This document shows, piece after piece, positions 1 to 64,000 of a stretch of 64,000 bases of DNA. A program made the translations under genes and the position numbers. The number at the start of each line of letters is the position of its first letter. The stretch's first letter is position 1. Source of the stretch: Kaistia dalseonensis (lineage in GTDB: Bacteria; Pseudomonadota; Alphaproteobacteria; Rhizobiales; Kaistiaceae); assembly GCF_030814715.1 (NCBI RefSeq), contig NZ_JAUSVO010000001.1, positions 558,001 through 622,000 on the forward strand, read 5' to 3'. Below the pieces are notes generated by a model that did not search any database, was not told the origin of the DNA, and saw only the letters and a program-made list of their open reading frames with translations.

Positions 1-120
1 CCCGCGCGCAGCCTCACGATCGCGACGGCCACCACCTGATATAGGCGCGCTATCCGCGATGACGAGGCGGTGGCTTGCGGAAAAAAACGGAGATTGATCG
101 CGCGTCTGGCGAGAGCGGCG

Positions 121-768
121 CTATGCGCCGTCGAGATGAGAGCGGACGGCGCTGAACACCGCGCGGAACATCTCGGGCGTCAGCACGCCCGTATTCGTAT
201 TGTATCGGGAGCAGTGATAGCTGTCGAAAAGCGTGAGGGACCCGATGCGGTGCTGGCCGCCATGGGTGAACTTGTACCGCGACATCCGTTCGCCGAGGGC
301 CACGACGACGGAATCATGCGCGATCTTGCCGAGCGCGACGATGGCTTCCAGCCGTGGCATGGCGGCGATCGTCGGGGTCAGGAAGGTCCGGCAGGTGCGG
401 ATCTCTTCTGTCGTCGGCTTGTTCTCGGGCGGGACGCAGCGCACGGCATTGGCGATCGCCGCATCGACGAGTTGCAGCGTGTCGTCGATCCGGGCTTCGA
501 AGTGCCCCGTCGCGAAACCGAACGCGATCAGCGTTTCATAGAGCAGGTCGCCGGCATAGTCGCCGGTGAACGGCCTTCCGGTGCGGTTGGCGCCGCGCAG
601 GCCGGGCGCCAGCCCGATGATCAGCAGGCGGCCGTCAGCGGTGCCGAATGACGGCACCGGCGCGTTGTGCCAGCCGGGCTCGCGTTGGCGCCACAGATCG
701 CGGAAAGCCACGAGCCGAGGACAAAGCGGACAATCCCGGCCGGGACCGACCTTCAAGAGCGACACCAT
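121..768 (-). CDS. Family 5 uracil-DNA glycosylase (UDGb type)
   Basis: Removes uracil, and probably other deaminated bases, from DNA to start base-excision repair in the cytoplasm. The 215-residue protein carries the family motif near residues 52-70 (GLAPG...NRTGRPFTGD) and a second motif at 183-194 (SYHCSRYNTNTG). Cysteines at 13, 16, 111 and 126 fit the four [4Fe-4S] ligands of family 4/5 enzymes. An Ala follows the GLAP-type loop in place of the catalytic acidic residue of family 4, which favours family 5. It starts at an ATG and lies 17 bp behind the NYN gene on the same strand, so the two are probably co-transcribed, divergently from rpoZ. The family assignment is secure; the exact substrate range is not visible in the sequence. 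Confidence 0.9.
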   Translation of the reverse strand: MVSLLKVGPGRDCPLCPRLVAFRDLWRQREPGWHNAPVPSFGTADGRLLIIGLAPGLRGANRTGRPFTGDYAGDLLYETLIAFGFATGHFEARIDDTLQLVDAAIANAVRCVPPENKPTTEEIRTCRTFLTPTIAAMPRLEAIVALGKIAHDSVVVALGERMSRYKFTHGGQHRIGSLTLFDSYHCSRYNTNTGVLTPEMFRAVFSAVRSHLDGA

Positions 769-785
769 TATGTTCCGCGCGCCGC

Positions 786-1388
786 TCAGGCGTCTTCGTC
801 GAAATCGTCGTCGAAGCCGACCGTCGCGTGCTGGCGTTCCGCGGTGCGGGGAACACGTTCGGACGGATCGCGCCCGATCTTCTGCTGCAGCGTGGAGAGC
901 TCGATGAAATGGTCCGCCTGGCGGCGCAACTCGTCGGCGATCATTGGCGGCTGGGTCGCAAGCGTCGAAATGACGGTGACCTTGCGGCCCTTGCGCTGCA
1001 CGGCTTCGACCAGCGAGCGGAAATCGCCATCACCGGAGAACAGGACGATATGATCGATATGCTCGGCCATCTCCATCACGTCGACGGCGAGCTCGATATC
1101 CATATTGCCCTTGATCTTGCGCCGCCCGGAAGCGTCGTAGAACTCCTTGGTCGGCTTGGTGATGACCGTGTAACCATTATAGTCAAGCCAGTCGATCAGC
1201 GGGCGGATCGACGAGTATTCCTGATCTTCCGACAGGGCCGTGTAGTAATACGACCGCAGAAGATAGCCCTTATTCTGGAATTCGCTCAACAATTTGCGGT
1301 AGTCTATATCGAAATTGAGAGACTTTGCCGCAGCATAAAGGTTGGCGCCATCAATGAAGAGGGCGATTTTCTCCCGGGCGTCGAACAT
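786..1388 (-). CDS. NYN-domain (LabA/DUF88) protein
   Basis: This 200-residue protein belongs to the NYN/LabA family, a PIN-like fold predicted to act as a metal-dependent ribonuclease. The acidic active-site motifs are visible: FIDGANL at 11-17, an Asp-rich segment around 93-105 (KGNMDIELAVDVM) and FSGDGDF at 117-123. The tail (residues 190-200) is acidic and probably disordered. It starts at an ATG preceded by a purine-rich ribosome site and leads a two-gene minus-strand unit with the uracil-DNA glycosylase. The arrangement NYN gene divergent from rpoZ-rsh is common in rhizobial genomes (from general knowledge). Physiological substrate unknown. Confidence 0.88.
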   Translation of the reverse strand: MFDAREKIALFIDGANLYAAAKSLNFDIDYRKLLSEFQNKGYLLRSYYYTALSEDQEYSSIRPLIDWLDYNGYTVITKPTKEFYDASGRRKIKGNMDIELAVDVMEMAEHIDHIVLFSGDGDFRSLVEAVQRKGRKVTVISTLATQPPMIADELRRQADHFIELSTLQQKIGRDPSERVPRTAERQHATVGFDDDFDEDA

Positions 1389-1574
1389 TCTTCTTATCCA
1401 TTGTTTCTTGATTTAAATATTCAGGCAATCAACGCTAAGCGTGTCGAGTCGAGGTGATCAACTTTGAATAAATATAGAGCGAAGGGGGCGCCGGCAAACC
1501 ATTCGGCAAGAGTCTTTTAAAAATGGTGAATCGTGCCCCCCGGCACGGTGATAATAGGTGCGAACGACAAAAGC

Positions 1575-1603
1575 TTGCAATCCTTGGCCTGCGCACCTAT
1601 TCA
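1575..1603 (+). promoter_or_regulatory. Candidate promoter of rpoZ
   Basis: A TTGCAA box at 1575-1580 and a TATTCA box at 1598-1603 are separated by 17 bp and lie 40 bp before the rpoZ start. The -10 match is modest. A separate TTGACA at 1611-1616 has no -10 at a usable distance before the ribosome site. Confidence 0.3.
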
Positions 1604-1642
1604 TTCGCGCTTGACACCCAGGAATTTTCGATAGGAGACCCC

Positions 1643-2023
1643 ATGGCGCGCGTAACCGTGGAAGATTGCGTCGACAAGGTCGAGAACCGTTTCGAGCTCG
1701 TGCTGCTGGCCGGTCACCGCGCCCGCATGATTGCGAGCGGTTCGGCTTTGACCGTGCCGCGTGACAATGACAAGAATCCCGTCGTCGCCCTGCGCGAGAT
1801 CGCCGAGGAGACTGTCGCTCCGGACGATCTCAAGGAAGACCTGATTCACTCGCTGCAGAAATATGTCGAGGTCGACGAGCCCGAGCAGGACATTGCGCTT
1901 CTGGCCTCCGGCGACGACGACGCTCCGGAAGACAATGCGATCGCCTTCGATCGCATGTCGGAAGAGGACCTGCTGCGCGGCCTCGAGAGCATGGTTCCGC
2001 CCGACAAGCAGGACGATTTCTAA
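1643..2023 (+). CDS. rpoZ: DNA-directed RNA polymerase omega subunit
   Basis: Small subunit that supports folding and assembly of the beta-prime subunit in RNA polymerase. The 126-residue product begins [20 protein letters not shown] and keeps the family core ([21 protein letters not shown], residues 8 on), followed by a long acidic C-terminal tail of the kind seen in alphaproteobacterial omega. An open frame extends upstream to 1523, but the ATG at 1643 is preceded by ATAGGAGA and matches the family start. It precedes rsh by 122 bp, the usual order in this class, pairing an RNA polymerase subunit with the enzyme that makes the alarmone acting on it. Confidence 0.96.
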
Positions 2024-2145
2024 GGCGCGATTTGTCTCGGGCAGGCGGTTCTGCTTGTCGTTTCGAAATGATCGCTATCCTATATTGAGGATGCACTCGG
2101 CCGGGGCTCGTCCCGGCCGCTTTGTTTGCCCTTGGAATTCGCGCC

Positions 2146-4353
2146 ATGATGCGCCAGTACGAACTTCTCGAACGCGTCCAGCGGTATAATCCGCAGGCCG
2201 ACGAGGGGCTTTTGAATAAGGCGTATGTCTATGCCATGCAGAAGCATGGCAGTCAGCGGCGTGCCAATGGCGATCCCTATTTCTCCCATCCGCTCGAAGT
2301 CGCAGCGATCCTCACGGAGCTGAAGCTCGACGATTCGACCATCGCCGTCGCGCTGCTGCACGACACGATCGAGGACACGGACGCGACGCGCGCCGAAATC
2401 GACGTGATGTTCGGCGAGGATATCGGCCGCCTCGTCGAAGGCCTGACGAAGATCAAGCGCCTCGATCTCGTCTCGAAGAAGGCTCAGCAGGCCGAGAATT
2501 TCCGCAAGCTCCTGCTCGCGATCTCCGAGGATGTCCGCGTCCTTCTCGTCAAACTCGCCGACCGCCTGCACAATATGCGCACGCTCCAGTTCATGCCGGA
2601 GAACAAGCGCGGGCGGATCGCCGAGGAGACGCTGGAGATCTATGCGCCGCTCGCCGGCCGCATGGGCATGCACGACATGCGCGAGGAGCTCGAAGAGCTC
2701 GCCTTCGCCGTCGTCAATCCCGAGGCGCATGGCGCGGTCACCACCCGTCTCGCCGAGATCCGCATCCGCAACCAGGGGCTCATCGCGGAGATCGAGAAGG
2801 ATCTGAGCGAGAAGCTCGAAAAGAACGGTATCAAGGCCAAGGTCTATGGCCGCGAGAAGCGGCCCTATTCGATCTTCCGCAAGATGGAACGCAAGGCGAT
2901 CTCCTTCGAGCAACTGTCCGACATTATTGGTTTCCGCGTGCTGGTCGACACGACGGGCGATTGCTATGCGGCGCTCGGTATAGTCCATACGACCTGGCCG
3001 ACGGTGCCCGGCCGCTTCAAGGACTATATCTCGACGCCGAAGCAGAACGATTACCGCTCGATCCACACCACGGTGGTCGGTCCCGGGCGGCAGCGCGCCG
3101 AGCTTCAGATCCGCACCCACGACATGAACGCGGTCGCCGAATACGGTATCGCCGCCCATGCGCTCTACAAGGACAAGGGCAACGGCAATCTCTCCGATGA
3201 AAGCCGCGCCTACACCTGGCTGCGGCGTACCGTCGAGATGCTGGCCGAGGGCGACACGCCGGAAGAATTCCTCGAGAACACCAAGCTCGAGCTGTTCCAC
3301 GACCAGGTCTTCTGCTTCACGCCGAAGGGGCGGCTGATTGCGCTGCCGCGTGGCGCGACGCCGATCGATTTCGCCTATGCGGTTCATACCGACATTGGCG
3401 ACACCTGCGTCGGCTGCAAGCTCAATGGCCGCATGATGCCACTCACCACGGAGCTCAAGAACGGCGACGAGGTCGAGATCGTCTGTGCCAAGGGGCAGGT
3501 GCCGCCTTCGGCCTGGGAATCGATCGCGGTGACCGGCAAGGCGCGCGCCTCGATCCGCCGCGCGGCGCGGGCGGCGATCCGCAAGCAATATGCCGGTCTT
3601 GGCCGCAAGATCGTCGAGCGGGCCTTTGAGCGCGCGGGACGCGAGTTCTCCGAGGATCGGCTGAAGGCCGCCCTGCCGCGGCTCGCCCAGCAGAACATCG
3701 AGGACATGCTCGCCTCGGTCGGCCGGGGCGAAATCCCCTCGGCCAATGTGTTGAAGGCCGTCTATCCCGACCACAAGGAAGAACGCGCCGCCCCGCCGAA
3801 GACCGGTGGCAACGGGGCCGTCGAGGCCGGCTGGTTCGGCCTCAAGAAGGGCAGCGGCATGATGTTCCGCGTGCCGAGTGGTGATCCGGCGGATGCGAGC
3901 CATGCGATCCCGATCCGCGGCCTGCATGGCGACATGCCGGTGCGCTTCGGTGACGAGGGCGGCGCGGTTCCGGGAGACCGGATCGTCGGCATCATGTCGC
4001 CGGGCGAGGGCATCACGATCTATCCGATCCAGTCGCCGAACCTGAAGGATTTCGACGACGAGCCGGACCGCTGGCTCGACGTGCGCTGGGATATCGACGC
4101 GGCCAACCGCGAACGCTTCCCCGCGCGCATCGAGGTCGTGGCGATCAACGAGCCGGGAACGCTCGCCCAGATCGCCCAGGTGATCGCGGATAATGACGGC
4201 AATATCTCCAATCTTCGCATCGTGAAGAGCGCCCCCGATTTTTCGGAGATGGCGATCGATCTCGAAGTATGGGACTTGAAGCATCTCAATCGGCTCTTGA
4301 GCGATCTGCGCGAGCGACACGTCGTCAGCTCCGCCAATCGCGTCAATGGCTGA
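2146..4353 (+). CDS. rsh: Bifunctional (p)ppGpp synthetase/hydrolase
   Basis: Makes and degrades (p)ppGpp, the alarmone of the stringent response. About 735 residues in the classic long RSH order: an HD hydrolase domain with HPLE (H48) and the HDTIED motif (H72-D73), a synthetase domain with [14 protein letters not shown] near residue 235, a TGS domain beginning near FTPKGR at about residue 391, and a C-terminal ACT domain from about 660. Both catalytic motifs look intact, so the protein should be bifunctional, as expected where a single RSH enzyme serves the cell. The frame is open from a TTG at 2122, but the ATG pair at 2146/2149 matches alphaproteobacterial orthologues. pyrE begins 26 bp downstream. 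Confidence 0.95.
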
Positions 4354-4379
4354 CAGCCAGCAAGCGGAACCAGAATCTC

Positions 4380-4958
4380 ATGAATCAGACCGAAGTCCTT
4401 GAAGTGTTCAGGCAATCGGGTGCTCTGCTCGAAGGGCACTTCATCCTGTCCTCCGGTTTGCGCAGCCCTGTCTTCCTGCAGAAGGCGCGGGTCTTCATGT
4501 ATCCGGACAGGACCGAGCGGCTCTGTAAGGCGCTGGCCGAGAAGGTGCGCGCGAGTGGCGTCGCGTTCGATCTCGTCGTCTCGCCGGCATTGGGCGGCCT
4601 CATTCCGGGCTATGAGACGGCGCGTCATCTCGGCGTGCCGGCCATGTGGGTCGAGCGGGAGGGCGGCGTCTTCCGCCTGCGCCGTTTCGAGCTTCCGGCC
4701 AATGCCCGTGTCCTCGTGGTGGAGGACATCATCTCGACCGGGCTTTCGAGCCGCGAGACGATCGAGGCGCTCAAGGAGTTAGGCGCAACCGTGGTGGCCG
4801 TCGCCTGCCTGATCGACCGGTCCGCCGGCGAGGCCGATGTCGGCGTGCCGGTGATCGCGCTCGCCGATTACAAAGTTCCCGCCTATCCGGCCGACCAGCT
4901 TCCGCCGGAATTGGCGGCCATTCCTCCGGTCAAGCCAGGCAGCCGCAATTTAGCCTGA
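4380..4958 (+). CDS. pyrE: Orotate phosphoribosyltransferase
   Basis: Transfers a phosphoribosyl group from PRPP to orotate, giving OMP in de novo UMP synthesis. The 192-residue protein has the PRPP-binding signature [14 protein letters not shown] at 111-124 and the N-terminal substrate segment [13 protein letters not shown] at 20-32. The ATG at 4380 is chosen because the upstream extension has no family similarity and overlaps the end of rsh in another frame. It follows rsh by 26 bp, a conserved alphaproteobacterial pairing that suggests one transcript. Confidence 0.95.
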
Positions 4959-4986
4959 CAAAGGACGGATTGGTTCTTACCGCGTC

Positions 4987-5559
4987 ATGTTGTTTCGTCG
5001 TCGACAGCCCCTGCGACTTCACCAGAAGCTGACCCACTTCATGTGGCCGAAGCGGGGGTGGAAGCGTGCGTTCCGATATTATTCGAAGCGCCTGCTGCGC
5101 ATGCCCGGCACGCCGCATACGATCGCGATCGGCTTTGCCACGGGCGTCGGCCTGTCGATGACGCCCTTCATCGGCTTTCACTACATTCTCTCGATCGTGG
5201 TCGCCTTCCTCATTCGCGGCAATGTTCTGGCGGCCGTGCTCGGAACCTCGATCGGCAATCCGCTGACCTTCCCGGTCATCTGGCTCGCCACCTTCGAGAC
5301 CGGCAATTTCATCCTCGGCCTGTTCGGGCGCGCCCAGACGGATCCCAATTTCGACAAGCTCTCGCACCGCCTGTTGAGCCAGTCCTTCCACCATATCTGG
5401 CCGATCATCGAGCCGATGCTGATCGGCTCGATCCCGATCGGGCTGGCATTGGGTGCGATTTCCTACATCCTGATCTATCTTGCAGCGCGCAGCTTCCAGT
5501 CGTCGCGGCGTGAGCGCTTCGCTGTCCGTCGGCGCGAACTGCACGGGCTTCATTCCTGA
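4987..5559 (+). CDS. DUF2062 membrane protein
   Basis: A 190-residue DUF2062 protein. Residues 35-110 hold the family core: a Gly/Pro-rich segment (FATGVGLSMTPFIGFHYILS) that opens into hydrophobic helices, and the conserved GNPLTFPVIW near 93-102. A further hydrophobic stretch spans about 140-165. The ends are Arg/Lys-rich, placing the termini in the cytoplasm. Biochemical function is not established for the family. It sits between pyrE and pdxJ in the same direction with 28 and 21 bp gaps, so it is probably part of the same transcript. Confidence 0.85.
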   Translation: MLFRRRQPLRLHQKLTHFMWPKRGWKRAFRYYSKRLLRMPGTPHTIAIGFATGVGLSMTPFIGFHYILSIVVAFLIRGNVLAAVLGTSIGNPLTFPVIWLATFETGNFILGLFGRAQTDPNFDKLSHRLLSQSFHHIWPIIEPMLIGSIPIGLALGAISYILIYLAARSFQSSRRERFAVRRRELHGLHS

Positions 5560-5580
5560 GCGCGATCACGGGAGAGCAGC

Positions 5581-6351
5581 ATGATCCGTTCCGACAAGCT
5601 TCGTCTCGGCGTCAACATCGATCATGTCGCGACGATCCGGAATGCGCGCGGCGGCGATCTGCCCGATCCGCTGCGGGCAGCCGAAATGGCGGCCGCCGCC
5701 GGAGCTGACGGCATCACGGCGCATCTGCGCGAGGATCGTCGCCATATTGGTGACCGCGACATTGAGCGCCTGCGCGCCGAGATCGCCTTGCCGCTCAATT
5801 TCGAGATGGCCGCCACGCGTGAGATGGTCGCGATCGCGCTGCGCCATCGTCCGCACGCCGCCTGCATCGTGCCGGAGCGGCGGGAGGAGCGGACAACGGA
5901 AGGCGGGCTCGATGCCGCAGGGCAGTTCGACCATCTCGCCCCCATGGTGCGCGAGCTCGGCGCGGCCGGCATCCGTGTCTCGCTCTTCATCGCGGCCGAA
6001 CACGCCCAGCTCGACGCCGCGGCTGCGCTCGGCGCGCCGGTGGTCGAACTGCATACCGGCACCTATTGCGAGGCGTTTTTCTCCGGCGCTGATGCCTTCG
6101 AGCACGAACGCCGGCGCATTGCCGAGGCGGCTGCTTATGGCGCCAGCCTCGGGCTCGAAATCCATGCCGGCCATGGCCTCAGCTACGACACTGTGAAGCC
6201 GATCGCGGCGATCCCGCAAATACGCGAGCTGAATATCGGGCATTTCCTGATCGGCGAGGCGATTTTTGTCGGTCTCGACAACGCCATCCGCGAGATGCGC
6301 CGCCTGATGGACCTGGCGCGCCAGCCGATCTTGGACGCGACAACCTCATGA
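5581..6351 (+). CDS. pdxJ: Pyridoxine 5'-phosphate synthase
   Basis: Condenses 1-deoxyxylulose 5-phosphate with 3-amino-2-oxopropyl phosphate to pyridoxine 5'-phosphate, the last step of the DXP-dependent vitamin B6 route. The 256-residue TIM-barrel protein starts [20 protein letters not shown], with NIDHVA at 12-17 and the active-site segment HLREDRRHI at 48-56. A late [11 protein letters not shown] motif (about 196-206) matches the phosphate-binding part. A GAGAGCAGC ribosome site precedes the ATG. The stop overlaps the acpS start by four bases (ATGA), showing translational coupling, as in many proteobacteria. Confidence 0.96.
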
Positions 6352-6752
6352 TCATCGGGCTCGGCAGCGATCTGATCGATATCAGGCGAATCGAAAAGAC
6401 GCTCGAGCGGCATGGCGCGCGATTCGTCGAGCGCGTCTTCACCGAGGTCGAACGGCAGAAGTCCGATCGCCGCAATCAGCGTGCGGCGTCCTATGCCAAG
6501 CGATTCGCGGCCAAGGAGGCCTGCGCCAAGGCGCTCGGAACCGGACTGAACCATGGAGTGTTCTGGCGCGACATGGGCGTCGTGAACCTGCCGAGCGGCA
6601 AGCCGACCATGCTTCTGACCGGCGGAGCCGCAGAACAACTGGCCCGAATGCTGCCAGCCGGCCATCGCGCGGCAATCCATTTGACGATTACCGACGATTA
6701 TCCGCTCGCACAAGCGTTCGTGATCATAGAAGCCTTGCCGATCGAGGCCTAA
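6348..6752 (+). CDS. acpS: Holo-[acyl-carrier-protein] synthase
   Basis: Transfers 4'-phosphopantetheine from CoA to apo-ACP, activating it for fatty acid synthesis. At 134 residues it has the normal AcpS length, with [20 protein letters not shown] at the start (D8 as Mg ligand) and [15 protein letters not shown] at 52-66 (K56, E57). Its ATG overlaps the pdxJ stop in an ATGA junction, so it is translationally coupled. pdxJ-acpS-lepB-rnc-era is a well-known proteobacterial order. Confidence 0.95.
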
Positions 6753-6803
6753 GACGACTGCATGAGCCGGCGTATCGACGCGGCGGCCGATGGCCGTCGC
6801 GCG

Positions 6804-6830
6804 TTGCGTGGTCAATTGAGACTCTATATG
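6804..6830 (+). promoter_or_regulatory. Candidate promoter of lepB-rnc-era
   Basis: TTGCGT at 6804-6809 and TATATG at 6825-6830 with a 15 bp spacer, 50 bp before the lepB start in the 128 bp acpS-lepB gap. The -10 box is good but the spacing is short. Confidence 0.3.
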
Positions 6831-6880
6831 AACCTAGCGCCGCGACGCAGCGGCATGATTGAGCAGATCGGAAGGAACGC

Positions 6881-7636
6881 ATGAGCGTGGCGGGCGACAA
6901 GTACAAGGCCGAGCGCGGCGGCATCGGCGAGACGCTCAAGATCGTCGTTCAGGCGCTTCTCCTCGCGCTGATCGTTCGGACACTCCTCTTCCAGCCGTTC
7001 AATATTCCGTCCGGATCGATGAAATCGACTTTGCTGGTCGGCGATTATCTCTTCGTCTCGAAATACGCCTATGGCTACAGCAAGTACTCGCTGCCCTTCG
7101 CGCCCGACCTGTTCGAGGGGCGGATCTGGGCGACCCCGCCGACGCGCGGCGACGTGGCCGTGTTCAAGCTGCCGCGCGACCCGTCGGTCGACTATATCAA
7201 GCGCGTGATCGGGCTGCCCGGCGACAAGATCCAGATGATCGACGGCGTGCTGCAGATCAACGGCGTCGCCGTGCCGAAGGAGAAGATCGACGATTACGTG
7301 ACGACCGACGAGTTCGGCGCGGAGACGCATGTCGCCCGCTACAAGGAAACGCTGCCGAACGGCGTCAGCTACACCGTGCTCGACCTCGATCCGCACAGCT
7401 TCTCCGATGATACGCCGGTCTATGAAGTGCCGCCGGATCACTACTTCATGATGGGCGACAATCGCGACAACTCGACCGACAGCCGCGTGCTCGGCGCGGT
7501 CGGCTACGTTCCGTTCGAAAATTTCGTCGGGCGCGCGGAGATCATCTTCTTCTCCGTCAAGGAGGGTGAGCGACCCTGGCAGTTCTGGATGTGGCCCTGG
7601 ACGGTGCGGTTCGACCGCCTCTTCAAGATCATCTGA
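6881..7636 (+). CDS. lepB: Signal peptidase I
   Basis: Membrane serine protease that cleaves signal peptides from exported proteins. The 251-residue protein has one N-terminal membrane segment (about 20-38), then the catalytic serine in PSGSMKST (Ser46) and the general-base lysine in DYIKRVIGLPGD (Lys107). The GDNRDNSTDSR box near 197-207 is the family's third conserved region. A GGAAGGAA ribosome site supports the ATG. It lies 9 bp before rnc, in the conserved lepB-rnc-era unit. Confidence 0.96.
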   Translation: MSVAGDKYKAERGGIGETLKIVVQALLLALIVRTLLFQPFNIPSGSMKSTLLVGDYLFVSKYAYGYSKYSLPFAPDLFEGRIWATPPTRGDVAVFKLPRDPSVDYIKRVIGLPGDKIQMIDGVLQINGVAVPKEKIDDYVTTDEFGAETHVARYKETLPNGVSYTVLDLDPHSFSDDTPVYEVPPDHYFMMGDNRDNSTDSRVLGAVGYVPFENFVGRAEIIFFSVKEGERPWQFWMWPWTVRFDRLFKII

Positions 7637-7645
7637 TCGCGCATC

Positions 7646-8356
7646 ATGACGGACGCGCTGCAGCCCCTCGAAGATCGACTCGGACACAAGTTCAAGACGC
7701 GCGGCCACCTTGTTAGGGCCCTGACCCATGCGAGCGCGGTGGCCGAAGACCATCTGACGCCGAGCGAGAGCTATCAGAGGCTCGAATTCCTCGGTGACCG
7801 CGTGCTGGCGCTGGTGATCGCGGACATGCTCATCGACGCCTTCCCCAATGCCGAGGAGGGCGAACTGGCCCGCCGGCTGACGGGGCTGGTCCGCAATGAA
7901 AGCTGCGCCGAAGTCGCGGTGGAGATCGGGCTCGGCAATTGGATTCGCCTTGGTGGCGGCGAGGTGCAGTCCGGCGGCAGGCGCAAGGCGGCCATTCTCG
8001 GCGATGTCTGCGAGGCGGTGATCGGGGCGCTCTTCGTCGATGGCGGCTTGCCGGTCGCGCAGCGCTTCATCGAGGATAATTGGCGCAAGCGGATGTTGAA
8101 CTGGACTGGTCCGCTCCGCGACGCCAAGACGACATTGCAGGAATGGGTGCAGGGCAGGGGCCTCTCGACGCCCAAATATGAGATCGTCGAGCGCAGCGGC
8201 CCTGATCACGCGCCGCATTTCGTAGTAGAAGTAAGGGTCGAGGGGATGATGTCCGTGACGGGCACAGGCCGCTCGAAGCGCGAGGCAGAGCAAAAGGCGG
8301 CATCCGCCGTGCTGCTCGCCGAGGGCGTATGGAGACAGGAAACACATGCCGACTGA
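7646..8356 (+). CDS. rnc: Ribonuclease III
   Basis: Double-strand-specific endoribonuclease that matures rRNA and processes structured mRNAs and small RNAs. The 236-residue protein has the signature YQRLEFLGDRVL at 43-54 with acidic residues E47 and D51, and the second acidic pair D120 and E123 in ILGDVCEAVIGALF. A double-stranded RNA-binding domain fills roughly 160-230. The stop overlaps the start of era by 11 bp, indicating coupled translation. It could process the DUF1127-linked hairpin RNA in this window; this is speculation. Confidence 0.95.
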   Translation: MTDALQPLEDRLGHKFKTRGHLVRALTHASAVAEDHLTPSESYQRLEFLGDRVLALVIADMLIDAFPNAEEGELARRLTGLVRNESCAEVAVEIGLGNWIRLGGGEVQSGGRRKAAILGDVCEAVIGALFVDGGLPVAQRFIEDNWRKRMLNWTGPLRDAKTTLQEWVQGRGLSTPKYEIVERSGPDHAPHFVVEVRVEGMMSVTGTGRSKREAEQKAASAVLLAEGVWRQETHAD

Positions 8357-9284
8357 TGAAACGCCGCCTCGTGATCCCTCGGCGCCCGACGCGTCGACAC
8401 GATGCGGTTTCGTCGCGCTGATCGGCGCGCCGAACGCCGGCAAATCGACGCTCCTCAACCAGCTGGTCGGAACGAAGATCTCGATCGTCACCCACAAGGT
8501 GCAGACGACGCGGGCGATCATGCGCGGCATCGCGCTCGATGGCGCCTCGCAGATCATCTTCGTCGACACGCCGGGCATATTCCAGCCCAAGAAGCGGCTG
8601 GACCGGGCCATGGTGGATACCGCCTGGGGCGGCGCCAAGGATGCCGACATGGTGGCGGTGCTGGTCGACGCCGAGCGCGGCCTCAAGGGCGAGACGGCGC
8701 AGGTGCTCGACAAGGTCGCCGCGATCCGGCAGCCCAAGATCCTCGTCATCAACAAGATCGACGCGGTCAAGCGCGACACGCTGCTCGAACTGGCCCAGAG
8801 GGCCAATGAGACGGCCAAGTTCGACCAGACCTTCATGATCTCGGCGCTGAACGGCGACGGCTGCAAGGATCTGATGGCCTATCTCGCCGCCAAGGTGCCG
8901 CCGGGGCCGTGGCTCTATCCGGAAGACCAGGTGTCCGACCTGCCCCTGCGCGCGCTCGCAGCCGAGATCACGCGCGAGAAGCTCTTCCTGCGCCTACATG
9001 ACGAACTGCCCTATGCCTCGCATGTCGAGACCGAGCTCTGGAAGGAGCAGGACGACGGTTCGGCCCGGATCGAGCAGACGATCTATGTCGAGCGCGAAAG
9101 CCAGAAGAAGATCGTGATCGGCCATAAGGGCCAGACGATCAAGGCGATCTCCATGGCGGCGCGGTCCGAGATCCAGGAGATGGCCGAGCGTCCGGTTCAC
9201 CTGTTCCTGTTCGTGAAGGTGCGCGAGAACTGGGCCGACGATCCCGAGCGCTATCGCGAGATGGGCATCGAATTTCCCCGCTGA
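8346..9284 (+). CDS. era: GTPase Era
   Basis: Ras-like GTPase that binds the 3' end of 16S rRNA and assists 30S maturation. The 312-residue protein has G1 GAPNAGKST at 28-36, a DTPGIF G3 motif near 77-82, an NKID G4 motif near 136-139, and a C-terminal KH domain with VIGHKGQTIKAI near 258-269. Residues 1-18 are a short polar extension. It overlaps rnc by 11 bp. In many rhizobial genomes recO comes next; here the strand switches and a YafY-type regulator follows instead. Confidence 0.95.
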   Translation: MPTDETPPRDPSAPDASTRCGFVALIGAPNAGKSTLLNQLVGTKISIVTHKVQTTRAIMRGIALDGASQIIFVDTPGIFQPKKRLDRAMVDTAWGGAKDADMVAVLVDAERGLKGETAQVLDKVAAIRQPKILVINKIDAVKRDTLLELAQRANETAKFDQTFMISALNGDGCKDLMAYLAAKVPPGPWLYPEDQVSDLPLRALAAEITREKLFLRLHDELPYASHVETELWKEQDDGSARIEQTIYVERESQKKIVIGHKGQTIKAISMAARSEIQEMAERPVHLFLFVKVRENWADDPERYREMGIEFPR

Positions 9285-9309
9285 GCGCTCGATGCCGCTC
9301 CATCTCGGA

Positions 9310-10023
9310 TCATGAGGCCGGCTTGCCGTAGCGGTTAAGCCCGCGCGCGCGGAGCCGGTCCAGATAGTCCTTGAGCATCTTGCCCTTTTCCGGCCTGAAG
9401 CGGTCTTCGAGGGTCTCGGCCGCATCGATGCGGTCGAGCCGGAACGTGCGGAAATCGACCCGCAATTCGCACCATGTCGTGACTGTCCAGGCATGGCCCC
9501 AGGCCTCGATGGCGAGCGGGCGGATCACGCGGCTCGAAACCTCGTCCTCGGCGAGCGTCCGATAGCCGATCCTGACCTTGCGGCCTTCCCGTATGGCGCG
9601 GCGAAATAGCCGCAAATGCTCGTTGCCGCTGGCGATCAGGCTCGGCGAATAGACATGGATCGCATCGCGCCAGAGATCGCCGCGCTTGCCATCCGGCAGG
9701 ACGGCGTCGATCTTGATCAGCGCCTCGCGGGCGGCGTCGGCGAGCTCGGGATCGGCCCAGGCCTCGACGAAGCGCGCCCCCAGCGCCAGTCCCTCCAGTT
9801 CGGCCTGCGTGAAGGCGAGGGGCGGGAGCAGCAGCGTGCCGCGCAGCACATAGCCGACGCCGCGCTCGCCTTCGATCGGTACGCCGCTCAGCACCAGCGC
9901 GTCGATGTCGCGATAGATCGTGCGGACGGAGACCTCCAGCCGCTCGGCAATCTCCTGCGCCGTCCGAAGCCGTCCGCCGCGCAGGAACTGCACGATGTCG
10001 AAGAGCCGGTCGGCGCGTCGCAC
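9310..10023 (-). CDS. YafY-type WYL-domain transcriptional regulator
   Basis: A 237-residue one-component regulator with an N-terminal DeoR-like winged helix (residues 1-60; AEEI-type turn AQEIAERLEVSVRTIYRDID at about 17-36) and a WYL domain from about 125 to 215, with the typical RPLAIEAWGHAWTVTTWCEL segment. Such proteins sense small ligands and usually repress nearby genes. The start is a GTG 6 bp after the stop of the small monooxygenase-like gene, so the two form one minus-strand operon. A palindrome with arms CAACTGACA/TGTCAGTTG upstream of that operon overlaps its promoter and is the probable autoregulatory operator. The ligand is unknown. Confidence 0.88.
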   Translation of the reverse strand: MRRADRLFDIVQFLRGGRLRTAQEIAERLEVSVRTIYRDIDALVLSGVPIEGERGVGYVLRGTLLLPPLAFTQAELEGLALGARFVEAWADPELADAAREALIKIDAVLPDGKRGDLWRDAIHVYSPSLIASGNEHLRLFRRAIREGRKVRIGYRTLAEDEVSSRVIRPLAIEAWGHAWTVTTWCELRVDFRTFRLDRIDAAETLEDRFRPEKGKMLKDYLDRLRARGLNRYGKPAS

Positions 10024-10029
10024 GGGCGC

Positions 10030-10344
10030 TCAGCCCGAACAGGCGACGGGATAGACGCCGCGCCGGAAGGACGGCTTGTCGATCAACGCGTAATAGGCGG
10101 CCGCGTCGGGCGTCTTCGGAATGCGGTCGGCCGCGCTGTCGGCTGACCGCCGGTCCAGCCAGTGGACGATCTCCGTCCAACTGCCATCGTCGGCCTTGGC
10201 GACGCTGCGCGCCAGGAACCCGCGCTGGGCTCGCATCGACCGCGTGGCGCGGGCGGCAGCCTGGACGAATTGCTTCTCTTCCGTTCCGCAAACGAGCGAA
10301 TAGGAACAGATTTCGAGAACGTTCTGGTTCACGGCCCAGTTCAT
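10030..10344 (-). CDS. Small ABM/ferredoxin-like-fold protein, function unknown
   Basis: A 104-residue soluble protein. Length and pattern (an N-terminal strand, a helix with a mid-protein GFLARSVAKADDGSWTEIVHW strand pair, then helix and strand) resemble the dimeric alpha-beta barrel of antibiotic-biosynthesis-monooxygenase and related stress proteins. I recognise no catalytic motif, so the fold is an inference. The ATG has a strong GAGGAGG ribosome site. It leads the operon with the YafY regulator, and is thus a likely target or partner of that regulator. Confidence 0.65.
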   Translation of the reverse strand: MNWAVNQNVLEICSYSLVCGTEEKQFVQAAARATRSMRAQRGFLARSVAKADDGSWTEIVHWLDRRSADSAADRIPKTPDAAAYYALIDKPSFRRGVYPVACSG

Positions 10345-10382
10345 GGCCCATCCTCCTCAGCGTGGTCGCGGAGCAGGGTATA

Positions 10383-10411
10383 AGGATAGGCAACTGACAG
10401 CGTGGTGTCAG
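10383..10411 (-). promoter_or_regulatory. Promoter of the YafY operon
   Basis: On the minus strand a CTGACA -35 box (10406-10411) and a TATCCT -10 box (10383-10388) are separated by exactly 17 bp and lie about 40 bp before the first gene. The -35 lies inside the palindromic operator. Confidence 0.55.
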
Positions 10412-10414
10412 TTG
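10391..10414. promoter_or_regulatory. Palindromic operator, probably bound by the YafY-type regulator
   Basis: A perfect inverted repeat: arms CAACTGACA (10391-10399) and TGTCAGTTG (10406-10414) around a 6 bp centre. It covers the -35 box and much of the spacer of the operon promoter, so protein bound here would block RNA polymerase. Assignment to the operon's own regulator is inferred from position. Confidence 0.65.
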
Positions 10415-10438
10415 TGTTTTCGATCCGTTCTCGTCGGA

Positions 10439-10861
10439 TCAGGCGCTCGGCTCGTCGAAATGGGACGGCAGCTCGGAATCGAAGCCCTTGGCGGCCGCAC
10501 GGCGCGAGCCGACCCAGATGTTGTGCTGGACCGGGAAGCGATCCGGCTCGTCGAGCGAGGCCAGCGTGACATCGACGCTGCCCGGGTCATCGATCGCGGT
10601 CATCATCAGCGGCGTGCCGCAATCGGCACAGAAATGACGGCGCCCGTTTGTCGATGATTCGTGGATCGTCGGCGTGCCGGCGGTCAGGTGGAACGCCTCC
10701 CTGTCGAAGGTCGCCCAGGTCAGGAACAACGCGCCGCCGGCGAGCTGGCACAAGCGGCAATGGCAATGCGTGACGATCCGCGGCGCCCCTTCGATCCGGT
10801 AGTGAATGCGGCCGCAGAGGCAGCCACCCGTGATGGGCGCCTTTGCATCATCGATGGTCAT
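10439..10861 (-). CDS. GFA-family zinc-binding protein
   Basis: A 140-residue protein of the GFA (glutathione-dependent formaldehyde-activating) fold. It shows the family cysteines: GGCLCG near residues 12-17, THCHCRLC near 31-38 and CADCG near 78-82, which bind zinc. Most members have no proven formaldehyde activity, so substrate should not be inferred. The ATG overlaps the xthA stop (ATGA junction), so it is co-translated with exonuclease III on the minus strand. Confidence 0.88.
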   Translation of the reverse strand: MTIDDAKAPITGGCLCGRIHYRIEGAPRIVTHCHCRLCQLAGGALFLTWATFDREAFHLTAGTPTIHESSTNGRRHFCADCGTPLMMTAIDDPGSVDVTLASLDEPDRFPVQHNIWVGSRRAAAKGFDSELPSHFDEPSA

Positions 10862-11640
10862 AGTGACAGTTCCACATGGACGGGGACATGGTCAGACGGC
10901 TTCTCCCAGCCGCGCACATGCTTGTCGACGCCGACGGTAACGAGGTGGTCGGTCGCCTGCGGCGAGAGCAGGAGATGATCGATGCGGATGCCGTTGTTCT
11001 TCTGGAAGGCGCCGGCCTGATAGTCCCAGAACGTGTAGAGATCGCTGGCGTCGGTCGTGGCGCGCAGGGCATCTGTGAGGCCGAGCGCCTCCAGCGCCCG
11101 CAGCGCCTTGCGGCTCTCAGGCTGATAGAGGGCGTCGTTGACCCACTGGCTGATATCCTTCGCGTCGCGCGGCTCGGGAATGACGTTGTAGTCGCCCGCC
11201 AGCACAAGCGGCTCCTCGAGCTTCAGCCTGTCGGCGGCCCAGCCTTGCAGGCGCCGCATCCAGGCGAGCTTGTAGGAGAACTTGTCGGTTCCGATCGGGT
11301 TGCCGTTCGGCAGATAGAGCGAGACGACGCGGAGCGCGCCGCTCGGTACGGAGAAGACGCCTTCGATGAAGCGGGCCTGTTCGTCGCCATCGTCGCCCGG
11401 CAGGCCACGATTGATCTCGTCGAAAGGCAGCTTGGAGAGTAGCGCCACGCCGTTGAAGCCCTTCTGGCCATGCGTGGCTACATTGTAGCCGAGGTCCTCG
11501 AAGGCGGACGTGGGGAAGCCCTCGTCGACCGTCTTGATCTCCTGCAGGCCGACAATGTCGGGCTGCGCCTCCCGGAGCCAGGCCAGCGCAGTGTCGATTC
11601 GGGCTCTGACCCCGTTGATGTTCCATGTCGCGATCTTCAT
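10858..11640 (-). CDS. xthA: Exodeoxyribonuclease III
   Basis: AP endonuclease and 3' exonuclease of base-excision repair. The 260-residue protein begins MKIATWNINGVRAR, with the metal-binding Glu in GLQEIKT near residue 34, the GDYNVIPEPRD motif near 148-158, and the catalytic SDHVPVHVE near the C-terminus. The ATG at 11640 is preferred over the GTG at 11649 because the family starts at MKIATWN. It is upstream of and coupled to the GFA gene. Together with the glycosylase at 121-768, the window encodes two steps of uracil repair, though the genes are far apart. Confidence 0.95.
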   Translation of the reverse strand: MKIATWNINGVRARIDTALAWLREAQPDIVGLQEIKTVDEGFPTSAFEDLGYNVATHGQKGFNGVALLSKLPFDEINRGLPGDDGDEQARFIEGVFSVPSGALRVVSLYLPNGNPIGTDKFSYKLAWMRRLQGWAADRLKLEEPLVLAGDYNVIPEPRDAKDISQWVNDALYQPESRKALRALEALGLTDALRATTDASDLYTFWDYQAGAFQKNNGIRIDHLLLSPQATDHLVTVGVDKHVRGWEKPSDHVPVHVELSL

Positions 11641-11773
11641 GGCCGGCACACTAGCCGATCCTGAGCGACTTGCCAGCTACACGCAGCGACATGGTCCCAT
11701 GCTATGGACTGAATATCCGATCTAGAATATACGCGGCTGGATCAGCGTCCGGCTGACATTGGGGAGGGTTCGA

Positions 11774-13231
11774 ATGGCCGATGTGACCGAAGGTCCGGTT
11801 GTGCTCACGGGCGGGGCGCGACGGCTCGCGACCATCGTCGTCCTGTTCGCCTTCTTCATGGACGTGCTCGATTCCACCATCGTCAATGTGGCGATCCCGT
11901 CGATCGAGCAGTCGATCGGTGCCGATCCGGCGGCGATCCAGTGGATCATCGCCGGCTATCTGCTCGCCTTCTCGCTCTTCCTGATCACGGGCGGGCGGCT
12001 CGGCGACATCTTCGGCTACAAGCGCATGTTCCTGGTCGGCATGGCTGGCTTCACGCTGGCGTCGACGCTCTGCGGCCTGTCGTCCGGGTCGTTCATGCTG
12101 ATCCTCGCGCGCCTGTTCCAGGGCGCCATGGCGGCCGTGATGGTGCCGCAGATCATGTCGACGATCCAGATTCTCTACCCCCATCCGCTCGAACGGCAGG
12201 GTGTCTCGGCCTTCTATGGCGCGCTTGCCGGCGTCGCGGCCGTGCTCGGCCCGGTGCTGGGCGCGTTCCTGATCGCCGGCGATGCGTTCGGTCTCGGCTG
12301 GCGCTCCATCTTCATGGTGAACCTGCCGGTTGGCATTGTCGCCTTTATCATGGCGGCTATCGTCCTGCCCGACACCAAATCGCCGCATCCGCTGAATGTC
12401 GACGTCTTCGGCATCCTGCTGACCATCGTGGCGCTCTTCATGCTGGTCTATCCGCTGATCGAAGGCCGCGAACTCGGCTGGCCAGCCTGGTCGATCGCGT
12501 CCATGCTGCTCTCGCTGCCGATCCTCATCTTCTTCGCTTGGACGCAGGTCGTGAAGGAGCGCGTCGGCGCTTCGCCACTCGTGGTCCCGTCCCTGTTCGG
12601 CCGGCGATCCTTCCTGGTCGGCGTCCTGCTCGCCGCCGTGTTCTTTGCGGTGCTCGCCGGCTATTTCCTGGTGCTGTCCGTCTTCATGCAGATCGGAGCC
12701 GGTTTTTCCGTCCTGGAGGCTGGTCTCACCGGCATTCCATTTTCGATCGCCGTTGCGATTACCTCGGGCATTTCGGGGCCGATGCTCGTGCCGCGCTTCG
12801 GGCGAAACGTGCTGACGACCGGCGCGCTCGGCATGGCAGTCGGAATCGGGCTGCTCTGGATCGTGGTCCACATGGTCGGCGCTGGCATCACGCCCGCGCT
12901 GATCATTCCGCCGCTGATCGTCGCCGGTATGGGCATGGGCGCCGTGGTGTCGCCGATCTTCGCCTTCGTGCTCTCCGATGTGCCGCTGCGCGACGCGGGC
13001 TCAGCATCGGGCCTCGTCAGCGCCATCCAGCAGGTTGCCGGCGCGATCGGTGTGGCGCTGGTCGGCCTGGTGTTCTTCTCGCAGATCAGGCTCGGCTCGC
13101 CGGTCGATACGGCCGGTTATGTCGTCGGCTTCCAGCATGCCGCGATTGCGGAGATCGGTGCGCTGCTCGTCGTGGCGGCGCTGACCCGCTTCCTGCCGCG
13201 CTTTCCGCGAACCGAGCGCATCGAAGCCTAG
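11774..13231 (+). CDS. DHA2-family MFS drug/solute exporter
   Basis: A 485-residue transporter of the EmrB/QacA (14-helix, DHA2) group. After a short polar N-terminus the first helix is followed by LDSTIVNVAIPSI (motif D1, about residues 32-44), and motif A (GGRLGDIFGYKRMF) lies near 74-87. The rest is almost continuous hydrophobic helices, consistent with proton-driven export at the inner membrane. A GGGGAGGG ribosome site precedes the ATG; the frame is open from a TTG at 11759. A PadR repressor begins 14 bp downstream on the same strand, a standard regulator-exporter arrangement. The substrate is not visible. Confidence 0.9.
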   Translation: MADVTEGPVVLTGGARRLATIVVLFAFFMDVLDSTIVNVAIPSIEQSIGADPAAIQWIIAGYLLAFSLFLITGGRLGDIFGYKRMFLVGMAGFTLASTLCGLSSGSFMLILARLFQGAMAAVMVPQIMSTIQILYPHPLERQGVSAFYGALAGVAAVLGPVLGAFLIAGDAFGLGWRSIFMVNLPVGIVAFIMAAIVLPDTKSPHPLNVDVFGILLTIVALFMLVYPLIEGRELGWPAWSIASMLLSLPILIFFAWTQVVKERVGASPLVVPSLFGRRSFLVGVLLAAVFFAVLAGYFLVLSVFMQIGAGFSVLEAGLTGIPFSIAVAITSGISGPMLVPRFGRNVLTTGALGMAVGIGLLWIVVHMVGAGITPALIIPPLIVAGMGMGAVVSPIFAFVLSDVPLRDAGSASGLVSAIQQVAGAIGVALVGLVFFSQIRLGSPVDTAGYVVGFQHAAIAEIGALLVVAALTRFLPRFPRTERIEA

Positions 13232-13245
13232 GCGGGAGATCGGGC

Positions 13246-13872
13246 ATGAGCCGCAAGCTTTCCAATCCGCTCGCCTTGGCCGTCCTGGCCATATTGAGCG
13301 AAAAGCCAAGCCATCCCTATGACATCGCCGCCACACTGCGGCAGCGGCAGAAGGATGACAGCATCAAGCTCAATTATGGCTCGCTCTACGCGATCGTCGA
13401 ATCGCTGGTGCGCCATCGCTGGATCGAGCCGCACGAAAAGGAGAAGTCCGGCAATCGCCCGGAGCGCACGGTCTATGGCCTCACGGAAGCCGGTGCGCAC
13501 GAGCTTTCCGACTGGATGGGTGAGCTGATATCGCGCCCCGCCAAGGAGTTCACGCAGTTCGAGGCCGGCCTGTCGCTGATCGGCGTGCTCATCCCCGAGG
13601 AGGCGGTGGAACTGCTGAAGGAGCGTTGCCGGCTCCTGGAGATCGAGCTCAACAAAGCGGGCGCCGTCCGCAGCTATGCCCAGGGCGAGAAGCTGCCGAA
13701 GCTCTTCATGATCGAGTTCGAATATCGCAACATGCTCCACGCGGCCGAACTCGCCTGGGTGCGCGAACTGATCGAGGATATCGAGGCGGGAAGCCTCGAC
13801 GGGCTCGATCTCTGGCGCAACTGGCACAAGGCCGGGCTGAGCGAAAAGGAATGGCCCGGCTCGAGCCAGTAG
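13246..13872 (+). CDS. PadR-family transcriptional regulator
   Basis: A 208-residue regulator. Residues 1-75 form the PadR winged helix (LALAVLAILSEKPSHPYDIA, then a recognition helix before LNYGSLYAIVESL and the wing NRPERTVYGLTEAG). The rest is the helical Vir-like C-terminal dimerisation domain. Such proteins commonly repress adjacent efflux genes until a phenolic or drug ligand binds. It sits 14 bp behind the exporter gene and is probably co-transcribed, giving autoregulation. Start ATG is preceded by GGCGGGAGA. A larger frame is open far upstream, but that is the shadow of the exporter gene. Confidence 0.88.
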   Translation: MSRKLSNPLALAVLAILSEKPSHPYDIAATLRQRQKDDSIKLNYGSLYAIVESLVRHRWIEPHEKEKSGNRPERTVYGLTEAGAHELSDWMGELISRPAKEFTQFEAGLSLIGVLIPEEAVELLKERCRLLEIELNKAGAVRSYAQGEKLPKLFMIEFEYRNMLHAAELAWVRELIEDIEAGSLDGLDLWRNWHKAGLSEKEWPGSSQ

Positions 13873-14011
13873 CGACGGGCGCTGCTACCGGGGATTGATG
13901 AACGGCCGCTGTCGTCATCGTGAAGACGGGCACCTCTTGGGGGCTCGACATGGCGCACCGGTAGCTCCTAGGCTCCGCCGCGTCATCGCAAACCATATGC
14001 GGGAGAAAGAA

Positions 14012-14437
14012 ATGCCGGTCAGGACTTCGGAAGCGAATTGGAAGGGCGATCTCAAGCACGGCCAGGGGACTGTTCACCTCGGCAGCGGCGCCTGGGAAGG
14101 ACAGTATAATTTCTCGTCCCGCTTCGAGAGCGGCAAGGGCTCCAACCCCGAGGAATTGCTGGCGGCTGCCCATGCCGGCTGCTTCTCCATGGCGCTCTCG
14201 GCCGGTCTGAGCGGGGCCGGGTTCACGGTTGAATCCATCCATACGGCGGCCAAGGTCAAGGTCGAGCTGGTCGGCGCCGGTTTCGAGATCACCGGCATCG
14301 AGCTGATCACCGAAGCCAATATTCCGGGCATCGACAAGGAAACGTTCGACAAGATCGCCGCCGCCACCAAAGAAGGCTGCCCGGTCTCCAAGGCGTTGAA
14401 GGCCGTTCCGATCCGTCTCGACGCCAAGCTGGTCTGA
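14012..14437 (+). CDS. OsmC/Ohr-family peroxidase
   Basis: A 141-residue thiol peroxidase that reduces organic hydroperoxides. The two redox cysteines are in AAHAGCFSMAL (Cys57) and KEGCPVSKAL (Cys123), spaced as in OsmC, and the N-terminal arginine-bearing strand is present. The ATG at 14012 is preceded by GGGAGAAAG. The frame runs upstream to 13895 but without family similarity. It lies alone between the PadR gene and amn; the 139 bp gap before it probably holds its promoter. Confidence 0.9.
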   Translation: MPVRTSEANWKGDLKHGQGTVHLGSGAWEGQYNFSSRFESGKGSNPEELLAAAHAGCFSMALSAGLSGAGFTVESIHTAAKVKVELVGAGFEITGIELITEANIPGIDKETFDKIAAATKEGCPVSKALKAVPIRLDAKLV

Positions 14438-14528
14438 GCCGGCGTCCGATCTTCTCGTCCGCCGGCCGTGGCGCGCTTGACCGCACGCCCCGACTGGCGG
14501 ACAGTCGCGCCCCAAAATGGGGAGCTTC

Positions 14529-16016
14529 ATGAACCAAGAGCCTGCGCCCTTCGATCTTCCGGCGCCGATCGCGGCGGAATCCTTCACCGATCCGGAACTG
14601 GCCGTCCAGCGCCTGATCGATATCTACGACGCGCACACGGCGCATCTGCGGGCCCGCTTCATGGCGCTCCTGAAGGGCCATGTTCCCGCCGGCCGCGTGC
14701 GGGCGACCTATCCGGAGATCGGGATCAGCACGTCGAGCTACGCGCAGATCGATTCCCGGCTCGCCTATGGCCATGTATCGGGGCCCGGCACCTACGCCAC
14801 GACCATCACGCAGCCGAAGCTCTTCCGCAGCTATCTGATCGACCAGATCAGGCTGCTGGTGCGCAATCACGGTGTTCCCGTCATCGTCGGGCCGTCGCAG
14901 ATGCCGATCCCGCTGCATTTCGCCTTTCCCGATGGCGTCCATGTCGAATCGGAGCTGGCAGCGCGGCTCGAACGGCCGCTGCGCGATATTTTTGACGTGC
15001 CGGATCTGGCGGTGACCGACGACGCGATCGTCAACGGCACCTATGTTCCCGCGCCGGGCGCGCCACTGCCGCTCGCGCCCTTCACCGCGCCGCGCGTCGA
15101 TTATTCGCTCCACCGCCTGTCGCACTACACGGCGACCCATGCCGAGCATTTCCAGAACTTCGTGCTCTTCACCAACTACCAGTTCTACATCGATGAATTC
15201 TGCGCCCGGGCGCGCAAGCTGATGGCCGAGGGCGACAGCGGCTATTCAGCCTTTGTCGAGCCGGGCAACCTGGTGACGCCGTCCGGCTCGCCCGAGCCGG
15301 TCTCTGGCCGCGCGCCGCCGCGCCTGCCGCAAATGCCAGCCTATCATCTGAAGTTCGGCAATTCGGCCGGCATCACCATGGTGAACATCGGCGTCGGCCC
15401 CTCCAACGCCAAGACCATCACCGATCACATCGCCGTCCTGCGTCCGCATGCCTGGCTGATGCTCGGCCATTGCGCGGGCCTCAGGAACAGCCAGGCGCTC
15501 GGCGATTATGTGCTGGCGCATGGCTATGTCCGCGAGGATCACGTGCTCGATGCCGACCTGCCGAGCTGGATCCCGATCCCGCCGCTCGCCGAGGTGCAGA
15601 TCGCGCTGGAAGATGCGGTTGAGGAAGTCACGGGCCTCAAGGATTACGAGCTGAAGCGGATCATGCGCACGGGCACCGTGGCGACGATCGACAACCGCAA
15701 TTGGGAGTTGCGCGACCATCGCGAGCCGGTGCAGCGCTTCTCACAGTCGCGTGCCGTCGCGCTCGACATGGAATCAGCCACGATCGCCGCCAATGGTTTC
15801 CGCTTCCGCGTTCCCTATGGCACGCTGCTCTGCGTCTCGGACAAACCGCTGCATGGCGAACTGAAGCTGCCCGGCATGGCGTCCGATTTCTACCGCAAGC
15901 AGGTCGGCCAGCATCTGGAGATCGGCATCCGCGCGCTGGAAAAGCTGCGCGAAATGGCGCCGGAGAGGCTCCATTCCCGCAAGCTCCGCAGCTTCACGGA
16001 GACGGCGTTCCAGTAG
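14529..16016 (+). CDS. amn: AMP nucleosidase
   Basis: Hydrolyses AMP to adenine and ribose 5-phosphate, controlling adenylate levels. The 495-residue protein is full length for the family, with an N-terminal AMP nucleosidase domain (to about 180) and a C-terminal nucleoside-phosphorylase-like domain. The latter includes the segment NIGVGPSNAKTITDHIAVLRP split across about 290-312, GHCAGLRNSQ near 325, and the late ALDMESATIAANGFRFR region near 415-431 carrying the catalytic acid. The ATG at 14529 has a GGGGAG site; an in-frame ATG at 14517 is possible but lacks one. A strong hairpin at 16020-16062 ends the gene. Confidence 0.94.
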   Translation: MNQEPAPFDLPAPIAAESFTDPELAVQRLIDIYDAHTAHLRARFMALLKGHVPAGRVRATYPEIGISTSSYAQIDSRLAYGHVSGPGTYATTITQPKLFRSYLIDQIRLLVRNHGVPVIVGPSQMPIPLHFAFPDGVHVESELAARLERPLRDIFDVPDLAVTDDAIVNGTYVPAPGAPLPLAPFTAPRVDYSLHRLSHYTATHAEHFQNFVLFTNYQFYIDEFCARARKLMAEGDSGYSAFVEPGNLVTPSGSPEPVSGRAPPRLPQMPAYHLKFGNSAGITMVNIGVGPSNAKTITDHIAVLRPHAWLMLGHCAGLRNSQALGDYVLAHGYVREDHVLDADLPSWIPIPPLAEVQIALEDAVEEVTGLKDYELKRIMRTGTVATIDNRNWELRDHREPVQRFSQSRAVALDMESATIAANGFRFRVPYGTLLCVSDKPLHGELKLPGMASDFYRKQVGQHLEIGIRALEKLREMAPERLHSRKLRSFTETAFQ

Positions 16017-16019
16017 AAG

Positions 16020-16062
16020 AACGGCACAGCCGGGCGACTTCGCGCCTCCCGGCTGTGCCGTT
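16020..16062. terminator. Shared stem-loop between convergent amn and erpA
   Basis: Perfect 15 bp inverted repeat: AACGGCACAGCCGGG (16020-16034), a 13 nt loop, and CCCGGCTGTGCCGTT (16048-16062). It fills the 47 bp gap between the amn stop and the erpA stop on the opposite strand. There is no long T-run on either side, so it may work as a bidirectional stabiliser or terminator. Confidence 0.75.
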
Positions 16063-16063
16063 A

Positions 16064-16402
16064 CTAGATCGCGAAGCTCGTGCCGCAGCCGCAGGACGCG
16101 GTGGCGTGGGGGTTCTTGATCTGGAAGGACTGGCCCATCAGGTCGTCGACGAAATCGATCTCCGAGCCGTCCATATAGGGCAGCGAGATCTGGTCGATGA
16201 GGACGGTCGCGCCGTTCTTCTCGATGACGAGATCGTCCGGCGCGCGCGTCGCGTCGAGGTCGAACTCATATTGGAAGCCGGAACAGCCGCCGCCCGAGAC
16301 GCTGATTCGCAGCGCCGTTCCTTCCGCTTCCTTCGAAAGGATGCGGGAAATCCGCTTTGCGGCATTGTCGGAAAGCGTGATGTCGAGCAATTCAGTGGTC
16401 AT
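16064..16402 (-). CDS. erpA: Iron-sulfur insertion protein, A-type carrier (HesB/IscA/ErpA)
   Basis: Delivers Fe-S clusters to client proteins such as those of isoprenoid synthesis and respiration. The 112-residue protein carries the three invariant cysteines: Cys40 in SGGGCSGFQY and Cys104/Cys106 in SCGCGTSF. The ATG at 16402 (MTTELLDITL) is chosen; the open frame continues to 16435 with no family similarity. It is divergent from dgt, a common alphaproteobacterial arrangement. The choice of erpA over iscA follows convention for this locus and is not proven by sequence. Confidence 0.88.
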   Translation of the reverse strand: MTTELLDITLSDNAAKRISRILSKEAEGTALRISVSGGGCSGFQYEFDLDATRAPDDLVIEKNGATVLIDQISLPYMDGSEIDFVDDLMGQSFQIKNPHATASCGCGTSFAI

Positions 16403-16446
16403 GGTGGCGTCCGAATGATCGGCTATTTCTAGCATTGCTGTAGCTG

Positions 16447-16475
16447 ATAGTTAGGAATGCGGCCGCCAGTGTCAA
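16447..16475 (-). promoter_or_regulatory. Candidate promoter of erpA
   Basis: Reading the minus strand, a consensus TTGACA -35 (16470-16475) is followed after 17 bp by AACTAT (16447-16452), 45 bp before the erpA ATG, in the 98 bp gap shared with dgt. Confidence 0.45.
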
Positions 16476-16500
16476 TCGGCGGCAACAGGGAAGGGGCGAC

Positions 16501-17718
16501 ATGGAGGGCTTGATCGGTTTCGGACGCGATGTCCGCGCGCCCTTTGCCTGCGATCCCGCCGCAAGCCGCGGCCGGCTCTACCCCGAGCCGGCGAGTCCGA
16601 CCCGCACGCCGTTTCAGCGCGATCGTGATCGCATCATTCACTCGACCGCCTTCCGCCGGCTGAAGGACAAGACCCAGGTCTTCCTGTTCGATGAGGGCGA
16701 TCATTATCGCACCCGGCTCACCCACACGATCGAGGTCGCGCAGATCGCGCGTGCCCTGGCGCGGGCGTTGCGTCTCGACGAGGATCTGGCGGAGGCGATC
16801 GCACTTTCCCACGATCTCGGCCACACGCCCTTCGGCCATGCTGGCGAGCGCGCCCTCGACGCCTTGATGCGCCATTATGGTGGCTTCGACCACAATGCGC
16901 AGAGCCTGCGCGTCGTGACCCGGCTCGAACGGCGCTATCCCGATTTCGACGGTCTCAATTTGAGCTGGGAGACGCTGGAAGGCCTGGTGAAGCACAACGG
17001 CCCGCTGATTGACCCTGACGGCAACGGTATCGGCACCTATGCCGGCAAGGTCCTGCCGGCAGCCATCCTGGCCTATGCCGACATTCAGGACCTGCAGCTT
17101 TCGACCTTCGCTTCCGCCGAGGCGCAGGCGGCGGCGATCGCCGACGACATCGCCTATAATGCGCATGACATTGATGACGGGCTGAGGGCCGGACTTCTGA
17201 CCATAGAGGGGCTCCGCTCCGTTACCTATCTCCGCCCCATGATCGAGGCGATCGAAGCGGCCCATCCGGCGCTGGAGAAGCCGCGTCTCGTCAATGAGGT
17301 CGTCCGGAGGCTGATCACGCGGCTGATCGAGGACGCGATCGGCGAGGCGCTGCTGAGGCTGGGCGAAACGAAGCCCGCCTCCGCCGATGATGTTCGCGCG
17401 GCTGGCCGGGCGATGATCGCCTTTTCGGAAGAAGCTGCCGAGGGCGAGCGCGCGATCAAGGCTCATCTCTGGCGCCACGTCTATCGCCATCCCCGCGTGA
17501 TGACCGTGATGACGGCGGCCGAGGGCGTGGTCGAGCGGCTTTTCGAACGCTATTGGTCCGATCCGCAGGCCTTGCCGGAGGAGTGGCGCAAGGGGCTCGA
17601 TCCGGCCGATAACAGCCGCCGTGCGCGGCGCATTGCCGATTTTCTGGCGGGCATGACGGATCGCTATGCGTTACGCGAGCATCAGCGTTTGTTTGACGCT
17701 ATGCCGGATTTGGGCTAG
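16501..17718 (+). CDS. dgt: dGTP triphosphohydrolase-like protein
   Basis: HD-domain dNTP triphosphohydrolase that converts dGTP (and often other dNTPs) to nucleoside and tripolyphosphate. The 405-residue protein keeps the metal ligands: the first His in [15 protein letters not shown] near residue 75-80, and [17 protein letters not shown] near 100-116. The late [13 protein letters not shown] segment near 217-229 carries a further Asp. The length matches the dGTPase-like type 2 subfamily rather than E. coli Dgt (about 505). It begins at the ATG after AAGGGGCGAC. argS follows 45 bp later, driven at least partly by a promoter inside the dgt end. Confidence 0.92.
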
Positions 17719-17721
17719 GCG
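17693..17721 (+). promoter_or_regulatory. Candidate promoter of argS
   Basis: TTGACG (17693-17698), a 17 bp spacer and TAGGCG (17716-17721), overlapping the last codons and stop of dgt, 42 bp before the argS ATG. The -35 is strong; the -10 is of a weak alphaproteobacterial type. Confidence 0.4.
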
Positions 17722-17763
17722 CCCACATCCATTTCTATCTGGCCCGAAGGGCAGCGTCCGATC

Positions 17764-19521
17764 ATGAATATCTTCCGCGATTTCACCACCCGGGTCTCCT
17801 CGGCCGTGCAGGTCATCCTGGCCGCGCGCGGGAGCGAGGGCGCCGATCTCTCGCGCATCGTCGTCGAGCCCCCGCGCGATGCCGCGCATGGCGATCTCTC
17901 GACCAATGCCGCCATGGTGCTGGCCAAGCCGCTCGGTCTGAAGCCGCGCGATCTGGCCGAGGCGATTGCCGGCCGGCTGCGCGATGATGCCGACGTCGCT
18001 TCGGTCGAGGTGGCCGGTCCCGGCTTCATCAATATCGCGCTCGCCGAGACCTACCGCGCCGCGGCGCTGAAGGGCCTGATCGAAGCGGGCGAAGCCTATG
18101 GCCGCAGCACGCTCGGCGCGGGCCTGAAGGTCAATGTGGAATATGTCTCGGCCAACCCGACGGGGCCGATGCATGTCGGCCATTGCCGCGGCGCCGTAGT
18201 CGGCGACGCGCTCGCCAACCTGCTCGACTGGGCGGGTTTTGCCGTCACCAAGGAATATTACATCAACGACGCCGGCGGACAGGTGGATGTCCTCGCCCGC
18301 TCGGCGTTCCTGCGCTATCGTGAGGCTCTCGGCGAAGAGATCGGCGCGATCCCCGAGGGGCTCTATCCCGGCGACTACCTGAAGCCGGTCGGCGTCGCGC
18401 TCGTCGATGTCCATGGCCGCACGCTGCTCGACATGCCGGAGAGCAAGTGGCTGCCGATCGTCCGTGAGGCGGCGATCAGCGCGATGATGCTGATGATCCG
18501 CGACGACCTCGCGCTGCTCAACGTCCATCACGACGTGTTCTTCTCCGAGCGGTCGCTCTCCGGCGCCAATGGCGGCAAGATCGCGTCGACGATCGAGGAC
18601 ATGGAGAAGAAGGGCTTCGTCTATCGTGGCACGTTGCCGCCGCCCAAGGGGCAGTTGCCCGAGGATTGGGAAGACCGCGAACAGCTTCTCTTCCGCGCCA
18701 CCGATGTCGGCGACGATATCGATCGCCCGCTGATGAAGTCGGATGGCAGCTACACCTACTTTGCCGGCGACGTCGCCTACTTCAAGGACAAGTTCGATCG
18801 CGGCTTCCGCCGCATGATCTATGTGCTCGGCGCTGATCATGGTGGCTATGTGAAGCGCCTGCAGGCGGTCGGCCGGGCCATTTCGGGCGGTACCGCGTCT
18901 GTCGAGGTGTTGCTGTGCCAACTCGTGAAGCTCTATCGCGGCGGCGAGCCGGTGCGCATGTCGAAGCGCTCGGGCGATTTCGTCACGCTGCGCGACGTGG
19001 TCGAGGAAGTCGGCCGTGATGCCGTGCGCTTCATGATGCTCTACCGCAAGAGCGATGCGCCGCTCGATTTCGACTTCCAGAAGGTGACGGAACAGTCGAA
19101 GGACAATCCGGTCTTCTACGTCCAGTACGGCCATGCCCGCGCGGCATCGATCCTGCGCAACGCGGCGAACGACATGCCGACGCTCGATCTCTCGGCGACG
19201 GCACTGGCGAATGCTGACCTGTCTCTGCTCTCGGATCAGGGCGAAATCAGCCTGCAGCGGCGGCTCGCAGAGTTCCCGCGGATCATCGAGGGGGCATCCG
19301 AGGCGCATGAGCCGCACCGGATCGCGTTCTACCTTTATGAACTGGCGGCGGAGTTCCATCAGCAGTGGAATCGCGGCAAGGATCTGCCGCAATTACGATT
19401 TATTAACGTTGAAGAACCAGAGTTGACATCGGCGCGGCTTGCCCTTGTTCATGCCACAAAGCTGGTGCTGTCATCCGGATTGCTGGTGCTTGGGGTCAGT
19501 GCACCGGAAGAAATGCGCTGA
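17764..19521 (+). CDS. argS: Arginyl-tRNA synthetase
   Basis: Charges tRNA-Arg with arginine. The 585-residue class I enzyme has the Arg-tRNA-recognition Add1 domain at the N-terminus, the HIGH-type motif in [15 protein letters not shown] near 129-143, the KMSKS counterpart MSKRSGDF near 400-407, and the helical anticodon-binding domain at the C-terminus (DALR type, from about 460). Full length. It precedes the SPOR-domain gene by 64 bp. Confidence 0.96.
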
Positions 19522-19585
19522 GGCGCGCTTCCGTTGCCGGTGACTTCTGGTCACGGCACGAGTGTTACACGGAAAGTGGAGCGCG

Positions 19586-21322
19586 ATGGCGGATCGCTAC
19601 GACAATTCCTTCTCGCGCCGGCCGAACGCGGCCGACAGCGCGACCGGCAGGCGTGCCGATCCGGCCGTCCCGGCGGAGCAGGATCCTCTGGTTGAGCTGG
19701 CGCGGATCGTGTCCGGCAAGTCGAGCTTCGATGATCTCGTCGGCGGCCGCCCGCAAGCAGCGCCGACCGTTCGTCAGCAACAGCCGCCGCAGCTTCGCCC
19801 GCAGGGCCGCGATGTTTCGTTTGATCTCGAATCGGAACTGCTGAACGACCTGCAATCGTCCTTCGATCCGACGGCCCGCCCCGCGCCGCCGCGCTATGCC
19901 GCGCCCGAGCCGGAGCGTGCCCCGGCTCGCGAATCCTTCGACCAGATGCGCCTGAGGGGAGGGCAGCCTGCCGCCCCCGCTCGCCCGCAGCAGATGGCGC
20001 CCGCGCCGGAAGACGATCCCTATGCCGGTACGGCTTACGCGACCAGCGGCTATGATGCGCCGCGGACGCCGGGCGCGCGTTCGGCCCAGCCCTTTGGTGG
20101 CGGCAGCTATCGCGCCGGCCAGGAGAACGCTGTCGATGAGCCGTCGGGCGGCTATGACGAATATTACCCTGAGGATGATCAGTCGGCCGGCTATGACGAC
20201 GATGCCGATTACGACGATCAGGCCGTCTATGCCGAAGACGAGGTCTATGAGCAGCCGGAGCGTCCGAGCCGTTCGCGCAAGGGCCTGATTACGGCCGCCA
20301 TCGTGCTGGCCGTGGTGCTGGCCGGCGGCCTCGCCGCGCTTGCGCTGAAGGACCGCAGCAGCACGATCGGCGGCGCGCCGAAGGTGATCGCTGCCGATCA
20401 GGGGCCGACCAAAGTGCAGCCGGCGGCACAGCCGAGCACGGATGACGGCCAGCAGAACAAGATGATCTACGATCGCGCAAGCCAGGACCCGTCGCAGGAG
20501 CAGCTCGTGCTGCCCGATGACGGTGCGATCGACCAGGCCGCGCCTTCGAACGAGAGCGCCGCGAGCCGCGAGATTTCGCGCATCATCCTTCCCGGCGCGC
20601 CGGGCAGTGCGACGAGTTCGGACGTATCCAATGCGATGAACGCGGCTTCGGCGCCGGCGGATGATGCCACGGCCGATGATTCCGATGCGGGGCCGCGCAA
20701 GGTTCGCACCGTCGTGGTCAAGCCCGATGGCACCATCATATCGAGCGAGGCGCAGCCGAAGGATGCGAGCGGCGCAACCGCTGCGGCCACGGCACCGACA
20801 CAGCTCGCCATGACGCCGCCGACGTCGGACCCCGCCTCGCCGGTCGTGTCAGCGCCGGCTTCAACCCCGGCACCCACGACCGCTGCGCCCGCAACGACGC
20901 TGCCCAGTGATGCGGCCGCCTCGACCAAGGACGCTTCGCAACTGACCGAGCCGGCGGCTGCACCGCGCGCTGCCGCCGCACCCAAGCCAACCACGCGCCC
21001 GACCCCGAGCGACGCACCGGCGCAGACCGCCGCCGCTGCATCGACGCAGGACGCGGCGCCCGCTTCGGCCGGTGGTGGCTTCGTGGTGCAGATCACCTCG
21101 CAGCGGACGCAGGATCAGGCGCTCGCCGCCTATAAGAGCCTGCAGCGCAAGTTCCCGAGCGTGCTCGGCAGCCAGCAGCCGGATGTCGTGCGTGCCGATC
21201 TCGGCGCCAAGGGCGTATTCTACCGCGTGCGCGTCGGGCCGATGGCCACGCGCGACCAGGCTGTGTCGTTCTGCGAATCCCTGCGTGCCGCCGGCGGCGA
21301 CTGCATCGTTCAGAAGAACTGA
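19586..21322 (+). CDS. SPOR-domain inner-membrane protein
   Basis: A 578-residue bitopic protein likely acting at the division septum. The first ~230 residues are polar, Asp/Tyr-rich and low-complexity; a single membrane helix (GLITAAIVLAVVLAGGLAAL) lies near 233-252. A long Ala/Pro/Thr/Ser-rich periplasmic linker follows (about 270-490), then a SPOR domain at about 500-576 (FVVQITSQRTQDQALAAYKS and YRVRVGPMATRDQA). SPOR domains bind peptidoglycan stripped of stem peptides, which fits the adjacent nagZ, a wall-recycling gene. The ATG at 19586 is preferred over the GTG at 19562 because of the GGAAAGTGGA ribosome site. Confidence 0.88.
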   Translation: MADRYDNSFSRRPNAADSATGRRADPAVPAEQDPLVELARIVSGKSSFDDLVGGRPQAAPTVRQQQPPQLRPQGRDVSFDLESELLNDLQSSFDPTARPAPPRYAAPEPERAPARESFDQMRLRGGQPAAPARPQQMAPAPEDDPYAGTAYATSGYDAPRTPGARSAQPFGGGSYRAGQENAVDEPSGGYDEYYPEDDQSAGYDDDADYDDQAVYAEDEVYEQPERPSRSRKGLITAAIVLAVVLAGGLAALALKDRSSTIGGAPKVIAADQGPTKVQPAAQPSTDDGQQNKMIYDRASQDPSQEQLVLPDDGAIDQAAPSNESAASREISRIILPGAPGSATSSDVSNAMNAASAPADDATADDSDAGPRKVRTVVVKPDGTIISSEAQPKDASGATAAATAPTQLAMTPPTSDPASPVVSAPASTPAPTTAAPATTLPSDAAASTKDASQLTEPAAAPRAAAAPKPTTRPTPSDAPAQTAAAASTQDAAPASAGGGFVVQITSQRTQDQALAAYKSLQRKFPSVLGSQQPDVVRADLGAKGVFYRVRVGPMATRDQAVSFCESLRAAGGDCIVQKN

Positions 21323-21404
21323 TCGGTTCAACACGAGGCGCGTGACAGGCGGCGGAGCCAATCCGCCGCTTGCGATTGCGCCCTCCAGCGGCTAAGGCCC
21401 AAGC

Positions 21405-22457
21405 ATGACAGCGAAAGCCTTCATTTCCGGCTGTGCCGGCCGCAGCCTCTCCGCCGACGAGATCGCGTTTTTCCGCGACGAGCGGCCATGGGGGCTGATC
21501 CTCTTCAAGCGCAATATCGGTACAGCGGAAGAGGTCTGCGAACTGGTCGCGACGTTCCGCGAGGCGCTCGGCGATCCGGATCGCCCGGTCCTCATCGACC
21601 AGGAGGGCGGGCGCGTCCAGCGCATCGGGCCGCCGCTCTGGAAGAGCCGGCCGGCCGCGCGCTATGCCGGCATTCTCCATGCCGAGGACGAGGCGGCCGG
21701 GCGGCGCATGGCCTGGCTGCATGCGCGGCTGATCGCGGCCGACCTGCTCGATCTCGGCGTGACGGTGGATTGCCTTCCCGTGGTCGATGTCGCGACGCCG
21801 CGCACCCATCAGGCGATCGGCGACCGCGCCTTTGCCGATGATCCCGATCGTGTCGCGCTGCTCGGGCGCGCCGTCGCGGAGGGGCTGGAGGCCGGCGGCG
21901 TCCTGCCCGTCATGAAGCACATGCCGGGGCACGGCCGCGCCACTGCCGACAGCCATTATGATCTGCCCTCGGTCGATGTCGGCCTCGAGACGCTGAAGCG
22001 GACTGATTTCGCGCCCTTCCGCGCGCTGGCCGATCTGCCCATGGCGATGACCGCCCATATTCTCTTCACCGCGATCGACCCGGACCGGCCCGCCACGACT
22101 TCGCCGCGTATCGTCGAGGAAATCATCCGCGGCTGGATCGGCTTTGACGGCCTGCTGATGAGCGATGATCTGTCGATGCAGGCGCTGGGCTCCGTGCCGG
22201 GGCTCGGCAGCGATTTCTCGAGCCGCGCCTCGGCCGTGCTCGCTGCCGGATGCGACACGGTCCTGCATTGCAACGGCCTCATGGACGAGATGCGCGCCGT
22301 CGCCGCGGCCGTGCCGGAGCTTGCCGGCCGGTCGGCCGAGCGGGCAGCGACGGCTCTTGCCGCGCGCAAGGCGCCGCATCCGCTGGACCGCGAATCGGCC
22401 GAGGCCGAATATGCGACGCTCGCCGAGCGCGCGGGCTGGCCGCCGGCCACGGCCTGA
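21405..22457 (+). CDS. nagZ: Beta-N-acetylhexosaminidase (family GH3)
   Basis: Cytoplasmic glycosidase that removes N-acetylglucosamine from muropeptides in cell wall recycling. The 350-residue protein has the NagZ signature KHMPGHGRATADSH near residues 172-185, containing the flexible-loop catalytic His, and the nucleophile Asp in MSDDLSMQAL near 253-262. No signal peptide is present, as expected. It lies between the SPOR gene and scpA in the same direction. Confidence 0.95.
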   Translation: MTAKAFISGCAGRSLSADEIAFFRDERPWGLILFKRNIGTAEEVCELVATFREALGDPDRPVLIDQEGGRVQRIGPPLWKSRPAARYAGILHAEDEAAGRRMAWLHARLIAADLLDLGVTVDCLPVVDVATPRTHQAIGDRAFADDPDRVALLGRAVAEGLEAGGVLPVMKHMPGHGRATADSHYDLPSVDVGLETLKRTDFAPFRALADLPMAMTAHILFTAIDPDRPATTSPRIVEEIIRGWIGFDGLLMSDDLSMQALGSVPGLGSDFSSRASAVLAAGCDTVLHCNGLMDEMRAVAAAVPELAGRSAERAATALAARKAPHPLDRESAEAEYATLAERAGWPPATA

Positions 22458-22475
22458 GCGGGAAAGCCAGGCGGA

Positions 22476-23294
22476 ATGGCCCGGGAGAGCACGACCGACG
22501 GCCAGAGTGATCTCTGGGACATGCAGGAGCGGCCCGGCGCCAATAATGGCCCCGACCGCGCGCTGGTTGTCGACGTCGATGGCTTCGAGGGTCCGCTCGA
22601 CCTCCTGCTCGCTTTGGCGCGCACGCAGAAGGTCGATCTCGCCAAGATCTCGATCCTCGCGCTGGCCGAGCAATATCTGAGCTATATCGAGGAATTGCGC
22701 CGACTCCGGCTCGAACTCGCCGCCGACTATCTCGTCATGGCGGCGTGGCTCGCTTATCTGAAATCGCGGCTGTTGCTGCCCGAGCCCGAGCCGGGCGAGG
22801 AGCCGACCGGCATCGAGCTGGCAGCGGCGCTCGCCTTCCGCCTGCGACGGCTGGAGGCGATGCGCGACGCGGCGGCCAAGCTCGTCAATCGCGACCGTCT
22901 CGGCCGCGAGGTCTTCGAGCGCGGCGCGCCCGAGCCGATCGAGATTGTCAAAAAGCACGAATTCACTGCGACGCTGTATGATCTCTTGACCGCCTATGCG
23001 GCGCAGCGCCAGCGACAGATGATCTCGATCGTCCATGTCCGCCGGCGCGAGGTCTGGTCGCTCGCCGAAGGCCGGGAGATCCTGACGCGGATGATCGGCG
23101 AGATCGCGGAGTGGACGCCGATGGATGTGTTCCTGTCACCCTGGATCCTGACACCGGAAATGCGCGCCACGGTGCTGGCGAGTTCGTTCAGCGCCAGTCT
23201 CGAACTGGTGCGCGAGGGGCGCATGGAACTGCGACAGGAACAGGCGTTCGGCGCGCTAATGATGCGTGGCCGGGAGGATGGACGCGATGGATGA
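22476..23294 (+). CDS. scpA: Segregation and condensation protein A
   Basis: Kleisin subunit that bridges SMC heads with ScpB in chromosome condensation. The 272-residue protein begins with a 33-residue polar leader, then the kleisin N-terminal domain (VDGFEGPLDLLLALARTQKVD from about residue 30). The winged-helix C-terminal domain follows, including TPMDVFLSPWI-like sequence near 212. The last 8 codons overlap the scpB coding region. The nagZ-scpA gap is 18 bp. Confidence 0.94.
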   Translation: MARESTTDGQSDLWDMQERPGANNGPDRALVVDVDGFEGPLDLLLALARTQKVDLAKISILALAEQYLSYIEELRRLRLELAADYLVMAAWLAYLKSRLLLPEPEPGEEPTGIELAAALAFRLRRLEAMRDAAAKLVNRDRLGREVFERGAPEPIEIVKKHEFTATLYDLLTAYAAQRQRQMISIVHVRRREVWSLAEGREILTRMIGEIAEWTPMDVFLSPWILTPEMRATVLASSFSASLELVREGRMELRQEQAFGALMMRGREDGRDG

Positions 23295-23961
23295 GCGTGG
23301 CATCGTCAACCTGATGGCGTCCGAAGGGCAGCGGCTGGCGCTGCGCATGGTGGAGGCCTTGCTCTTCGCCAGCAATGCGCCGCTTTCGAAATCCGACATA
23401 GAATCGCGCCTGCCGGAAGGCAGCAATGTCGACGCGCTGCTGATCGAGTTGCAGCACGCCTATTCCGGGCGCGGGGTCAATCTGGTCCAGGTCGCCGGCA
23501 AGTGGATGTTCCGCACCGCGAGCGATCTCGCCTTCCTGCTGCAGCGCGATCAGGGCGAGCAGAAGAAGCTCTCGCGCGCCGCGCTCGAAACGCTCGCCAT
23601 CATCGCCTATCACCAGCCGGTGACGCGCGCCGAGATCGAGGAGATCCGTGGCGTCTCGACCTCGAAGGGCACGGTCGACGTGCTGATGGAACTGGGCTGG
23701 ATCAAGATGCGCGGCCGCCGCCGCACGCCCGGCCGGCCGATCACCTATGGCACGACCGAGACATTCCTGGTTCATTTCGGCCTTGATGTGATCGGCGATC
23801 TGCCCGGCCTCGACGAACTGAAGGGGGCAGGGCTGCTCGACGGGCGCATCCCGGCGGGCTTCTCCGTGCCTGAACCGCGTGACGGCGACGAATTGACCGA
23901 GGACGAAGACCCGCTCGATCCGGGCGACCTGCTCGCCTCGCATCTCGACGACGAGGGCTGA
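23287..23961 (+). CDS. scpB: Segregation and condensation protein B
   Basis: Winged-helix partner of ScpA in the SMC complex. The 224-residue product has the two tandem winged-helix domains, with MVEALLFASNAPLSKSDIE near residues 21-39 and the conserved HQPVTRAEIEEIRGV near 113-127. Start choice: the GGGAGG at 23272-23277 is well spaced for the ATG at 23287, whereas the in-frame ATG at 23278 touches it and the GTG at 23266 lacks a site. It overlaps the scpA end by 8 bp. The C-terminal 40 residues are acidic and probably disordered. Confidence 0.93.
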   Translation: MDERGIVNLMASEGQRLALRMVEALLFASNAPLSKSDIESRLPEGSNVDALLIELQHAYSGRGVNLVQVAGKWMFRTASDLAFLLQRDQGEQKKLSRAALETLAIIAYHQPVTRAEIEEIRGVSTSKGTVDVLMELGWIKMRGRRRTPGRPITYGTTETFLVHFGLDVIGDLPGLDELKGAGLLDGRIPAGFSVPEPRDGDELTEDEDPLDPGDLLASHLDDEG

Positions 23962-24004
23962 TGTCGATGTCGACGGACGGCCGCGATCAGGCTAAACCGC
24001 TCCC

Positions 24005-25150
24005 ATGAATACATCCTCCGCCAGCAAGGCCGCCAGCGAAGACGCCAGCACGCAATCCGTCGAGCGCACCGGCTGGGGCCGGCGTGGCACCGGCGGTGTC
24101 ACCATCGCGGCGCGCCTCTGCTTCGAGAATGTCGTGCACCGCTATGGCGACACGCTCTCGCTGCGCGGCATCAAGCTCGATATCGAACCGGGCGAGGTCG
24201 TCTGCCTGCTCGGCCGTTCAGGCTGCGGCAAGACGACCCTGCTGCGCGTCACGGCCGGGCTCGAATATCCGGCCTCGGGCCGCATCACGATCAACGGCCG
24301 CGAAATCGCCGGACCATCCGTGATGCTGCCACCGGAGAAGCGCGGCATCGGGCTGATGTTCCAGGATTATGCGCTCTTCCCGCATATGACGATCCTCAAG
24401 AACGTCATCTATGGCCTCAAGGATATTCCGCGCGCCGAGGCGGAGCGGCAGGGCCATATCGCGCTCGCCCGCGTCGGCCTCGAAGGTTATGCGGCGGAGC
24501 ATCCGCATGCGCTGTCGGGCGGCGAGCAGCAGCGCGTGGCGCTTGCCCGCGCGCTGGCGCCACGGCCGAGCGTGCTGCTGATGGACGAGCCGTTCTCCGG
24601 TTTGGACAAGCGCCTGCGCGATCACGTCCGCGAGGAGACGATGGCGATCATCCGCGAGGCGCGGGCGACCTGCATCATCGTCACCCACGACCCGGAAGAG
24701 GCAATGCGCATGGGCGACCGGATCGCTCTGATGCGTCAGGGCCGCCTGCTGCAGGTCGGCACGGCGCGCGATCTCTATGAAAGCCCGTCCGATCTCTACG
24801 CGGCGCGGTTCTTCTCGGAACTGAACGAGTTCGAAGGCGTCGCCAGGGGCGGCATGGTCGAGACGCCCGTGGGCATGGTCTCCGCCCATGGCCGCGCCGA
24901 CGGCACGCCCGTCATGGTGGCGATCCGCCCGCAGGGAATCTCATTCACGACCGCAGGCGACGGCGTGGCGGGCCGCGTGGTGGGGAACCGTTTCCTCGGC
25001 GAGGTCGACCTTCTGAACGTCGCGGTCGATGGCGCGGATGTGCCCGTGCGCGTCCGGGCGCGCAATGCGGCGCCCTTCGTCGTCGGCTCTTCCGTGTGGC
25101 TCGTGCTCGATCAGCGCGATGTTCTTGTGTTTGATAAACTGGCCGCCTAG
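24005..25150 (+). CDS. Orphan ABC transporter ATP-binding subunit (FbpC/PotA-like)
   Basis: A 381-residue importer-type ATPase. Visible motifs are Walker A LLGRSGCGKTT (68-78), the signature LSGGEQQRVALARAL (about 167-181), Walker B VLLMDEPFSGLD (about 188-199) and the H-loop IVTHDPEEA (about 222-230). A C-terminal TOBE-type regulatory domain occupies about 280-378. This layout is typical of iron(III), sulfate, spermidine or molybdate importers. An unusual 35-residue polar N-terminal extension precedes the ATPase fold. No permease or binding-protein gene is adjacent: it lies between scpB and tatA, so its substrate and partners must be encoded elsewhere. Confidence 0.88.
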   Translation: MNTSSASKAASEDASTQSVERTGWGRRGTGGVTIAARLCFENVVHRYGDTLSLRGIKLDIEPGEVVCLLGRSGCGKTTLLRVTAGLEYPASGRITINGREIAGPSVMLPPEKRGIGLMFQDYALFPHMTILKNVIYGLKDIPRAEAERQGHIALARVGLEGYAAEHPHALSGGEQQRVALARALAPRPSVLLMDEPFSGLDKRLRDHVREETMAIIREARATCIIVTHDPEEAMRMGDRIALMRQGRLLQVGTARDLYESPSDLYAARFFSELNEFEGVARGGMVETPVGMVSAHGRADGTPVMVAIRPQGISFTTAGDGVAGRVVGNRFLGEVDLLNVAVDGADVPVRVRARNAAPFVVGSSVWLVLDQRDVLVFDKLAA

Positions 25151-25174
25151 CCCTACATGCCAATAAGGCATTGG

Positions 25175-25203
25175 TTGCGGCGTTGCGGCGGGTCTGCGAT
25201 AGT
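25175..25203 (+). promoter_or_regulatory. Candidate promoter of tatABC
   Basis: TTGCGG (25175-25180), 17 bp spacer, GATAGT (25198-25203), 45 bp before the tatA ATG and just after the ABC ATPase stop. The arrangement closely resembles the yajC promoter at 34002-34029. Confidence 0.5.
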
Positions 25204-25247
25204 CCGCCCCCAAACACGCGGACGCGTCATTTTTTGGAGATGGTTTG

Positions 25248-25481
25248 ATGGGTTCTTTCAGCATCTGGCACTGGCTTATCGTGCTGGTTATCGTCCTCCT
25301 GCTCTTCGGCAAGGGCAAGATTTCGGACGTGATGGGCGACATGGCCAAGGGCGTCAAGAGCTTCAAGAAGGGGCTCGCCGATGAGGACGAGACCCCCGCA
25401 AAGCCTGCCGGCTCGACCCTCGATCACAAGCCGGCCGACGTCGTGAACGCGACGACCGACGAAAAGAGCCGCGCAAGCTGA
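25248..25481 (+). CDS. tatA: Twin-arginine translocase subunit TatA
   Basis: Pore-forming subunit of the Tat pathway for folded proteins. The 77-residue protein has an N-terminal membrane helix ([20 protein letters not shown], about 6-25) with the FGKGKI hinge, an amphipathic helix ([12 protein letters not shown]) and a polar tail. The ATG at 25248 is used; the TTG just upstream is a weaker alternative. tatB starts 81 bp downstream, with a short GC-rich hairpin between them that may tune their ratio. Confidence 0.95.
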
Positions 25482-25513
25482 CGCCTGGACGAGGACGGCG
25501 AAGCGGCCTTGAC

Positions 25514-25534
25514 CACCCGTGCCCGGCGCGGGTG
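25514..25534 (+). terminator. Weak hairpin between tatA and tatB
   Basis: CACCCG (25514-25519), 9 nt loop, CGGGTG (25529-25534), with no T-run. Possibly an attenuating or stabilising stem that lets TatA be made in excess of TatB; this is only an inference. Confidence 0.3.
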
Positions 25535-25562
25535 AGCGGGGCGTGCCGGCCGGTATAATGTG

Positions 25563-26369
25563 ATGTTCGACATCGGCTGGAGCGAAATCCTCGTCATCGC
25601 CATCGTGGCGATCGTCGTGGTTGGACCCAAAGATCTGCCGCCCATGCTGCGCGCGTTCGGCCGGACCATCGGCAAGATGCGGCGCATGGCCGGCGAGTTC
25701 CAGGGCCAGTTCAACGAAGCGCTGCGCGAAGCGGAACTCGATGGCGTCAAGGACTCGATCAACGAGTTGCGCGCCCTCAATCCGATGAACGACATCCGCA
25801 AGAGCCTGGATGTGTCGGCGGCGATCGCCAAGCCGGCTGCACCGCCCGTGCCACCCCCGATCGACCAGCCGCCGCAACTGGCGACCGACGCCGATCTGGA
25901 GCCCGCGCCGGCTCCTGTTCCGGCTCCGGCTCCGGCTCCGGTCATTCCCGCGGCGGCGGCCGTTCCGGTCATCGCGGCGGATGCTGAGCCCGTCGTCGAG
26001 AAGCCGAAGCGGGCAACCCCGCGCAAGCCGAAGGCGTCGCCCTCCGAGACTTCACCGTCGGCAGCGGCCGATTTCGACGAGCCCGGCCTGCCGCTGGAGC
26101 CGCCGGCCGCAAAGCCGCGCACGCCCCGCGCCAAGGCAGCGCCGAAGGCGCCCGTCGTGGTGGGCGAAGGCGAGGCCGTCGCGGCCCCCGTCCGCAAGCC
26201 CCGCGTCGCCAAGCCCAAGGCGGCGAATCCCGAGGTAGCGTCGATGAAGCCCGAGGCCGAGACCGCCGTGGCATCCATTGCCTCGGCTCCGCCGGTCGGA
26301 ACACCGTCTTCCGTCGAGCCGGTGGTCGCAACGCCGTCGGCCACCAGGCCTGAAGAGCAGAATTCATGA
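25563..26369 (+). CDS. tatB: Twin-arginine translocase subunit TatB
   Basis: Part of the TatBC receptor for twin-arginine signal peptides. The 268-residue protein begins MFDIGWSEILVIAIVAIVVV with the TatB-type Glu in the membrane helix, then VGPKDLPPMLRAFGRTIGKM and an amphipathic helix to about residue 75. The rest is a Pro/Ala/Lys-rich, low-complexity tail with PAPVPAPAPAPV-type runs, far longer than in E. coli TatB (171 residues) but not unusual for alphaproteobacteria. The ATG at 25563 follows an immediately upstream GTG. The stop overlaps tatC by four bases. Confidence 0.93.
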   Translation: MFDIGWSEILVIAIVAIVVVGPKDLPPMLRAFGRTIGKMRRMAGEFQGQFNEALREAELDGVKDSINELRALNPMNDIRKSLDVSAAIAKPAAPPVPPPIDQPPQLATDADLEPAPAPVPAPAPAPVIPAAAAVPVIAADAEPVVEKPKRATPRKPKASPSETSPSAAADFDEPGLPLEPPAAKPRTPRAKAAPKAPVVVGEGEAVAAPVRKPRVAKPKAANPEVASMKPEAETAVASIASAPPVGTPSSVEPVVATPSATRPEEQNS

Positions 26370-27184
26370 GCGATAAATCGACGGACGAAGACGAGATCGA
26401 AGCGAGCCGCATGCCGCTTCTCGATCATCTGATCGAGCTGCGCTCGCGGCTGATGTGGGCGATCGGCGCGATCATTCTTGCCTTCTTTGTCTGCTTCTTC
26501 TTCGCCGGCCGGATCTACAATATCCTCGTCATCCCCTATGAATGGGCGGTCGGGCCCGCCCAGGACATCAGGCTGATCTATACGGCGCCACAGGAATATT
26601 TCCTGACCCAGATGAAGCTCGCCCTGTTCGGCGCGGTCTTCATCGCCTTCCCGGTCATCGCGACGCAGATCTACAAATTCGCAGCGCCCGGGCTCTACAA
26701 GCACGAGCGCAACGCCTTCATTCCCTATCTGATCGCGACGCCTGTCCTGTTCGTGCTCGGCGCGGCTCTGGTCTATTTCCTGATCCTGCCGACGGCGCTG
26801 CACTTCTTCCTGTCATTCCAGCAGACGGGCGGAGAGGGGAGGGCCTCGATTGAGGCGCTGTTCAAGGTCAATGAATATCTCGGCCTGATCATGACGCTGA
26901 TCCTGGCGTTCGGCCTGGTGTTCCAGTTGCCCGTGATCCTGACGCTGCTCGGCCGGGCCGGCGTGATTTCGAGCGAGGCGCTCAAGTCGAAGCGCCGTTA
27001 TGCGATCGTTCTCGCGTTCATCGCCGCCGCCGTGCTCACTCCGCCGGACCCGATCAGCCAGATAGGTCTGGCGATCCCGATTCTTCTGCTCTACGAGGTC
27101 TCAATCATCTCGGTGCGCATGGTCGAGCGTAAGAAGCAGGCGACCATCGATGCCGAGACCGGCTCGGACGTCACCCCGAGCTGA
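26366..27184 (+). CDS. tatC: Twin-arginine translocase subunit TatC
   Basis: Polytopic core of the Tat receptor. The 272-residue protein starts with a polar stretch, then MPLLDHLIELRSRLMWAIGA (about 13-32), carrying the conserved ELR segment at the cytoplasmic entrance to the first of six membrane helices. The conserved FxxFP-type loop (AVFIAFPVIATQIYKF) and the late SKRRYAIVLAFIAAAVLTPPDP segment are present. Coupled to tatB through an ATGA junction. A candidate Tat substrate, the L,D-transpeptidase at 47803, lies in this window. The tandem repeat block begins directly after the stop. Confidence 0.96.
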   Translation: MSDKSTDEDEIEASRMPLLDHLIELRSRLMWAIGAIILAFFVCFFFAGRIYNILVIPYEWAVGPAQDIRLIYTAPQEYFLTQMKLALFGAVFIAFPVIATQIYKFAAPGLYKHERNAFIPYLIATPVLFVLGAALVYFLILPTALHFFLSFQQTGGEGRASIEALFKVNEYLGLIMTLILAFGLVFQLPVILTLLGRAGVISSEALKSKRRYAIVLAFIAAAVLTPPDPISQIGLAIPILLLYEVSIISVRMVERKKQATIDAETGSDVTPS

Positions 27185-27189
27185 CGCCG

Positions 27190-28101
27190 CCCTTTCTTCT
27201 CCTCTCCCGCTTGCGGGGGAGGCCGGGAGGGGGCTTGCAGGAAGAACCGTCGGCGGCAGCGCTTCTGGCCCGTGCCAAGCCCCCCTCTCCAACTCTCCCC
27301 CGCTGCGCGGGAGAGAGGGCAGGCGAGCGCTTCATGGCGGGCAGGGCCTTTCATGCGGGAGAGCTGTCGTGCGTCCCGCCCTTTCTTCTCCTCTCCCGCG
27401 CAGCGGGGGAGGCCGGGAGGGGGCTTGCCGCGAAGATTCTCGACCACCGCGTTCCCGGCCCGTGCCAAGCGCCCCCTCTCCAACTCTCCCCCGCTGCGCG
27501 GGAGAGAGGGCTGGTGAAGCACTTCATGGCGGGCAGGGCCTTTCATGTGGGAGAGCTGTCGTGCGTCCCGCCCTTTCTTCTCCTCTCCCGCTTGCGGGGG
27601 AGGCCGGGAGGGGGCTTGCCGCGAAGATTCTCGACGGCAACGCTCCCGGCCCGTGCCAAGCACCCTCTCTCCAACTCTCCCCCGCTGCGCGGGAGAGAGG
27701 GCGGGCCGAGCGCTTCATGGCGGGCAGGGCCTTTCATGCGGGAGAGCTGTCGTGCGTCCCGCCCTTTCTTCTCCTCTCCCGCTTGCGGGGGAGGCCGGGA
27801 GGGGGCTTGCAGGAAGAACCGTCGACGGTAGCGCTTCTGGCCCGTGCCAGGCGCCCCCTCTCCAACTCTCCCCCGCTGCGCGGGAGAGAGGGCGGGCCGA
27901 GCACTTCATGGCGGGCAGGGCCTTTCATGCGGGAGAGCTGTCGTGCGTCCCGCCCTTTCTTCTCCTCTCCCGCTTGCGGGGGAGGCCGGGAGGGAGCTTG
28001 CCGCGAAGATTCTCGACGGCAGCGCTCCCGGCCCATGCCAAGCACCCCCTCTCCAACTCTCCCCCGCTGCGCGGGAGAGAGGGCGGGCGGAGCGGTTCAT
28101 G
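27190..28101. repeat. Tandem array of about 4.8 copies of a ~190 bp composite palindromic repeat
   Basis: Copies begin with CCCTTTCTTCTCCTCTCCCG at 27190, 27379, 27571, 27762 and 27953, giving periods of 189, 192, 191 and 191 bp; the last copy is cut short near 28101. Each unit has two GC-rich palindromic modules (CTCTCCCGC/GCGGGGGAGG and CTCTCCCCCGC/GCGGGAGAG) joined by a variable linker, then a conserved stretch with GGCGGGCAGGGCCTTTCATG. Linkers come in two types, one shared by copies 1 and 4, the other by copies 2, 3 and 5. Long frames are open in several directions, but no real gene is supported. It separates tatC from serS. Confidence 0.92.
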
Positions 28102-28224
28102 GCGGCCCCGGCCCCTGATCAGGCCGGTCGTGGGTTGATCCCCCGGCGTTCTCCCACTATCCGTCATCCCGCTGCCTGACGTGGCGGCGCTTTCCGTCTT
28201 GCGACAACCCTTCCGAGAACGATC

Positions 28225-29613
28225 ATGCTCGACATCAAATGGATCCGCGAAAATCCCGCCGCGCTCGACCGCGCCTTGATGCATCGCAGCGCCTCGCCTC
28301 TCGCTGAGGCGATCCTGGGGATCGACGAGGAGCGCCGGGCCCATATCCAGAAGGTCCAGGCCGCGCAGGAGCGCCGCAACGCGGCCTCCAAGGAGATCGG
28401 CAAGGCGAAGGGCGCCAAGGACGAGGAGACGGCCGCGCGGCTGATGGCCGAGGTCAGCGAGATCAAGGAATTCCTCGCCCACGCCGAAGAGAAGGAGCGC
28501 GAGCTCAACAAGCAGCTCGACGATCTGCTCGCCACGACGCCGAACGTGCCGCTCGACGATGTTCCGGTCGGCAAGGACGAGCACGACAATGTCGAAAAAT
28601 CCCTGTCCGGCCAGAAGCGCCTCTACAGCTTCGAGCCGAAGGAGCACTTTGAAATCGGCGTTTCCGCGAAGCTGATGGATTTCGAGACGGCGGCGAAACT
28701 CTCCGGCAGCCGCTTCGTCGTACTGAAGGGCCAGATGGCGCGGATGGAACGCGCGATCGGCCAGTTCATGCTCGACCTGCACACCAATCAACACGGCTAT
28801 CTGGAAGTCCAGCCGCCGCTATTGGTGAAGGACCCTGCACTGTTCGGTACGGGTCAGCTACCTAAATTCAAAGACGATCTCTTTAGCGTCTATCGCGGCG
28901 TTTCATGGCAAGAGCAGTACGAGCGGAATATTGATCTGGCCCGCGCACAGGTTGGCCCTAGCACCACGATCGTTGGTGCGGCGATCCCTGAGGGCCCGGT
29001 CCTAGATCAACACTGGCTCATCCCCACCGCCGAAGTCCCGCTCACCAACCTCATCCGCGAATCCATTCTCGACGAGAAGGAACTGCCGCTGCGCTTCACT
29101 GCGCTGACGCCGTGCTTCCGTTCGGAAGCGGGCTCCGCCGGGCGCGATACGCGCGGCATGCTGCGGCAGCATCAGTTCAATAAGGTCGAGCTGGTCTCGA
29201 TCACAACGCCGGAGACTTCGATCGGCGAGCATGAGCGCATGCTCTCCTGCGCCGAGGAAGTGCTGAAGCGGCTCGACCTGCATTATCGCGTCGTGACGCT
29301 CTGCACCGGCGACATGGGTTTCGGCTCGCAGAAGACTTATGACATCGAAGTCTGGTTGCCGGGCCAGAAAGCCTATCGCGAGATTTCCTCCGTCTCGGTC
29401 TGCGGCGATTTCCAGGCTCGGCGCATGGATGCGCGCTATCGCCCGGTCGAGGGCAAGGGCACGCGCTTCGTCCATACGCTGAACGGCTCCGGCACGGCAG
29501 TCGGCCGCGCGCTGATCGCGGTGCTTGAGAACTACCAGAACGAGGATGGCAGCGTCACGGTGCCGTCGGCGCTGCAGCCCTATATGGGCGGGCTGGAGAA
29601 GATCGGGGTGTAG
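28225..29613 (+). CDS. serS: Seryl-tRNA synthetase with an unusual internal segment
   Basis: Charges tRNA-Ser (and tRNA-Sec if present) with serine. The 462-residue class II enzyme has the N-terminal coiled-coil arm (about 30-105), motif 2 near [12 protein letters not shown] (about 292-303) and motif 3 near [14 protein letters not shown] (about 417-430). The segment between LPKFKDDLF (ending at residue 220) and LIPTAEVPL (from 265) is 44 residues, against about 15 in E. coli SerRS. That stretch and its flanks have visibly lower GC and unusual codons. Frame and catalytic motifs stay intact, so the enzyme should be functional. surE follows after a 210 bp gap filled with palindromic repeat. Confidence 0.93.
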
Positions 29614-29639
29614 GGATAGGCGCGCCGGCGCGGCGTAAG

Positions 29640-29785
29640 CCCTCCCCTAGAGGGAGGGCCGAAAACGCCTCGGCGTTTTCGGGGAGGGGGTAGCTTCGGC
29701 GACGCCGAAGCGTTCTCGTCCGCCGGAAAGAAGCCCCCTCCCCAAAACCGCTGCGCGGTTTTGACCCTCCCTCGAGGGGGAGGGT
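29640..29785. repeat. Composite palindromic intergenic repeat between serS and surE
   Basis: Three clear hairpins in a row: CGAAAACGCC/GGCGTTTTCG around 29660-29682, CTTCGGCG/CGCCGAAG around 29693-29710, and AAAACCGC/GCGGTTTT around 29744-29762. They are flanked by CCCTCCC...GGGAGGG arms at both ends, so the whole element is roughly an inverted repeat. It resembles the mosaic palindromic elements scattered between rhizobial genes and could act as a serS terminator. Confidence 0.75.
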
Positions 29786-29823
29786 TTGGATCGCGTTCAA
29801 CTCGTCGGAGCGAAGGCAAATTC

Positions 29824-30582
29824 ATGCGCATCCTGATCACCAATGATGACGGCATCCATGCGCCGGGCCTCGAGGTCCTGCACAGGATCGCGCGGACGCT
29901 CAGCGACGACGTCTGGATCGTCGCGCCCGAGACCGACCAGTCGGGCCTCGCCCATTCGCTGACGATGAACGACCCGCTGCGCCTGCGTCAGGTCGACGAG
30001 CAGGCCTTCGCCGTTCGCGGCACGCCGACGGATTGCGTGATCATGGCCGTGCGCAAGGTGATCGGCGAGAAGCCGGACCTGATCCTTTCCGGCGTCAATG
30101 CCGGCAAGAATGCCGGCGACGACGTGCTCTATTCCGGCACGGTCGCAGCCGCCATCGAGGGCACGCTGCTCGGCATTCCGTCGATCGCCGTCAGCCAGGC
30201 CTTCCAGCGCATTGATGGCCGCAAGGAGATCCCGTGGGAGACGGCCGAGGCGCTCGCGCCCGATATCCTGCGCAAGCTGATCGCCCATGGCTGCCCGCAC
30301 GGCATCCTCTACAATGTGAACTTCCCGACCGTTCCGGTCGATCAGGTCGTGGGGATCAAGGTCGCGCCGCAGGCGGCCGTCGGCCATGGCCTCACGATCG
30401 ACGAGCGGCTGGACGGCCGCAGCAATCCCTATTTCTGGCTGAAATATCAGCGCCCGGTCGAGGAGATCGCGGTCGGCAGCGATGTCGAGGCGCTGTCCAA
30501 GGGCTTCGTCACCGTCACGCCGCTTCGCCTCGACATGACGGCGCATGATGAAGTCGCGGCGCTTTCGACGCTGTTTGGCTGA
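29824..30582 (+). CDS. surE: 5'/3'-nucleotidase SurE
   Basis: Metal-dependent phosphatase that dephosphorylates nucleoside monophosphates and short polyphosphates, linked to stationary-phase survival. The 252-residue protein has the metal ligands D8 and D9 in MRILITNDDG, the Ser in PETDQSGLAHS (about 34-44) and the Asn loop SGVNAGKNAGDDVLYSGTV (about 90-108). The ATG at 29824 is preceded by GGAGCGAAGG; the frame upstream is repeat-derived. It precedes pcm, the usual serS-surE-pcm-LysM/M23 order of alphaproteobacteria. Confidence 0.95.
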   Translation: MRILITNDDGIHAPGLEVLHRIARTLSDDVWIVAPETDQSGLAHSLTMNDPLRLRQVDEQAFAVRGTPTDCVIMAVRKVIGEKPDLILSGVNAGKNAGDDVLYSGTVAAAIEGTLLGIPSIAVSQAFQRIDGRKEIPWETAEALAPDILRKLIAHGCPHGILYNVNFPTVPVDQVVGIKVAPQAAVGHGLTIDERLDGRSNPYFWLKYQRPVEEIAVGSDVEALSKGFVTVTPLRLDMTAHDEVAALSTLFG

Positions 30583-30650
30583 AGCGGCGGCGCGTCCTAA
30601 CACGCCGTTTACCAAAGATGCCGCATGACTAGCCACGATTAGGCGAGGGC

Positions 30651-31352
30651 GTGTTGCGTATGGCACTCGGTGCGGTTCAGTATTTCCCGGCGGTCGACGA
30701 CGCCGATGATGGCAGCTTCATTCCGATAGCCGAGTTTCTGCTGCATGTGCGGCAACTCGGCATCGTGGATCGCAAGCTGCTGGCGGCGCTGGAAACCGTG
30801 CCGCGCACGCTGTTCCTCGGCGTCGAGGCCGGTTATGGCCCGCTCTTCTCCGACCGCGCTCAGCCGATCGATTGCGGCCAGATGAACACGCCGCCGCTGC
30901 TCGCCGCGCGGGCAATCCAGGCGCTGGCGCCGACGCCACGCGACCGGCTGCTCGAGATCGGCACCGGCACGGGCTATCTGTCCGCCGTCCTCTCGCTGCT
31001 CGTCCGCCGCGTCTATACCGTCGATCGTTTCCGGACACTCGTGATGGCGGCGCAATCGCGCTTCGAGACCATCGGCGCCGACAACATCACCTCGATCTTC
31101 GCCGATGGTACATATGGCTGGGCGGAGAAGGGGCCGTTCGACAAGATCGTCGTGACGGCTTCGGCGGAAGCGGTGCCCAAGGCGCTCATCGAGCAGCTCT
31201 CGACCAACGGCATATTGGTCATGCCGATCGGGCCGGCCGATGGGCTGCAGACCATGACGCGCTTCGAGCGGGTCGACCGCAATCTGGTCGCGACGCCCAT
31301 TTGTCCCGTCCGCGTCGTTCCCCTTATCCCCGGCAAGGCGGCGCGACTCTAG
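30651..31352 (+). CDS. pcm: Protein-L-isoaspartate O-methyltransferase
   Basis: Methylates abnormal L-isoaspartyl residues so that damaged proteins can be repaired. About 230 residues, with SAM motif I LEIGTGTGYLSAVLS at roughly 101-115, the preceding DCGQMNTPPLLAARAIQAL recognition segment (about 74-92) and DKIVVTASAEAVPKAL (about 164-179). Start is uncertain: GTG at 30651, TTG at 30654 and ATG at 30660 are all in frame behind GGCGAGGG. The surE-pcm gap is 68 bp, so co-transcription is likely. Confidence 0.92.
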   Translation: MLRMALGAVQYFPAVDDADDGSFIPIAEFLLHVRQLGIVDRKLLAALETVPRTLFLGVEAGYGPLFSDRAQPIDCGQMNTPPLLAARAIQALAPTPRDRLLEIGTGTGYLSAVLSLLVRRVYTVDRFRTLVMAAQSRFETIGADNITSIFADGTYGWAEKGPFDKIVVTASAEAVPKALIEQLSTNGILVMPIGPADGLQTMTRFERVDRNLVATPICPVRVVPLIPGKAARL

Positions 31353-31400
31353 AACTGGCCGAAAGCCTCATTGGCGAGGCGGTTCGACCACGCCCCGCGC

Positions 31401-31480
31401 GGATTCAGCCTGTGGCTATCCAGCGGCGTTTCTTGGAGAATCCACAGGCTCTGCGGGTCCGCTTAAGCGTTTATAAACGT
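31401..31480 (+). promoter_or_regulatory. Inverted repeats upstream of the NlpD-like gene
   Basis: AGCCTGTGG (31407-31415) pairs with CCACAGGCT (31442-31450) around a 26 nt loop, and a perfect 12 bp palindrome CGTTTATAAACG lies at 31468-31479, about 54 bp before the next ATG. The first may end pcm transcription; the second could be a protein site or part of the promoter. Confidence 0.35.
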
Positions 31481-31532
31481 TACCGGTGTCTATTCGCGTC
31501 ATGTGTGGTGTGGCGTCGCGAGTATAACCCCG

Positions 31533-32969
31533 ATGCGTAGAAACGTTCTTTCCTTGCGGTCCCGTTCTCTGAGCCAGGTTGCCGTGATCGCCTTGCTGGG
31601 CGGCCTGACCGCAGCGTGCAGCGCCGATGCGTCGCGATTCGGCATTCCGGCTTTCACAGGCAGTACGGCGAACCAGAAGCAGATCATCGGCGGCGATCAG
31701 CCTATGCCGCAGCCGGTGCCCTATACGCCGCCGACATCGGTGCAGCGTTCCGATCTGCCGCCCCCCGGCGGTCAGTCGACGCTGCTCCCCGGTGTCGCAT
31801 CGTCGCAGCCTTCGCAGCAGCCCTATAATGCGCAGCCCATTCCCGGCGCCGTCGCATCGGCCGCCTCCAGCGTCCCGCTGACTGCGCCTGTGGTCGCCGC
31901 TTCGGCGCGCCCCGGCGGCTGGGAGACGGCAGGCGGCACGACGATCACGCTGGCGGCTGGCGAGACGCTGTCGACCGTGTCGCGCCGCTATGGCGTCCCG
32001 GTCAAGGAACTCGCCAAGGCCAACAACATCGCCGATCCCTCGGCCGTCACGACCGGCACGCGCATCGTGATCCCGACCTATGCGGTCGGCGGCGCGCAGC
32101 AGCAGGCCCAGTCGGCGACGATGAAGGTCGCGGCGACGGCCAATGAGGTGAAGGCTCCGGCGGACACGCCGTTGAACGGCCTGCACACGGTCGCGCCGGG
32201 ACAGACGCTGTCCTCGATCGCCCGCCTCTACAACGTCTCGACCAAGGATCTCGCCGCAGCCAACAATGTCTCGGCGACCTACCAGGTCAAGAGCGGGCAG
32301 AAGATGAAGATTCCGGGCCACGCGCCGGGCGAGGCGGTGGCGTTGCGCCCCGAGCCGACCCGCCGCGAGGAGACCCCGGCCGGCGAGGATCCGAACAAGA
32401 ACCCGCTGGCGTCGAATACGCCGGCAGCACCCGCTCAGGGTAATCTTGCCGCGACGCCCGAGGGCGGTCCCGACAAGGTCGCCTCGATCGCCAAGCCCGC
32501 CGCCGATGCGGAGGCCGCAAAGCCGGTCGCCTACGCGCCGCCGGATCCGCCCTCCGCTGCTGCGGCGGCTGCCGATCCGGGCTCTGCCAACGGCACCTCG
32601 TTCCGCTGGCCAGTTCGTGGCCGCATCATCGGTTCGTTCGGCTCATCGCCGACCGGCGAGAAGAATGACGGCATCAACCTCGCCGTGCCCGAGGGCACCT
32701 CGATCAAGGCCGTCGAGGCCGGCACGGTCATCTATGCCGGCAACGAACTCGAGGGCTATGGCAACCTCGTGCTGATCCGCCATGCCGATGGCTGGGTCTC
32801 GGCCTATGCCCATAACAGCCAGATCTTGGTCAATCGCGGCGATACGGTTCGCCGCGGCCAGATCATCTCGCGCGCCGGAACGTCAGGTTCGGTCAGCGCG
32901 CCGCAGCTTCACTTCGAGCTCCGCAAGGGCTCCAAGCCGGTCAATCCGCTCGATTACCTTCAGGGTTGA
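31533..32969 (+). CDS. NlpD-like LysM/LytM lipoprotein, predicted amidase activator
   Basis: A 478-residue envelope lipoprotein. The signal peptide ends in a lipobox (LTAAC, Cys29). Two LysM peptidoglycan-binding domains follow (about 135-180 and 210-265), then a Pro/Ala-rich linker and a C-terminal LytM/M23 domain (about 355-478). Zinc ligands are degenerate: the first motif reads NDGINLAVPEG where active enzymes have HxGxD, and the last reads QLHFEL where they have HLH. Loss of these ligands marks it as a non-enzymatic activator, like E. coli NlpD, which stimulates septal amidases. It follows pcm, the same neighbourhood as nlpD in gammaproteobacteria. ATG at 31533 fits the signal peptide. 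Confidence 0.9.
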   Translation: MRRNVLSLRSRSLSQVAVIALLGGLTAACSADASRFGIPAFTGSTANQKQIIGGDQPMPQPVPYTPPTSVQRSDLPPPGGQSTLLPGVASSQPSQQPYNAQPIPGAVASAASSVPLTAPVVAASARPGGWETAGGTTITLAAGETLSTVSRRYGVPVKELAKANNIADPSAVTTGTRIVIPTYAVGGAQQQAQSATMKVAATANEVKAPADTPLNGLHTVAPGQTLSSIARLYNVSTKDLAAANNVSATYQVKSGQKMKIPGHAPGEAVALRPEPTRREETPAGEDPNKNPLASNTPAAPAQGNLAATPEGGPDKVASIAKPAADAEAAKPVAYAPPDPPSAAAAAADPGSANGTSFRWPVRGRIIGSFGSSPTGEKNDGINLAVPEGTSIKAVEAGTVIYAGNELEGYGNLVLIRHADGWVSAYAHNSQILVNRGDTVRRGQIISRAGTSGSVSAPQLHFELRKGSKPVNPLDYLQG

Positions 32970-33041
32970 CCAAGAAAGAACTGATCGGCCTCCCCTAGTT
33001 TCTCGTGATAAACGGCTGATCAACTAACTGGCGGGACGGCT

Positions 33042-33926
33042 TCAGTCCGCAAGGGCGACCCCAAGTCGTCCCGCCAGATCCTGCACATATTGCCAGGCCA
33101 CACGGCCCGAACGGGCGCCGCGCGTCGTCGACCATTCGAGCGCTTCGGCCTGAAGCGTCTCCGGCGCGATATCGAGCCCGAAATGCTCCGCGTAACCGAG
33201 CACCATGGCGAGATAGTCGTCCTGGCTGCATTTGTGGAAACCGAGCCAGAGCCCGAAGCGATCCGAGAGCGAAACCTTCTCCTCGACCGCCTCATGCGGG
33301 TTGATCGCCGTCGAGCGCTCGTTCTCCATCATGTCGCGCGGCAGAAGGTGCCTGCGGTTCGACGTCGCATAGAACACGACATTGGCCGGCCTTCCCTCCA
33401 CGCCGCCATCCAGCGCCGCCTTCAGCGACTTGTAGGACGTATCGTCATTGTCGAAGGAAAGGTCGTCGCAAAACAGGATGAAGCGGCGGTCGATCCCGCG
33501 CACGATCGTCATCAACTCCGGCAGGCTGTCGATGTCCTCGCGATGGATCTCGATCAGCTTCATGGCGTGGCCGCCCGGCAGCGCAGACGGGTTCTGGTTG
33601 ACCGTGGCATGGGCGGCCTTGACGAGCGAGCTCTTGCCCATGCCGCGCGCGCCCCAGAGCAGCACATTGTTGGCCGGCAGGCCGCGTGCGAAGCGCTCGG
33701 TATTCTCGACGAGGATGTCGCGGACGCGATCGACGCCCTTGAGCAGCATCATCTCGACGCGGTTGACCTTCGCCACCGGCTGCAGCGAGCCGGATGCCGC
33801 ATGCCAGACGAAGGCATCGGCGAGATCGACATTGATGGCAGGGCGGGGCGGCGGTACGGCGCGCTCGATCAGGGCGATCAAGCGGTCGAGTCGGTCGGTG
33901 AGCGGCTTCAGGTCCAGATCGGCCAT
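33042..33926 (-). CDS. DUF815 AAA ATPase
   Basis: A 294-residue cytoplasmic ATPase of the DUF815 family. Walker A is WGARGMGKSS (91-100), Walker B lies around RRFILFCDDLSFD (about 141-153), and an arginine-rich SNRRHLLPRDM sensor region is near 186-196. The ATG at 33926 (MADLDLKPL) is preferred to the longer frame from 33947. The family has no settled function. It is divergent from yajC and convergent with the NlpD-like gene. Confidence 0.9.
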   Translation of the reverse strand: MADLDLKPLTDRLDRLIALIERAVPPPRPAINVDLADAFVWHAASGSLQPVAKVNRVEMMLLKGVDRVRDILVENTERFARGLPANNVLLWGARGMGKSSLVKAAHATVNQNPSALPGGHAMKLIEIHREDIDSLPELMTIVRGIDRRFILFCDDLSFDNDDTSYKSLKAALDGGVEGRPANVVFYATSNRRHLLPRDMMENERSTAINPHEAVEEKVSLSDRFGLWLGFHKCSQDDYLAMVLGYAEHFGLDIAPETLQAEALEWSTTRGARSGRVAWQYVQDLAGRLGVALAD

Positions 33927-34001
33927 GGCGCGTTCACTCCTTGGCATGTATGGCGGGACTGATCGATAAGGCGCCTTGCGGTATCACGCGGGAGGCGGCA
34001 T

Positions 34002-34029
34002 TTGCAAAGGGTTGCGGCGCCGCTATAGT
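34002..34029 (+). promoter_or_regulatory. Promoter of yajC-secD-secF
   Basis: TTGCAA (34002-34007), 16 bp spacer, TATAGT (34024-34029) followed by CCGCG. It lies 110 bp before the yajC ATG, leaving a long leader. The -10 is close to consensus and the arrangement repeats that before tatA. Confidence 0.55.
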
Positions 34030-34139
34030 CCGCGCCGTTTCGTGAGCCGTAGTCTCTGCCTATGTGTGAGGGCCGGCGCCAAACGACGCGCTTTTACCGA
34101 CGAGCCCGAACGGGCTCTGCTGACCATAGGACCTAGACG

Positions 34140-34478
34140 ATGTTCATTACTCCCGCCTTTGCCCAGGCAGCCGGCGCCGCGCCAGGTGGCACGGACCTTC
34201 TGATCCAGTTCGTCCCCTTCATCTTCGTTTTCGCGATCATGTGGTTCCTGATGATTCGCCCGCAGCGCCAGAAGGCGAAGCAGCACCAGGAAATGATCAA
34301 GAACGTGCGCCGCGGCGACACGATCGTCCTGACCGGTGGCCTCATCGGCAAGATCAACAAGGTTGTCGACGAGTCCGAAGTCCTTCTCGAAGTCGCCGAA
34401 GGCGTGCGTGTGCGCGTCTCTCGTGCAGCGATTGCCGATGTTCGCTCGAAGGGCGAGCCGGTCAAGGAAGGCGAATAA
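34140..34478 (+). CDS. yajC: Preprotein translocase subunit YajC
   Basis: Small membrane partner of SecDF and SecYEG. The 112-residue protein has one N-terminal membrane helix (about 22-41) running into the typical MIRPQRQKAKQHQEM segment, then the cytoplasmic YajC domain with RRGDTIVLTGGLIGKI near 59-74. It precedes secD by 56 bp and is first in the export operon. Confidence 0.95.
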   Translation: MFITPAFAQAAGAAPGGTDLLIQFVPFIFVFAIMWFLMIRPQRQKAKQHQEMIKNVRRGDTIVLTGGLIGKINKVVDESEVLLEVAEGVRVRVSRAAIADVRSKGEPVKEGE

Positions 34479-34534
34479 TCCTTCTCTCCAAATAACGGCC
34501 GATCGAACGGCCGAAAGCGACTGGAACGGTTTCC

Positions 34535-36142
34535 ATGCTGCACTTCACCCGCTGGAAGATGATCGCGATCCTGGGCACCGTGCTCGTCGGGATCCTGCTC
34601 GCTCTTCCCAATCTTTTCTCCAAGGAAACCGTCGATTCCTGGCCGAGCTGGGTGCCCAAGCGGCAAATGGTGCTCGGCCTGGATCTCCAGGGTGGCGCCT
34701 ATCTCCTCTACGAGGTGGATAAGCAGGACTATGTGCAGAAGCGCCTGCGCACGCTGGTGGGTGAAATCCGCAAGGCGATGCTGGAAGAGCCGCGCATCGG
34801 CTATTCCGGCCTCGGCGTGCAGGGCCAGGGCGTCCAGCTCCGCATTCGCGACCTGACGCAGCTCGACGAAGTGCGTAAGCGCCTCGATCCGCTGCGTAAT
34901 CCGCTGACCAATTCCGTTCTGGGCGGCACGGCCATCAATGAGTTCGACCTGAATGTCGGCTCGGATGGGCTCGTCCAGATGACCTATACCGACGCCGGGC
35001 TTGCCCAGCGCGTGCGCTCGATCGTCGACCAGTCGATCGAGGTCATCGCCCGCCGCGTCGACCAGCTCGGCACGGTCGAGCCGTCGATCCAGCGCCAGGG
35101 CGAGGATCGCATCCTCGTCGAGGCGCCGGGCCTCGGTGATCCCGAACGCCTGAAGAGCCTCGTCGGTCAGACGGCGCAGCTGACTTTCCATCTCGTCGAC
35201 AGCACGCTTCCCCCTGGCCAGACCGACCAGACGCGCAAGCCCGGCACCATCGTCGTGCCGGCGGTCGAGGCGGGCGGTCCGTCCTATGTGCTGGAAGAGG
35301 CGCCGCTTCTGACGGGTGAAGACCTGACGGATGCGCAGGCCACCTTCGACCAGCGCTCCAACGAGCCCGTCGTCTCCTTCCGCCTGACGACCGGTGGTGC
35401 GCGCACCTTCGGCGACGTCACGCAGAAGAACGTCAATCGCGCCTTCGCCATCGTGCTCGACGACAAGGTGATTTCGGCGCCCGTCATCCGCGAGCCGATC
35501 CTCGGCGGCTCCGGCCAGATCAGCGGCAGCTTCTCGATCCAGTCGGCCAACGACCTCGCGATCCTGCTGCGCGCCGGCTCGCTGCCCGCCAAGCTGACCA
35601 TCGTCGAGGAACGCAGCATCGGACCGGGCCTCGGCGCCGACTCCATTCGCGCCGGCAAGATCGCGTCGATCATCGCGACCGTGGCCGTCTGCGCTTTCAT
35701 GGTGGCGACCTATGGCGTGCTCGGCTGGATCGCTAACATCGCCGTGATCGTGAACGTCATCCTGATCTTCTCGATCGTGACGATCCTCGGCGCCACGCTG
35801 TCTCTGCCCGGTATCGCCGGCGTGATCATCACGGTCGGCACGGCGGTGGATTCCAACGTGCTGATCTATGAGCGCATTCGAGAGGAGTACCGACAAGGGC
35901 GATCGGCCATCGCATCGATCGATGCGGGCTTCCATCGCGCGCTCGGCACCATTCTCGACGCGAATGTGACCACCCTGATCGCGGCCATCGTGCTGTTCTA
36001 TCTCGGCTCCGGTCCGATCCGCGGCTTCGCCGTGACGCACGCCATCGGCGTCGCCACCACCATGTTCACCGCCTTCACCTTCACGCGCCTCCTGGTCGCG
36101 ATGTGGGTTCGCTGGCGGCGTCCGACCAAGATCACGCTCTGA
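34535..36142 (+). CDS. secD: Protein translocase subunit SecD
   Basis: Proton-motive-force-driven component that assists late steps of Sec export. The 535-residue protein has a first membrane helix (about 8-28), LGLDLQGGAYLLYEVD near 45-60, a large periplasmic region, and five C-terminal membrane helices beginning near residue 370, with the conserved GTAVDSNVLIYERIREE near 434-450. Full length without fusion to SecF. The secF ATG lies 20 bp beyond the stop. Confidence 0.96.
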   Translation: MLHFTRWKMIAILGTVLVGILLALPNLFSKETVDSWPSWVPKRQMVLGLDLQGGAYLLYEVDKQDYVQKRLRTLVGEIRKAMLEEPRIGYSGLGVQGQGVQLRIRDLTQLDEVRKRLDPLRNPLTNSVLGGTAINEFDLNVGSDGLVQMTYTDAGLAQRVRSIVDQSIEVIARRVDQLGTVEPSIQRQGEDRILVEAPGLGDPERLKSLVGQTAQLTFHLVDSTLPPGQTDQTRKPGTIVVPAVEAGGPSYVLEEAPLLTGEDLTDAQATFDQRSNEPVVSFRLTTGGARTFGDVTQKNVNRAFAIVLDDKVISAPVIREPILGGSGQISGSFSIQSANDLAILLRAGSLPAKLTIVEERSIGPGLGADSIRAGKIASIIATVAVCAFMVATYGVLGWIANIAVIVNVILIFSIVTILGATLSLPGIAGVIITVGTAVDSNVLIYERIREEYRQGRSAIASIDAGFHRALGTILDANVTTLIAAIVLFYLGSGPIRGFAVTHAIGVATTMFTAFTFTRLLVAMWVRWRRPTKITL

Positions 36143-36162
36143 GCGAAGCGAGGACCAAACCC

Positions 36163-37107
36163 ATGCGCCATCTTCGCTTCGTACCCGACAACACCAAGAT
36201 CCCGTTCATGCGCATGCGGCGCTGGACGTTCCCGATCGCGGCGTTCCTCTCCATCATGTCGATCGTGCTGTTCATCGCGATCGGCCCGAATTACGGCATC
36301 GACTTCCTCGGCGGCACGGTCATCGAGATCCAGACCAAGGATGCCGAGCCGGATCTGGGCAAGCTCCGCTCGACGCTGGGTGGCCTCGGCCTCGGCGACG
36401 TGCAGGTGCAGACGATCGGCGCCGCCAATGACGTGCTGATCCGCATGGGCCAGCAGGCCGGCGGCGAGGTGGCGCAGCAGGAGGCGATCGGCAAGATCCG
36501 CACCGCGCTCACCGATCAGGCGGAGTTCCGCCGGATCGACATTGTCGGCCCGCGTGTCTCGGGCGAACTCGCCTATAATGGCGCGCTCGCCATGATCGTG
36601 ACCTTCGCGGCCATCGCGGTCTATGTCTGGTTCCGCTTCGAATGGCAGTTCGCGGCCGGCAGTATCATCTCGGCCGCCAACGTGGTCGTGATGACGTTCG
36701 GCTTCTATGTCGTGACGCAGCACGAGTTCAATCTGACCTCGCTCGCTGCGATCCTGACGACGGTCGGCTATTCGCTGAACGACACCGTCGTGGTCTATGA
36801 CCGAATTCGCGAAACGCTGCGAAAATACAAGAAGATCCCGCTTGGCGACCTGATCGACCGCGCCATCAACGACATGCTCGGCCGAACCGTCATCACCACG
36901 ATGACGACCCTGATCGCGCTGCTCTCGCTCTATTTCTTCGGCGGCGAGGTCATCCAGGCCTTCACGCTCGCCATGATCTTCGGCGTGATCGCGGCGATTT
37001 TCTCCTCGATCTGCGTCGCGGCACCAATCCTGATCTATTTCGGCCTTCGTCAGGATACGATGACGAAGAAGCAGGACGCGGACGCGGAAGCGGCCGGGAA
37101 GGCATAG
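36163..37107 (+). CDS. secF: Protein translocase subunit SecF
   Basis: Partner of SecD. The 314-residue protein begins MRHLRFVPDNTKIPFMRMRR; its first membrane helix is followed by the conserved GIDFLGGTVIEIQ near 46-58, and the C-terminal block contains GYSLNDTVVVYDRIRE near 204-219. The frame is open from within secD, but the ATG at 36163 is chosen for its family match and its position just after the secD stop. The DUF498 gene starts 6 bp later, so it is very probably part of the same transcript. Confidence 0.96.
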   Translation: MRHLRFVPDNTKIPFMRMRRWTFPIAAFLSIMSIVLFIAIGPNYGIDFLGGTVIEIQTKDAEPDLGKLRSTLGGLGLGDVQVQTIGAANDVLIRMGQQAGGEVAQQEAIGKIRTALTDQAEFRRIDIVGPRVSGELAYNGALAMIVTFAAIAVYVWFRFEWQFAAGSIISAANVVVMTFGFYVVTQHEFNLTSLAAILTTVGYSLNDTVVVYDRIRETLRKYKKIPLGDLIDRAINDMLGRTVITTMTTLIALLSLYFFGGEVIQAFTLAMIFGVIAAIFSSICVAAPILIYFGLRQDTMTKKQDADAEAAGKA

Positions 37108-37113
37108 GCGGAT

Positions 37114-37515
37114 ATGGCGCTGTTCTCGCGGCCGCCTGTCGAGGTTCGTGACCAGCACAATCCGCTGCAGGCCCCGGTCGACGCCTATGGTGAGGGCACC
37201 TTCAGCTTTGCCGGCATGTCGCATGCCGGCTCGCTGCTTTCGGTGCCGAGCGGCATCTATGGCTGGCCGCTCGCGAGTGTCGCCGATATCGACGAACAGA
37301 CGCTGGCGCGTGTCTTCGCCGAAGCCGACAAGATCGACGTGCTCGTCATTGGCTGTGGCCGCGACATCGGGGTCATACCGGCCGCGCTGCGCCAGGCGCT
37401 GCGCGAGCAGGGCATCGGCGTCGAGGTCATGGGCACCGGCCCGGCGATCAGGACCTACAACATCCTGCTTTCCGAGGCCCGCCCCGTGGCGGCCGCGCTG
37501 ATCGCGTTCTCCTAG
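37114..37515 (+). CDS. Mth938-like (DUF498) protein, homologue of complex I assembly factor NDUFAF3
   Basis: A 133-residue protein of the Mth938/DUF498 fold, with the core VLVIGCGRDIGVIPAALRQALREQG near 75-99 (split by the strand-loop-helix turn) and GTGPAIRTYNILLSEARPVAAALI at the end. Human NDUFAF3 belongs to this family and is needed for assembly of respiratory complex I; the bacterial role is not established. It starts 6 bp after secF and is followed by an NDUFAF6-like gene, so two complex I assembly homologues ride behind the SecDF membrane-insertion machinery. The functional link is an inference from context. Confidence 0.85.
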   Translation: MALFSRPPVEVRDQHNPLQAPVDAYGEGTFSFAGMSHAGSLLSVPSGIYGWPLASVADIDEQTLARVFAEADKIDVLVIGCGRDIGVIPAALRQALREQGIGVEVMGTGPAIRTYNILLSEARPVAAALIAFS

Positions 37516-37621
37516 ATCGCCCCGCGCGCTGGCCGACTTCGGCTGGCTGCGTCAAGAGAAGTGAAGAGGGCGCTCATCGTCATGACGACCGATGCAACGT
37601 CCTGAAGCCGAGGCTCGTCCC

Positions 37622-38464
37622 ATGGATGTGTTTGCCTTCTGCGCCGACGAGGTTCGCGCCCATGATGCGGATCGGTTCTGGGCCGATCTGTTCGCGCCTG
37701 AGGAGAAGCGGCGCTATCTCTTCGCCCTCCATGCCTTCAACCTCGAAATATCGCGCGTCCGCGAACTGGTCAGCGAGCCGATGCCGGGCGAAATTCGCCT
37801 GCAATGGTGGCGCGACGTGGTCGCCGGGCAGGGCAGTGGCGAGATAGCCGGTCATCCGGTCGCAGCGGCGCTGCTGGAGACGATCGGCCTCAACCATCTG
37901 CCGCGCGCCGCCTTCGACAATCTGATCGCGGCGCGCATCTTCGATCTCTACAACGACCCGATGCCCAGTCTTGGCGATCTCGAAGGCTATGCCGGGGAAA
38001 CCAGTTCGGCGCTGATCCAGTGCGGCGCGGTAATCCTGGCCGGCGGTCGCGATCCGGGCACCGCCGATGCCGCCGGCCATGCCGGCGTGGCCCAGGCGCT
38101 CGCCGCACTGATGCGGGCGCTGCCCTTCCACGCCAGGCGACAGCAGCTCTATCTGCCGGCCGACCTGATGGCGAAGCATGGCGTGCTGGCCGACGATATC
38201 TTCAGCGGCCGCACCACGCCCGAACTGCTGCGGCTGCTCACCGAACTGCGCCAGATTGCGCGCCGTCATCTGGATATTGCGCGCCGCCTGCTCGCCGAAG
38301 CCGACCCGGCTCTGCTACCCGCCTTCCTGCCGGTCGCGCTCGTCGAGCCGCTGCTGAAACAGATGGACCGCCGCGACTACGACCCGTTCCGCACCGTGCT
38401 CGACCGGCCGCAATGGCGCACGCAATGGACCCTCTGGCGCGCAGCCCGGCGCGGCAAGATCTGA
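37622..38464 (+). CDS. Squalene/phytoene-synthase-fold protein, NDUFAF6-like
   Basis: A 280-residue protein with the squalene/phytoene synthase fold but without the two Asp-rich DxxxD motifs that bind diphosphate substrates. The corresponding regions read FALHAFNLEISRVRELVSE (about 38-56) then RLQWWRD (59-65), and ARRQQLYLPADLMAKHGV (about 171-188). From memory these closely parallel human NDUFAF6, a complex I assembly factor of the same fold. I therefore predict an assembly factor, not a terpenoid enzyme. An automatic annotation would probably call it phytoene synthase. ATG at 37622 is preferred over 37592. It lies behind secF and the DUF498 gene. Confidence 0.85.
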   Translation: MDVFAFCADEVRAHDADRFWADLFAPEEKRRYLFALHAFNLEISRVRELVSEPMPGEIRLQWWRDVVAGQGSGEIAGHPVAAALLETIGLNHLPRAAFDNLIAARIFDLYNDPMPSLGDLEGYAGETSSALIQCGAVILAGGRDPGTADAAGHAGVAQALAALMRALPFHARRQQLYLPADLMAKHGVLADDIFSGRTTPELLRLLTELRQIARRHLDIARRLLAEADPALLPAFLPVALVEPLLKQMDRRDYDPFRTVLDRPQWRTQWTLWRAARRGKI

Positions 38465-38488
38465 ACTTCCGACATAGACGCCAAGCCT

Positions 38489-38614
38489 ACCCTCTCTCCC
38501 GCGCAGCGGGGGAGAGCTGGAGAGGGGGGCGGGTCGGGTGAGCGCAGCCCGTCGAGAGTCTTGCCTGCAAGCCCCCTCCCGGCCTCCCCCGCAAGCGGGA
38601 GAGGGGAAGGGCGG
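38489..38614. repeat. Single copy of the composite palindromic repeat, inverse orientation
   Basis: CTCTCTCCCGCGCAGCGGGGGAG at one end and CCCGCAAGCGGGAGAGGGG at the other flank a variable linker. Read on the minus strand, this matches the core of the unit repeated at 27190-28101. It sits between two convergent genes, where it could serve as a terminator. The quoted ends are each a palindromic module. Confidence 0.8.
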
Positions 38615-38669
38615 CCCGCACACGCCGAGATTCCTGCGGACGCCAAGCCCCTTGCGGAAACGCTGCTTC

Positions 38670-40424
38670 CTATGCCGCCCCGTGCGTCAGCACGTCGATA
38701 GTGTGCGCGTGGCGGACGGCGCCGCGGGCGGCGTCGTTCTGGTTGAAGATTTCCAGCGTCTCGGTCTCGTCATCGGCGACCGGCGATAGCGCCTGGTCCA
38801 TATAGGCGCGGCGGTTCGGGTCGGCCTCGATCTTGCGGCGCGCCATGTTGAGCTTGAAGCCGAGGCCAAGCAGCCGCGCGGTCCGTGCGATGCTCGACCA
38901 GATCTCGCGCGGATAGAACAGCAGCGCCGGCTCGATCGGCAGGCCCGGGCGCCGGTCGAGCCTGTCCTTGAAACGCAGCACGCCGCCCTGCAGCGGATGG
39001 ACGCCCTCCAGCTCGACCGAGGTCGAGAACCAGAGCAGCAGCTTCAATATGCTGAAGGTCTTCACGCCGGTCGCCGCGGCGCGGCGCAGGACCGTCACCA
39101 TGTGCTCGGGCGTGTAATAGAGCGACCACGCGTCGCGATAGATGCCCTCCCACTCCGTCTGGCTCATGCGTTCATGGGCGGTCACGGCATGTTCGAGATC
39201 GTATTTGTTGAGATCAGCATCCATGGGGACGCCCTTGCGGAAGAGGGTCTGGTGATCCTCCGAGCCGGGCAGGGGCGTCAGGAAGAAGAATTCGAGGATA
39301 TCGAGCGGCAATTCGCGCTGGATGATGCCGATGTCGCGCCGGATCGTCTCGGGCGTGTCGCTCGGGAAGCCGAGGATATAGCCAGCATAGGTGATGATGC
39401 CCTGGTGCTTCCAGGCGAGCAGCATGCGGCGATATTCGGTGATCTTGTTCTGCCGCTTCTTCGCCGCCATCAGGTTGTCGGGATTGATGTTCTCGAGCCC
39501 GATGAAGACGCGCGACACGCCGGCGCGGCGGCATTTCTCGATGAAGTTCGGGATCTTGTGGCAGAGCGTGTCGACCTGGATCATCAGGCCGATCTTCAGC
39601 CCCTCGCGCTCGCGCAGCGCGATGATCCGGTCGAGGATGATCTCCCAGTCCTTGTTGCGGGCGAAATTGTCGTCGGTGATGAAGTAGTTGTGGATGCCTT
39701 CCCTCAGATTGTCGCGGATCAGCTTCTCGACATCGTCGGGCGAACGGCGGCGCGACTTGCGGCCCTGGACATTGATGATGGTGCAGAAGGAGCACTGGAA
39801 CGGGCAGCCGCGGCCGGCGTCGAAGCTCGCATTGCCGCCTAGCGTGCGCGAAACATAGCTCGCCGGCAGATAGGGCGGCGGCGTGCCCTCGACGCTCGGC
39901 AGGTCGGCCATGTGGTTGTAGAGCGGATGCAGCGTTCCCGCTGCCGCATCGATCAGAACCTGGTCGAGCCGGCCCTCCGCCTCGCCGGCAAAGAGCGATA
40001 CGCCGAGGTCGAGCGCGTCCTGCAGGTCGACATGAAGGTCGGGCAGCATGGCGAGGCAGCCCGAGACATGGAAGCCGCCGATCGCGACGGGAATGCCGGC
40101 GGCGCGCAGCGGACGGGCGAGGTCGAGCGCGCGCGGATACTGGTTGGACTGGACACCGATCAGGCCGACAAGCCCGAAATTGCCGTTGTCGCGGAAGCTC
40201 TTGATGATGCCGCCGAGATCGACGCGGGTGTTGGTCTCGTCGATCGCGCTGATGGCGATGGTCGTGTCGGGGCCGAGTATCTTGCGCGCTTCACAGTCGA
40301 CCGCGAGGCCGAAAAGTGACGCCAAAGAATTCGATGGGATCATCGAGCGATACCATCGGATCACATACCCACGATCGTCATAATGCGACGGCTTGATCAG
40401 GACCAGATTGAAGGTCCGGCTCAC
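38670..40424 (-). CDS. B12-binding-type radical SAM protein, function unknown
   Basis: A 584-residue radical SAM enzyme. Residues 1-165 look like a Rossmann-type cobalamin-binding domain, with GGFHVSG at 116-122 but without a clear DxHxxG base-off motif. The radical SAM core starts with the cluster motif GCPFQCSFC (Cys207, Cys211, Cys214) and runs to about 420; an uncharacterised C-terminal region of about 160 residues follows. Members of this superfamily methylate unactivated carbons or build cofactors and lipids, but I cannot assign a substrate. The start is a GTG (no nearby ATG). It lies behind trmFO on the same strand, 156 bp away. Confidence 0.85.
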   Translation of the reverse strand: MSRTFNLVLIKPSHYDDRGYVIRWYRSMIPSNSLASLFGLAVDCEARKILGPDTTIAISAIDETNTRVDLGGIIKSFRDNGNFGLVGLIGVQSNQYPRALDLARPLRAAGIPVAIGGFHVSGCLAMLPDLHVDLQDALDLGVSLFAGEAEGRLDQVLIDAAAGTLHPLYNHMADLPSVEGTPPPYLPASYVSRTLGGNASFDAGRGCPFQCSFCTIINVQGRKSRRRSPDDVEKLIRDNLREGIHNYFITDDNFARNKDWEIILDRIIALREREGLKIGLMIQVDTLCHKIPNFIEKCRRAGVSRVFIGLENINPDNLMAAKKRQNKITEYRRMLLAWKHQGIITYAGYILGFPSDTPETIRRDIGIIQRELPLDILEFFFLTPLPGSEDHQTLFRKGVPMDADLNKYDLEHAVTAHERMSQTEWEGIYRDAWSLYYTPEHMVTVLRRAAATGVKTFSILKLLLWFSTSVELEGVHPLQGGVLRFKDRLDRRPGLPIEPALLFYPREIWSSIARTARLLGLGFKLNMARRKIEADPNRRAYMDQALSPVADDETETLEIFNQNDAARGAVRHAHTIDVLTHGAA

Positions 40425-40580
40425 AACGACACCGATTCACGTGGGAGCAGCATTGCGCAACCCTCAGATCGGGCCGGCCGAATATCGGCGGGCTCGATCT
40501 GAGCTTACGAAATAGCTGGCCCGGCGGCAACCTGGTCTCGAACAGTTCGGAATATTGCGCGAGAAGCGTGCGTCCGACGC

Positions 40581-41987
40581 CTATTCGGCGGCCGCAAGCG
40601 TGGTCCCGTTCAGCCAGATCGCTGCGTCCGCTCGGGCACGGGCCGTCAGCGCGTGCTTCTTGGCCAGCGCCTTTTCCGGTCCGCGCAGGCGCTTGCCGGG
40701 AACCTTGGGGACCTCGACCGGCGGGAACAGCCCGAAATTGACGTTCATCGGCTGGAAGGAGCGCACGCCGCCCTCTTCGCCCGCTATGTGGCCGCCGGTG
40801 ATATGGCCGAGCAGCGCGCCGAAGGCGGTGGTGGCCGGGGGCAGGCTCGGCGCCTCGCCGAGGCGTTCGGCGGCGGCGAAGCGGCCCGCGAGCAGGCCGA
40901 TCGAGGCCGATTCGACATAGCCCTCGCAGCCCGTGATCTGGCCTGCGAAGCGCAGGCGCGGCATCGCCTTCAACCTAAGCGTCGGATCGAGCAGCTCCGG
41001 CGAATTCAGGAAGGTGTTGCGGTGCAGGCCGCCGAGCCGCGCGAATTGGGCGTTCTGCAGGCCCGGGATCATGCGCAGCACATCGGTCTGCGCGCCATAT
41101 TTCAGCTTCGTCTGGAAACCGACGATGTTGTAGAGCGTGCCGAGCGCATTATCCTGCCGGAGCTGGACGATCGCATAGGGCTTGACCAGCGGATCCTTCG
41201 GATTGGTGAGCCCCACGGGCTTCATCGGGCCGAAGCGCAGCGTCTCGCGGCCGCGCGAGGCCATGATCTCGATCGGCAGGCAGCCGTCGAAATAGGGCGT
41301 CGAGGCTTCCCATTCCTTGAAGTCGGTCTTGTCGCCGGCGAGGATCGCGTCGACGAAGGCGTTATATTCGGCCTCCGTCATCGGACAGTTGATGTAATCG
41401 GCGCCCGTGCCGCCCGGCCCGACCTTGTCGTAGCGCGACTGGAACCAGGCGATCTCCATGTCGATCGAATCGAAATAGACGATCGGGGCGATGGCATCGA
41501 AGAAGGCGAGGGAATCGACGCCGGTCAGGCCGCGAATGGCATCGGACAAGGCCGGCGAGGTGAGGGGACCGGTCGCGATGATGACGCTGTCCCAATCCTC
41601 GGGCGGCAGCGCATCGACCTCGCTCCGCTCGATCGTCACCAGCGGATGATCCTCGAGCGCGCTCGTGACGGCCTGCGAGAAGCCCTCGCGATCGACGGCG
41701 AGCGCGCCGCCGGCCGGCACCTGATGAGCATCGCCCGTGCGCATGATCAGCGAATCCGCCATGCGCATCTCGGCATGCAGCAGCCCGACGGCATTGGCGT
41801 CGGCATCATCCGAGCGGAAGGAGTTGGAGCAGACCAGTTCGGCGAGGCCGTCGGTCTTGTGGGCGTCGGTGCCGCGCACGGGGCGCATTTCATGCAGCAC
41901 GACGGGAATGCCGCGGCGGGCGATCTGCCAGGCTGCTTCAGAACCGGCGAGGCCGCCGCCGACGATATGGATGGGCTTGTGTGTCAT
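40581..41987 (-). CDS. trmFO: Folate-dependent tRNA (uracil-54-C5)-methyltransferase
   Basis: Makes ribothymidine at position 54 of tRNA using methylenetetrahydrofolate and FADH2. The 468-residue protein opens with the FAD-binding [18 protein letters not shown] at about 6-23, and has [20 protein letters not shown] near 43-62 with the Cys of the active site. [20 protein letters not shown] near 357-376 is also typical. The ATG at 41987 is used; the upstream frame has no family match. TrmFO is found mainly in Firmicutes and Alphaproteobacteria, which fits the host. Confidence 0.95.
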
Positions 41988-42050
41988 GGCGCGGACATTA
42001 TGGCGCCGCGCGTGCGCCGACAACCCGGCGGACCGATGGGCAGGGCCCAA

Positions 42051-42090
42051 AATGAAAAACGCCCGTCGGGGAGGAGGTCGACGGGCGTTT
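42051..42090 (-). terminator. Rho-independent terminator of the DUF1127/hairpin RNA transcript
   Basis: On the minus strand a perfect 12 bp stem AAACGCCCGTCG/CGACGGGCGTTT (plus-strand 42057-42068 and 42079-42090) is followed by a run of five T. Its 10 nt loop is ACCTCCTCCC, so it doubles as the third anti-Shine-Dalgarno hairpin. Confidence 0.85.
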
Positions 42091-42161
42091 CTCTATGGAG
42101 GCGTTCAGCGAGGGAGGAGGTTCGCTTACCGCCATATCGCAGGGAACGAGGGAGGAGGTTC
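42057..42161 (-). ncRNA. Cuckoo/CcsR-like small RNA with three CCUCCUCCC hairpins
   Basis: Downstream of the DUF1127 stop, on the same strand, three hairpins each present CCTCCTCCC. Hairpin 1: GAAC/GTTC stem at 42144-42161. Hairpin 2: AGCGA/TCGCT stem at 42107-42126 with loop ACCTCCTCCC. Hairpin 3: 12 bp stem at 42057-42090 with the identical loop, followed by five T. The motif is complementary to the Shine-Dalgarno sequence. In Rhodobacter, CcsR (Cuckoo) RNAs with such loops are processed from the 3' part of a DUF1127 mRNA (ccaF1) and act in stress responses. Gene order, strand and motif all match; expression is not shown here. Confidence 0.82.
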
Positions 42162-42183
42162 GTGCCCCGACGAATTCTTGAAA

Positions 42184-42336
42184 TCAGTAACCGGCAGCCT
42201 GCCGGGCGACGCGATTGACGTCGGCGCGAACAATACCGAGATCGGTGAGCTCGCGGTTCGAAAGGCGCATCAACTCGCTATAGGTCTCACGATATTTGCG
42301 CCAGTTCTTGTATGAAGCATACAAATTCACGGCCAT
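42184..42336 (-). CDS. DUF1127 small RNA-associated protein (CcaF1-like)
   Basis: A 50-residue basic protein: MAVNLYASYKNWRKYRETYS at the N-terminus, then the DUF1127 core LMRLSNRELTDLGIVRADVN (about 22-41) and a short RVARQAAGY tail. Alphaproteobacterial DUF1127 proteins are tiny stress-linked proteins; the Rhodobacter member CcaF1 binds RNA and affects maturation of the small RNAs encoded behind it. The same linkage appears here: the first anti-Shine-Dalgarno hairpin starts 23 bp after the stop. The ATG at 42336 matches the family start; the longer open frame upstream does not. Confidence 0.9.
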   Translation of the reverse strand: MAVNLYASYKNWRKYRETYSELMRLSNRELTDLGIVRADVNRVARQAAGY

Positions 42337-42643
42337 GATCGTTTCCTTCATTCCTAAACCTTGGGCGAACCGAGGGTCTTTCGACCGGCGCCCTTTGTTG
42401 ATTGGAATGTATGGAAAATGATCGAAGTTGAGCACTCCGAAAAATCGCATGGCTGGCCTGCGCATGATGCAGAGCAACATTGCGCTGCGTTACAATATTG
42501 CGTCGCAACATAAAAGAGCCTTCGACCCGCCTTGATCCCGCCGAAAAGAGCCATGCGACGCCCTTTCGCCGTGGAAGCCGGGCCGCGCCCTGTTTCGCGT
42601 CACGGCCGAATGCTTCAGGATGCCGGCCCATTCGGAGAAAGAC
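42337..42643. other. 307 bp divergent intergenic region
   Basis: Holds the promoters of the DUF1127 gene (minus) and the periplasmic protein gene (plus), but I cannot place either with confidence. The central part (about 42390-42520) is notably A/T-rich for this genome. Two GCAACAT copies at 42474-42480 and 42505-42511 flank TTGCGCTGCG and TTGCGTCGCAA. No RpoH- or EcfG-type promoter was clear by eye. No coding sequence is supported. Confidence 0.5.
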
Positions 42644-43231
42644 ATGCATCTGAGGATATTGCTCGGCGTCGCGATGATCGCCCTTGCCACCGCCGCGCCG
42701 GTTTCCGCCTCGGCCGAGACGATCGCCCCGGCCAAGATCCGCTATTGCCACGGTTTCGGCTGCAAGATGCGCTCGCCCGTCGTCTTTTCGTCCGGCGATA
42801 TGGTGCAGTTGAAGCGGATCCTGGCGGCGGGGCGCAAGAGCCCCGAGGCCGAGCGCGCCGCGATTTCCAAGGCCGACCAGTGGTATGAGCGCAAGGCCGG
42901 CGCCCAGACCGGCACGTCGAATGACGGCGCCAAGGACGTCTACACCCTGTTCACGCCGCTCTCCGAGATCGACTGCGTCGACGAGACCGAGAATACGACG
43001 ACGCTGCTGCAACTGATCGATGCGCGCGGCTGGCTCGTCCATCACCGGGCCGGGCGGCCGGCCAATCGCGGCTTCCTGATCGATGGCCGCTATCCGCACA
43101 ACACGGCGACGATCGTCGAGATCAAGTCGGGCCGTGCCTGGGTCGTGGATAGCTGGGTCCGCGCCAATGCCGAGCCGCCGGACATCATGCCGCTCTCCGA
43201 ATGGAAGAAGCGCGGCGGCCGGGCGGACTGA
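42644..43231 (+). CDS. Secreted protein with a probable transglutaminase/papain-like fold
   Basis: A 195-residue exported protein. A signal peptide (residues 1-24, ending SASA) is followed by a Cys-bearing segment (YCHGFGCKM, Cys35 and Cys40). The sequence then shows a possible Cys-His-Asp triad in the order expected of bacterial transglutaminase-like proteases: Cys111 in EIDCVDETENT, His152 in PHNTATIVEI and Asp169 in WVVDSWV. I recognise no named family with certainty, so this is a fold-level prediction. The ATG at 42644 is preceded by GGAGAAA. It is divergent from the DUF1127 gene and convergent with the DUF2189 gene. Confidence 0.75.
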   Translation: MHLRILLGVAMIALATAAPVSASAETIAPAKIRYCHGFGCKMRSPVVFSSGDMVQLKRILAAGRKSPEAERAAISKADQWYERKAGAQTGTSNDGAKDVYTLFTPLSEIDCVDETENTTTLLQLIDARGWLVHHRAGRPANRGFLIDGRYPHNTATIVEIKSGRAWVVDSWVRANAEPPDIMPLSEWKKRGGRAD

Positions 43232-43237
43232 GCGGCC

Positions 43238-44029
43238 TCAGACCACGACCTTGCGATAGAGATGCCATGTCGCGTGGCCGAGCACTGGCATGACGATCGC
43301 GAGTCCGAGGAAGAACGGGATCGATCCGAGCACGAGCGAGGTCGCGACGATCAGGCCCCAGAGCGCCATGGGCCCGGGATTGGCGGCGACCGCGCGGATC
43401 GACGTCAGCACCGCCACGCCGGCGCCCACGTCGCGATCGAGCAGCAGCGGGAATGATACGACGCTGACCGTCAGGACGAAGAGCGCGAACAGGAAGCCGA
43501 CAAGGTTGCCCACGAGGATCATCCAGCGACCCTGCGGCGTGCCGAAGACGCGGCCGAGGAAATCGGGGATCGAGGCGGCCGGCGCGTAGCCGAAGGCGGC
43601 GACATAGATCGATTGCGCAACGGCGATCCAGCACAGGAACACCACCATCAGGATCAGGCCGAGCGCAAGGATCGCGCCGAAGGACGGCGAATGCCGGATC
43701 GCCAGCGCATGATAGGCGGCCGTATCGAGGCCACGCTCACGCCGCCGCGACAGCTCGTAGAGGCCGAGCGCAGCCAAGGGGCCGATCAGCGCGAAACCCG
43801 CCATCAGCGGAAAGAGCAACGGCAGGATTTCCGCGCCATAGACCAGGCGGCCGAGCAGCAGGCCGACGACCGGATAGATCAGGACCAGAAACACCGCATG
43901 GCTCGGCATGGCTGAGAAATCCTCCCAGCCCTCGCGAAGCGCGGCGGCAAGATCACCGTCGTCGATGCGGCGCACGGCTGGCGCCGGACGCGCCGCGTCT
44001 GAACCGGTAATGACATTGGACAGCGCCAT
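43238..44029 (-). CDS. DUF2189 membrane protein
   Basis: A 263-residue polytopic protein of the DUF2189 family. After a polar N-terminus with the characteristic VRRIDDGDLAAALREGWEDF (about 19-38), six or so hydrophobic helices follow, with the RERGLDTAAYHAL loop near 99-111. Function of the family is unknown. The ATG at 44029 (MALSNVITG) is used in place of the longer frame. It ends 7 bp from the convergent secreted-protein gene. Confidence 0.83.
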   Translation of the reverse strand: MALSNVITGSDAARPAPAVRRIDDGDLAAALREGWEDFSAMPSHAVFLVLIYPVVGLLLGRLVYGAEILPLLFPLMAGFALIGPLAALGLYELSRRRERGLDTAAYHALAIRHSPSFGAILALGLILMVVFLCWIAVAQSIYVAAFGYAPAASIPDFLGRVFGTPQGRWMILVGNLVGFLFALFVLTVSVVSFPLLLDRDVGAGVAVLTSIRAVAANPGPMALWGLIVATSLVLGSIPFFLGLAIVMPVLGHATWHLYRKVVV

Positions 44030-44160
44030 GAGTGTCCTCCCTGAAACGCCGCATCCGGCGATCGGGGCGCGCATGGCCCATCAACATCGGCTGTTCGTCG
44101 GGGCCTCGGGCGCCGCAATGCCAATGGGTGGATCATATCAAATTGCGGCGCGGGAACGAA

Positions 44161-44733
44161 TCAATTCTGCACGTCGGGATGGGCCGTGGCCTGCGCGCCC
44201 GCCAGCGCGCCGAGCCCGCGGATCGTGTTCCAGTTGCGCAGCGTTCCGACGCCGCCGAGCCGTGTCGGCGTCAGGACGCCGAGCAGGCGTGACTGGCTGG
44301 GCTGGGCGGGAAAATGCACCCAGAGATCATCGCCCGCGATGGCAATGCGCTCGCCCTGCGTCGCATAGGGTTCCAGGAAGGTGAGGGCATCGGGACGGAT
44401 TGGCGCCCGACCGACCCGCGCGATGACCTGGCTCGGCATGGTGCGCGATGCCTCGGGAAAGGGATTGGCCTCGACAAGCCGATGCCAGTCGGAGGCGCTG
44501 CGGACGATGATGTCGACGTGACGGCCGAATGTCTGCGCGAAGCGTGCTTCCAGAGCGTCCTCAATCCGGCGCTCCGTCGTCGCTTCGGCCTCGAAGACGA
44601 GATTGCCGGTCGCGACCAGCGTGCGCGGCGCGCCGAGGCCGAGCGTCTTGGCCATGGCCTTGAGGTCGGCCATGACGACCCTTCGGCCGCCGCCGAGGAT
44701 GATGCTGTAGAGCAGGGCGACATAAGTGGTCAT
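44161..44733 (-). CDS. DUF1697 protein
   Basis: A 190-residue soluble protein of the DUF1697 family: MTTYVALLYSIILGGGRRVV at the start, MADLKAMAKTLGLGAPRTLVATGNLVFEA in the usual region (about 21-49, given here as its two conserved halves MADLKAM and TGNLVFEA), and a C-terminal RNWNTIRGL near 170-178. In place of the common LLRGINVGG N-terminus it reads LLYSIILGGG. Function is unknown. The ATG at 44733 follows a GGGGGAAAG site on the minus strand. It stands alone. Confidence 0.83.
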   Translation of the reverse strand: MTTYVALLYSIILGGGRRVVMADLKAMAKTLGLGAPRTLVATGNLVFEAEATTERRIEDALEARFAQTFGRHVDIIVRSASDWHRLVEANPFPEASRTMPSQVIARVGRAPIRPDALTFLEPYATQGERIAIAGDDLWVHFPAQPSQSRLLGVLTPTRLGGVGTLRNWNTIRGLGALAGAQATAHPDVQN

Positions 44734-44936
44734 GCTTTCCCCCCTGTCCCGTGCCAGATTAGCCGGACATTTGTACGGGACGTCGAGCCCGATCGTCACT
44801 TTTGTGCCACGGCGGACGAATACGCACCGCGTTGGTCGCCTCGCCTGCCGGTTGCTGCTAAACTTTTCGTGTTGCCGAATCGTTGCGTCGGGCGTTGACG
44901 CTCATACGAAGCGCCAAGTCGAGAGAAATTGCCCCT

Positions 44937-45275
44937 ATGAAGCACTCCCTTCCGATCCTGATCGTCCTCGCCGCCGCCGCCGGCCTCGCGGGCTGTCAGA
45001 CCAGCCCGCCGCCCGGTTATTCGACGGCACCCGCGCCGCGCATGACCGATAACGAGCCGCTCGCCTGGGTCAGGACGGATGGGCAGAGTGGACGCGCCAA
45101 CCCCGCGCTCGCCGACCAGTTCGCCGCCGATCGCGCCGCCTGCGTGCAGCAGCCGGGCGACAATGCCGCGCTCCGCGCCGCCGAGAGCTGCATGAGCCAG
45201 CGTGGCTATGTGCTGGTTCCGGCCTCGCAGGCCGCTGCTACCGCCGAGCAGTTCCGCCGTCAGGCGCGCTACTGA
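44937..45275 (+). CDS. Small lipoprotein
   Basis: A 112-residue predicted lipoprotein: a short basic start, hydrophobic segment and lipobox LAGC with Cys20, so it should be anchored in the outer or inner membrane. The mature part is Pro/Ala-rich, with two further cysteines (in AACVQQ and SCMSQRGYVLV) that may form a disulfide. No enzymatic motif. It precedes lhgO on the same strand by 189 bp; independent transcription is likely. Confidence 0.75.
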   Translation: MKHSLPILIVLAAAAGLAGCQTSPPPGYSTAPAPRMTDNEPLAWVRTDGQSGRANPALADQFAADRAACVQQPGDNAALRAAESCMSQRGYVLVPASQAAATAEQFRRQARY

Positions 45276-45464
45276 TCCGCCGGAAGCGCTGATCGCCGGG
45301 CGCAACGAACGCGCCCGGTTTGATCCGCGCATGCCGGCACACGATCCGAGCGACGACCCGCCCCGGTCGTGAGCCGGCTTGAACGCTCGGTCTCCTCTCT
45401 GGTGGAGTGCCTTCTGCCATTCTACGCTGCCGCGTGCGGCTGGGCATCAGGGCAGGGGATCGGC

Positions 45465-46646
45465 GTGTACGACTTCATCGTCATTGGCGGCGGGATCGTG
45501 GGACTCGCCACCGTGCGGGCGCTTCAGCGCCGCCAGCCCGATGCGCGCATCATCCTTCTCGAGAAGGAAGATCAGGTCGGCCAGCACCAGACCGGTCACA
45601 ATAGCGGCGTCATTCATGCCGGCGTCTATTATGCGCCGGGCAGCCTGAAAGCGCGGCTCTGTCGCGAAGGCGCCGAGGCGACCAAGGCATTCTGCCGCGA
45701 GCACGACATCCCCTTCGACCAATGCGGCAAGCTCCTCGTCGCCACCAACGAAGCCGAGCTGGCGCGCATGGGCGATCTCGCCGTGCGCGCGGGCGTGAAC
45801 GGTATTGCTGTCCAGCGCCTCTCTGCATCGGAACTGGGCGAGCGCGAGCCCGCCATTGTCGGCCTCGGCGCGCTTCTGGTCGAATCGACCGCGATCGTCG
45901 ATTACCGCCAGATCTGCCGCGCGCTTGTAACGGAAGCGCGGGCCAAGGGCGCGACGATCGCGCTCGGCCGGGCCGCGACCGCCATTCGCGAGACGCCGGG
46001 CCAAGTCGAGGTGGATACGGCGGCGGGCGCTGTCCTCGGTGCACGGCTCATCGCCTGCGCCGGCCTGCAATCGGACCGGATCGCCCGGCTCGCCGGCCTC
46101 GATATCGCGCATCGCATCATACCCTTCCGCGGCGAATATTACGTGCTGCCGGACGCGCTCAACCAGATTGTCCGTCATCTGATCTACCCGATCCCCGATC
46201 CGGACCTGCCCTTTCTCGGCATCCACTTGACGCGCATGATCGACGGGCGCGTCACCGTCGGCCCGAATGCGGTGCTGGGTCTGGCGCGCGAGGGTTATCC
46301 GCGCTTCTCGCTCGATCTGCGCGACATGGCCGACATGGCGGCCTTTCCCGGGTTCTGGCGGGTGCTGAAGGCCAATTGGCGCTCGGGCCTGACCGAAATG
46401 CGCAATTCGCTGCGAAAGTCGGGCTATCTGGAAGAGTGCCGCAAATATTGCCCGACGCTGACGGTCGCCGACCTCAAACCCTATCCGGCCGGCATCCGTG
46501 CGCAGGCCGTGCTGCGCGACGGGGCGCTGGTGCACGACTTTCTCTTCGCCGACACCGACCGCATGCTGCATGTGCTGAACGCACCGTCGCCGGCCGCGAC
46601 CTCGGCGCTGCCGATCGGCGAGATGATCGCGGACCGGATGTTCTGA
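45465..46646 (+). CDS. lhgO: L-2-hydroxyglutarate oxidase/dehydrogenase
   Basis: FAD enzyme that oxidises L-2-hydroxyglutarate to 2-oxoglutarate and passes electrons to oxygen or quinone. The 393-residue DAO-family protein opens with YDFIVIGGGIVGLATVRAL (about 2-20), followed by GQHQTGHNSGVIHAGVYY (about 43-60), the signature of LhgO-type enzymes. The GTG at 45465 follows GGCAGGGGA and places the FAD motif near the N-terminus as expected; the frame upstream to 45369 is probably not translated. It is convergent with the LOG gene. Confidence 0.9.
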   Translation: MYDFIVIGGGIVGLATVRALQRRQPDARIILLEKEDQVGQHQTGHNSGVIHAGVYYAPGSLKARLCREGAEATKAFCREHDIPFDQCGKLLVATNEAELARMGDLAVRAGVNGIAVQRLSASELGEREPAIVGLGALLVESTAIVDYRQICRALVTEARAKGATIALGRAATAIRETPGQVEVDTAAGAVLGARLIACAGLQSDRIARLAGLDIAHRIIPFRGEYYVLPDALNQIVRHLIYPIPDPDLPFLGIHLTRMIDGRVTVGPNAVLGLAREGYPRFSLDLRDMADMAAFPGFWRVLKANWRSGLTEMRNSLRKSGYLEECRKYCPTLTVADLKPYPAGIRAQAVLRDGALVHDFLFADTDRMLHVLNAPSPAATSALPIGEMIADRMF

Positions 46647-46664
46647 GCCGTCTGCCAGGCGCGG

Positions 46665-47432
46665 TCAGGTGCCGGCCCGATGCGGGCCGACACCGCCGGC
46701 GGCCAGCAGCCTCCACACCTCTTCCGCGTCCTCGGCGAAATCGAACAGCTTCAGTTCCGAGGCATCGATCATGCCCTCCTCGACAAGGGCGTCGAAATTG
46801 ATCACGCGGCGCCAATAGGCCTGGTCGAACAGCACGATCGGGATCGGCGGCGCCTTCTGGGTCTGGCGCAGCGTCAGGATCTCGAACAGTTCGTCGAAGG
46901 TGCCGAAGCCGCCGGGAAACACGATGAGCGCATTGGCGCGCATGGCGAGATGCATCTTGCGCATCGCGAAATAGTGGAACTGGAACGTCAGTTCCGGGGT
47001 CGAGTAGGCGTTGGGCTGCTGCTCGTGCTTCAGGGTGATGTTGAAGCCGATGGAAGGGGCGCCGGCATCACAGGCGCCGCGATTCGCAGCTTCCATGATG
47101 CCCGGGCCGCCGCCGGTCGCGATCACATTGTCGCGAAACGAGCCGTTGTTGATGAGGGCGCCGCCGCGCTCGGACACGATCCGCCCGACGGTGCGGGCCT
47201 CTTCATACCAGCGCCGGCCATTATGCGAGCCCGCCTCGCGGCTGCGCGCCGAGCCAAAGACGACGACAGTCGAACGCACCCCCCAGCGGCGCAGCGCCTC
47301 CTCCGCCTTGGCATATTCGAGCAGGAAGCGGACACCGCGCATCGAATCACCGAGCAGGAAGTCCTGGTCCAGCGCCGGCAGACGGTAGGAAGGCGAGGCA
47401 AGCTGGGCGGCGTTGTCGGATTGCGTGGTCAT
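46665..47432 (-). CDS. LOG-family (TIGR00730) Rossmann-fold protein
   Basis: A 255-residue protein related to cytokinin riboside 5'-monophosphate phosphoribohydrolases, often mislabelled lysine decarboxylase. The catalytic region is PGGFGTFDELFE (about 172-183), preceded by ATGGGPGIMEAANRGA (about 103-118). Activity would release a base from AMP-type nucleotides; the physiological role in bacteria is unclear. The ATG at 47432 is used; the longer frame upstream has no family match. It belongs to the larger type II subgroup by length. Confidence 0.88.
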   Translation of the reverse strand: MTTQSDNAAQLASPSYRLPALDQDFLLGDSMRGVRFLLEYAKAEEALRRWGVRSTVVVFGSARSREAGSHNGRRWYEEARTVGRIVSERGGALINNGSFRDNVIATGGGPGIMEAANRGACDAGAPSIGFNITLKHEQQPNAYSTPELTFQFHYFAMRKMHLAMRANALIVFPGGFGTFDELFEILTLRQTQKAPPIPIVLFDQAYWRRVINFDALVEEGMIDASELKLFDFAEDAEEVWRLLAAGGVGPHRAGT

Positions 47433-47802
47433 TTCGGTCTTTCGGTCCTGTCCTGGCGGCGTTCCCGTCTGCGACACGGCGAGGTGGTGCGCATCATCGG
47501 CGGCGTCAATCTTTCGGTAACCCTGTTGCCCGATTCTCGGGATGGCGCCAGTCCGGCCCGCCGTCGGGACCGTGACATGAAAGCGCCATACTGCCGTGAA
47601 AACCAAGGCTTGGGTCGTTTCGACCTGGGGTGACCTGGCCGTTTCCGTATAGTCTCCGCGGGCAGGGGAGTAGGGCGCGGAGCGGTGGAGGAGCCGTCAT
47701 TCGCGCCACGGGCGGTGCGGCCGGATGGTCGTTGCCATGTGAGGCGGGGCGTGGTCTTGGCCGCGACGCTCCCGAATTGATCGAGCCTTGAGACGTGTCG
47801 CG
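47433..47802. other. 370 bp divergent intergenic region
   Basis: Lies between the LOG gene (minus) and the L,D-transpeptidase gene (plus) and should hold both promoters. A TATAGT at 47648-47653 resembles the -10 boxes elsewhere in the window, but the -35 position (about 47625) is poor. I see no RNA structure or reading frame worth calling. Confidence 0.4.
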
Positions 47803-49107
47803 ATGAGCGGATCCAACAGAACTCTACTCCTCAACCGGACGATGTCGCGGCGCGGTGCGCTGCGATCGATCATGGGCACGGTCGCCGCCTCGGCGATGGC
47901 GACGGTCGCGATGCCGCTGGCGGCGATGGCGGCCGGCAGTGACGACCCGATCGCGCAGGCGCTGCAGGGCAGCATCGACCAGTGGTCGGACGGCTTCGAC
48001 GCAGCATCGAGCGGCGCCGCTTCCGTTCGCACGCTGGCGCCGATTCTCTCGCCCGATACCGCCGCGGCAGTCGAACTCGCCATCCAGCGCTACACCGATA
48101 TCGTCTCGCGCGGCGGCTGGCCGGTCGTCCCGGGCGACAAGAAGCTCAGCCTCGGCATGCGTGATCCGAGCGTCGTGGTGCTGCGCCAGCGCCTGATCGT
48201 CTCGGGCGATCTCGCCGATGGCCTCGGCCAGTCCGAAACCTATGATTCCTATGTCGATGCGGCGGTGCGCCGCTTCCAGGCCCGCCATGGCCTGCCGGCC
48301 GATGGCGTGCTCGGCCGCTCGACCGTGGTGGCGATGAACATCACGGCGGCCGTCAGGCTCGGCCAGTTGCAGACCAATCTGGTGCGCCTGCGCTCCATGT
48401 CGGGTTTCCTGGGCGATCGCTATGTGATGGTCAATATTCCGGCTGCTGCCGTCGAGGTCGTCGAGGGCACGCGCGTCGTGTCGCGCCATACCGCCGTCGT
48501 CGGCCGGATCGAGCGCGAGACGCCGATCCTCGCCAGCAAGATCTACCAGATCCGCTTCAACCCGTTCTGGACCGTCCCTGCCTCGATCATCAGGAAGGAT
48601 CTGATTCCCCTGATGCAGAAGCAGCCCGACTATCTGGAGAAGAAGCACATCCGCATCTACGATCCGCAGGGTCAGGAAGTGCCGCCGACGGCGATCGACT
48701 GGACCACGGACCAGGCGACCAAGGGCTACACCTTCAAGCAGGATCCGGGCTCGTTCAATTCGCTGGGCACGGTCAAGCTCAACTTCCTGAACCAGTACGA
48801 AGTCTACATGCACGATACGCCGGAGAAGAGCCTCTTTGCCTCGGAAGAGCGCTTCGATTCGTCGGGCTGCGTGCGCGTGCAGAACATCCGCCAGGTGATC
48901 GCCTGGCTGCTGCAGAACGATCCCGCCTGGCCCCGCGAGCGCATCGACGACATGTTCCGCACCGGCGAGACGCTGGATGTCGCCGTGAAGCCGGAAGTGC
49001 CGGTCTATTTCCAGTACGTCACCGCCTGGGCGATGAGCGACGGCGTCGTCCATTTCCGCAACGACATCTACAATCGCGACGGCATCGGTCAGATCGCGCT
49101 GCAGTAA
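47803..49107 (+). CDS. L,D-transpeptidase with peptidoglycan-binding domain, probable Tat substrate
   Basis: Forms 3-3 cross-links in peptidoglycan or attaches proteins to it. The 434-residue protein has a long N-terminal signal with twin arginines (MSRRGALRSIMG, Arg16-Arg17), a hydrophobic core and an AMA-type cleavage region near 41-43. A peptidoglycan-binding domain (about 110-180, including VRRFQARHGLPADGVLG) and a YkuD catalytic domain follow. Catalytic residues: His337 in YMHDTPE and Cys356 in SSGCVRVQN. The layout resembles the YcbB/LdtD group. The twin-arginine motif suggests Tat export, but Sec cannot be excluded. Confidence 0.88.
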   Translation: MSGSNRTLLLNRTMSRRGALRSIMGTVAASAMATVAMPLAAMAAGSDDPIAQALQGSIDQWSDGFDAASSGAASVRTLAPILSPDTAAAVELAIQRYTDIVSRGGWPVVPGDKKLSLGMRDPSVVVLRQRLIVSGDLADGLGQSETYDSYVDAAVRRFQARHGLPADGVLGRSTVVAMNITAAVRLGQLQTNLVRLRSMSGFLGDRYVMVNIPAAAVEVVEGTRVVSRHTAVVGRIERETPILASKIYQIRFNPFWTVPASIIRKDLIPLMQKQPDYLEKKHIRIYDPQGQEVPPTAIDWTTDQATKGYTFKQDPGSFNSLGTVKLNFLNQYEVYMHDTPEKSLFASEERFDSSGCVRVQNIRQVIAWLLQNDPAWPRERIDDMFRTGETLDVAVKPEVPVYFQYVTAWAMSDGVVHFRNDIYNRDGIGQIALQ

Positions 49108-49290
49108 AGCGGGCCGCATGGCGGATTTCAGCGCCGTTCCGGCTCGTCCGGGGCGGCGTTTCCGTTTTTGAGCGCCTATCCCTGTGCTTTTTGTTGGCGT
49201 GCACCCCACCATATGGTACTCCCGCCTCGATCCGGAGCGGCGCGCCGCCTTCAAGACGCCCCCGGTTCCACCACATAGGACGGATCGCCC

Positions 49291-50598
49291 ATGTCCATGA
49301 TCGAAAGCGCCGCACGCGCCTCCTCGACGTCAGACTTCTTCTCAAAGAGCCTCGCCGAGGCCGACCCGGAGATCGCGGACGCGATCGCCAAGGAGCTCGG
49401 TCGCCAGCAGCACGAGATCGAGCTGATCGCCTCGGAAAACATTGTCTCCCGCGCCGTTCTCGAGGCGCAGGGTTCGGTCATGACGAACAAATATGCCGAG
49501 GGTTATCCGGGCAAGCGCTATTATGGCGGCTGCGAGTTCGTCGATATCGCCGAGACGCTGGCGATCGAGCGGGCCAAGAAGCTGTTCGGCTGCGAATTCG
49601 CCAATGTGCAGCCGAATTCCGGCAGCCAGATGAATCAGGCCGTGTTCCTCGCGCTGCTGCAGCCGGGCGACACGTTCATGGGCCTCGATCTCGCGGCCGG
49701 CGGCCACCTGACGCACGGCTCCTCGGTCAACATGTCCGGCAAGTGGTTCAAGGTGGCGCCCTATGGCGTGCGCCGCGACGACCAGTTGCTCGACTATGAG
49801 GAGATCCAGCGCATTGCCGAGGAGGCGAAGCCGAAGCTGATCATCGCCGGTGGCACCGCCTATTCGCGCATCTGGGATTTCAAGCGCTTCCGCGAGATCG
49901 CCGATTCGGTCGGCGCCTATCTCATGGTCGACATGGCGCATTTTGCCGGTCTCGTGGCCGGCGGCCAGCATCCCTCGCCGCTGCCGCACGCCCATGTGGT
50001 GACCACGACGACGCACAAGTCGCTGCGCGGCCCGCGAGGCGGCATGATCCTGACCAATGACGAGGCGATCGCCAAGAAGATCAACTCGGCCGTTTTCCCC
50101 GGCCTCCAGGGCGGGCCGCTGATGCATGTCATCGCCGCCAAGGCCGTCGCCTTTGGCGAGGCGCTGCGCCCGGACTTCAAGGTCTACGCGAAGAACGTGG
50201 TGGAAAATGCGCGTGCGCTTGCGGAAACGCTGAAGAGCGCCGGCTTCGACATCGTCTCGGGCGGCACCGACAATCATCTCATGCTGGTCGACCTGCGGCC
50301 GAAGCAGGTCAAGGGCAACGTCTCCGAGAAGGCGCTCGTCCGCGCCGGCCTCACCTGCAACAAAAACGGCATTCCCTATGATCCGGAGAAGCCGTTCGTG
50401 ACCTCGGGCATCCGACTCGGCACGCCGGCGGCCACCACGCGCGGCTTCGGCGTTGCCGAATTCCAGGAGGTCGGCCGCCTGATCGCCGAGGTGCTCGGCG
50501 CGGTATCGCAGTCGGAAGACGGATCGGCACCGCTCGTCGAAGCCTCGGTCAAGGAGCGTGTCCACGCTCTGACCGCGCGCTTCCCGATCTACTCGTAG
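49291..50598 (+). CDS. glyA: Serine hydroxymethyltransferase
   Basis: PLP enzyme that converts serine and tetrahydrofolate to glycine and methylenetetrahydrofolate, the main one-carbon source (also the cofactor used by TrmFO). The 435-residue protein has the PLP lysine in [16 protein letters not shown] (about 235-250), [20 protein letters not shown] (about 48-67) and [18 protein letters not shown] (about 68-85). The ATG at 49291 follows AGGACGG. nrdR begins 14 bp downstream, the standard alphaproteobacterial order. Confidence 0.96.
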
Positions 50599-50612
50599 GG
50601 TCGGGGCCGCCG

Positions 50613-51089
50613 ATGCGCTGTCCCTATTGCGGAAGCGACGACACCCAGGTCAAGGATTCGCGGCCGTCGGAGGACAATACGTCCATCCGGCGCCGTCGCG
50701 TCTGCTCGGTCTGCGGCGGTCGCTTCACGACCTTCGAGCGCATCCAGCTCCGTGAACTGACCGTTCTGAAGAAGAGCGGCCGGCGCGTTCCTTTCGATCG
50801 CGACAAGCTGATGCGGTCGGTCCAGGTGGCGCTTCGGAAGCGGCCGGTCGATCCGGACCGGATCGAGCGCATGGTGAACGGCGTCGTCCGCCAGCTCGAA
50901 TCGAGCGGCGAAAGCGAGATCACGGCCGAGCAGATCGGCGTGCTCGTCATGGAGGGGCTGAAGGGCCTCGACGATGTTGCCTATGTGCGCTTCGCCTCCG
51001 TCTACCGGAATTTCCGCGAGGCCAAGGATTTCTCGGCGGTCCTGCACGAGCTTTCGACGCAGGACGGCGTCGAGGACGAGCCGCGCTGA
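50613..51089 (+). CDS. nrdR: Transcriptional repressor NrdR
   Basis: Zinc-ribbon/ATP-cone repressor of ribonucleotide reductase genes that senses dATP and ATP. The 158-residue protein has the zinc ribbon [15 protein letters not shown] (3-17) and [13 protein letters not shown] (31-43) with four cysteines, then the ATP-cone from about 48 ([20 protein letters not shown]). No nrd gene is in the window; its place between glyA and ribD is conserved and unrelated to its targets. Confidence 0.96.
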
Positions 51090-51177
51090 AGGTGGCCGTG
51101 GCGCCGTGCACCCGGCGATGAATTCCGTGCGTCCGCGAAGCAGGCTAGAGTGCGGGATGGGGCGACGGGGGTAGCGC

Positions 51178-52317
51178 ATGGCGGCAGCGGAGACGACGAT
51201 CGCCGATCCCGAGACGGATCGGCGTCTTATGGCTGCGGCGCTGCGGCTTGGACGCCGCCATCTCGGCTCGACCTTTCCAGCGCCGGCCGTGGGCGTGCTG
51301 ATCGTGCGCTTCGACACGGGCGTGCCCGTCATCGTCGGGCGCGGCGCGACACCGCCGGGCGCCAGCGGACATGCCATCGCGATCGCGCTCGACGAGGCCG
51401 GAGAAGCGGCGCGCGGCGCGACGGTCTACACGTCAATCGAACCCACAATCCGTCATGAGGACGGTGCCTCGGACACGGATCGGCTGGTTGCGGCGGGCAT
51501 CCAGCGTGTCGTGAGCGCGATGGACGATCCCGATCCACAGCGCGGCGGTGCTGGCCATGCGCGCCTGCGCGACGCCGGGCTCCAGGTCTCGTCCGGCATT
51601 CTCGGCGAGGAGGCGCGGCGCGTTCATGCGGGCTTCATCGCCCGCATGCAGGCCGGCCGGCCCCACGTCACGCTCAAGCTCGCCGTCTCCGCCGATGGCA
51701 TGATCGGCCGCAGTTCGGGCGAGCGCGTGCTGGTCTCCGGCAAGGAGGCCTTTGCCCGGCTGCAGGCGATGCGCATCGAGACCGATGCGACCCTGATCGG
51801 GATCGGCACGGCGCTCGCGGCCGATCCGAGCCTGATCGTGCGCGTTCCGGGCCTGAAGAGCCTGTCGCCGATCCGCGTCGTTCTGGACACGCAATTGCGC
51901 CTCTCCCCGCAATCGGCCCTGGTGCAGGGCGCAGGCGAGATCCCCCTCTGGGTGATCGCTGGCCCCGAGGCGCCGGAGGCGGCGCGATCCGCCCTTGTGG
52001 CCGCTGGCGCAGAGATTATCTCTGCTCCGCTCGGTTCTGGTGGTGTCGATCTTCCGGCGGCGCTCAGGACATTGGCCGAGCGCGGCATCACGCGTCTGCT
52101 GGTCGAGGGTGGCGCGCGCGTCGCCGCCTCGCTGGTCGGGCAGGGGCTCGCCGACGAGGTGGTTCTGTTCCGCGCGCCGGTCGTCGTCGGTCCCGATGGC
52201 GTCCGCGCGCTGGCGGGACGGGCGCTGTCGGCGATCGAGCGCAGCCCGCGCTACCGGATCATCGAAGAGGCCATGCTCGGCGATGACCGCATGGTTCGCT
52301 ATGAAAGGACGAGTTGA
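51178..52317 (+). CDS. ribD: RibD-type riboflavin reductase with degenerate deaminase domain
   Basis: RibD normally joins a zinc-dependent pyrimidine deaminase to a 5-amino-6-ribosylaminouracil phosphate reductase. In this 379-residue protein the deaminase fold is recognisable (residues 14-145), but the catalytic HAE reads HAI (65-67), the PC cysteine is Thr90 and the PPC cysteine is Asp99. The zinc site and catalytic Glu are therefore gone. The reductase domain (about 160-379) looks normal: TLKLAVSADGMIG, IGIGTALAADPSLIVRVPGL and LLVEGGARVAASL. Reductase activity is likely; deamination must come from elsewhere. It is followed by ribE, ribH and nusB in the usual order. Confidence 0.9.
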   Translation: MAAAETTIADPETDRRLMAAALRLGRRHLGSTFPAPAVGVLIVRFDTGVPVIVGRGATPPGASGHAIAIALDEAGEAARGATVYTSIEPTIRHEDGASDTDRLVAAGIQRVVSAMDDPDPQRGGAGHARLRDAGLQVSSGILGEEARRVHAGFIARMQAGRPHVTLKLAVSADGMIGRSSGERVLVSGKEAFARLQAMRIETDATLIGIGTALAADPSLIVRVPGLKSLSPIRVVLDTQLRLSPQSALVQGAGEIPLWVIAGPEAPEAARSALVAAGAEIISAPLGSGGVDLPAALRTLAERGITRLLVEGGARVAASLVGQGLADEVVLFRAPVVVGPDGVRALAGRALSAIERSPRYRIIEEAMLGDDRMVRYERTS

Positions 52318-52319
52318 GA

Positions 52320-52931
52320 ATGTTTACGGGTATCATTTCCGACGTCGGGACGGTCGAGGCCGTTCAGCGCCGCAACGACGTCAACAAGGTCACGATCGAC
52401 AGCAAATATGATCCCGAGACGATCGCGATCGGCGCGTCGATTGCGTGCGCCGGTGTGTGCCTCACCGTGATCTCCGTCAATCCGAAGCCCGAGGGTGGCA
52501 CGAAGTTCGACGTCGAGGCTGCGCCCGAGACGCTGGCGCTGACCGAGGTCGGCGGCTGGGACATGGGCACGAAGATCAATCTCGAGCGCTCGCTGAAGAT
52601 CGGCGACGAGCTCGGCGGCCATCTGGTCTCCGGCCATGTCGACGGCGTCGCCACCATCATCAGCCGCGAGGATCTCGGCGAGACGACGCGCTTCGTCTTC
52701 GAGGCCCCGGCCAATCTCGCCCGCTTCATAGCCACCAAGGGCTCGGTCGCGCTCGACGGCACGTCGCTCACGGTCAATTGGGTGGAAGGCAACCGCTTTT
52801 CCGTGCTTCTTATCCCCCACACGCTGCTGCCGGACGTGACGACCTGGGGCAAGCGCCAGGCCGGCGAGAAGGTTCATCTCGAAGTCGACCAGATGGCGCG
52901 CTATGTCGCTCGTCTGAACGAAGCCGGCTGA
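52320..52931 (+). CDS. ribE: Riboflavin synthase alpha chain
   Basis: Dismutates two 6,7-dimethyl-8-ribityllumazine molecules into riboflavin and the pyrimidine precursor. The 203-residue protein shows two homologous lumazine-binding halves, starting MFTGIISDVGTVEAV and, in the second half, HLVSGHVDGVATI (about 101-113). The second-half segment LDGTSLTVNWVEGNRF is near 145-160. The ATG lies two bases after the ribD stop. Confidence 0.95.
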   Translation: MFTGIISDVGTVEAVQRRNDVNKVTIDSKYDPETIAIGASIACAGVCLTVISVNPKPEGGTKFDVEAAPETLALTEVGGWDMGTKINLERSLKIGDELGGHLVSGHVDGVATIISREDLGETTRFVFEAPANLARFIATKGSVALDGTSLTVNWVEGNRFSVLLIPHTLLPDVTTWGKRQAGEKVHLEVDQMARYVARLNEAG

Positions 52932-53060
52932 TCGCTATGCAATAATCGCAGGCGTGGCACGTTCGCCGCGCCGCTCTTTTCGCTTTACATCGCCTAGGCG
53001 CGCATGGTTCACCTGCCGCCCGTTCCGAGCCGGCACACACCGTTTAAGAGAGCCTCCACC

Positions 53061-53513
53061 ATGAGTGACGCGTCTCCGCATCTCCTCGTCATCGACGCCC
53101 GATTCTACGAGGATATTTCCGACGATCTCTTCCTCGGCGCCAAGACCGCGATCGAGAAGGCCGGCGCGACGCTGGAGCGCATTTCCGTTCCCGGCGTCCT
53201 CGAGATTCCGGCGGCGCTCTCCATGGCGCTTGCGGCCATGGAAGATGGCGAGGCGGATTATGACGGCTTCGTCGTGCTCGGCTGCGTCATTCGTGGCGAG
53301 ACCACGCATTACGACATCGTCGCCAATGAATCCGCGCGTGCCATCATGGACATGGCCGTCATCGAGGCGCTTGCGATCGGCAACGGCATCCTGACCGTCG
53401 AGAATGACGAGCAGGCCTATGCCCGCGCGCGTATCTCGGAGAAGAACAAGGGTGGTGCTGCGGCCGAGGCGGCGCTCGCCATGATCGCGCTCCGCAAGAA
53501 ATTCGGTCTCTGA
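53061..53513 (+). CDS. ribH: 6,7-dimethyl-8-ribityllumazine synthase
   Basis: Condenses the RibD product (after dephosphorylation) with dihydroxybutanone phosphate to give lumazine. The 150-residue protein has the substrate segment [15 protein letters not shown] (about 45-59) and the conserved [18 protein letters not shown] (about 80-97) with the catalytic His. The ATG at 53061 follows GAGAGCC. The 129 bp gap before it shows no FMN riboswitch that I can recognise. nusB starts one base after the stop. Confidence 0.95.
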
Positions 53514-53514
53514 G

Positions 53515-54033
53515 ATGCCATCCGACAAAGCGCCGGCGCCGCGCGAGGTAAAACCTGCCAATCAGCGCGGTGCGGCGCGGCTCGCGGCGGTCCAGGCTCT
53601 CTACCAGATGGACGTCGGCGGAGCGTCGCTTACGGAAGTCGTGGCGGAATTCGAGAATTTCCGCCTCGGCAAGGAACTGGACGGCGACCAGTATCGCGAT
53701 GCGGACGCCGCCTTCTTCCGCGATATCATCGCGGGCGTCGTGCGCGAGCAGCGCAATCTCGATCCGGCGATCCATGTTTCGCTGGTTTCCGACTGGCCGC
53801 TGACCCGCATCGACGTGACGTTGCGCGCGATCCTGCGCTGCGGCACCTATGAGCTCGTCGGGCGCAAGGACGTGCCGGCGCGCGTCATCATCACCGAATA
53901 TGTCGATGTCGCACGCGCATTCTTCGGCCCGGGCGATGAGCAGCGCATGGTGAACGGCGTGCTCGACACCGCCGCGCGGCGCCTGCGACCGGACGAATTC
54001 ACCGAAGCGGCACATCCGGGCAAGCGGGCCTGA
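53515..54033 (+). CDS. nusB: Transcription antitermination factor NusB
   Basis: RNA-binding factor that with NusE/S10 binds boxA and prevents premature termination in rRNA operons. The 172-residue all-helical protein has [20 protein letters not shown] (about 19-38) and the C-terminal [22 protein letters not shown] segment (about 126-147, quoted here as VDVARAFF and MVNGVLD). It begins directly after the ribH stop, and thiL starts one base after its own stop, the conserved ribH-nusB-thiL string. Confidence 0.94.
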
Positions 54034-54034
54034 C

Positions 54035-55030
54035 ATGACGGAACGGGCAGGGCGGCCGGGCGAATTCGACCTGATCGCCCGATATCTCCGTCCGCTCGCC
54101 GATGATCCGGCGGCCTTCAACCTGACCGACGACGCGGCCGCTTTCACGCCAACGCCGGGCATGGATCTCGTCCTCACCAAGGACATGGTCGCCGCCGGTA
54201 TCCATTTCTTCCCCGATGATCCGCCCGCCTCGATCGCACGCAAGGCGCTCCGGGTGAACCTCTCCGATCTCGCGGCCAAGGGCGCCACGCCGATCGGCTA
54301 TCTGCTCGGTCTCGCGCTCCCCGCGGACTGGACCGAGGACTGGATGGCGGCGTTCTCCGCCGCGCTCGGCCAGGACCAGCTCACCTATGGCATCGCGCTT
54401 CTGGGCGGCGACACCGTGAAGGCGCCGAGCGGCCTCGTGCTCTCCATTACCGCGATCGGCGAGGTACCCTCCGGCGGCATGGTGCGCCGCCTGGGGGCGC
54501 GTCCCGGCGATGCGATCGTGGTGTCGGGCACGATCGGCGACGCTGCGCTCGGCCTTCGACTCAGGCTCGGCGCGCTTGACGGTGCGCCGGCCGGAGCGGG
54601 CGCCGCGCACCTGCTCGACCGCTATCTGCACCCCCGCCCGCGCCTGGCGCTGGCGGGTGCCGTCCGCCGCCATGCCCGCGCCGCGCTCGATGTTTCCGAT
54701 GGGCTGATGGGCGATCTCGGCCATATCACCCGCGCCTCGAACGTCTCCGCCCTGGTCGAGGCAGCGGCGGTGCCGCTGTCGGATGCCGCGCGGCATCTGG
54801 TCGAAGCCGATGAAGCCGCGCTCACCAGCGTGCTGACCGGCGGCGACGATTATGAGATCCTCGCCATCATCCCGCCGGAGCGGCTCGATGCCTATGAGGC
54901 CGAGGCGATCGCCGCCGGTGTTCCGGTCGCGGTCATCGGGCGAATCGTCGAGGGCTCGGCCCCGCCAGCAGCCCTTGGGCGCGACGGCACGCCGCTGCAT
55001 CTCGGCCGCGCCTCGCACGACCACTTCTGA
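54035..55030 (+). CDS. thiL: Thiamine-monophosphate kinase
   Basis: Phosphorylates thiamine monophosphate to the active cofactor thiamine diphosphate. The 331-residue protein has the N-terminal FNLTDDAAAF (about 28-37) with the Mg-binding Asp pair, VNLSDLAAKGATPIGYLLGL (about 73-92), and GGDTVKAPSGL (about 124-134). ALDVSDGLMGDLGHI (about 218-232) and GGDDYEIL (about 267-274) are also present. All metal-binding motifs look intact. It ends the nusB-thiL string. Confidence 0.95.
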   Translation: MTERAGRPGEFDLIARYLRPLADDPAAFNLTDDAAAFTPTPGMDLVLTKDMVAAGIHFFPDDPPASIARKALRVNLSDLAAKGATPIGYLLGLALPADWTEDWMAAFSAALGQDQLTYGIALLGGDTVKAPSGLVLSITAIGEVPSGGMVRRLGARPGDAIVVSGTIGDAALGLRLRLGALDGAPAGAGAAHLLDRYLHPRPRLALAGAVRRHARAALDVSDGLMGDLGHITRASNVSALVEAAAVPLSDAARHLVEADEAALTSVLTGGDDYEILAIIPPERLDAYEAEAIAAGVPVAVIGRIVEGSAPPAALGRDGTPLHLGRASHDHF

Positions 55031-55089
55031 TAAAAACGTCCCCTGAGGGCAAGAAATCGATTCTCGATTTGCTCGATGGGGCCGAATTC

Positions 55090-56313
55090 GTGGATAATAA
55101 TTCCAGTCTAGCCGATCAGGCCGTCCGCCGGAACGCATTCGTGCTGACAGCGGCGACGGCCTTTGGCGGCGCGATCATGCCGGTCGCCATCACGCTGGGC
55201 GGCCTCTCCGGCGCTTATCTGCTCGGCGCCGACAAATCGCTCGCGACCATGCCGGTCACGGCGCTGACGGTCGGTTCCGCGCTCGCGACGATCCCCGCCG
55301 CCACGCTGATGAGCCGGGTCGGCCGTCGCTGGGGTTTTGTCATCGGCGCCATGCCGGCGGCGCTCGGCGGCTTGCTTGCGACCTACGCGCTGCTGCAAGA
55401 CCTGTTCTGGCTCTTCGCCGGCGCGTTGCTGCTGATCGGCGTCTCGGCCGCCTTCAATCAGCAATATCGCTTCGCCGCCGTCGATGGCGGCAGTGAGGTT
55501 GCCCGGACGCGGGCGCTGGCGCTCGTCATGGGCGGCGGTGTTCTCTCCGCCGTCATCGGCCCGCAGACCGCGATCTTCACGCGCGATCTGTTCCAGCCGA
55601 TCCCGTTTGCCGGTGGCTTCCTCGCAATATCGGTGCTGGCGCTCGTCGCCTCGACGATCGTCAGCCGGCTGCGCAATATCGCCCCGCCGCGCAGAGCCCG
55701 GGATGGCGCTCAATTGCGCGGACGTCCGCTCGCCGAGATCGCGCGCCAGCCTCGCTTCGTGGCGGCGGTCCTGTGCGGCATCTGCTCCTATGCGCTCATG
55801 ACCTTCGTGATGACGGCGGCGCCGCTCGCCATGGTCGGCTGCGGCCTCAGCCAGAGCAATGCCGCGCTCGGCATCCAGTGGCATGTGCTCGCCATGTTCG
55901 GGCCGAGCTTCTTCACCGGCAAGCTGATCGTGCGTTTCGGCAAGGACCGGATCGTCATCGCCGGCATGGCGCTGCTGACGGCTTGCGCCGTCGTCGCGAT
56001 CTCGGGTCTGTCGCTCAGCCATTTCTGGATCGCGCTCGTTCTGCTCGGCCTCGGCTGGAATTTCGGCTTCATCGGCGCGACTGCGATGCTGACGGAAACC
56101 TACCGGCCGGAGGAAAAGGGCAGGGTGCAGGGCCTCAACGATTTTCTCGTCTTCGCCTCTTCCGCGGTCGCGTCGTTCTTTGCCGGCACATTGATCAACG
56201 GTCCCGGCTGGGCCTTCATCAACGCGATCGTCTTCCCGGTTGTCATCGTCTGCCTCATCGTGCTCGCTTGGACGGCGCTGCTGCGCCGTGGCGCCGTGCC
56301 GGAAGCCCTCTGA
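55090..56313 (+). CDS. MFS transporter, function unknown
   Basis: About 407 residues of mostly hydrophobic sequence with 12 predicted helices and a central polar loop (about 195-220, RLRNIAPPRRARDGAQLRG). The motif A-like loop after helix 2 reads LMSRVGRRWGFVIGA (about 75-89). Alphaproteobacterial relatives often follow thiL. The substrate is unknown. Start codon: GTG at 55090 with GATGGGG upstream is preferred; a TTG at 55069 is in frame and also possible. Confidence 0.85.
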   Translation: MDNNSSLADQAVRRNAFVLTAATAFGGAIMPVAITLGGLSGAYLLGADKSLATMPVTALTVGSALATIPAATLMSRVGRRWGFVIGAMPAALGGLLATYALLQDLFWLFAGALLLIGVSAAFNQQYRFAAVDGGSEVARTRALALVMGGGVLSAVIGPQTAIFTRDLFQPIPFAGGFLAISVLALVASTIVSRLRNIAPPRRARDGAQLRGRPLAEIARQPRFVAAVLCGICSYALMTFVMTAAPLAMVGCGLSQSNAALGIQWHVLAMFGPSFFTGKLIVRFGKDRIVIAGMALLTACAVVAISGLSLSHFWIALVLLGLGWNFGFIGATAMLTETYRPEEKGRVQGLNDFLVFASSAVASFFAGTLINGPGWAFINAIVFPVVIVCLIVLAWTALLRRGAVPEAL

Positions 56314-56552
56314 GTCCGCCGGCAAACAGACCGACCGCGCGTTTCTTGATCCTCCCAAGTCAAAATGGCGTGGCGCCGGCAAGCTAGTGCTTGACCGCCG
56401 CCTCAACCCGTCCTCAACTCGTTCAACGGGGGGAGAGCCGGGAGGAACGTTGCTTTCCCGCCGCACGGACAGCCGGCGCGGCGTTCTGGTTCGTCATAGG
56501 GCGAAATCCGGGGCGTTTGAAACGACGCCGGCAAGAGGAGGGGAAGAGAGAC

Positions 56553-58694
56553 GTGATTTACTTGATCATTCTGTGCGCCTTGCTGGCCTTGGCCTATGGC
56601 GCCTGGGCGACACGCGACGTACTCGCCGCCGATGCCGGTTCCGCGCGCATGCAGGAGATCGCCGCGGCGATCCGGGAGGGTGCGAGCGCCTATCTGAGGC
56701 GGCAATACATGACGATCGCCGTCGTCGGCATCGTCATATTCGCGATCCTCGTATGGCTGCTGTCGCTGACGGTGGCGATCGGCTTTGCCATCGGCGCCAT
56801 CCTGTCGGGCCTCGCCGGCTTCATCGGCATGAACGTCTCCGTGCGCGCCAATGTGCGGACGGCGCAGGCGGCGACCAAGAGCCTCGCGGCCGGCCTCGCC
56901 ATCGCCTTCAAGTCGGGCGCCATCACCGGCATGCTGGTGGCCGGCCTCGCTTTGCTCGGCGTCGCGGTCTACTATCTCATCTTGACCCAGTTCGCCGGCT
57001 ACAGCCCGGATGACCGCACGGTGATCAACGCGCTGGTCGCGCTCGGCTTCGGCGCCTCGCTGATCTCGATCTTCGCCCGTCTCGGCGGCGGCATTTTCAC
57101 CAAGGGCGCCGATGTCGGCGGCGATCTCGTCGGCAAGGTCGAGGCGGGAATCCCGGAGGATGATCCGCGCAATCCGGCCACCATCGCCGATAATGTCGGC
57201 GACAATGTCGGTGACTGCGCCGGCATGGCGGCGGATCTGTTCGAGACCTATGTCGTCACCGTGGTCGCGACCATGGTGCTCGCCGCGATCTTCTTCGCCA
57301 CCTCGCCCAATTTCGGGTCGATCATGCTCTATCCGCTCGGTATCGGCGCGGCCTGCATCATTACCTCGATCGCCGGCACCTTCTTCGTCAAGCTCGGCGC
57401 CAACCAGTCGATCATGGGCGCGCTCTACAAGGGCTTCATCGCCTCGGCACTGCTCTCCATCATCGGCCTCGCCGTCGCAACGCAGCTGCTCGTCGGCTGG
57501 GGCGAGATCGGCACGGCGGCAGGCTTCACCATCACCGGGCTGAACCTGTTCTATTGCGGCCTCGTCGGCCTGGCGGTGACCGGGCTGATCGTCTGGATCA
57601 CCGAATATTATACCGGCATCGGCTATCGCCCGGTGCGCTCGATCTCGCAGGCCTCGGTGACCGGCCACGGCACCAATGTGATCCAGGGCCTCGCCGTCTC
57701 GCTGGAGGCGACCGCGCTGCCGACTCTGGTGATCGTCGCCGGCATCGTCTCGACCTACAGCTTCGCCGGCCTGTTCGGTACGGCGATCGCCGTCTCGACC
57801 ATGCTCGGCCTCGCCGGCATGGTCGTGGCGCTCGATGCCTTCGGCCCCGTCACGGACAATGCCGGCGGCATCGCCGAAATGGCGGGCCTACCCAAGGAGG
57901 TGCGTCACGCGACCGATGCGCTCGACGCGGTCGGCAACACCACCAAGGCCGTGACCAAGGGCTATGCCATCGGTTCGGCCGGTCTCGGCGCGCTGGTGCT
58001 GTTCGCCGCCTATAATTACGACCTGACCTACTTCATCAGCGAGGCCAACAAGGAAGGCTCGACCAGCTTCCAGTATTTCAGGGGCATCGTCCCCGATTTC
58101 ACGCTCTCCAATCCCTATGTCGTGGTCGGGCTGCTGCTCGGCGGCCTCATTCCCTACATTTTCGGCGGCATCACCATGACCGCCGTCGGCCGCGCCGCCG
58201 GCGCGATCGTGGAAGAGGTCCGGCGCCAGTTCCGTGCGAAGCCGGGCATCATGGCCGGCACCGACAAGCCGGATTACGGCAAGGCGGTCGACCTGCTGAC
58301 CAAAGCGGCGATCAAGGAGATGGTGATTCCCTCGCTGCTGCCGGTGCTCGCGCCGATCGTCGTCTTCTTCGTGATCAAGTGGATCGCGGGGCCGAGCGAG
58401 GCCTTCTCGGCCGTCGGCGCCATGCTGCTCGGCGTTATCGTCACCGGCCTCTTCGTCGCCATCTCGATGACCTCGGGCGGCGGCGCCTGGGACAATGCGA
58501 AGAAGTCGTTCGAGGATGGTTTCGTCGATGCGAATGGCGTTCGCCACATGAAGGGTTCGGAAGCGCACAAGGCATCGGTGACGGGCGATACCGTCGGCGA
58601 TCCCTACAAGGACACGGCCGGTCCGGCCGTCAATCCCGCGATCAAGATCACCAACATCGTGGCCCTGCTGCTGCTCGCCGTGCTCGCCCACTGA
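56553..58694 (+). CDS. hppA: Proton-translocating membrane pyrophosphatase, K+-independent type
   Basis: Couples hydrolysis of pyrophosphate to proton pumping across the cytoplasmic membrane, recovering energy from biosynthetic PPi. The 713-residue protein has about 16 membrane helices and the catalytic motifs [20 protein letters not shown] and [20 protein letters not shown] (around 184-230). The residue pair that separates the K+-dependent and K+-independent classes reads [10 protein letters not shown]: Lys at the key position and Thr three residues later, both typical of K+-independent H+-pumps. The start is a GTG after GAGGAGGGGAAG; the frame is open from 56391 without membrane character. 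Confidence 0.94.
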
Positions 58695-58721
58695 GCGGGC
58701 GAGGCTGAGCCTTGAAAAAAG

Positions 58722-58751
58722 AAAGCCCGGTGCGGTCGCACCGGGCTTTTT
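58722..58751. terminator. Bidirectional terminator between hppA and bamE
   Basis: Perfect 12 bp stem AAAGCCCGGTGC (58722-58733), GGTC loop, GCACCGGGCTTT (58738-58749), with T-runs on both sides (T after the stem on plus, A-run before it giving T on minus). It serves both convergent genes. Confidence 0.88.
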
Positions 58752-58775
58752 GCTGAGAGGCGAGGGCGGCCTCGA

Positions 58776-59294
58776 TTATCCGCCGAACGGATTGCCGCCG
58801 CCCATGGCCATCGTTCCCGTCAGCACCTGCTCGAGGAAGCCCTGGTCGGTGCCGCTGGTCGGCGTCGTCTGGGTGATGAAGTCGAACACCTTGCCGTCCT
58901 TCAGGCCGTAATTGGCGATTCGGGCCACGGTCTGGTTCTTGTCGAAATAGACGGCCAGGATGCGCTGGTCGACGATCTTCTGGCGCTGGAAGGCCATGGT
59001 GCGCTTGCGCGTCTGGCTGATGTAGTAGAACACCTCGCCGCCGAAATCGGCTGTCGTTGAGGGCGAGCCGAGCACGATCAGCACCTGATCGCGGCTGGCG
59101 CCGACCGGCACCTGCTCGAGCGCCATGCTGGAGGCGACATAGCCGGCGTGATAGGTCTCGTTCAGCCCGCCGAAGGTGTTGGACTTCAGGCAACCCGCCA
59201 GGGGAACTAACGCGAATACGGCCAGCATGCCCACCGTGATGCGACGCGCCCGCGCGCTGCCGCCAAACCGCTGATCCGTTACGCCGAAAGGCAT
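58776..59294 (-). CDS. bamE: Outer membrane assembly lipoprotein BamE (SmpA/OmlA family)
   Basis: Lipoprotein of the BAM complex that inserts beta-barrel proteins into the outer membrane. The 172-residue protein has a signal peptide with lipobox LAGC (Cys35), and the BamE domain with VPVGASRDQVLIVLGSPST (about 68-86) and GGEVFYYISQTRKR near 91-104. The C-terminal ~50 residues are Gly/Thr-rich. The ATG at 59294 is chosen over the frame start at 59312. Divergent from the cytochrome bc1 chaperone gene. Confidence 0.9.
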   Translation of the reverse strand: MPFGVTDQRFGGSARARRITVGMLAVFALVPLAGCLKSNTFGGLNETYHAGYVASSMALEQVPVGASRDQVLIVLGSPSTTADFGGEVFYYISQTRKRTMAFQRQKIVDQRILAVYFDKNQTVARIANYGLKDGKVFDFITQTTPTSGTDQGFLEQVLTGTMAMGGGNPFGG

Positions 59295-59454
59295 TGCATT
59301 CTCCTGGCCCACTTCATCGGGTTGGCAATCTCCCTAGCCTGCGCTAGGGCTCGTGGCAATCTTCCTTGCAAGGGCAGCAGGCAGTACCATCTGGAGCCGG
59401 GGACGGTTCGCCTCTGGCCTAGCCCTTTGCTGTCCAATCTGGAGATCGGCAGAA

Positions 59455-60012
59455 ATGTTCCGACGCTTCTTCACCCGCAGCCGCAGGAACGAATCTATTG
59501 CATATTCGCTTTACGGCGCGATCGTGGCGCAGTCGCGGCAACCGGCCTTCTACGCCGATTGGCTCGTACCCGACACGCTCGACGGCCGCTATGACATGAT
59601 CGTCCTGCATGATTTCCTGCTCTTCTACCGGTTGAAGACCGAGAGCGATGCCGATCGGCGACTCGGTCAGGCCGTATTCGACATTTTTCTCAAGGACATG
59701 GACGGCGCGCTGCGCGAAATGGGCGTGGGCGACATATCGGTGCCGAAGAAGCTGAAAAAGATGGCCGAGGTGTTTTATGGCCGCGTCAGCGCCTATGACG
59801 CGGCGCTCGCGGCCGGCGACGGCGCGGCGCTGGAGGCGGCGATCGCCCGGAACATATTTCCCGAAGGTGACCCGGCGGGCTCGGCAGGACGGATGGCGGC
59901 CTATGTCGAAGCCGCTACGGTGGCGCTCGCGGCCCAGCCGATCGATGTGATTCGCGCCGGGCGGATCGATTTCCCCGCGATTCGGTCCAACACGGCATCG
60001 GAGGCCGCGTGA
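59455..60012 (+). CDS. Ubiquinol-cytochrome c chaperone (CBP3/UQCC1-like)
   Basis: A 185-residue homologue of mitochondrial CBP3/UQCC1, which assists cytochrome b synthesis and bc1 complex assembly. Visible family features include an N-terminal basic stretch (MFRRFFTRSRR), YGAIVAQSRQPAFYADWLVPDT near 19-40 (quoted in part as AIVAQSRQPAFY and WLVPDT), and LHDFLLFYRL near 51-60. FDIFLKDMDGALREMGVGD near 75-93 is also typical. The ATG at 59455 matches the family start. The stop overlaps the next ATG (TGATG). Confidence 0.9.
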   Translation: MFRRFFTRSRRNESIAYSLYGAIVAQSRQPAFYADWLVPDTLDGRYDMIVLHDFLLFYRLKTESDADRRLGQAVFDIFLKDMDGALREMGVGDISVPKKLKKMAEVFYGRVSAYDAALAAGDGAALEAAIARNIFPEGDPAGSAGRMAAYVEAATVALAAQPIDVIRAGRIDFPAIRSNTASEAA

Positions 60013-60548
60013 TGAGCAGCATTCCCTTTTCCCGCATCGTCGATATTGCCCGGCTCGGCCGTGGCCGCACGAACGAGCACCTGGTTGCCGATGCGGAGGA
60101 GCGGCGCGCGATCGCCAAGGAATTCGGCATCCTCGAACTGACCGCGCTGGAGGCCGATCTGGCGATCGAAACCTGGCGCCGGGTCGGGCTGAAGATCGAG
60201 GGGCGGCTGCGCGCCGATGCCGTGCAGGCCTGCGTCGTCACCGTGGAGCCGGTTCCCGAGCATATCGACCAGCCCTTCACGCTCACCTTCCTGCCGCCCG
60301 AGGCGATGGCGAAGGACCCCAAGACGGTCGCCGAGGCCGAGGTCATCGTCGTGTTCGACGAGGATGATCCGCCGGACGAACTGGTCGGCCATACGATCGA
60401 TCTCGGGGCGATCGTCACCGAGCAGCTCGCGCTGGCGCTCGATCCCTACCCGCGCGCACCCGGCGCCGAGCTGCCGAAAGGTCTCGGAACGCACGATGAG
60501 GAAGAGGGATCGCCGTTTGCCGCATTGTCGAGCCTGAGGCAGAAGTGA
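60012..60548 (+). CDS. DUF177 (YceD-like) protein
   Basis: A 178-residue DUF177 protein. The middle (about 65-115) carries the family core GRLRADAVQACVVTVEPVPEH (quoted as two overlapping parts GRLRADAVQACVV and VEPVPEH), where DUF177 proteins have a conserved Cys, and the acidic FDEDDPPDE near 116-124. YceD-type proteins are linked to 23S rRNA synthesis and usually sit before rpmF and plsX. Here rpmF is absent and plsX follows 131 bp later, the alphaproteobacterial variant. Translationally coupled to the bc1 chaperone by a TGATG junction. Confidence 0.87.
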   Translation: MSSIPFSRIVDIARLGRGRTNEHLVADAEERRAIAKEFGILELTALEADLAIETWRRVGLKIEGRLRADAVQACVVTVEPVPEHIDQPFTLTFLPPEAMAKDPKTVAEAEVIVVFDEDDPPDELVGHTIDLGAIVTEQLALALDPYPRAPGAELPKGLGTHDEEEGSPFAALSSLRQK

Positions 60549-60679
60549 TAGCCACAAGGCCGTCGCCGGCGCGGCTGGCGAAACATTTGTTGTCAGGCAG
60601 GCCGAATTCGGTATTTTCCACCGCCGTAATCGCGGCGCTGTTGGAACGGCCGGTGGCGTTGAAGCGCTGAAAGGGCGGA

Positions 60680-61741
60680 ATGGTTAAGATAGCGATCGAC
60701 GCCATGGGCGGCGACAACGGGCCTTCGACCGTTCTCGCCGGCGCAGATATTGCGCTGGTCCGTCGGCCCGAACTGACGTTCCAGCTCTTCGGTGACGAGC
60801 AGGCGGTGCTGCCCCTGCTCGACAATTACCCGCGCCTCAAGGCCGTCTCGACCTTCACCCATTGCGAAGTCACCGTCCAGATGGACGACAAGCCGAGTCA
60901 GGCGCTGCGCAAGGGCCGCTGGAAATCGAGCATGTGGCGCGCGCTGGAGGCGGTGAAGAAGGGCGAGGCGGACGTCGCTCTCTCGGCCGGCAATACCGGC
61001 GCGCTGATGGCGATGTCGAAATTCTGCCTGCGCACCATGGCGGGCATCGAGCGCCCGGCGCTGGCAGCACTCTGGCCGACCATGCGCGGGGAAAGCGTCG
61101 TGCTCGATGTCGGCGCGACCATCAACGCCGATGCGCAGCAACTGATCGACTTCGCCATGATGGGCGGTGCGATGGCGCGGGCGCTGCTCGATGTCGAGCG
61201 TCCCACGGTCGGCCTGCTCAATATCGGCGTCGAAGAGATGAAGGGCCTCGAGGAGGTCCGCGTCGCCGGACAGATCCTCAAGGAAGCCAATCTCGACCAT
61301 CTCGAATATGTCGGCTTCGTCGAGGGCGATGATATCGGCCGGGGAACGGTCGATGTCGTAGTGACCGAGGCCTTTGCCGGCAATATCGCGCTGAAGACGG
61401 CCGAGGGAACCGCCCGGCAGATCGGGTCTTATCTCCGTGACGCCATGGGGCGCACGCTGCTCGGGCGCATCGGCTATTTCTTCGCGCAGGGCGCGTTCAA
61501 GGAATTGCGCCAGAAGCTCGATCCGCGCGCCTCGAATGGTGCCGTGCTGCTCGGGCTGAACGGCATTGTCATCAAGAGCCATGGCGGCACGGATGGCGAA
61601 GGCTTCGCCAATGCCGTCGAAGTCGGCTACAGCATGGCCCGCAACGGGTTGCTGGCCAAAATTAGCCAGGATCTCGGCGATTATCACCGGGCGGGCTTCG
61701 TCCGCGAGGTGGCCGAAATCGTGAATGAAGGTGCTCCGTGA
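60680..61741 (+). CDS. plsX: Phosphate acyltransferase PlsX
   Basis: Makes acyl-phosphate from acyl-ACP, the first step of phospholipid synthesis in most bacteria. The 353-residue protein begins [20 protein letters not shown], with [16 protein letters not shown] near 101-116 and the late [14 protein letters not shown] near 294-307. Normal length. A GGGCGGA site precedes the ATG. The stop overlaps the fabH GTG by four bases, coupling phospholipid and fatty acid initiation genes. Confidence 0.96.
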
Positions 61742-62715
61742 GTTTTATCCGTTCGGTGGTTCTCGGCTGCGGGAGCTATCTTCCCGAGAAGACCCTGACC
61801 AATTTCGAACTCGCCACGATGGTGGATACGTCGGATGAGTGGATCGTCCAGCGCACCGGCATCAGCGAGCGGCACATCGCCGCCGAAGGCGAGTTTACTT
61901 CTGATCTGGCGACGGCTGCCGCCAAGGCCGCCCTTGCCGATGCCGGTCTCACGATCGGCGAGATCGACATGATCCTCGTCGCGACCGCCACGCCCGACGA
62001 CACCTTTCCCGCGACGGCCGTGACGGTCCAGCGCAAGCTCGGCATGCTGCACGGCGCCGCTTTCGACCTGCATGCGGTCTGCTCCGGCTTCGTCTTCGCG
62101 CTGTCGACGGCCGACGCCTATATCCGCGCGAGCCAGGCCAAGCGCATTCTTATCATCGGCGCCGAGACCTTCTCGCGTATCCTCGACTGGACCGACCGCT
62201 CGACCTGCGTGCTGTTCGGCGATGGCGCGGGTGCCGTGATCCTCGGCGCCTCGGTGCAGGACGGCACGCGCGAGGATCGCGGCGTGCTCACGACGCATCT
62301 GCGCTCCGACGGCAATCATCGCGAAAAGCTCTATGTCGATGGCGGCCCGTCCTCGACGGGCACGGTCGGCCATCTCCGCATGGAGGGCCGCGAGGTCTTC
62401 AAGCATGCCGTCGGCATGATCACCGACGTGATCGAGGACGCCTTCAGCGCCACCGGCTATACCGCCCAGGACGTCGACTGGTTCGTTCCGCACCAGGCGA
62501 ATATCCGCATCATCGATGGCAGCGCGCGCAAGCTCGGCATAGCAAGCGAGAAAGTTGTGCGGACCGTCGCGGTCCACGGCAACACTTCGGCGGCGTCGAT
62601 TCCGCTCGCCCTTTCGGTCGCGCGCGACGACGGGCGGATCAAGCGGGGCGACCTCGTGCTGCTCGAAGCGATGGGCGGCGGATTTACATGGGGTTCGGCG
62701 CTGCTGCGCTGGTAG
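61738..62715 (+). CDS. fabH: Beta-ketoacyl-ACP synthase III
   Basis: Condenses acetyl-CoA with malonyl-ACP to start fatty acid synthesis. The 325-residue thiolase-fold enzyme has the catalytic Cys in [10 protein letters not shown] (about 111-120), His in [11 protein letters not shown] (about 248-258) and Asn in [12 protein letters not shown] (about 281-292). Start is a GTG overlapping the plsX stop (GTGA). The short gap to ihfA (121 bp) contains the likely ihfA promoter. Confidence 0.96.
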
Positions 62716-62781
62716 GAAACGCCTGAAATTCCCGCGCGTTACGATGAAGGACGTTGACCGCCCCGAGGTCTGGCAATAGGC

Positions 62782-62811
62782 TTGTGTCAGGGGAGCAACA
62801 GGACTTTAGCC
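62782..62811 (+). promoter_or_regulatory. Candidate promoter of ihfA
   Basis: TTGTGT (62782-62787) and TTAGCC (62806-62811) with an 18 bp spacer, 26 bp before the ihfA ATG. The match is moderate. Confidence 0.3.
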
Positions 62812-62836
62812 TAGCAAAAAGATTGGGAAAAAGACC

Positions 62837-63169
62837 ATGACAGGCAAGACGGTGACGCGCGCCGATCTGTGCGAGGCGGTCTACCAGAAGGTCGGCTTGT
62901 CTCGGACGGAGTCTGCTGAGCTTGTCGAACTCGTCCTGGATGAAATCAGCGCGTGTATCGTCCGCGGCGAGTCCGTGAAGTTGTCTTCGTTCGGCTCGTT
63001 TCTCGTTCGCTCCAAGGGCGAGCGGATCGGCCGCAACCCGAAGACCGGCGAAGAGGTACCGATTTCGCCTCGCCGCGTGATGGTATTCAAGCCCAGCAAT
63101 GTTCTGAAGCAGCGGATCAATGGCTCGCTTGTTCCAAACGGCCATGATTCCGATGAGGAAGATGCGTGA
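62837..63169 (+). CDS. ihfA: Integration host factor subunit alpha
   Basis: DNA-bending nucleoid protein that works as a heterodimer with IhfB. The 110-residue HU-fold protein starts [20 protein letters not shown], with [20 protein letters not shown] near 46-65 and the DNA-intercalating [16 protein letters not shown] near 66-81. At about 10 residues longer than E. coli IhfA, it carries a short acidic tail. The plsX-fabH-ihfA-merR order is conserved in alphaproteobacteria. Confidence 0.95.
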
Positions 63170-63214
63170 CCGCGACGCCTGGTGACGGTTTGCCGGGGCC
63201 GTGCGCGGTTCTGA

Positions 63215-64000
63215 GTGACTGAGGGCAAGCCCTTGTCAAAGGGTCCTGACGCGTTCCGGACGATCAGCGAGGTGGCCGAGGAACTCGACCTGCCTCAGCA
63301 TGTCTTGCGCTTCTGGGAAACCCGCTTCACGCAAATCCGTCCGATGAAGCGCGGCGGTGGCCGCCGCTATTACCGCCCCGACGATGTCGAATTGCTGCGC
63401 GGTATCCGCAAGCTGCTCTATGGCGAAGGCTATACGATCAAGGGCGTGCAGCGCATCCTGAAGGAACAGGGGCCGCGCCATGTCGTGGCGGCGGGGCAGG
63501 GCGCGAGCCTCGATCCCGTGCCCGTCGATGGCGACGACGACACCCTCCTTGATGCGGTTCCCGATGGCATCCTCGCCGACGAGGATGGCGATGATTTCGC
63601 GATTGCGCCACGCGCTCCCGAGCCACGCGGCGCGCGGCGCGACCCGCTCTTTGATCCGCCGGGGCGGGGTGATGCGCATCATCGCGAGCCCGAATTTCTC
63701 GACAGGCGCCGCGATGCGGGGCCTGCGCCGGCGGTGCGGGCCGAGCCGCGGCCCGTCGAGCCGGCGACGCGGGGACGACTGGCGCCGGAACCGGCCGTCT
63801 CGCTCGTCTCCCGCCTGCCGGCGGCGCCACCGGACGAACCCGAATCGGCCGACGACTACCTGCCGCCGCTGGTTGCCGAGACGCCGGCCCCGCCCGACAG
63901 GGTGCGCGGCGCGATCCGTGCCGAGGAACCGAGCCGGCATGCAACGTTCGAGGACCGGCGCGAGCCCTCGCTCACGTCCACTCGACCGGTGCCGATCCCG
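63215..64000 (+). CDS. MerR-family regulator, 3' end cut by the window
   Basis: The frame is open from a GTG at 63215 (or a TTG at 63233 with GAGGG upstream) to the window end, so at least 262 residues are present. The N-terminal MerR helix-turn-helix is clear: [20 protein letters not shown], then [20 protein letters not shown] and [15 protein letters not shown] (about residues 14-85 from the GTG). After about residue 100 the protein is acidic then Arg/Pro-rich and disordered. There is no C-terminal metal-binding region visible here. This gene normally follows ihfA in alphaproteobacteria and lacks a known ligand. Confidence 0.85.

Follow-up and report, generated by a model that had tools for sequence, protein, structure and literature searches.

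A short DUF1127 gene in the window (the whole 64-kb stretch of DNA that was analyzed) is followed directly, on the same strand, by a three-hairpin RNA of the ar14 family, and the unit is best read as a DUF1127-ar14 operon of the cuckoo/CIN1 type. The RNA family is already known. It is very probable that this ar14 RNA is an sRNA that works through antisense pairing at ribosome-binding sites. A fuller chain, in which a LysR-controlled DUF1127 mRNA gives rise through its 3′ end to an sRNA that blocks ribosome-binding sites, is favored with moderate confidence; this confidence is lower because the regulator step is one that we infer. In this chain, a LysR regulator of the LsrB/VtlR type, bound about 50–70 nt upstream of the start, would switch on one short transcript, perhaps under stress, which would encode the 50-aa DUF1127 protein and carry ar14 at its 3′ end. 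Processing of the structured 3′ end, or decay up to it, could then leave an RNA some 125 nt long whose three anti-Shine-Dalgarno loops are identical. By pairing with purine-rich ribosome-binding sites, each loop would block the translation of target mRNAs, among which those of transporter binding-protein genes are likely to be found.

The DUF1127-ar14 Unit of the Window

The features of the unit and its downstream neighbor, all on the minus strand, are as follows.

42447..42471, minus: LysR-type box TGC-N7-GCA-N9-TGC (TGCATCATGCGCAGGCCAGCCATGC), putative LsrB/VtlR site (pattern scan)
42406..42411, minus: −10-like TACATT (comparable hexamers occur in the aligned promoters of relatives)
42337..42400, minus: putative 5′ leader with a Shine-Dalgarno-like AAGGA at 42344-42348 (sequence and inference)
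42184..42336, minus: DUF1127 small protein gene, 50 codons (PF06568, E 2.7e-13)
42054..42178, minus: ar14 sRNA (Rfam RF02344), behind the DUF1127 gene (covariance-model match)
42137..42173, minus: hairpin 1, loop ACCUCCUCCC at 42150-42159 (predicted fold)
42100..42133, minus: hairpin 2, loop ACCUCCUCCC at 42112-42121 (predicted fold)
42054..42093, minus: hairpin 3, loop ACCUCCUCCC at 42069-42078, T run at its end, intrinsic terminator (fold and sequence)
40581..41987, minus: trmFO, downstream gene and syntenic marker of the window copy, outside the unit (NF003739, 672.6 bits)

The ar14 model (RF02344) matches at 73.1 bits against a gathering score of 58.8, with positions 1-123 of its 123 covered, and is the sole Rfam match at gathering scores within the window. 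The initial annotation of this DNA had proposed a Cuckoo/CcsR-like RNA, an identity that the full-length match above the cut-off bears out, and the linkage to DUF1127 that it described is the published arrangement of the CIN1 locus (PMC10253847). The motif CCTCCTCCC lies on the minus strand at 42150-42158, 42112-42120, and 42069-42077, exactly where it had been placed, and there is no fourth copy in the window; over 100 dinucleotide shuffles the average was 0.67 matches, and no shuffle reached three.

For the 134 nt 3′ of the stop codon, the predicted structure has three hairpins (−55.1 kcal/mol; z −5.96), and 0 of 200 shuffles folded as well. In the predicted fold, each copy of CCTCCTCCC sits within the 10-nt loop ACCUCCUCCC, and each hairpin presents CCUCCUCCC unpaired, as is expected of ar14. 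The initial annotation was thus right that loops are identical 10-mers, although it counted two where the fold gives three; the 12-bp perfect stem that it saw in the terminator hairpin holds and is extended by the fold to 15 pairs. It had also placed the repeats 23 bp after the gene, but the first loop motif starts 25 nt past the stop codon, and the description of the RNA as a compact version does not stand, as three hairpins are the standard form of ar14 (NfeR1).

The gene itself encodes 50 residues of a DUF1127 protein, as had been annotated, and the protein has no NCBIfam family match at E ≤ 0.001. In 10 of 10 pairwise comparisons among five trmFO-linked orthologs dN is below dS, as is expected of a translated gene. 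Transcription of the unit would start near 42400. When 29 other loci were compared with the window copy, 10 of them could be aligned on the trmFO side. Upstream of the unit, on the plus strand, lies a 203-aa ORF (window 42620-43231) with no Pfam match at E ≤ 0.001. A different kind of control has been described for a Sinorhizobium DUF1127 gene, namely attenuation via an upstream ORF under tetracycline (PMC12218461).

Copies and Conservation among Relatives

Three ar14 loci of the genome score above the cut-off, the window copy included, and each lies behind a DUF1127 gene of 50 aa; the three proteins have 33-35 of 50 residues in common in pairwise comparison. The genome holds five DUF1127 genes in total, and the remaining two have neither an ar14 match behind them nor a box upstream. 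Among this genome and 30 relatives, ar14 is found in 21 of 31 at E ≤ 1e-5 and in 18 of 31 above the cut-off. The exact triple occurs in a single genome (this one) of the 289 in a class-wide draw and in 30 of the 199 in an order-wide draw.

From the 53 ar14 matches listed in the relatives, 31 were taken as loci, and 23 of these, all from the family of the window's organism, form the alignment A1. This alignment omits L142-L148 and L152, which are divergent, have other spacings, or belong to other families; the following figures thus describe the closer set. Across the 23 loci, 97.1% of the cells at the 29 consensus pairs are paired; by pair count both partners change in 15 of the 29, and RNAalifold counts 14 of the 29 as compensatory. 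Changes on both sides fall in 3 of 7 pairs of hairpin 1, 6 of 9 of hairpin 2 (helices 2 and 3), and 6 of 13 of hairpin 3. The covariation score is 0.340, compared with 0.165 (sd 0.010) in shuffles and no more than 0.157 with the partner strand slid, and the number of further pair types (23) does not exceed the shuffle mean of 26.5. The loops are more constant than the stems: the 69 loop motifs comprise 65 exact copies and 4 that deviate, while the stems vary, which is the opposite of the pattern (loops lost, stems kept) that had been named beforehand as speaking against such an RNA.

The loop motif is shorter, for example TCCTCCC, in three further genera of this family (L144-L146), which suggests that the core needed may be shorter than nine bases. 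The number of hairpins varies widely as well, since 8 to 14 consecutive CCTCCTCCC motifs lie near one DUF1127 gene at some Rhodobacterales loci (L105, L088, L092, L085, L013, and L057). A locus from another family of the same order (L147 of genome G025, 863-2505) has a run of four DUF1127 genes, and two CCTCC-bearing motifs follow each of three of them.

A LysR-type Box Upstream of the Unit

The box of the window spans 71 to 47 nt before the putative start near 42400. The element that the promoters of relatives have in common is TGC-N7-GCA and, after it, N3-C(A/T)G; a TGC often lies nine bases after the GCA. The box in either form precedes 31 of 33 DUF1127 genes of the genome's own and the relatives' loci (27 of 28 within the family) and, among the matches listed, 35 of 44 other DUF1127-linked triples and 30 of 71 stand-alone triples, compared with 62 of 17,079 control windows. 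These scans covered 200 nt for the 33 own and relatives' genes, 380 nt for the 44 DUF1127-linked triples, and 150 nt for the stand-alone triples and the controls; excluded from the counts were four stand-alone clusters lying no more than 250 nt from a locus edge and the DUF1127-linked L026, whose upstream stretch was too short. Counted apart among the matches listed, the first form occurs in 30 of 44 DUF1127-linked and 27 of 71 stand-alone triples, and the second in 27 and 28, respectively. An nhmmer promoter profile, applied to 120 loci, proved too strict (15 of 45 DUF1127-linked and 9 of 71 non-edge stand-alone loci among the matches listed) and was replaced by the half-site pattern.

All 33 of the 33 regions that precede the DUF1127 genes of this genome and its relatives contain TGC-N7-GCA, as do, among the matches listed, 42 of 44 linked and 37 of 71 stand-alone triples; for TGC-N8-GCA the corresponding counts are 5, 6, and 7. 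Other peaks occur at N3 (30, 32, and 30) and N12 (30, 33, and 12) of the same 33 regions and, among the matches listed, 44 and 71 triples, and are read, tentatively, as additional half-sites within that conserved region. The step from GCA to a following TGC measures 9 nt in 27 of 44 and, likewise among the matches listed, 28 of 71 triples; spacings of 8 and 10 occur in none, and a spacing of 4 in 12 and 25.

Because the half-site pattern was chosen on the same loci that gave these main counts, the true tests are 26 held-out loci, scanned with the pattern fixed beforehand. These are what remained of 30 later loci once L191-L193, from the window's own genus, and the previously seen L195 had been dropped. 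The box was present in 8 of 14 DUF1127-linked and 7 of 12 stand-alone held-out loci, compared with 123 of 3,727 control windows of 380 nt (3.3%), where several of the loci come from sister species and are non-independent, and where the windows for the stand-alone loci were 150 nt long. The N7 spacing recurred in 11 of 14 and 8 of 12 of them and N8 in 1 and 2; N3, N11, and N12 were frequent too.

Among the matches listed, the box precedes the first loop motif by 83-87 nt in 24 of the 30 box-bearing stand-alone loci. The 41 of 71 stand-alone triples without a box, again among the matches listed, comprise 10 non-alphaproteobacterial triples, none of which has it, and 31 others. Of 19 scanned loci among the matches listed that we assign to Rhodobacterales by their titles, 17 have the box (absent from L122 and L123; L026 lay outside the scan).

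A Candidate Regulator

A 296-aa LysR gene resembling lsrB/vtlR lies directly after trxB in this genome, and trxB is, we presume, also the neighbor of lsrB in S. meliloti. No NCBIfam model names the candidate LsrB. Each of 20 triple-carrying genomes tested has one homolog of the LsrB-like protein at E ≤ 1e-40. In 12 of the 20, trxB is found in the examined flank of this homolog; the other 8 are Rhodobacterales. AbcR1/2 lie beside lsrB in S. meliloti (PMC8844928), and ar15, an AbcR-type RNA, is close by in 8 of the 12 trxB-linked loci. It was found in neither of the two loci scanned from the other 8 genomes, nor beside the LsrB-like gene of this genome. In Yoonia litorea, an Rfam match to SorX (L226:3748-3800) lies about 1.4 kb from the LysR homolog.

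Transcription of nfeR1 requires LsrB as an activator, with the LsrB motif TGCA-N6-GCAT in the −72 to −60 stretch of the promoter and the site also given as −72 to −57 (PMC10746234). VtlR is a positive regulator of three DUF1127 genes and abcR2 in Brucella (PMC12595884), and in Agrobacterium the abcR1 promoter and that of the DUF1127 homolog atu1667 are both bound by it and have a box in common (PMC7486931). The published VtlR consensus, GCAT-N3-TG-N3-T (PMC7486931), fits the box of the window on the opposite strand only; among the promoters from this genome and its relatives, 8 of 29 match it exactly. Nothing on the box was found in the searched text of PMC11975290.

An LsrB-type protein may therefore read the box of the window, a proposal that draws on the position of the box, which resembles that of the LsrB site in the nfeR1 promoter (PMC10746234), on the VtlR regulation and binding just described, and on the presence of TGC-N7-GCA in every own and relatives' DUF1127 upstream region. 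The box has nevertheless been identified by its letters only, and LysR half-sites are generic. Control by another LysR-type or dimeric regulator, or by RpoH as in Rhodobacter, where the ccaF1-CcsR promoter depends on RpoHI/RpoHII (PMC10253847), is unlikely but keeps a real share of the probability; that trxB is missing from the examined flank of the LysR homolog in 8 of 8 Rhodobacterales genomes tested is in its favor. This alternative bears on nothing but the regulator step; the sRNA reading would stand either way.

Potential Targets and Mode of Action

The octamer GGAGGAGG, an 8-nt complement of the loop, lies 3-11 nt before an ATG at 41 places in the genome, compared with 6 for the reversed pattern, a signal that is suggestive only, as strong Shine-Dalgarno sites would turn up anyway and ordinary Shine-Dalgarno selection gives the same excess. 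The full 9-nt complement has 9 matches before ATG (two of them the same site), which is weakly above the control of 5. Of 30 eight-base matches inspected, 14 precede ORFs of at least 80 aa and 16 precede ORFs under 80 aa. Twelve of these 14 ORFs were scanned: two encode periplasmic binding proteins (L237, PF13458; L243, PF13407), and the remainder encode enzymes and other proteins, one of which has no Pfam match. Periplasmic binding proteins are the class to which two tested NfeR1 targets belong (PMC10746234), and these matches suggest, without more weight than that, that transporter binding-protein genes are among the targets of ar14. For ntrB, a reported NfeR1 target elsewhere, the match in this genome is only 6 bp and nothing special.

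The identity of the three loops in the predicted fold would also suit a sponge for an RNA-binding protein, perhaps DUF1127 itself, or an RNA that titrates ribosome-binding interactions, as the initial annotation had put it, with no silencing of specific mRNAs. The Rhodobacter DUF1127 protein CcaF1 does bind RNA and has a part in CcsR maturation (PMC10253847). Such a role is judged improbable, and less likely than NfeR1-type antisense blocking, since NfeR1 has three redundant loop motifs and a reporter assay comparing the wild type with a triple-loop mutant led its authors to conclude that base-pairing blocks translation of ntrB at the ribosome-binding site (PMC10746234). For Salmonella YjiS, the account cited gives no evidence of RNA binding, and DUF1127 proteins also work through protein contacts (PMC12501420); moreover, ar14 RNAs occur as stand-alone genes with no linked DUF1127.

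Relation to Known Systems

RNAs with three or four CCUCCUCCC hairpins, in several copies per genome, were described in Rhizobiales in 2011 and likened to the two-hairpin Rhodobacter RNA RS0680a (PMC3927594, section 2.7). The unit of the window resembles NfeR1 (Smr14C2), the ar14 RNA of Sinorhizobium meliloti, in its three CCUCCUCCC hairpins with variable stems, in having the terminator last, and in its several copies; NfeR1 has six copies per genome, and conserved promoter residues among ar14 RNAs have been mentioned (PMC7143759). Both also have a LysR-type (LsrB-type) box at a similar upstream distance, recognized here from sequence. NfeR1 has its own promoter, whereas the RNA of the window directly follows a DUF1127 gene that has the conserved promoter in front of it. 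By this layout the RNA does not appear to be an NfeR1 ortholog in the strict sense of a stand-alone sRNA with its own promoter.

The order of genes is instead that of ccaF1-CcsR1-4 (cuckoo, CIN1) in Rhodobacter sphaeroides, a DUF1127 gene followed by anti-Shine-Dalgarno hairpin RNAs on the same strand, for which co-transcription and processing dependent on RNase E and the DUF1127 protein have been reported (PMC10253847). CIN1 differs in that CcaF1 has 71 aa, is followed by four CcsR RNAs, and is expressed from an RpoHI/RpoHII promoter (PMC10253847), whereas the unit described here has 50 aa, three hairpins, and a LysR-type box. Like the DUF1127 genes of Brucella and atu1667 of Agrobacterium, the gene of the window is small and putatively under LsrB/VtlR-type control (PMC12595884; PMC7486931). 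The descriptions of those VtlR-regulated genes, as far as they go, mention no linked ar14 RNA (PMC12595884; PMC7486931).

Promoter motifs common to stand-alone ar14 RNAs are already in print, as is the motif common to abcR1 and a DUF1127 gene. A box common to DUF1127-linked and stand-alone ar14 RNAs was not found stated in the literature searched, and neither was a syntenic loss of DUF1127; either may be in print, as key work of 2015 and 2017 lay outside that search. The present data add a testable link between VtlR-regulated DUF1127 proteins, LsrB-activated NfeR1, and the ccaF1-CcsR operon of Rhodobacter, which have hitherto been studied separately.

A Probable Natural Loss of DUF1127, and Stand-alone RNAs

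One species of the same genus (genome G013, locus L149) has ar14 without DUF1127. Its upstream flank is syntenic with those of G006 (91%), G008 (79%), and G001 (78%), and at this site the latter three have promoter, leader, DUF1127 gene, and ar14 all present. In G013 the same promoter with its box and the same three hairpins are retained, the leader and ORF between them are missing, and the promoter stands directly before the sRNA. In a further genome (G011, flank 71%), neither DUF1127 nor a hairpin cluster was found in the stretch examined. Loss of DUF1127 is a simpler account than gain, because the gene is kept in three of the four ar14-bearing genomes, including the one closest to G013. The deletion in G013 yields the layout of NfeR1, and it is the one case seen. 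More widely, no DUF1127 gene was detected within 450 nt upstream in 71 of 115 triples among the matches listed (10 of the 71 non-alphaproteobacterial), a count in which very divergent genes could be missed.

These observations bear on whether the hairpins act in cis only, that is, terminate, stabilize, or regulate the DUF1127 mRNA, with loops that have no targets in trans. The third hairpin is a clear terminator, all three lie 3′ of the DUF1127 stop codon, and every ar14 match above the cut-off in this genome sits behind a DUF1127 gene. A terminator, however, requires one hairpin and no fixed loop sequence, and the retention of promoter and hairpins in G013 without the leader and DUF1127 argues against a purely cis role, as does the number of triples without an upstream DUF1127 gene. 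A role confined to cis is thus quite improbable, and the reading of ar14 as a trans-acting antisense sRNA is preferred.

A broader evolutionary reading is offered tentatively, as one that may well prove wrong: the DUF1127-ar14 operons of Hyphomicrobiales and Rhodobacterales would have one common LysR-type box, read by LsrB/VtlR, and stand-alone RNAs of the NfeR1 type would have arisen, perhaps repeatedly (a word that rests on one deletion case), by deletion of leader and DUF1127 gene, fusing the promoter to the sRNA. If this is true, the DUF1127 protein and the ar14 RNA are separable outputs of one redox-linked regulon. The syntenic deletion gives a concrete route, within one genus, by which an sRNA borne on the 3′ end of an mRNA could be kept as a stand-alone gene while the protein gene is lost.

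At eight stand-alone loci (L028, L029, L032, L043, L064, L091, L093, and L117; seven from Mesorhizobium and one from Rhizobiaceae), all without the LysR-type box, the triple starts 36-98 nt past a gene of one and the same type, whose product has a closely similar C-terminus throughout. We take this gene to look like a phasin gene, and it is perhaps another host mRNA for an ar14-type RNA.
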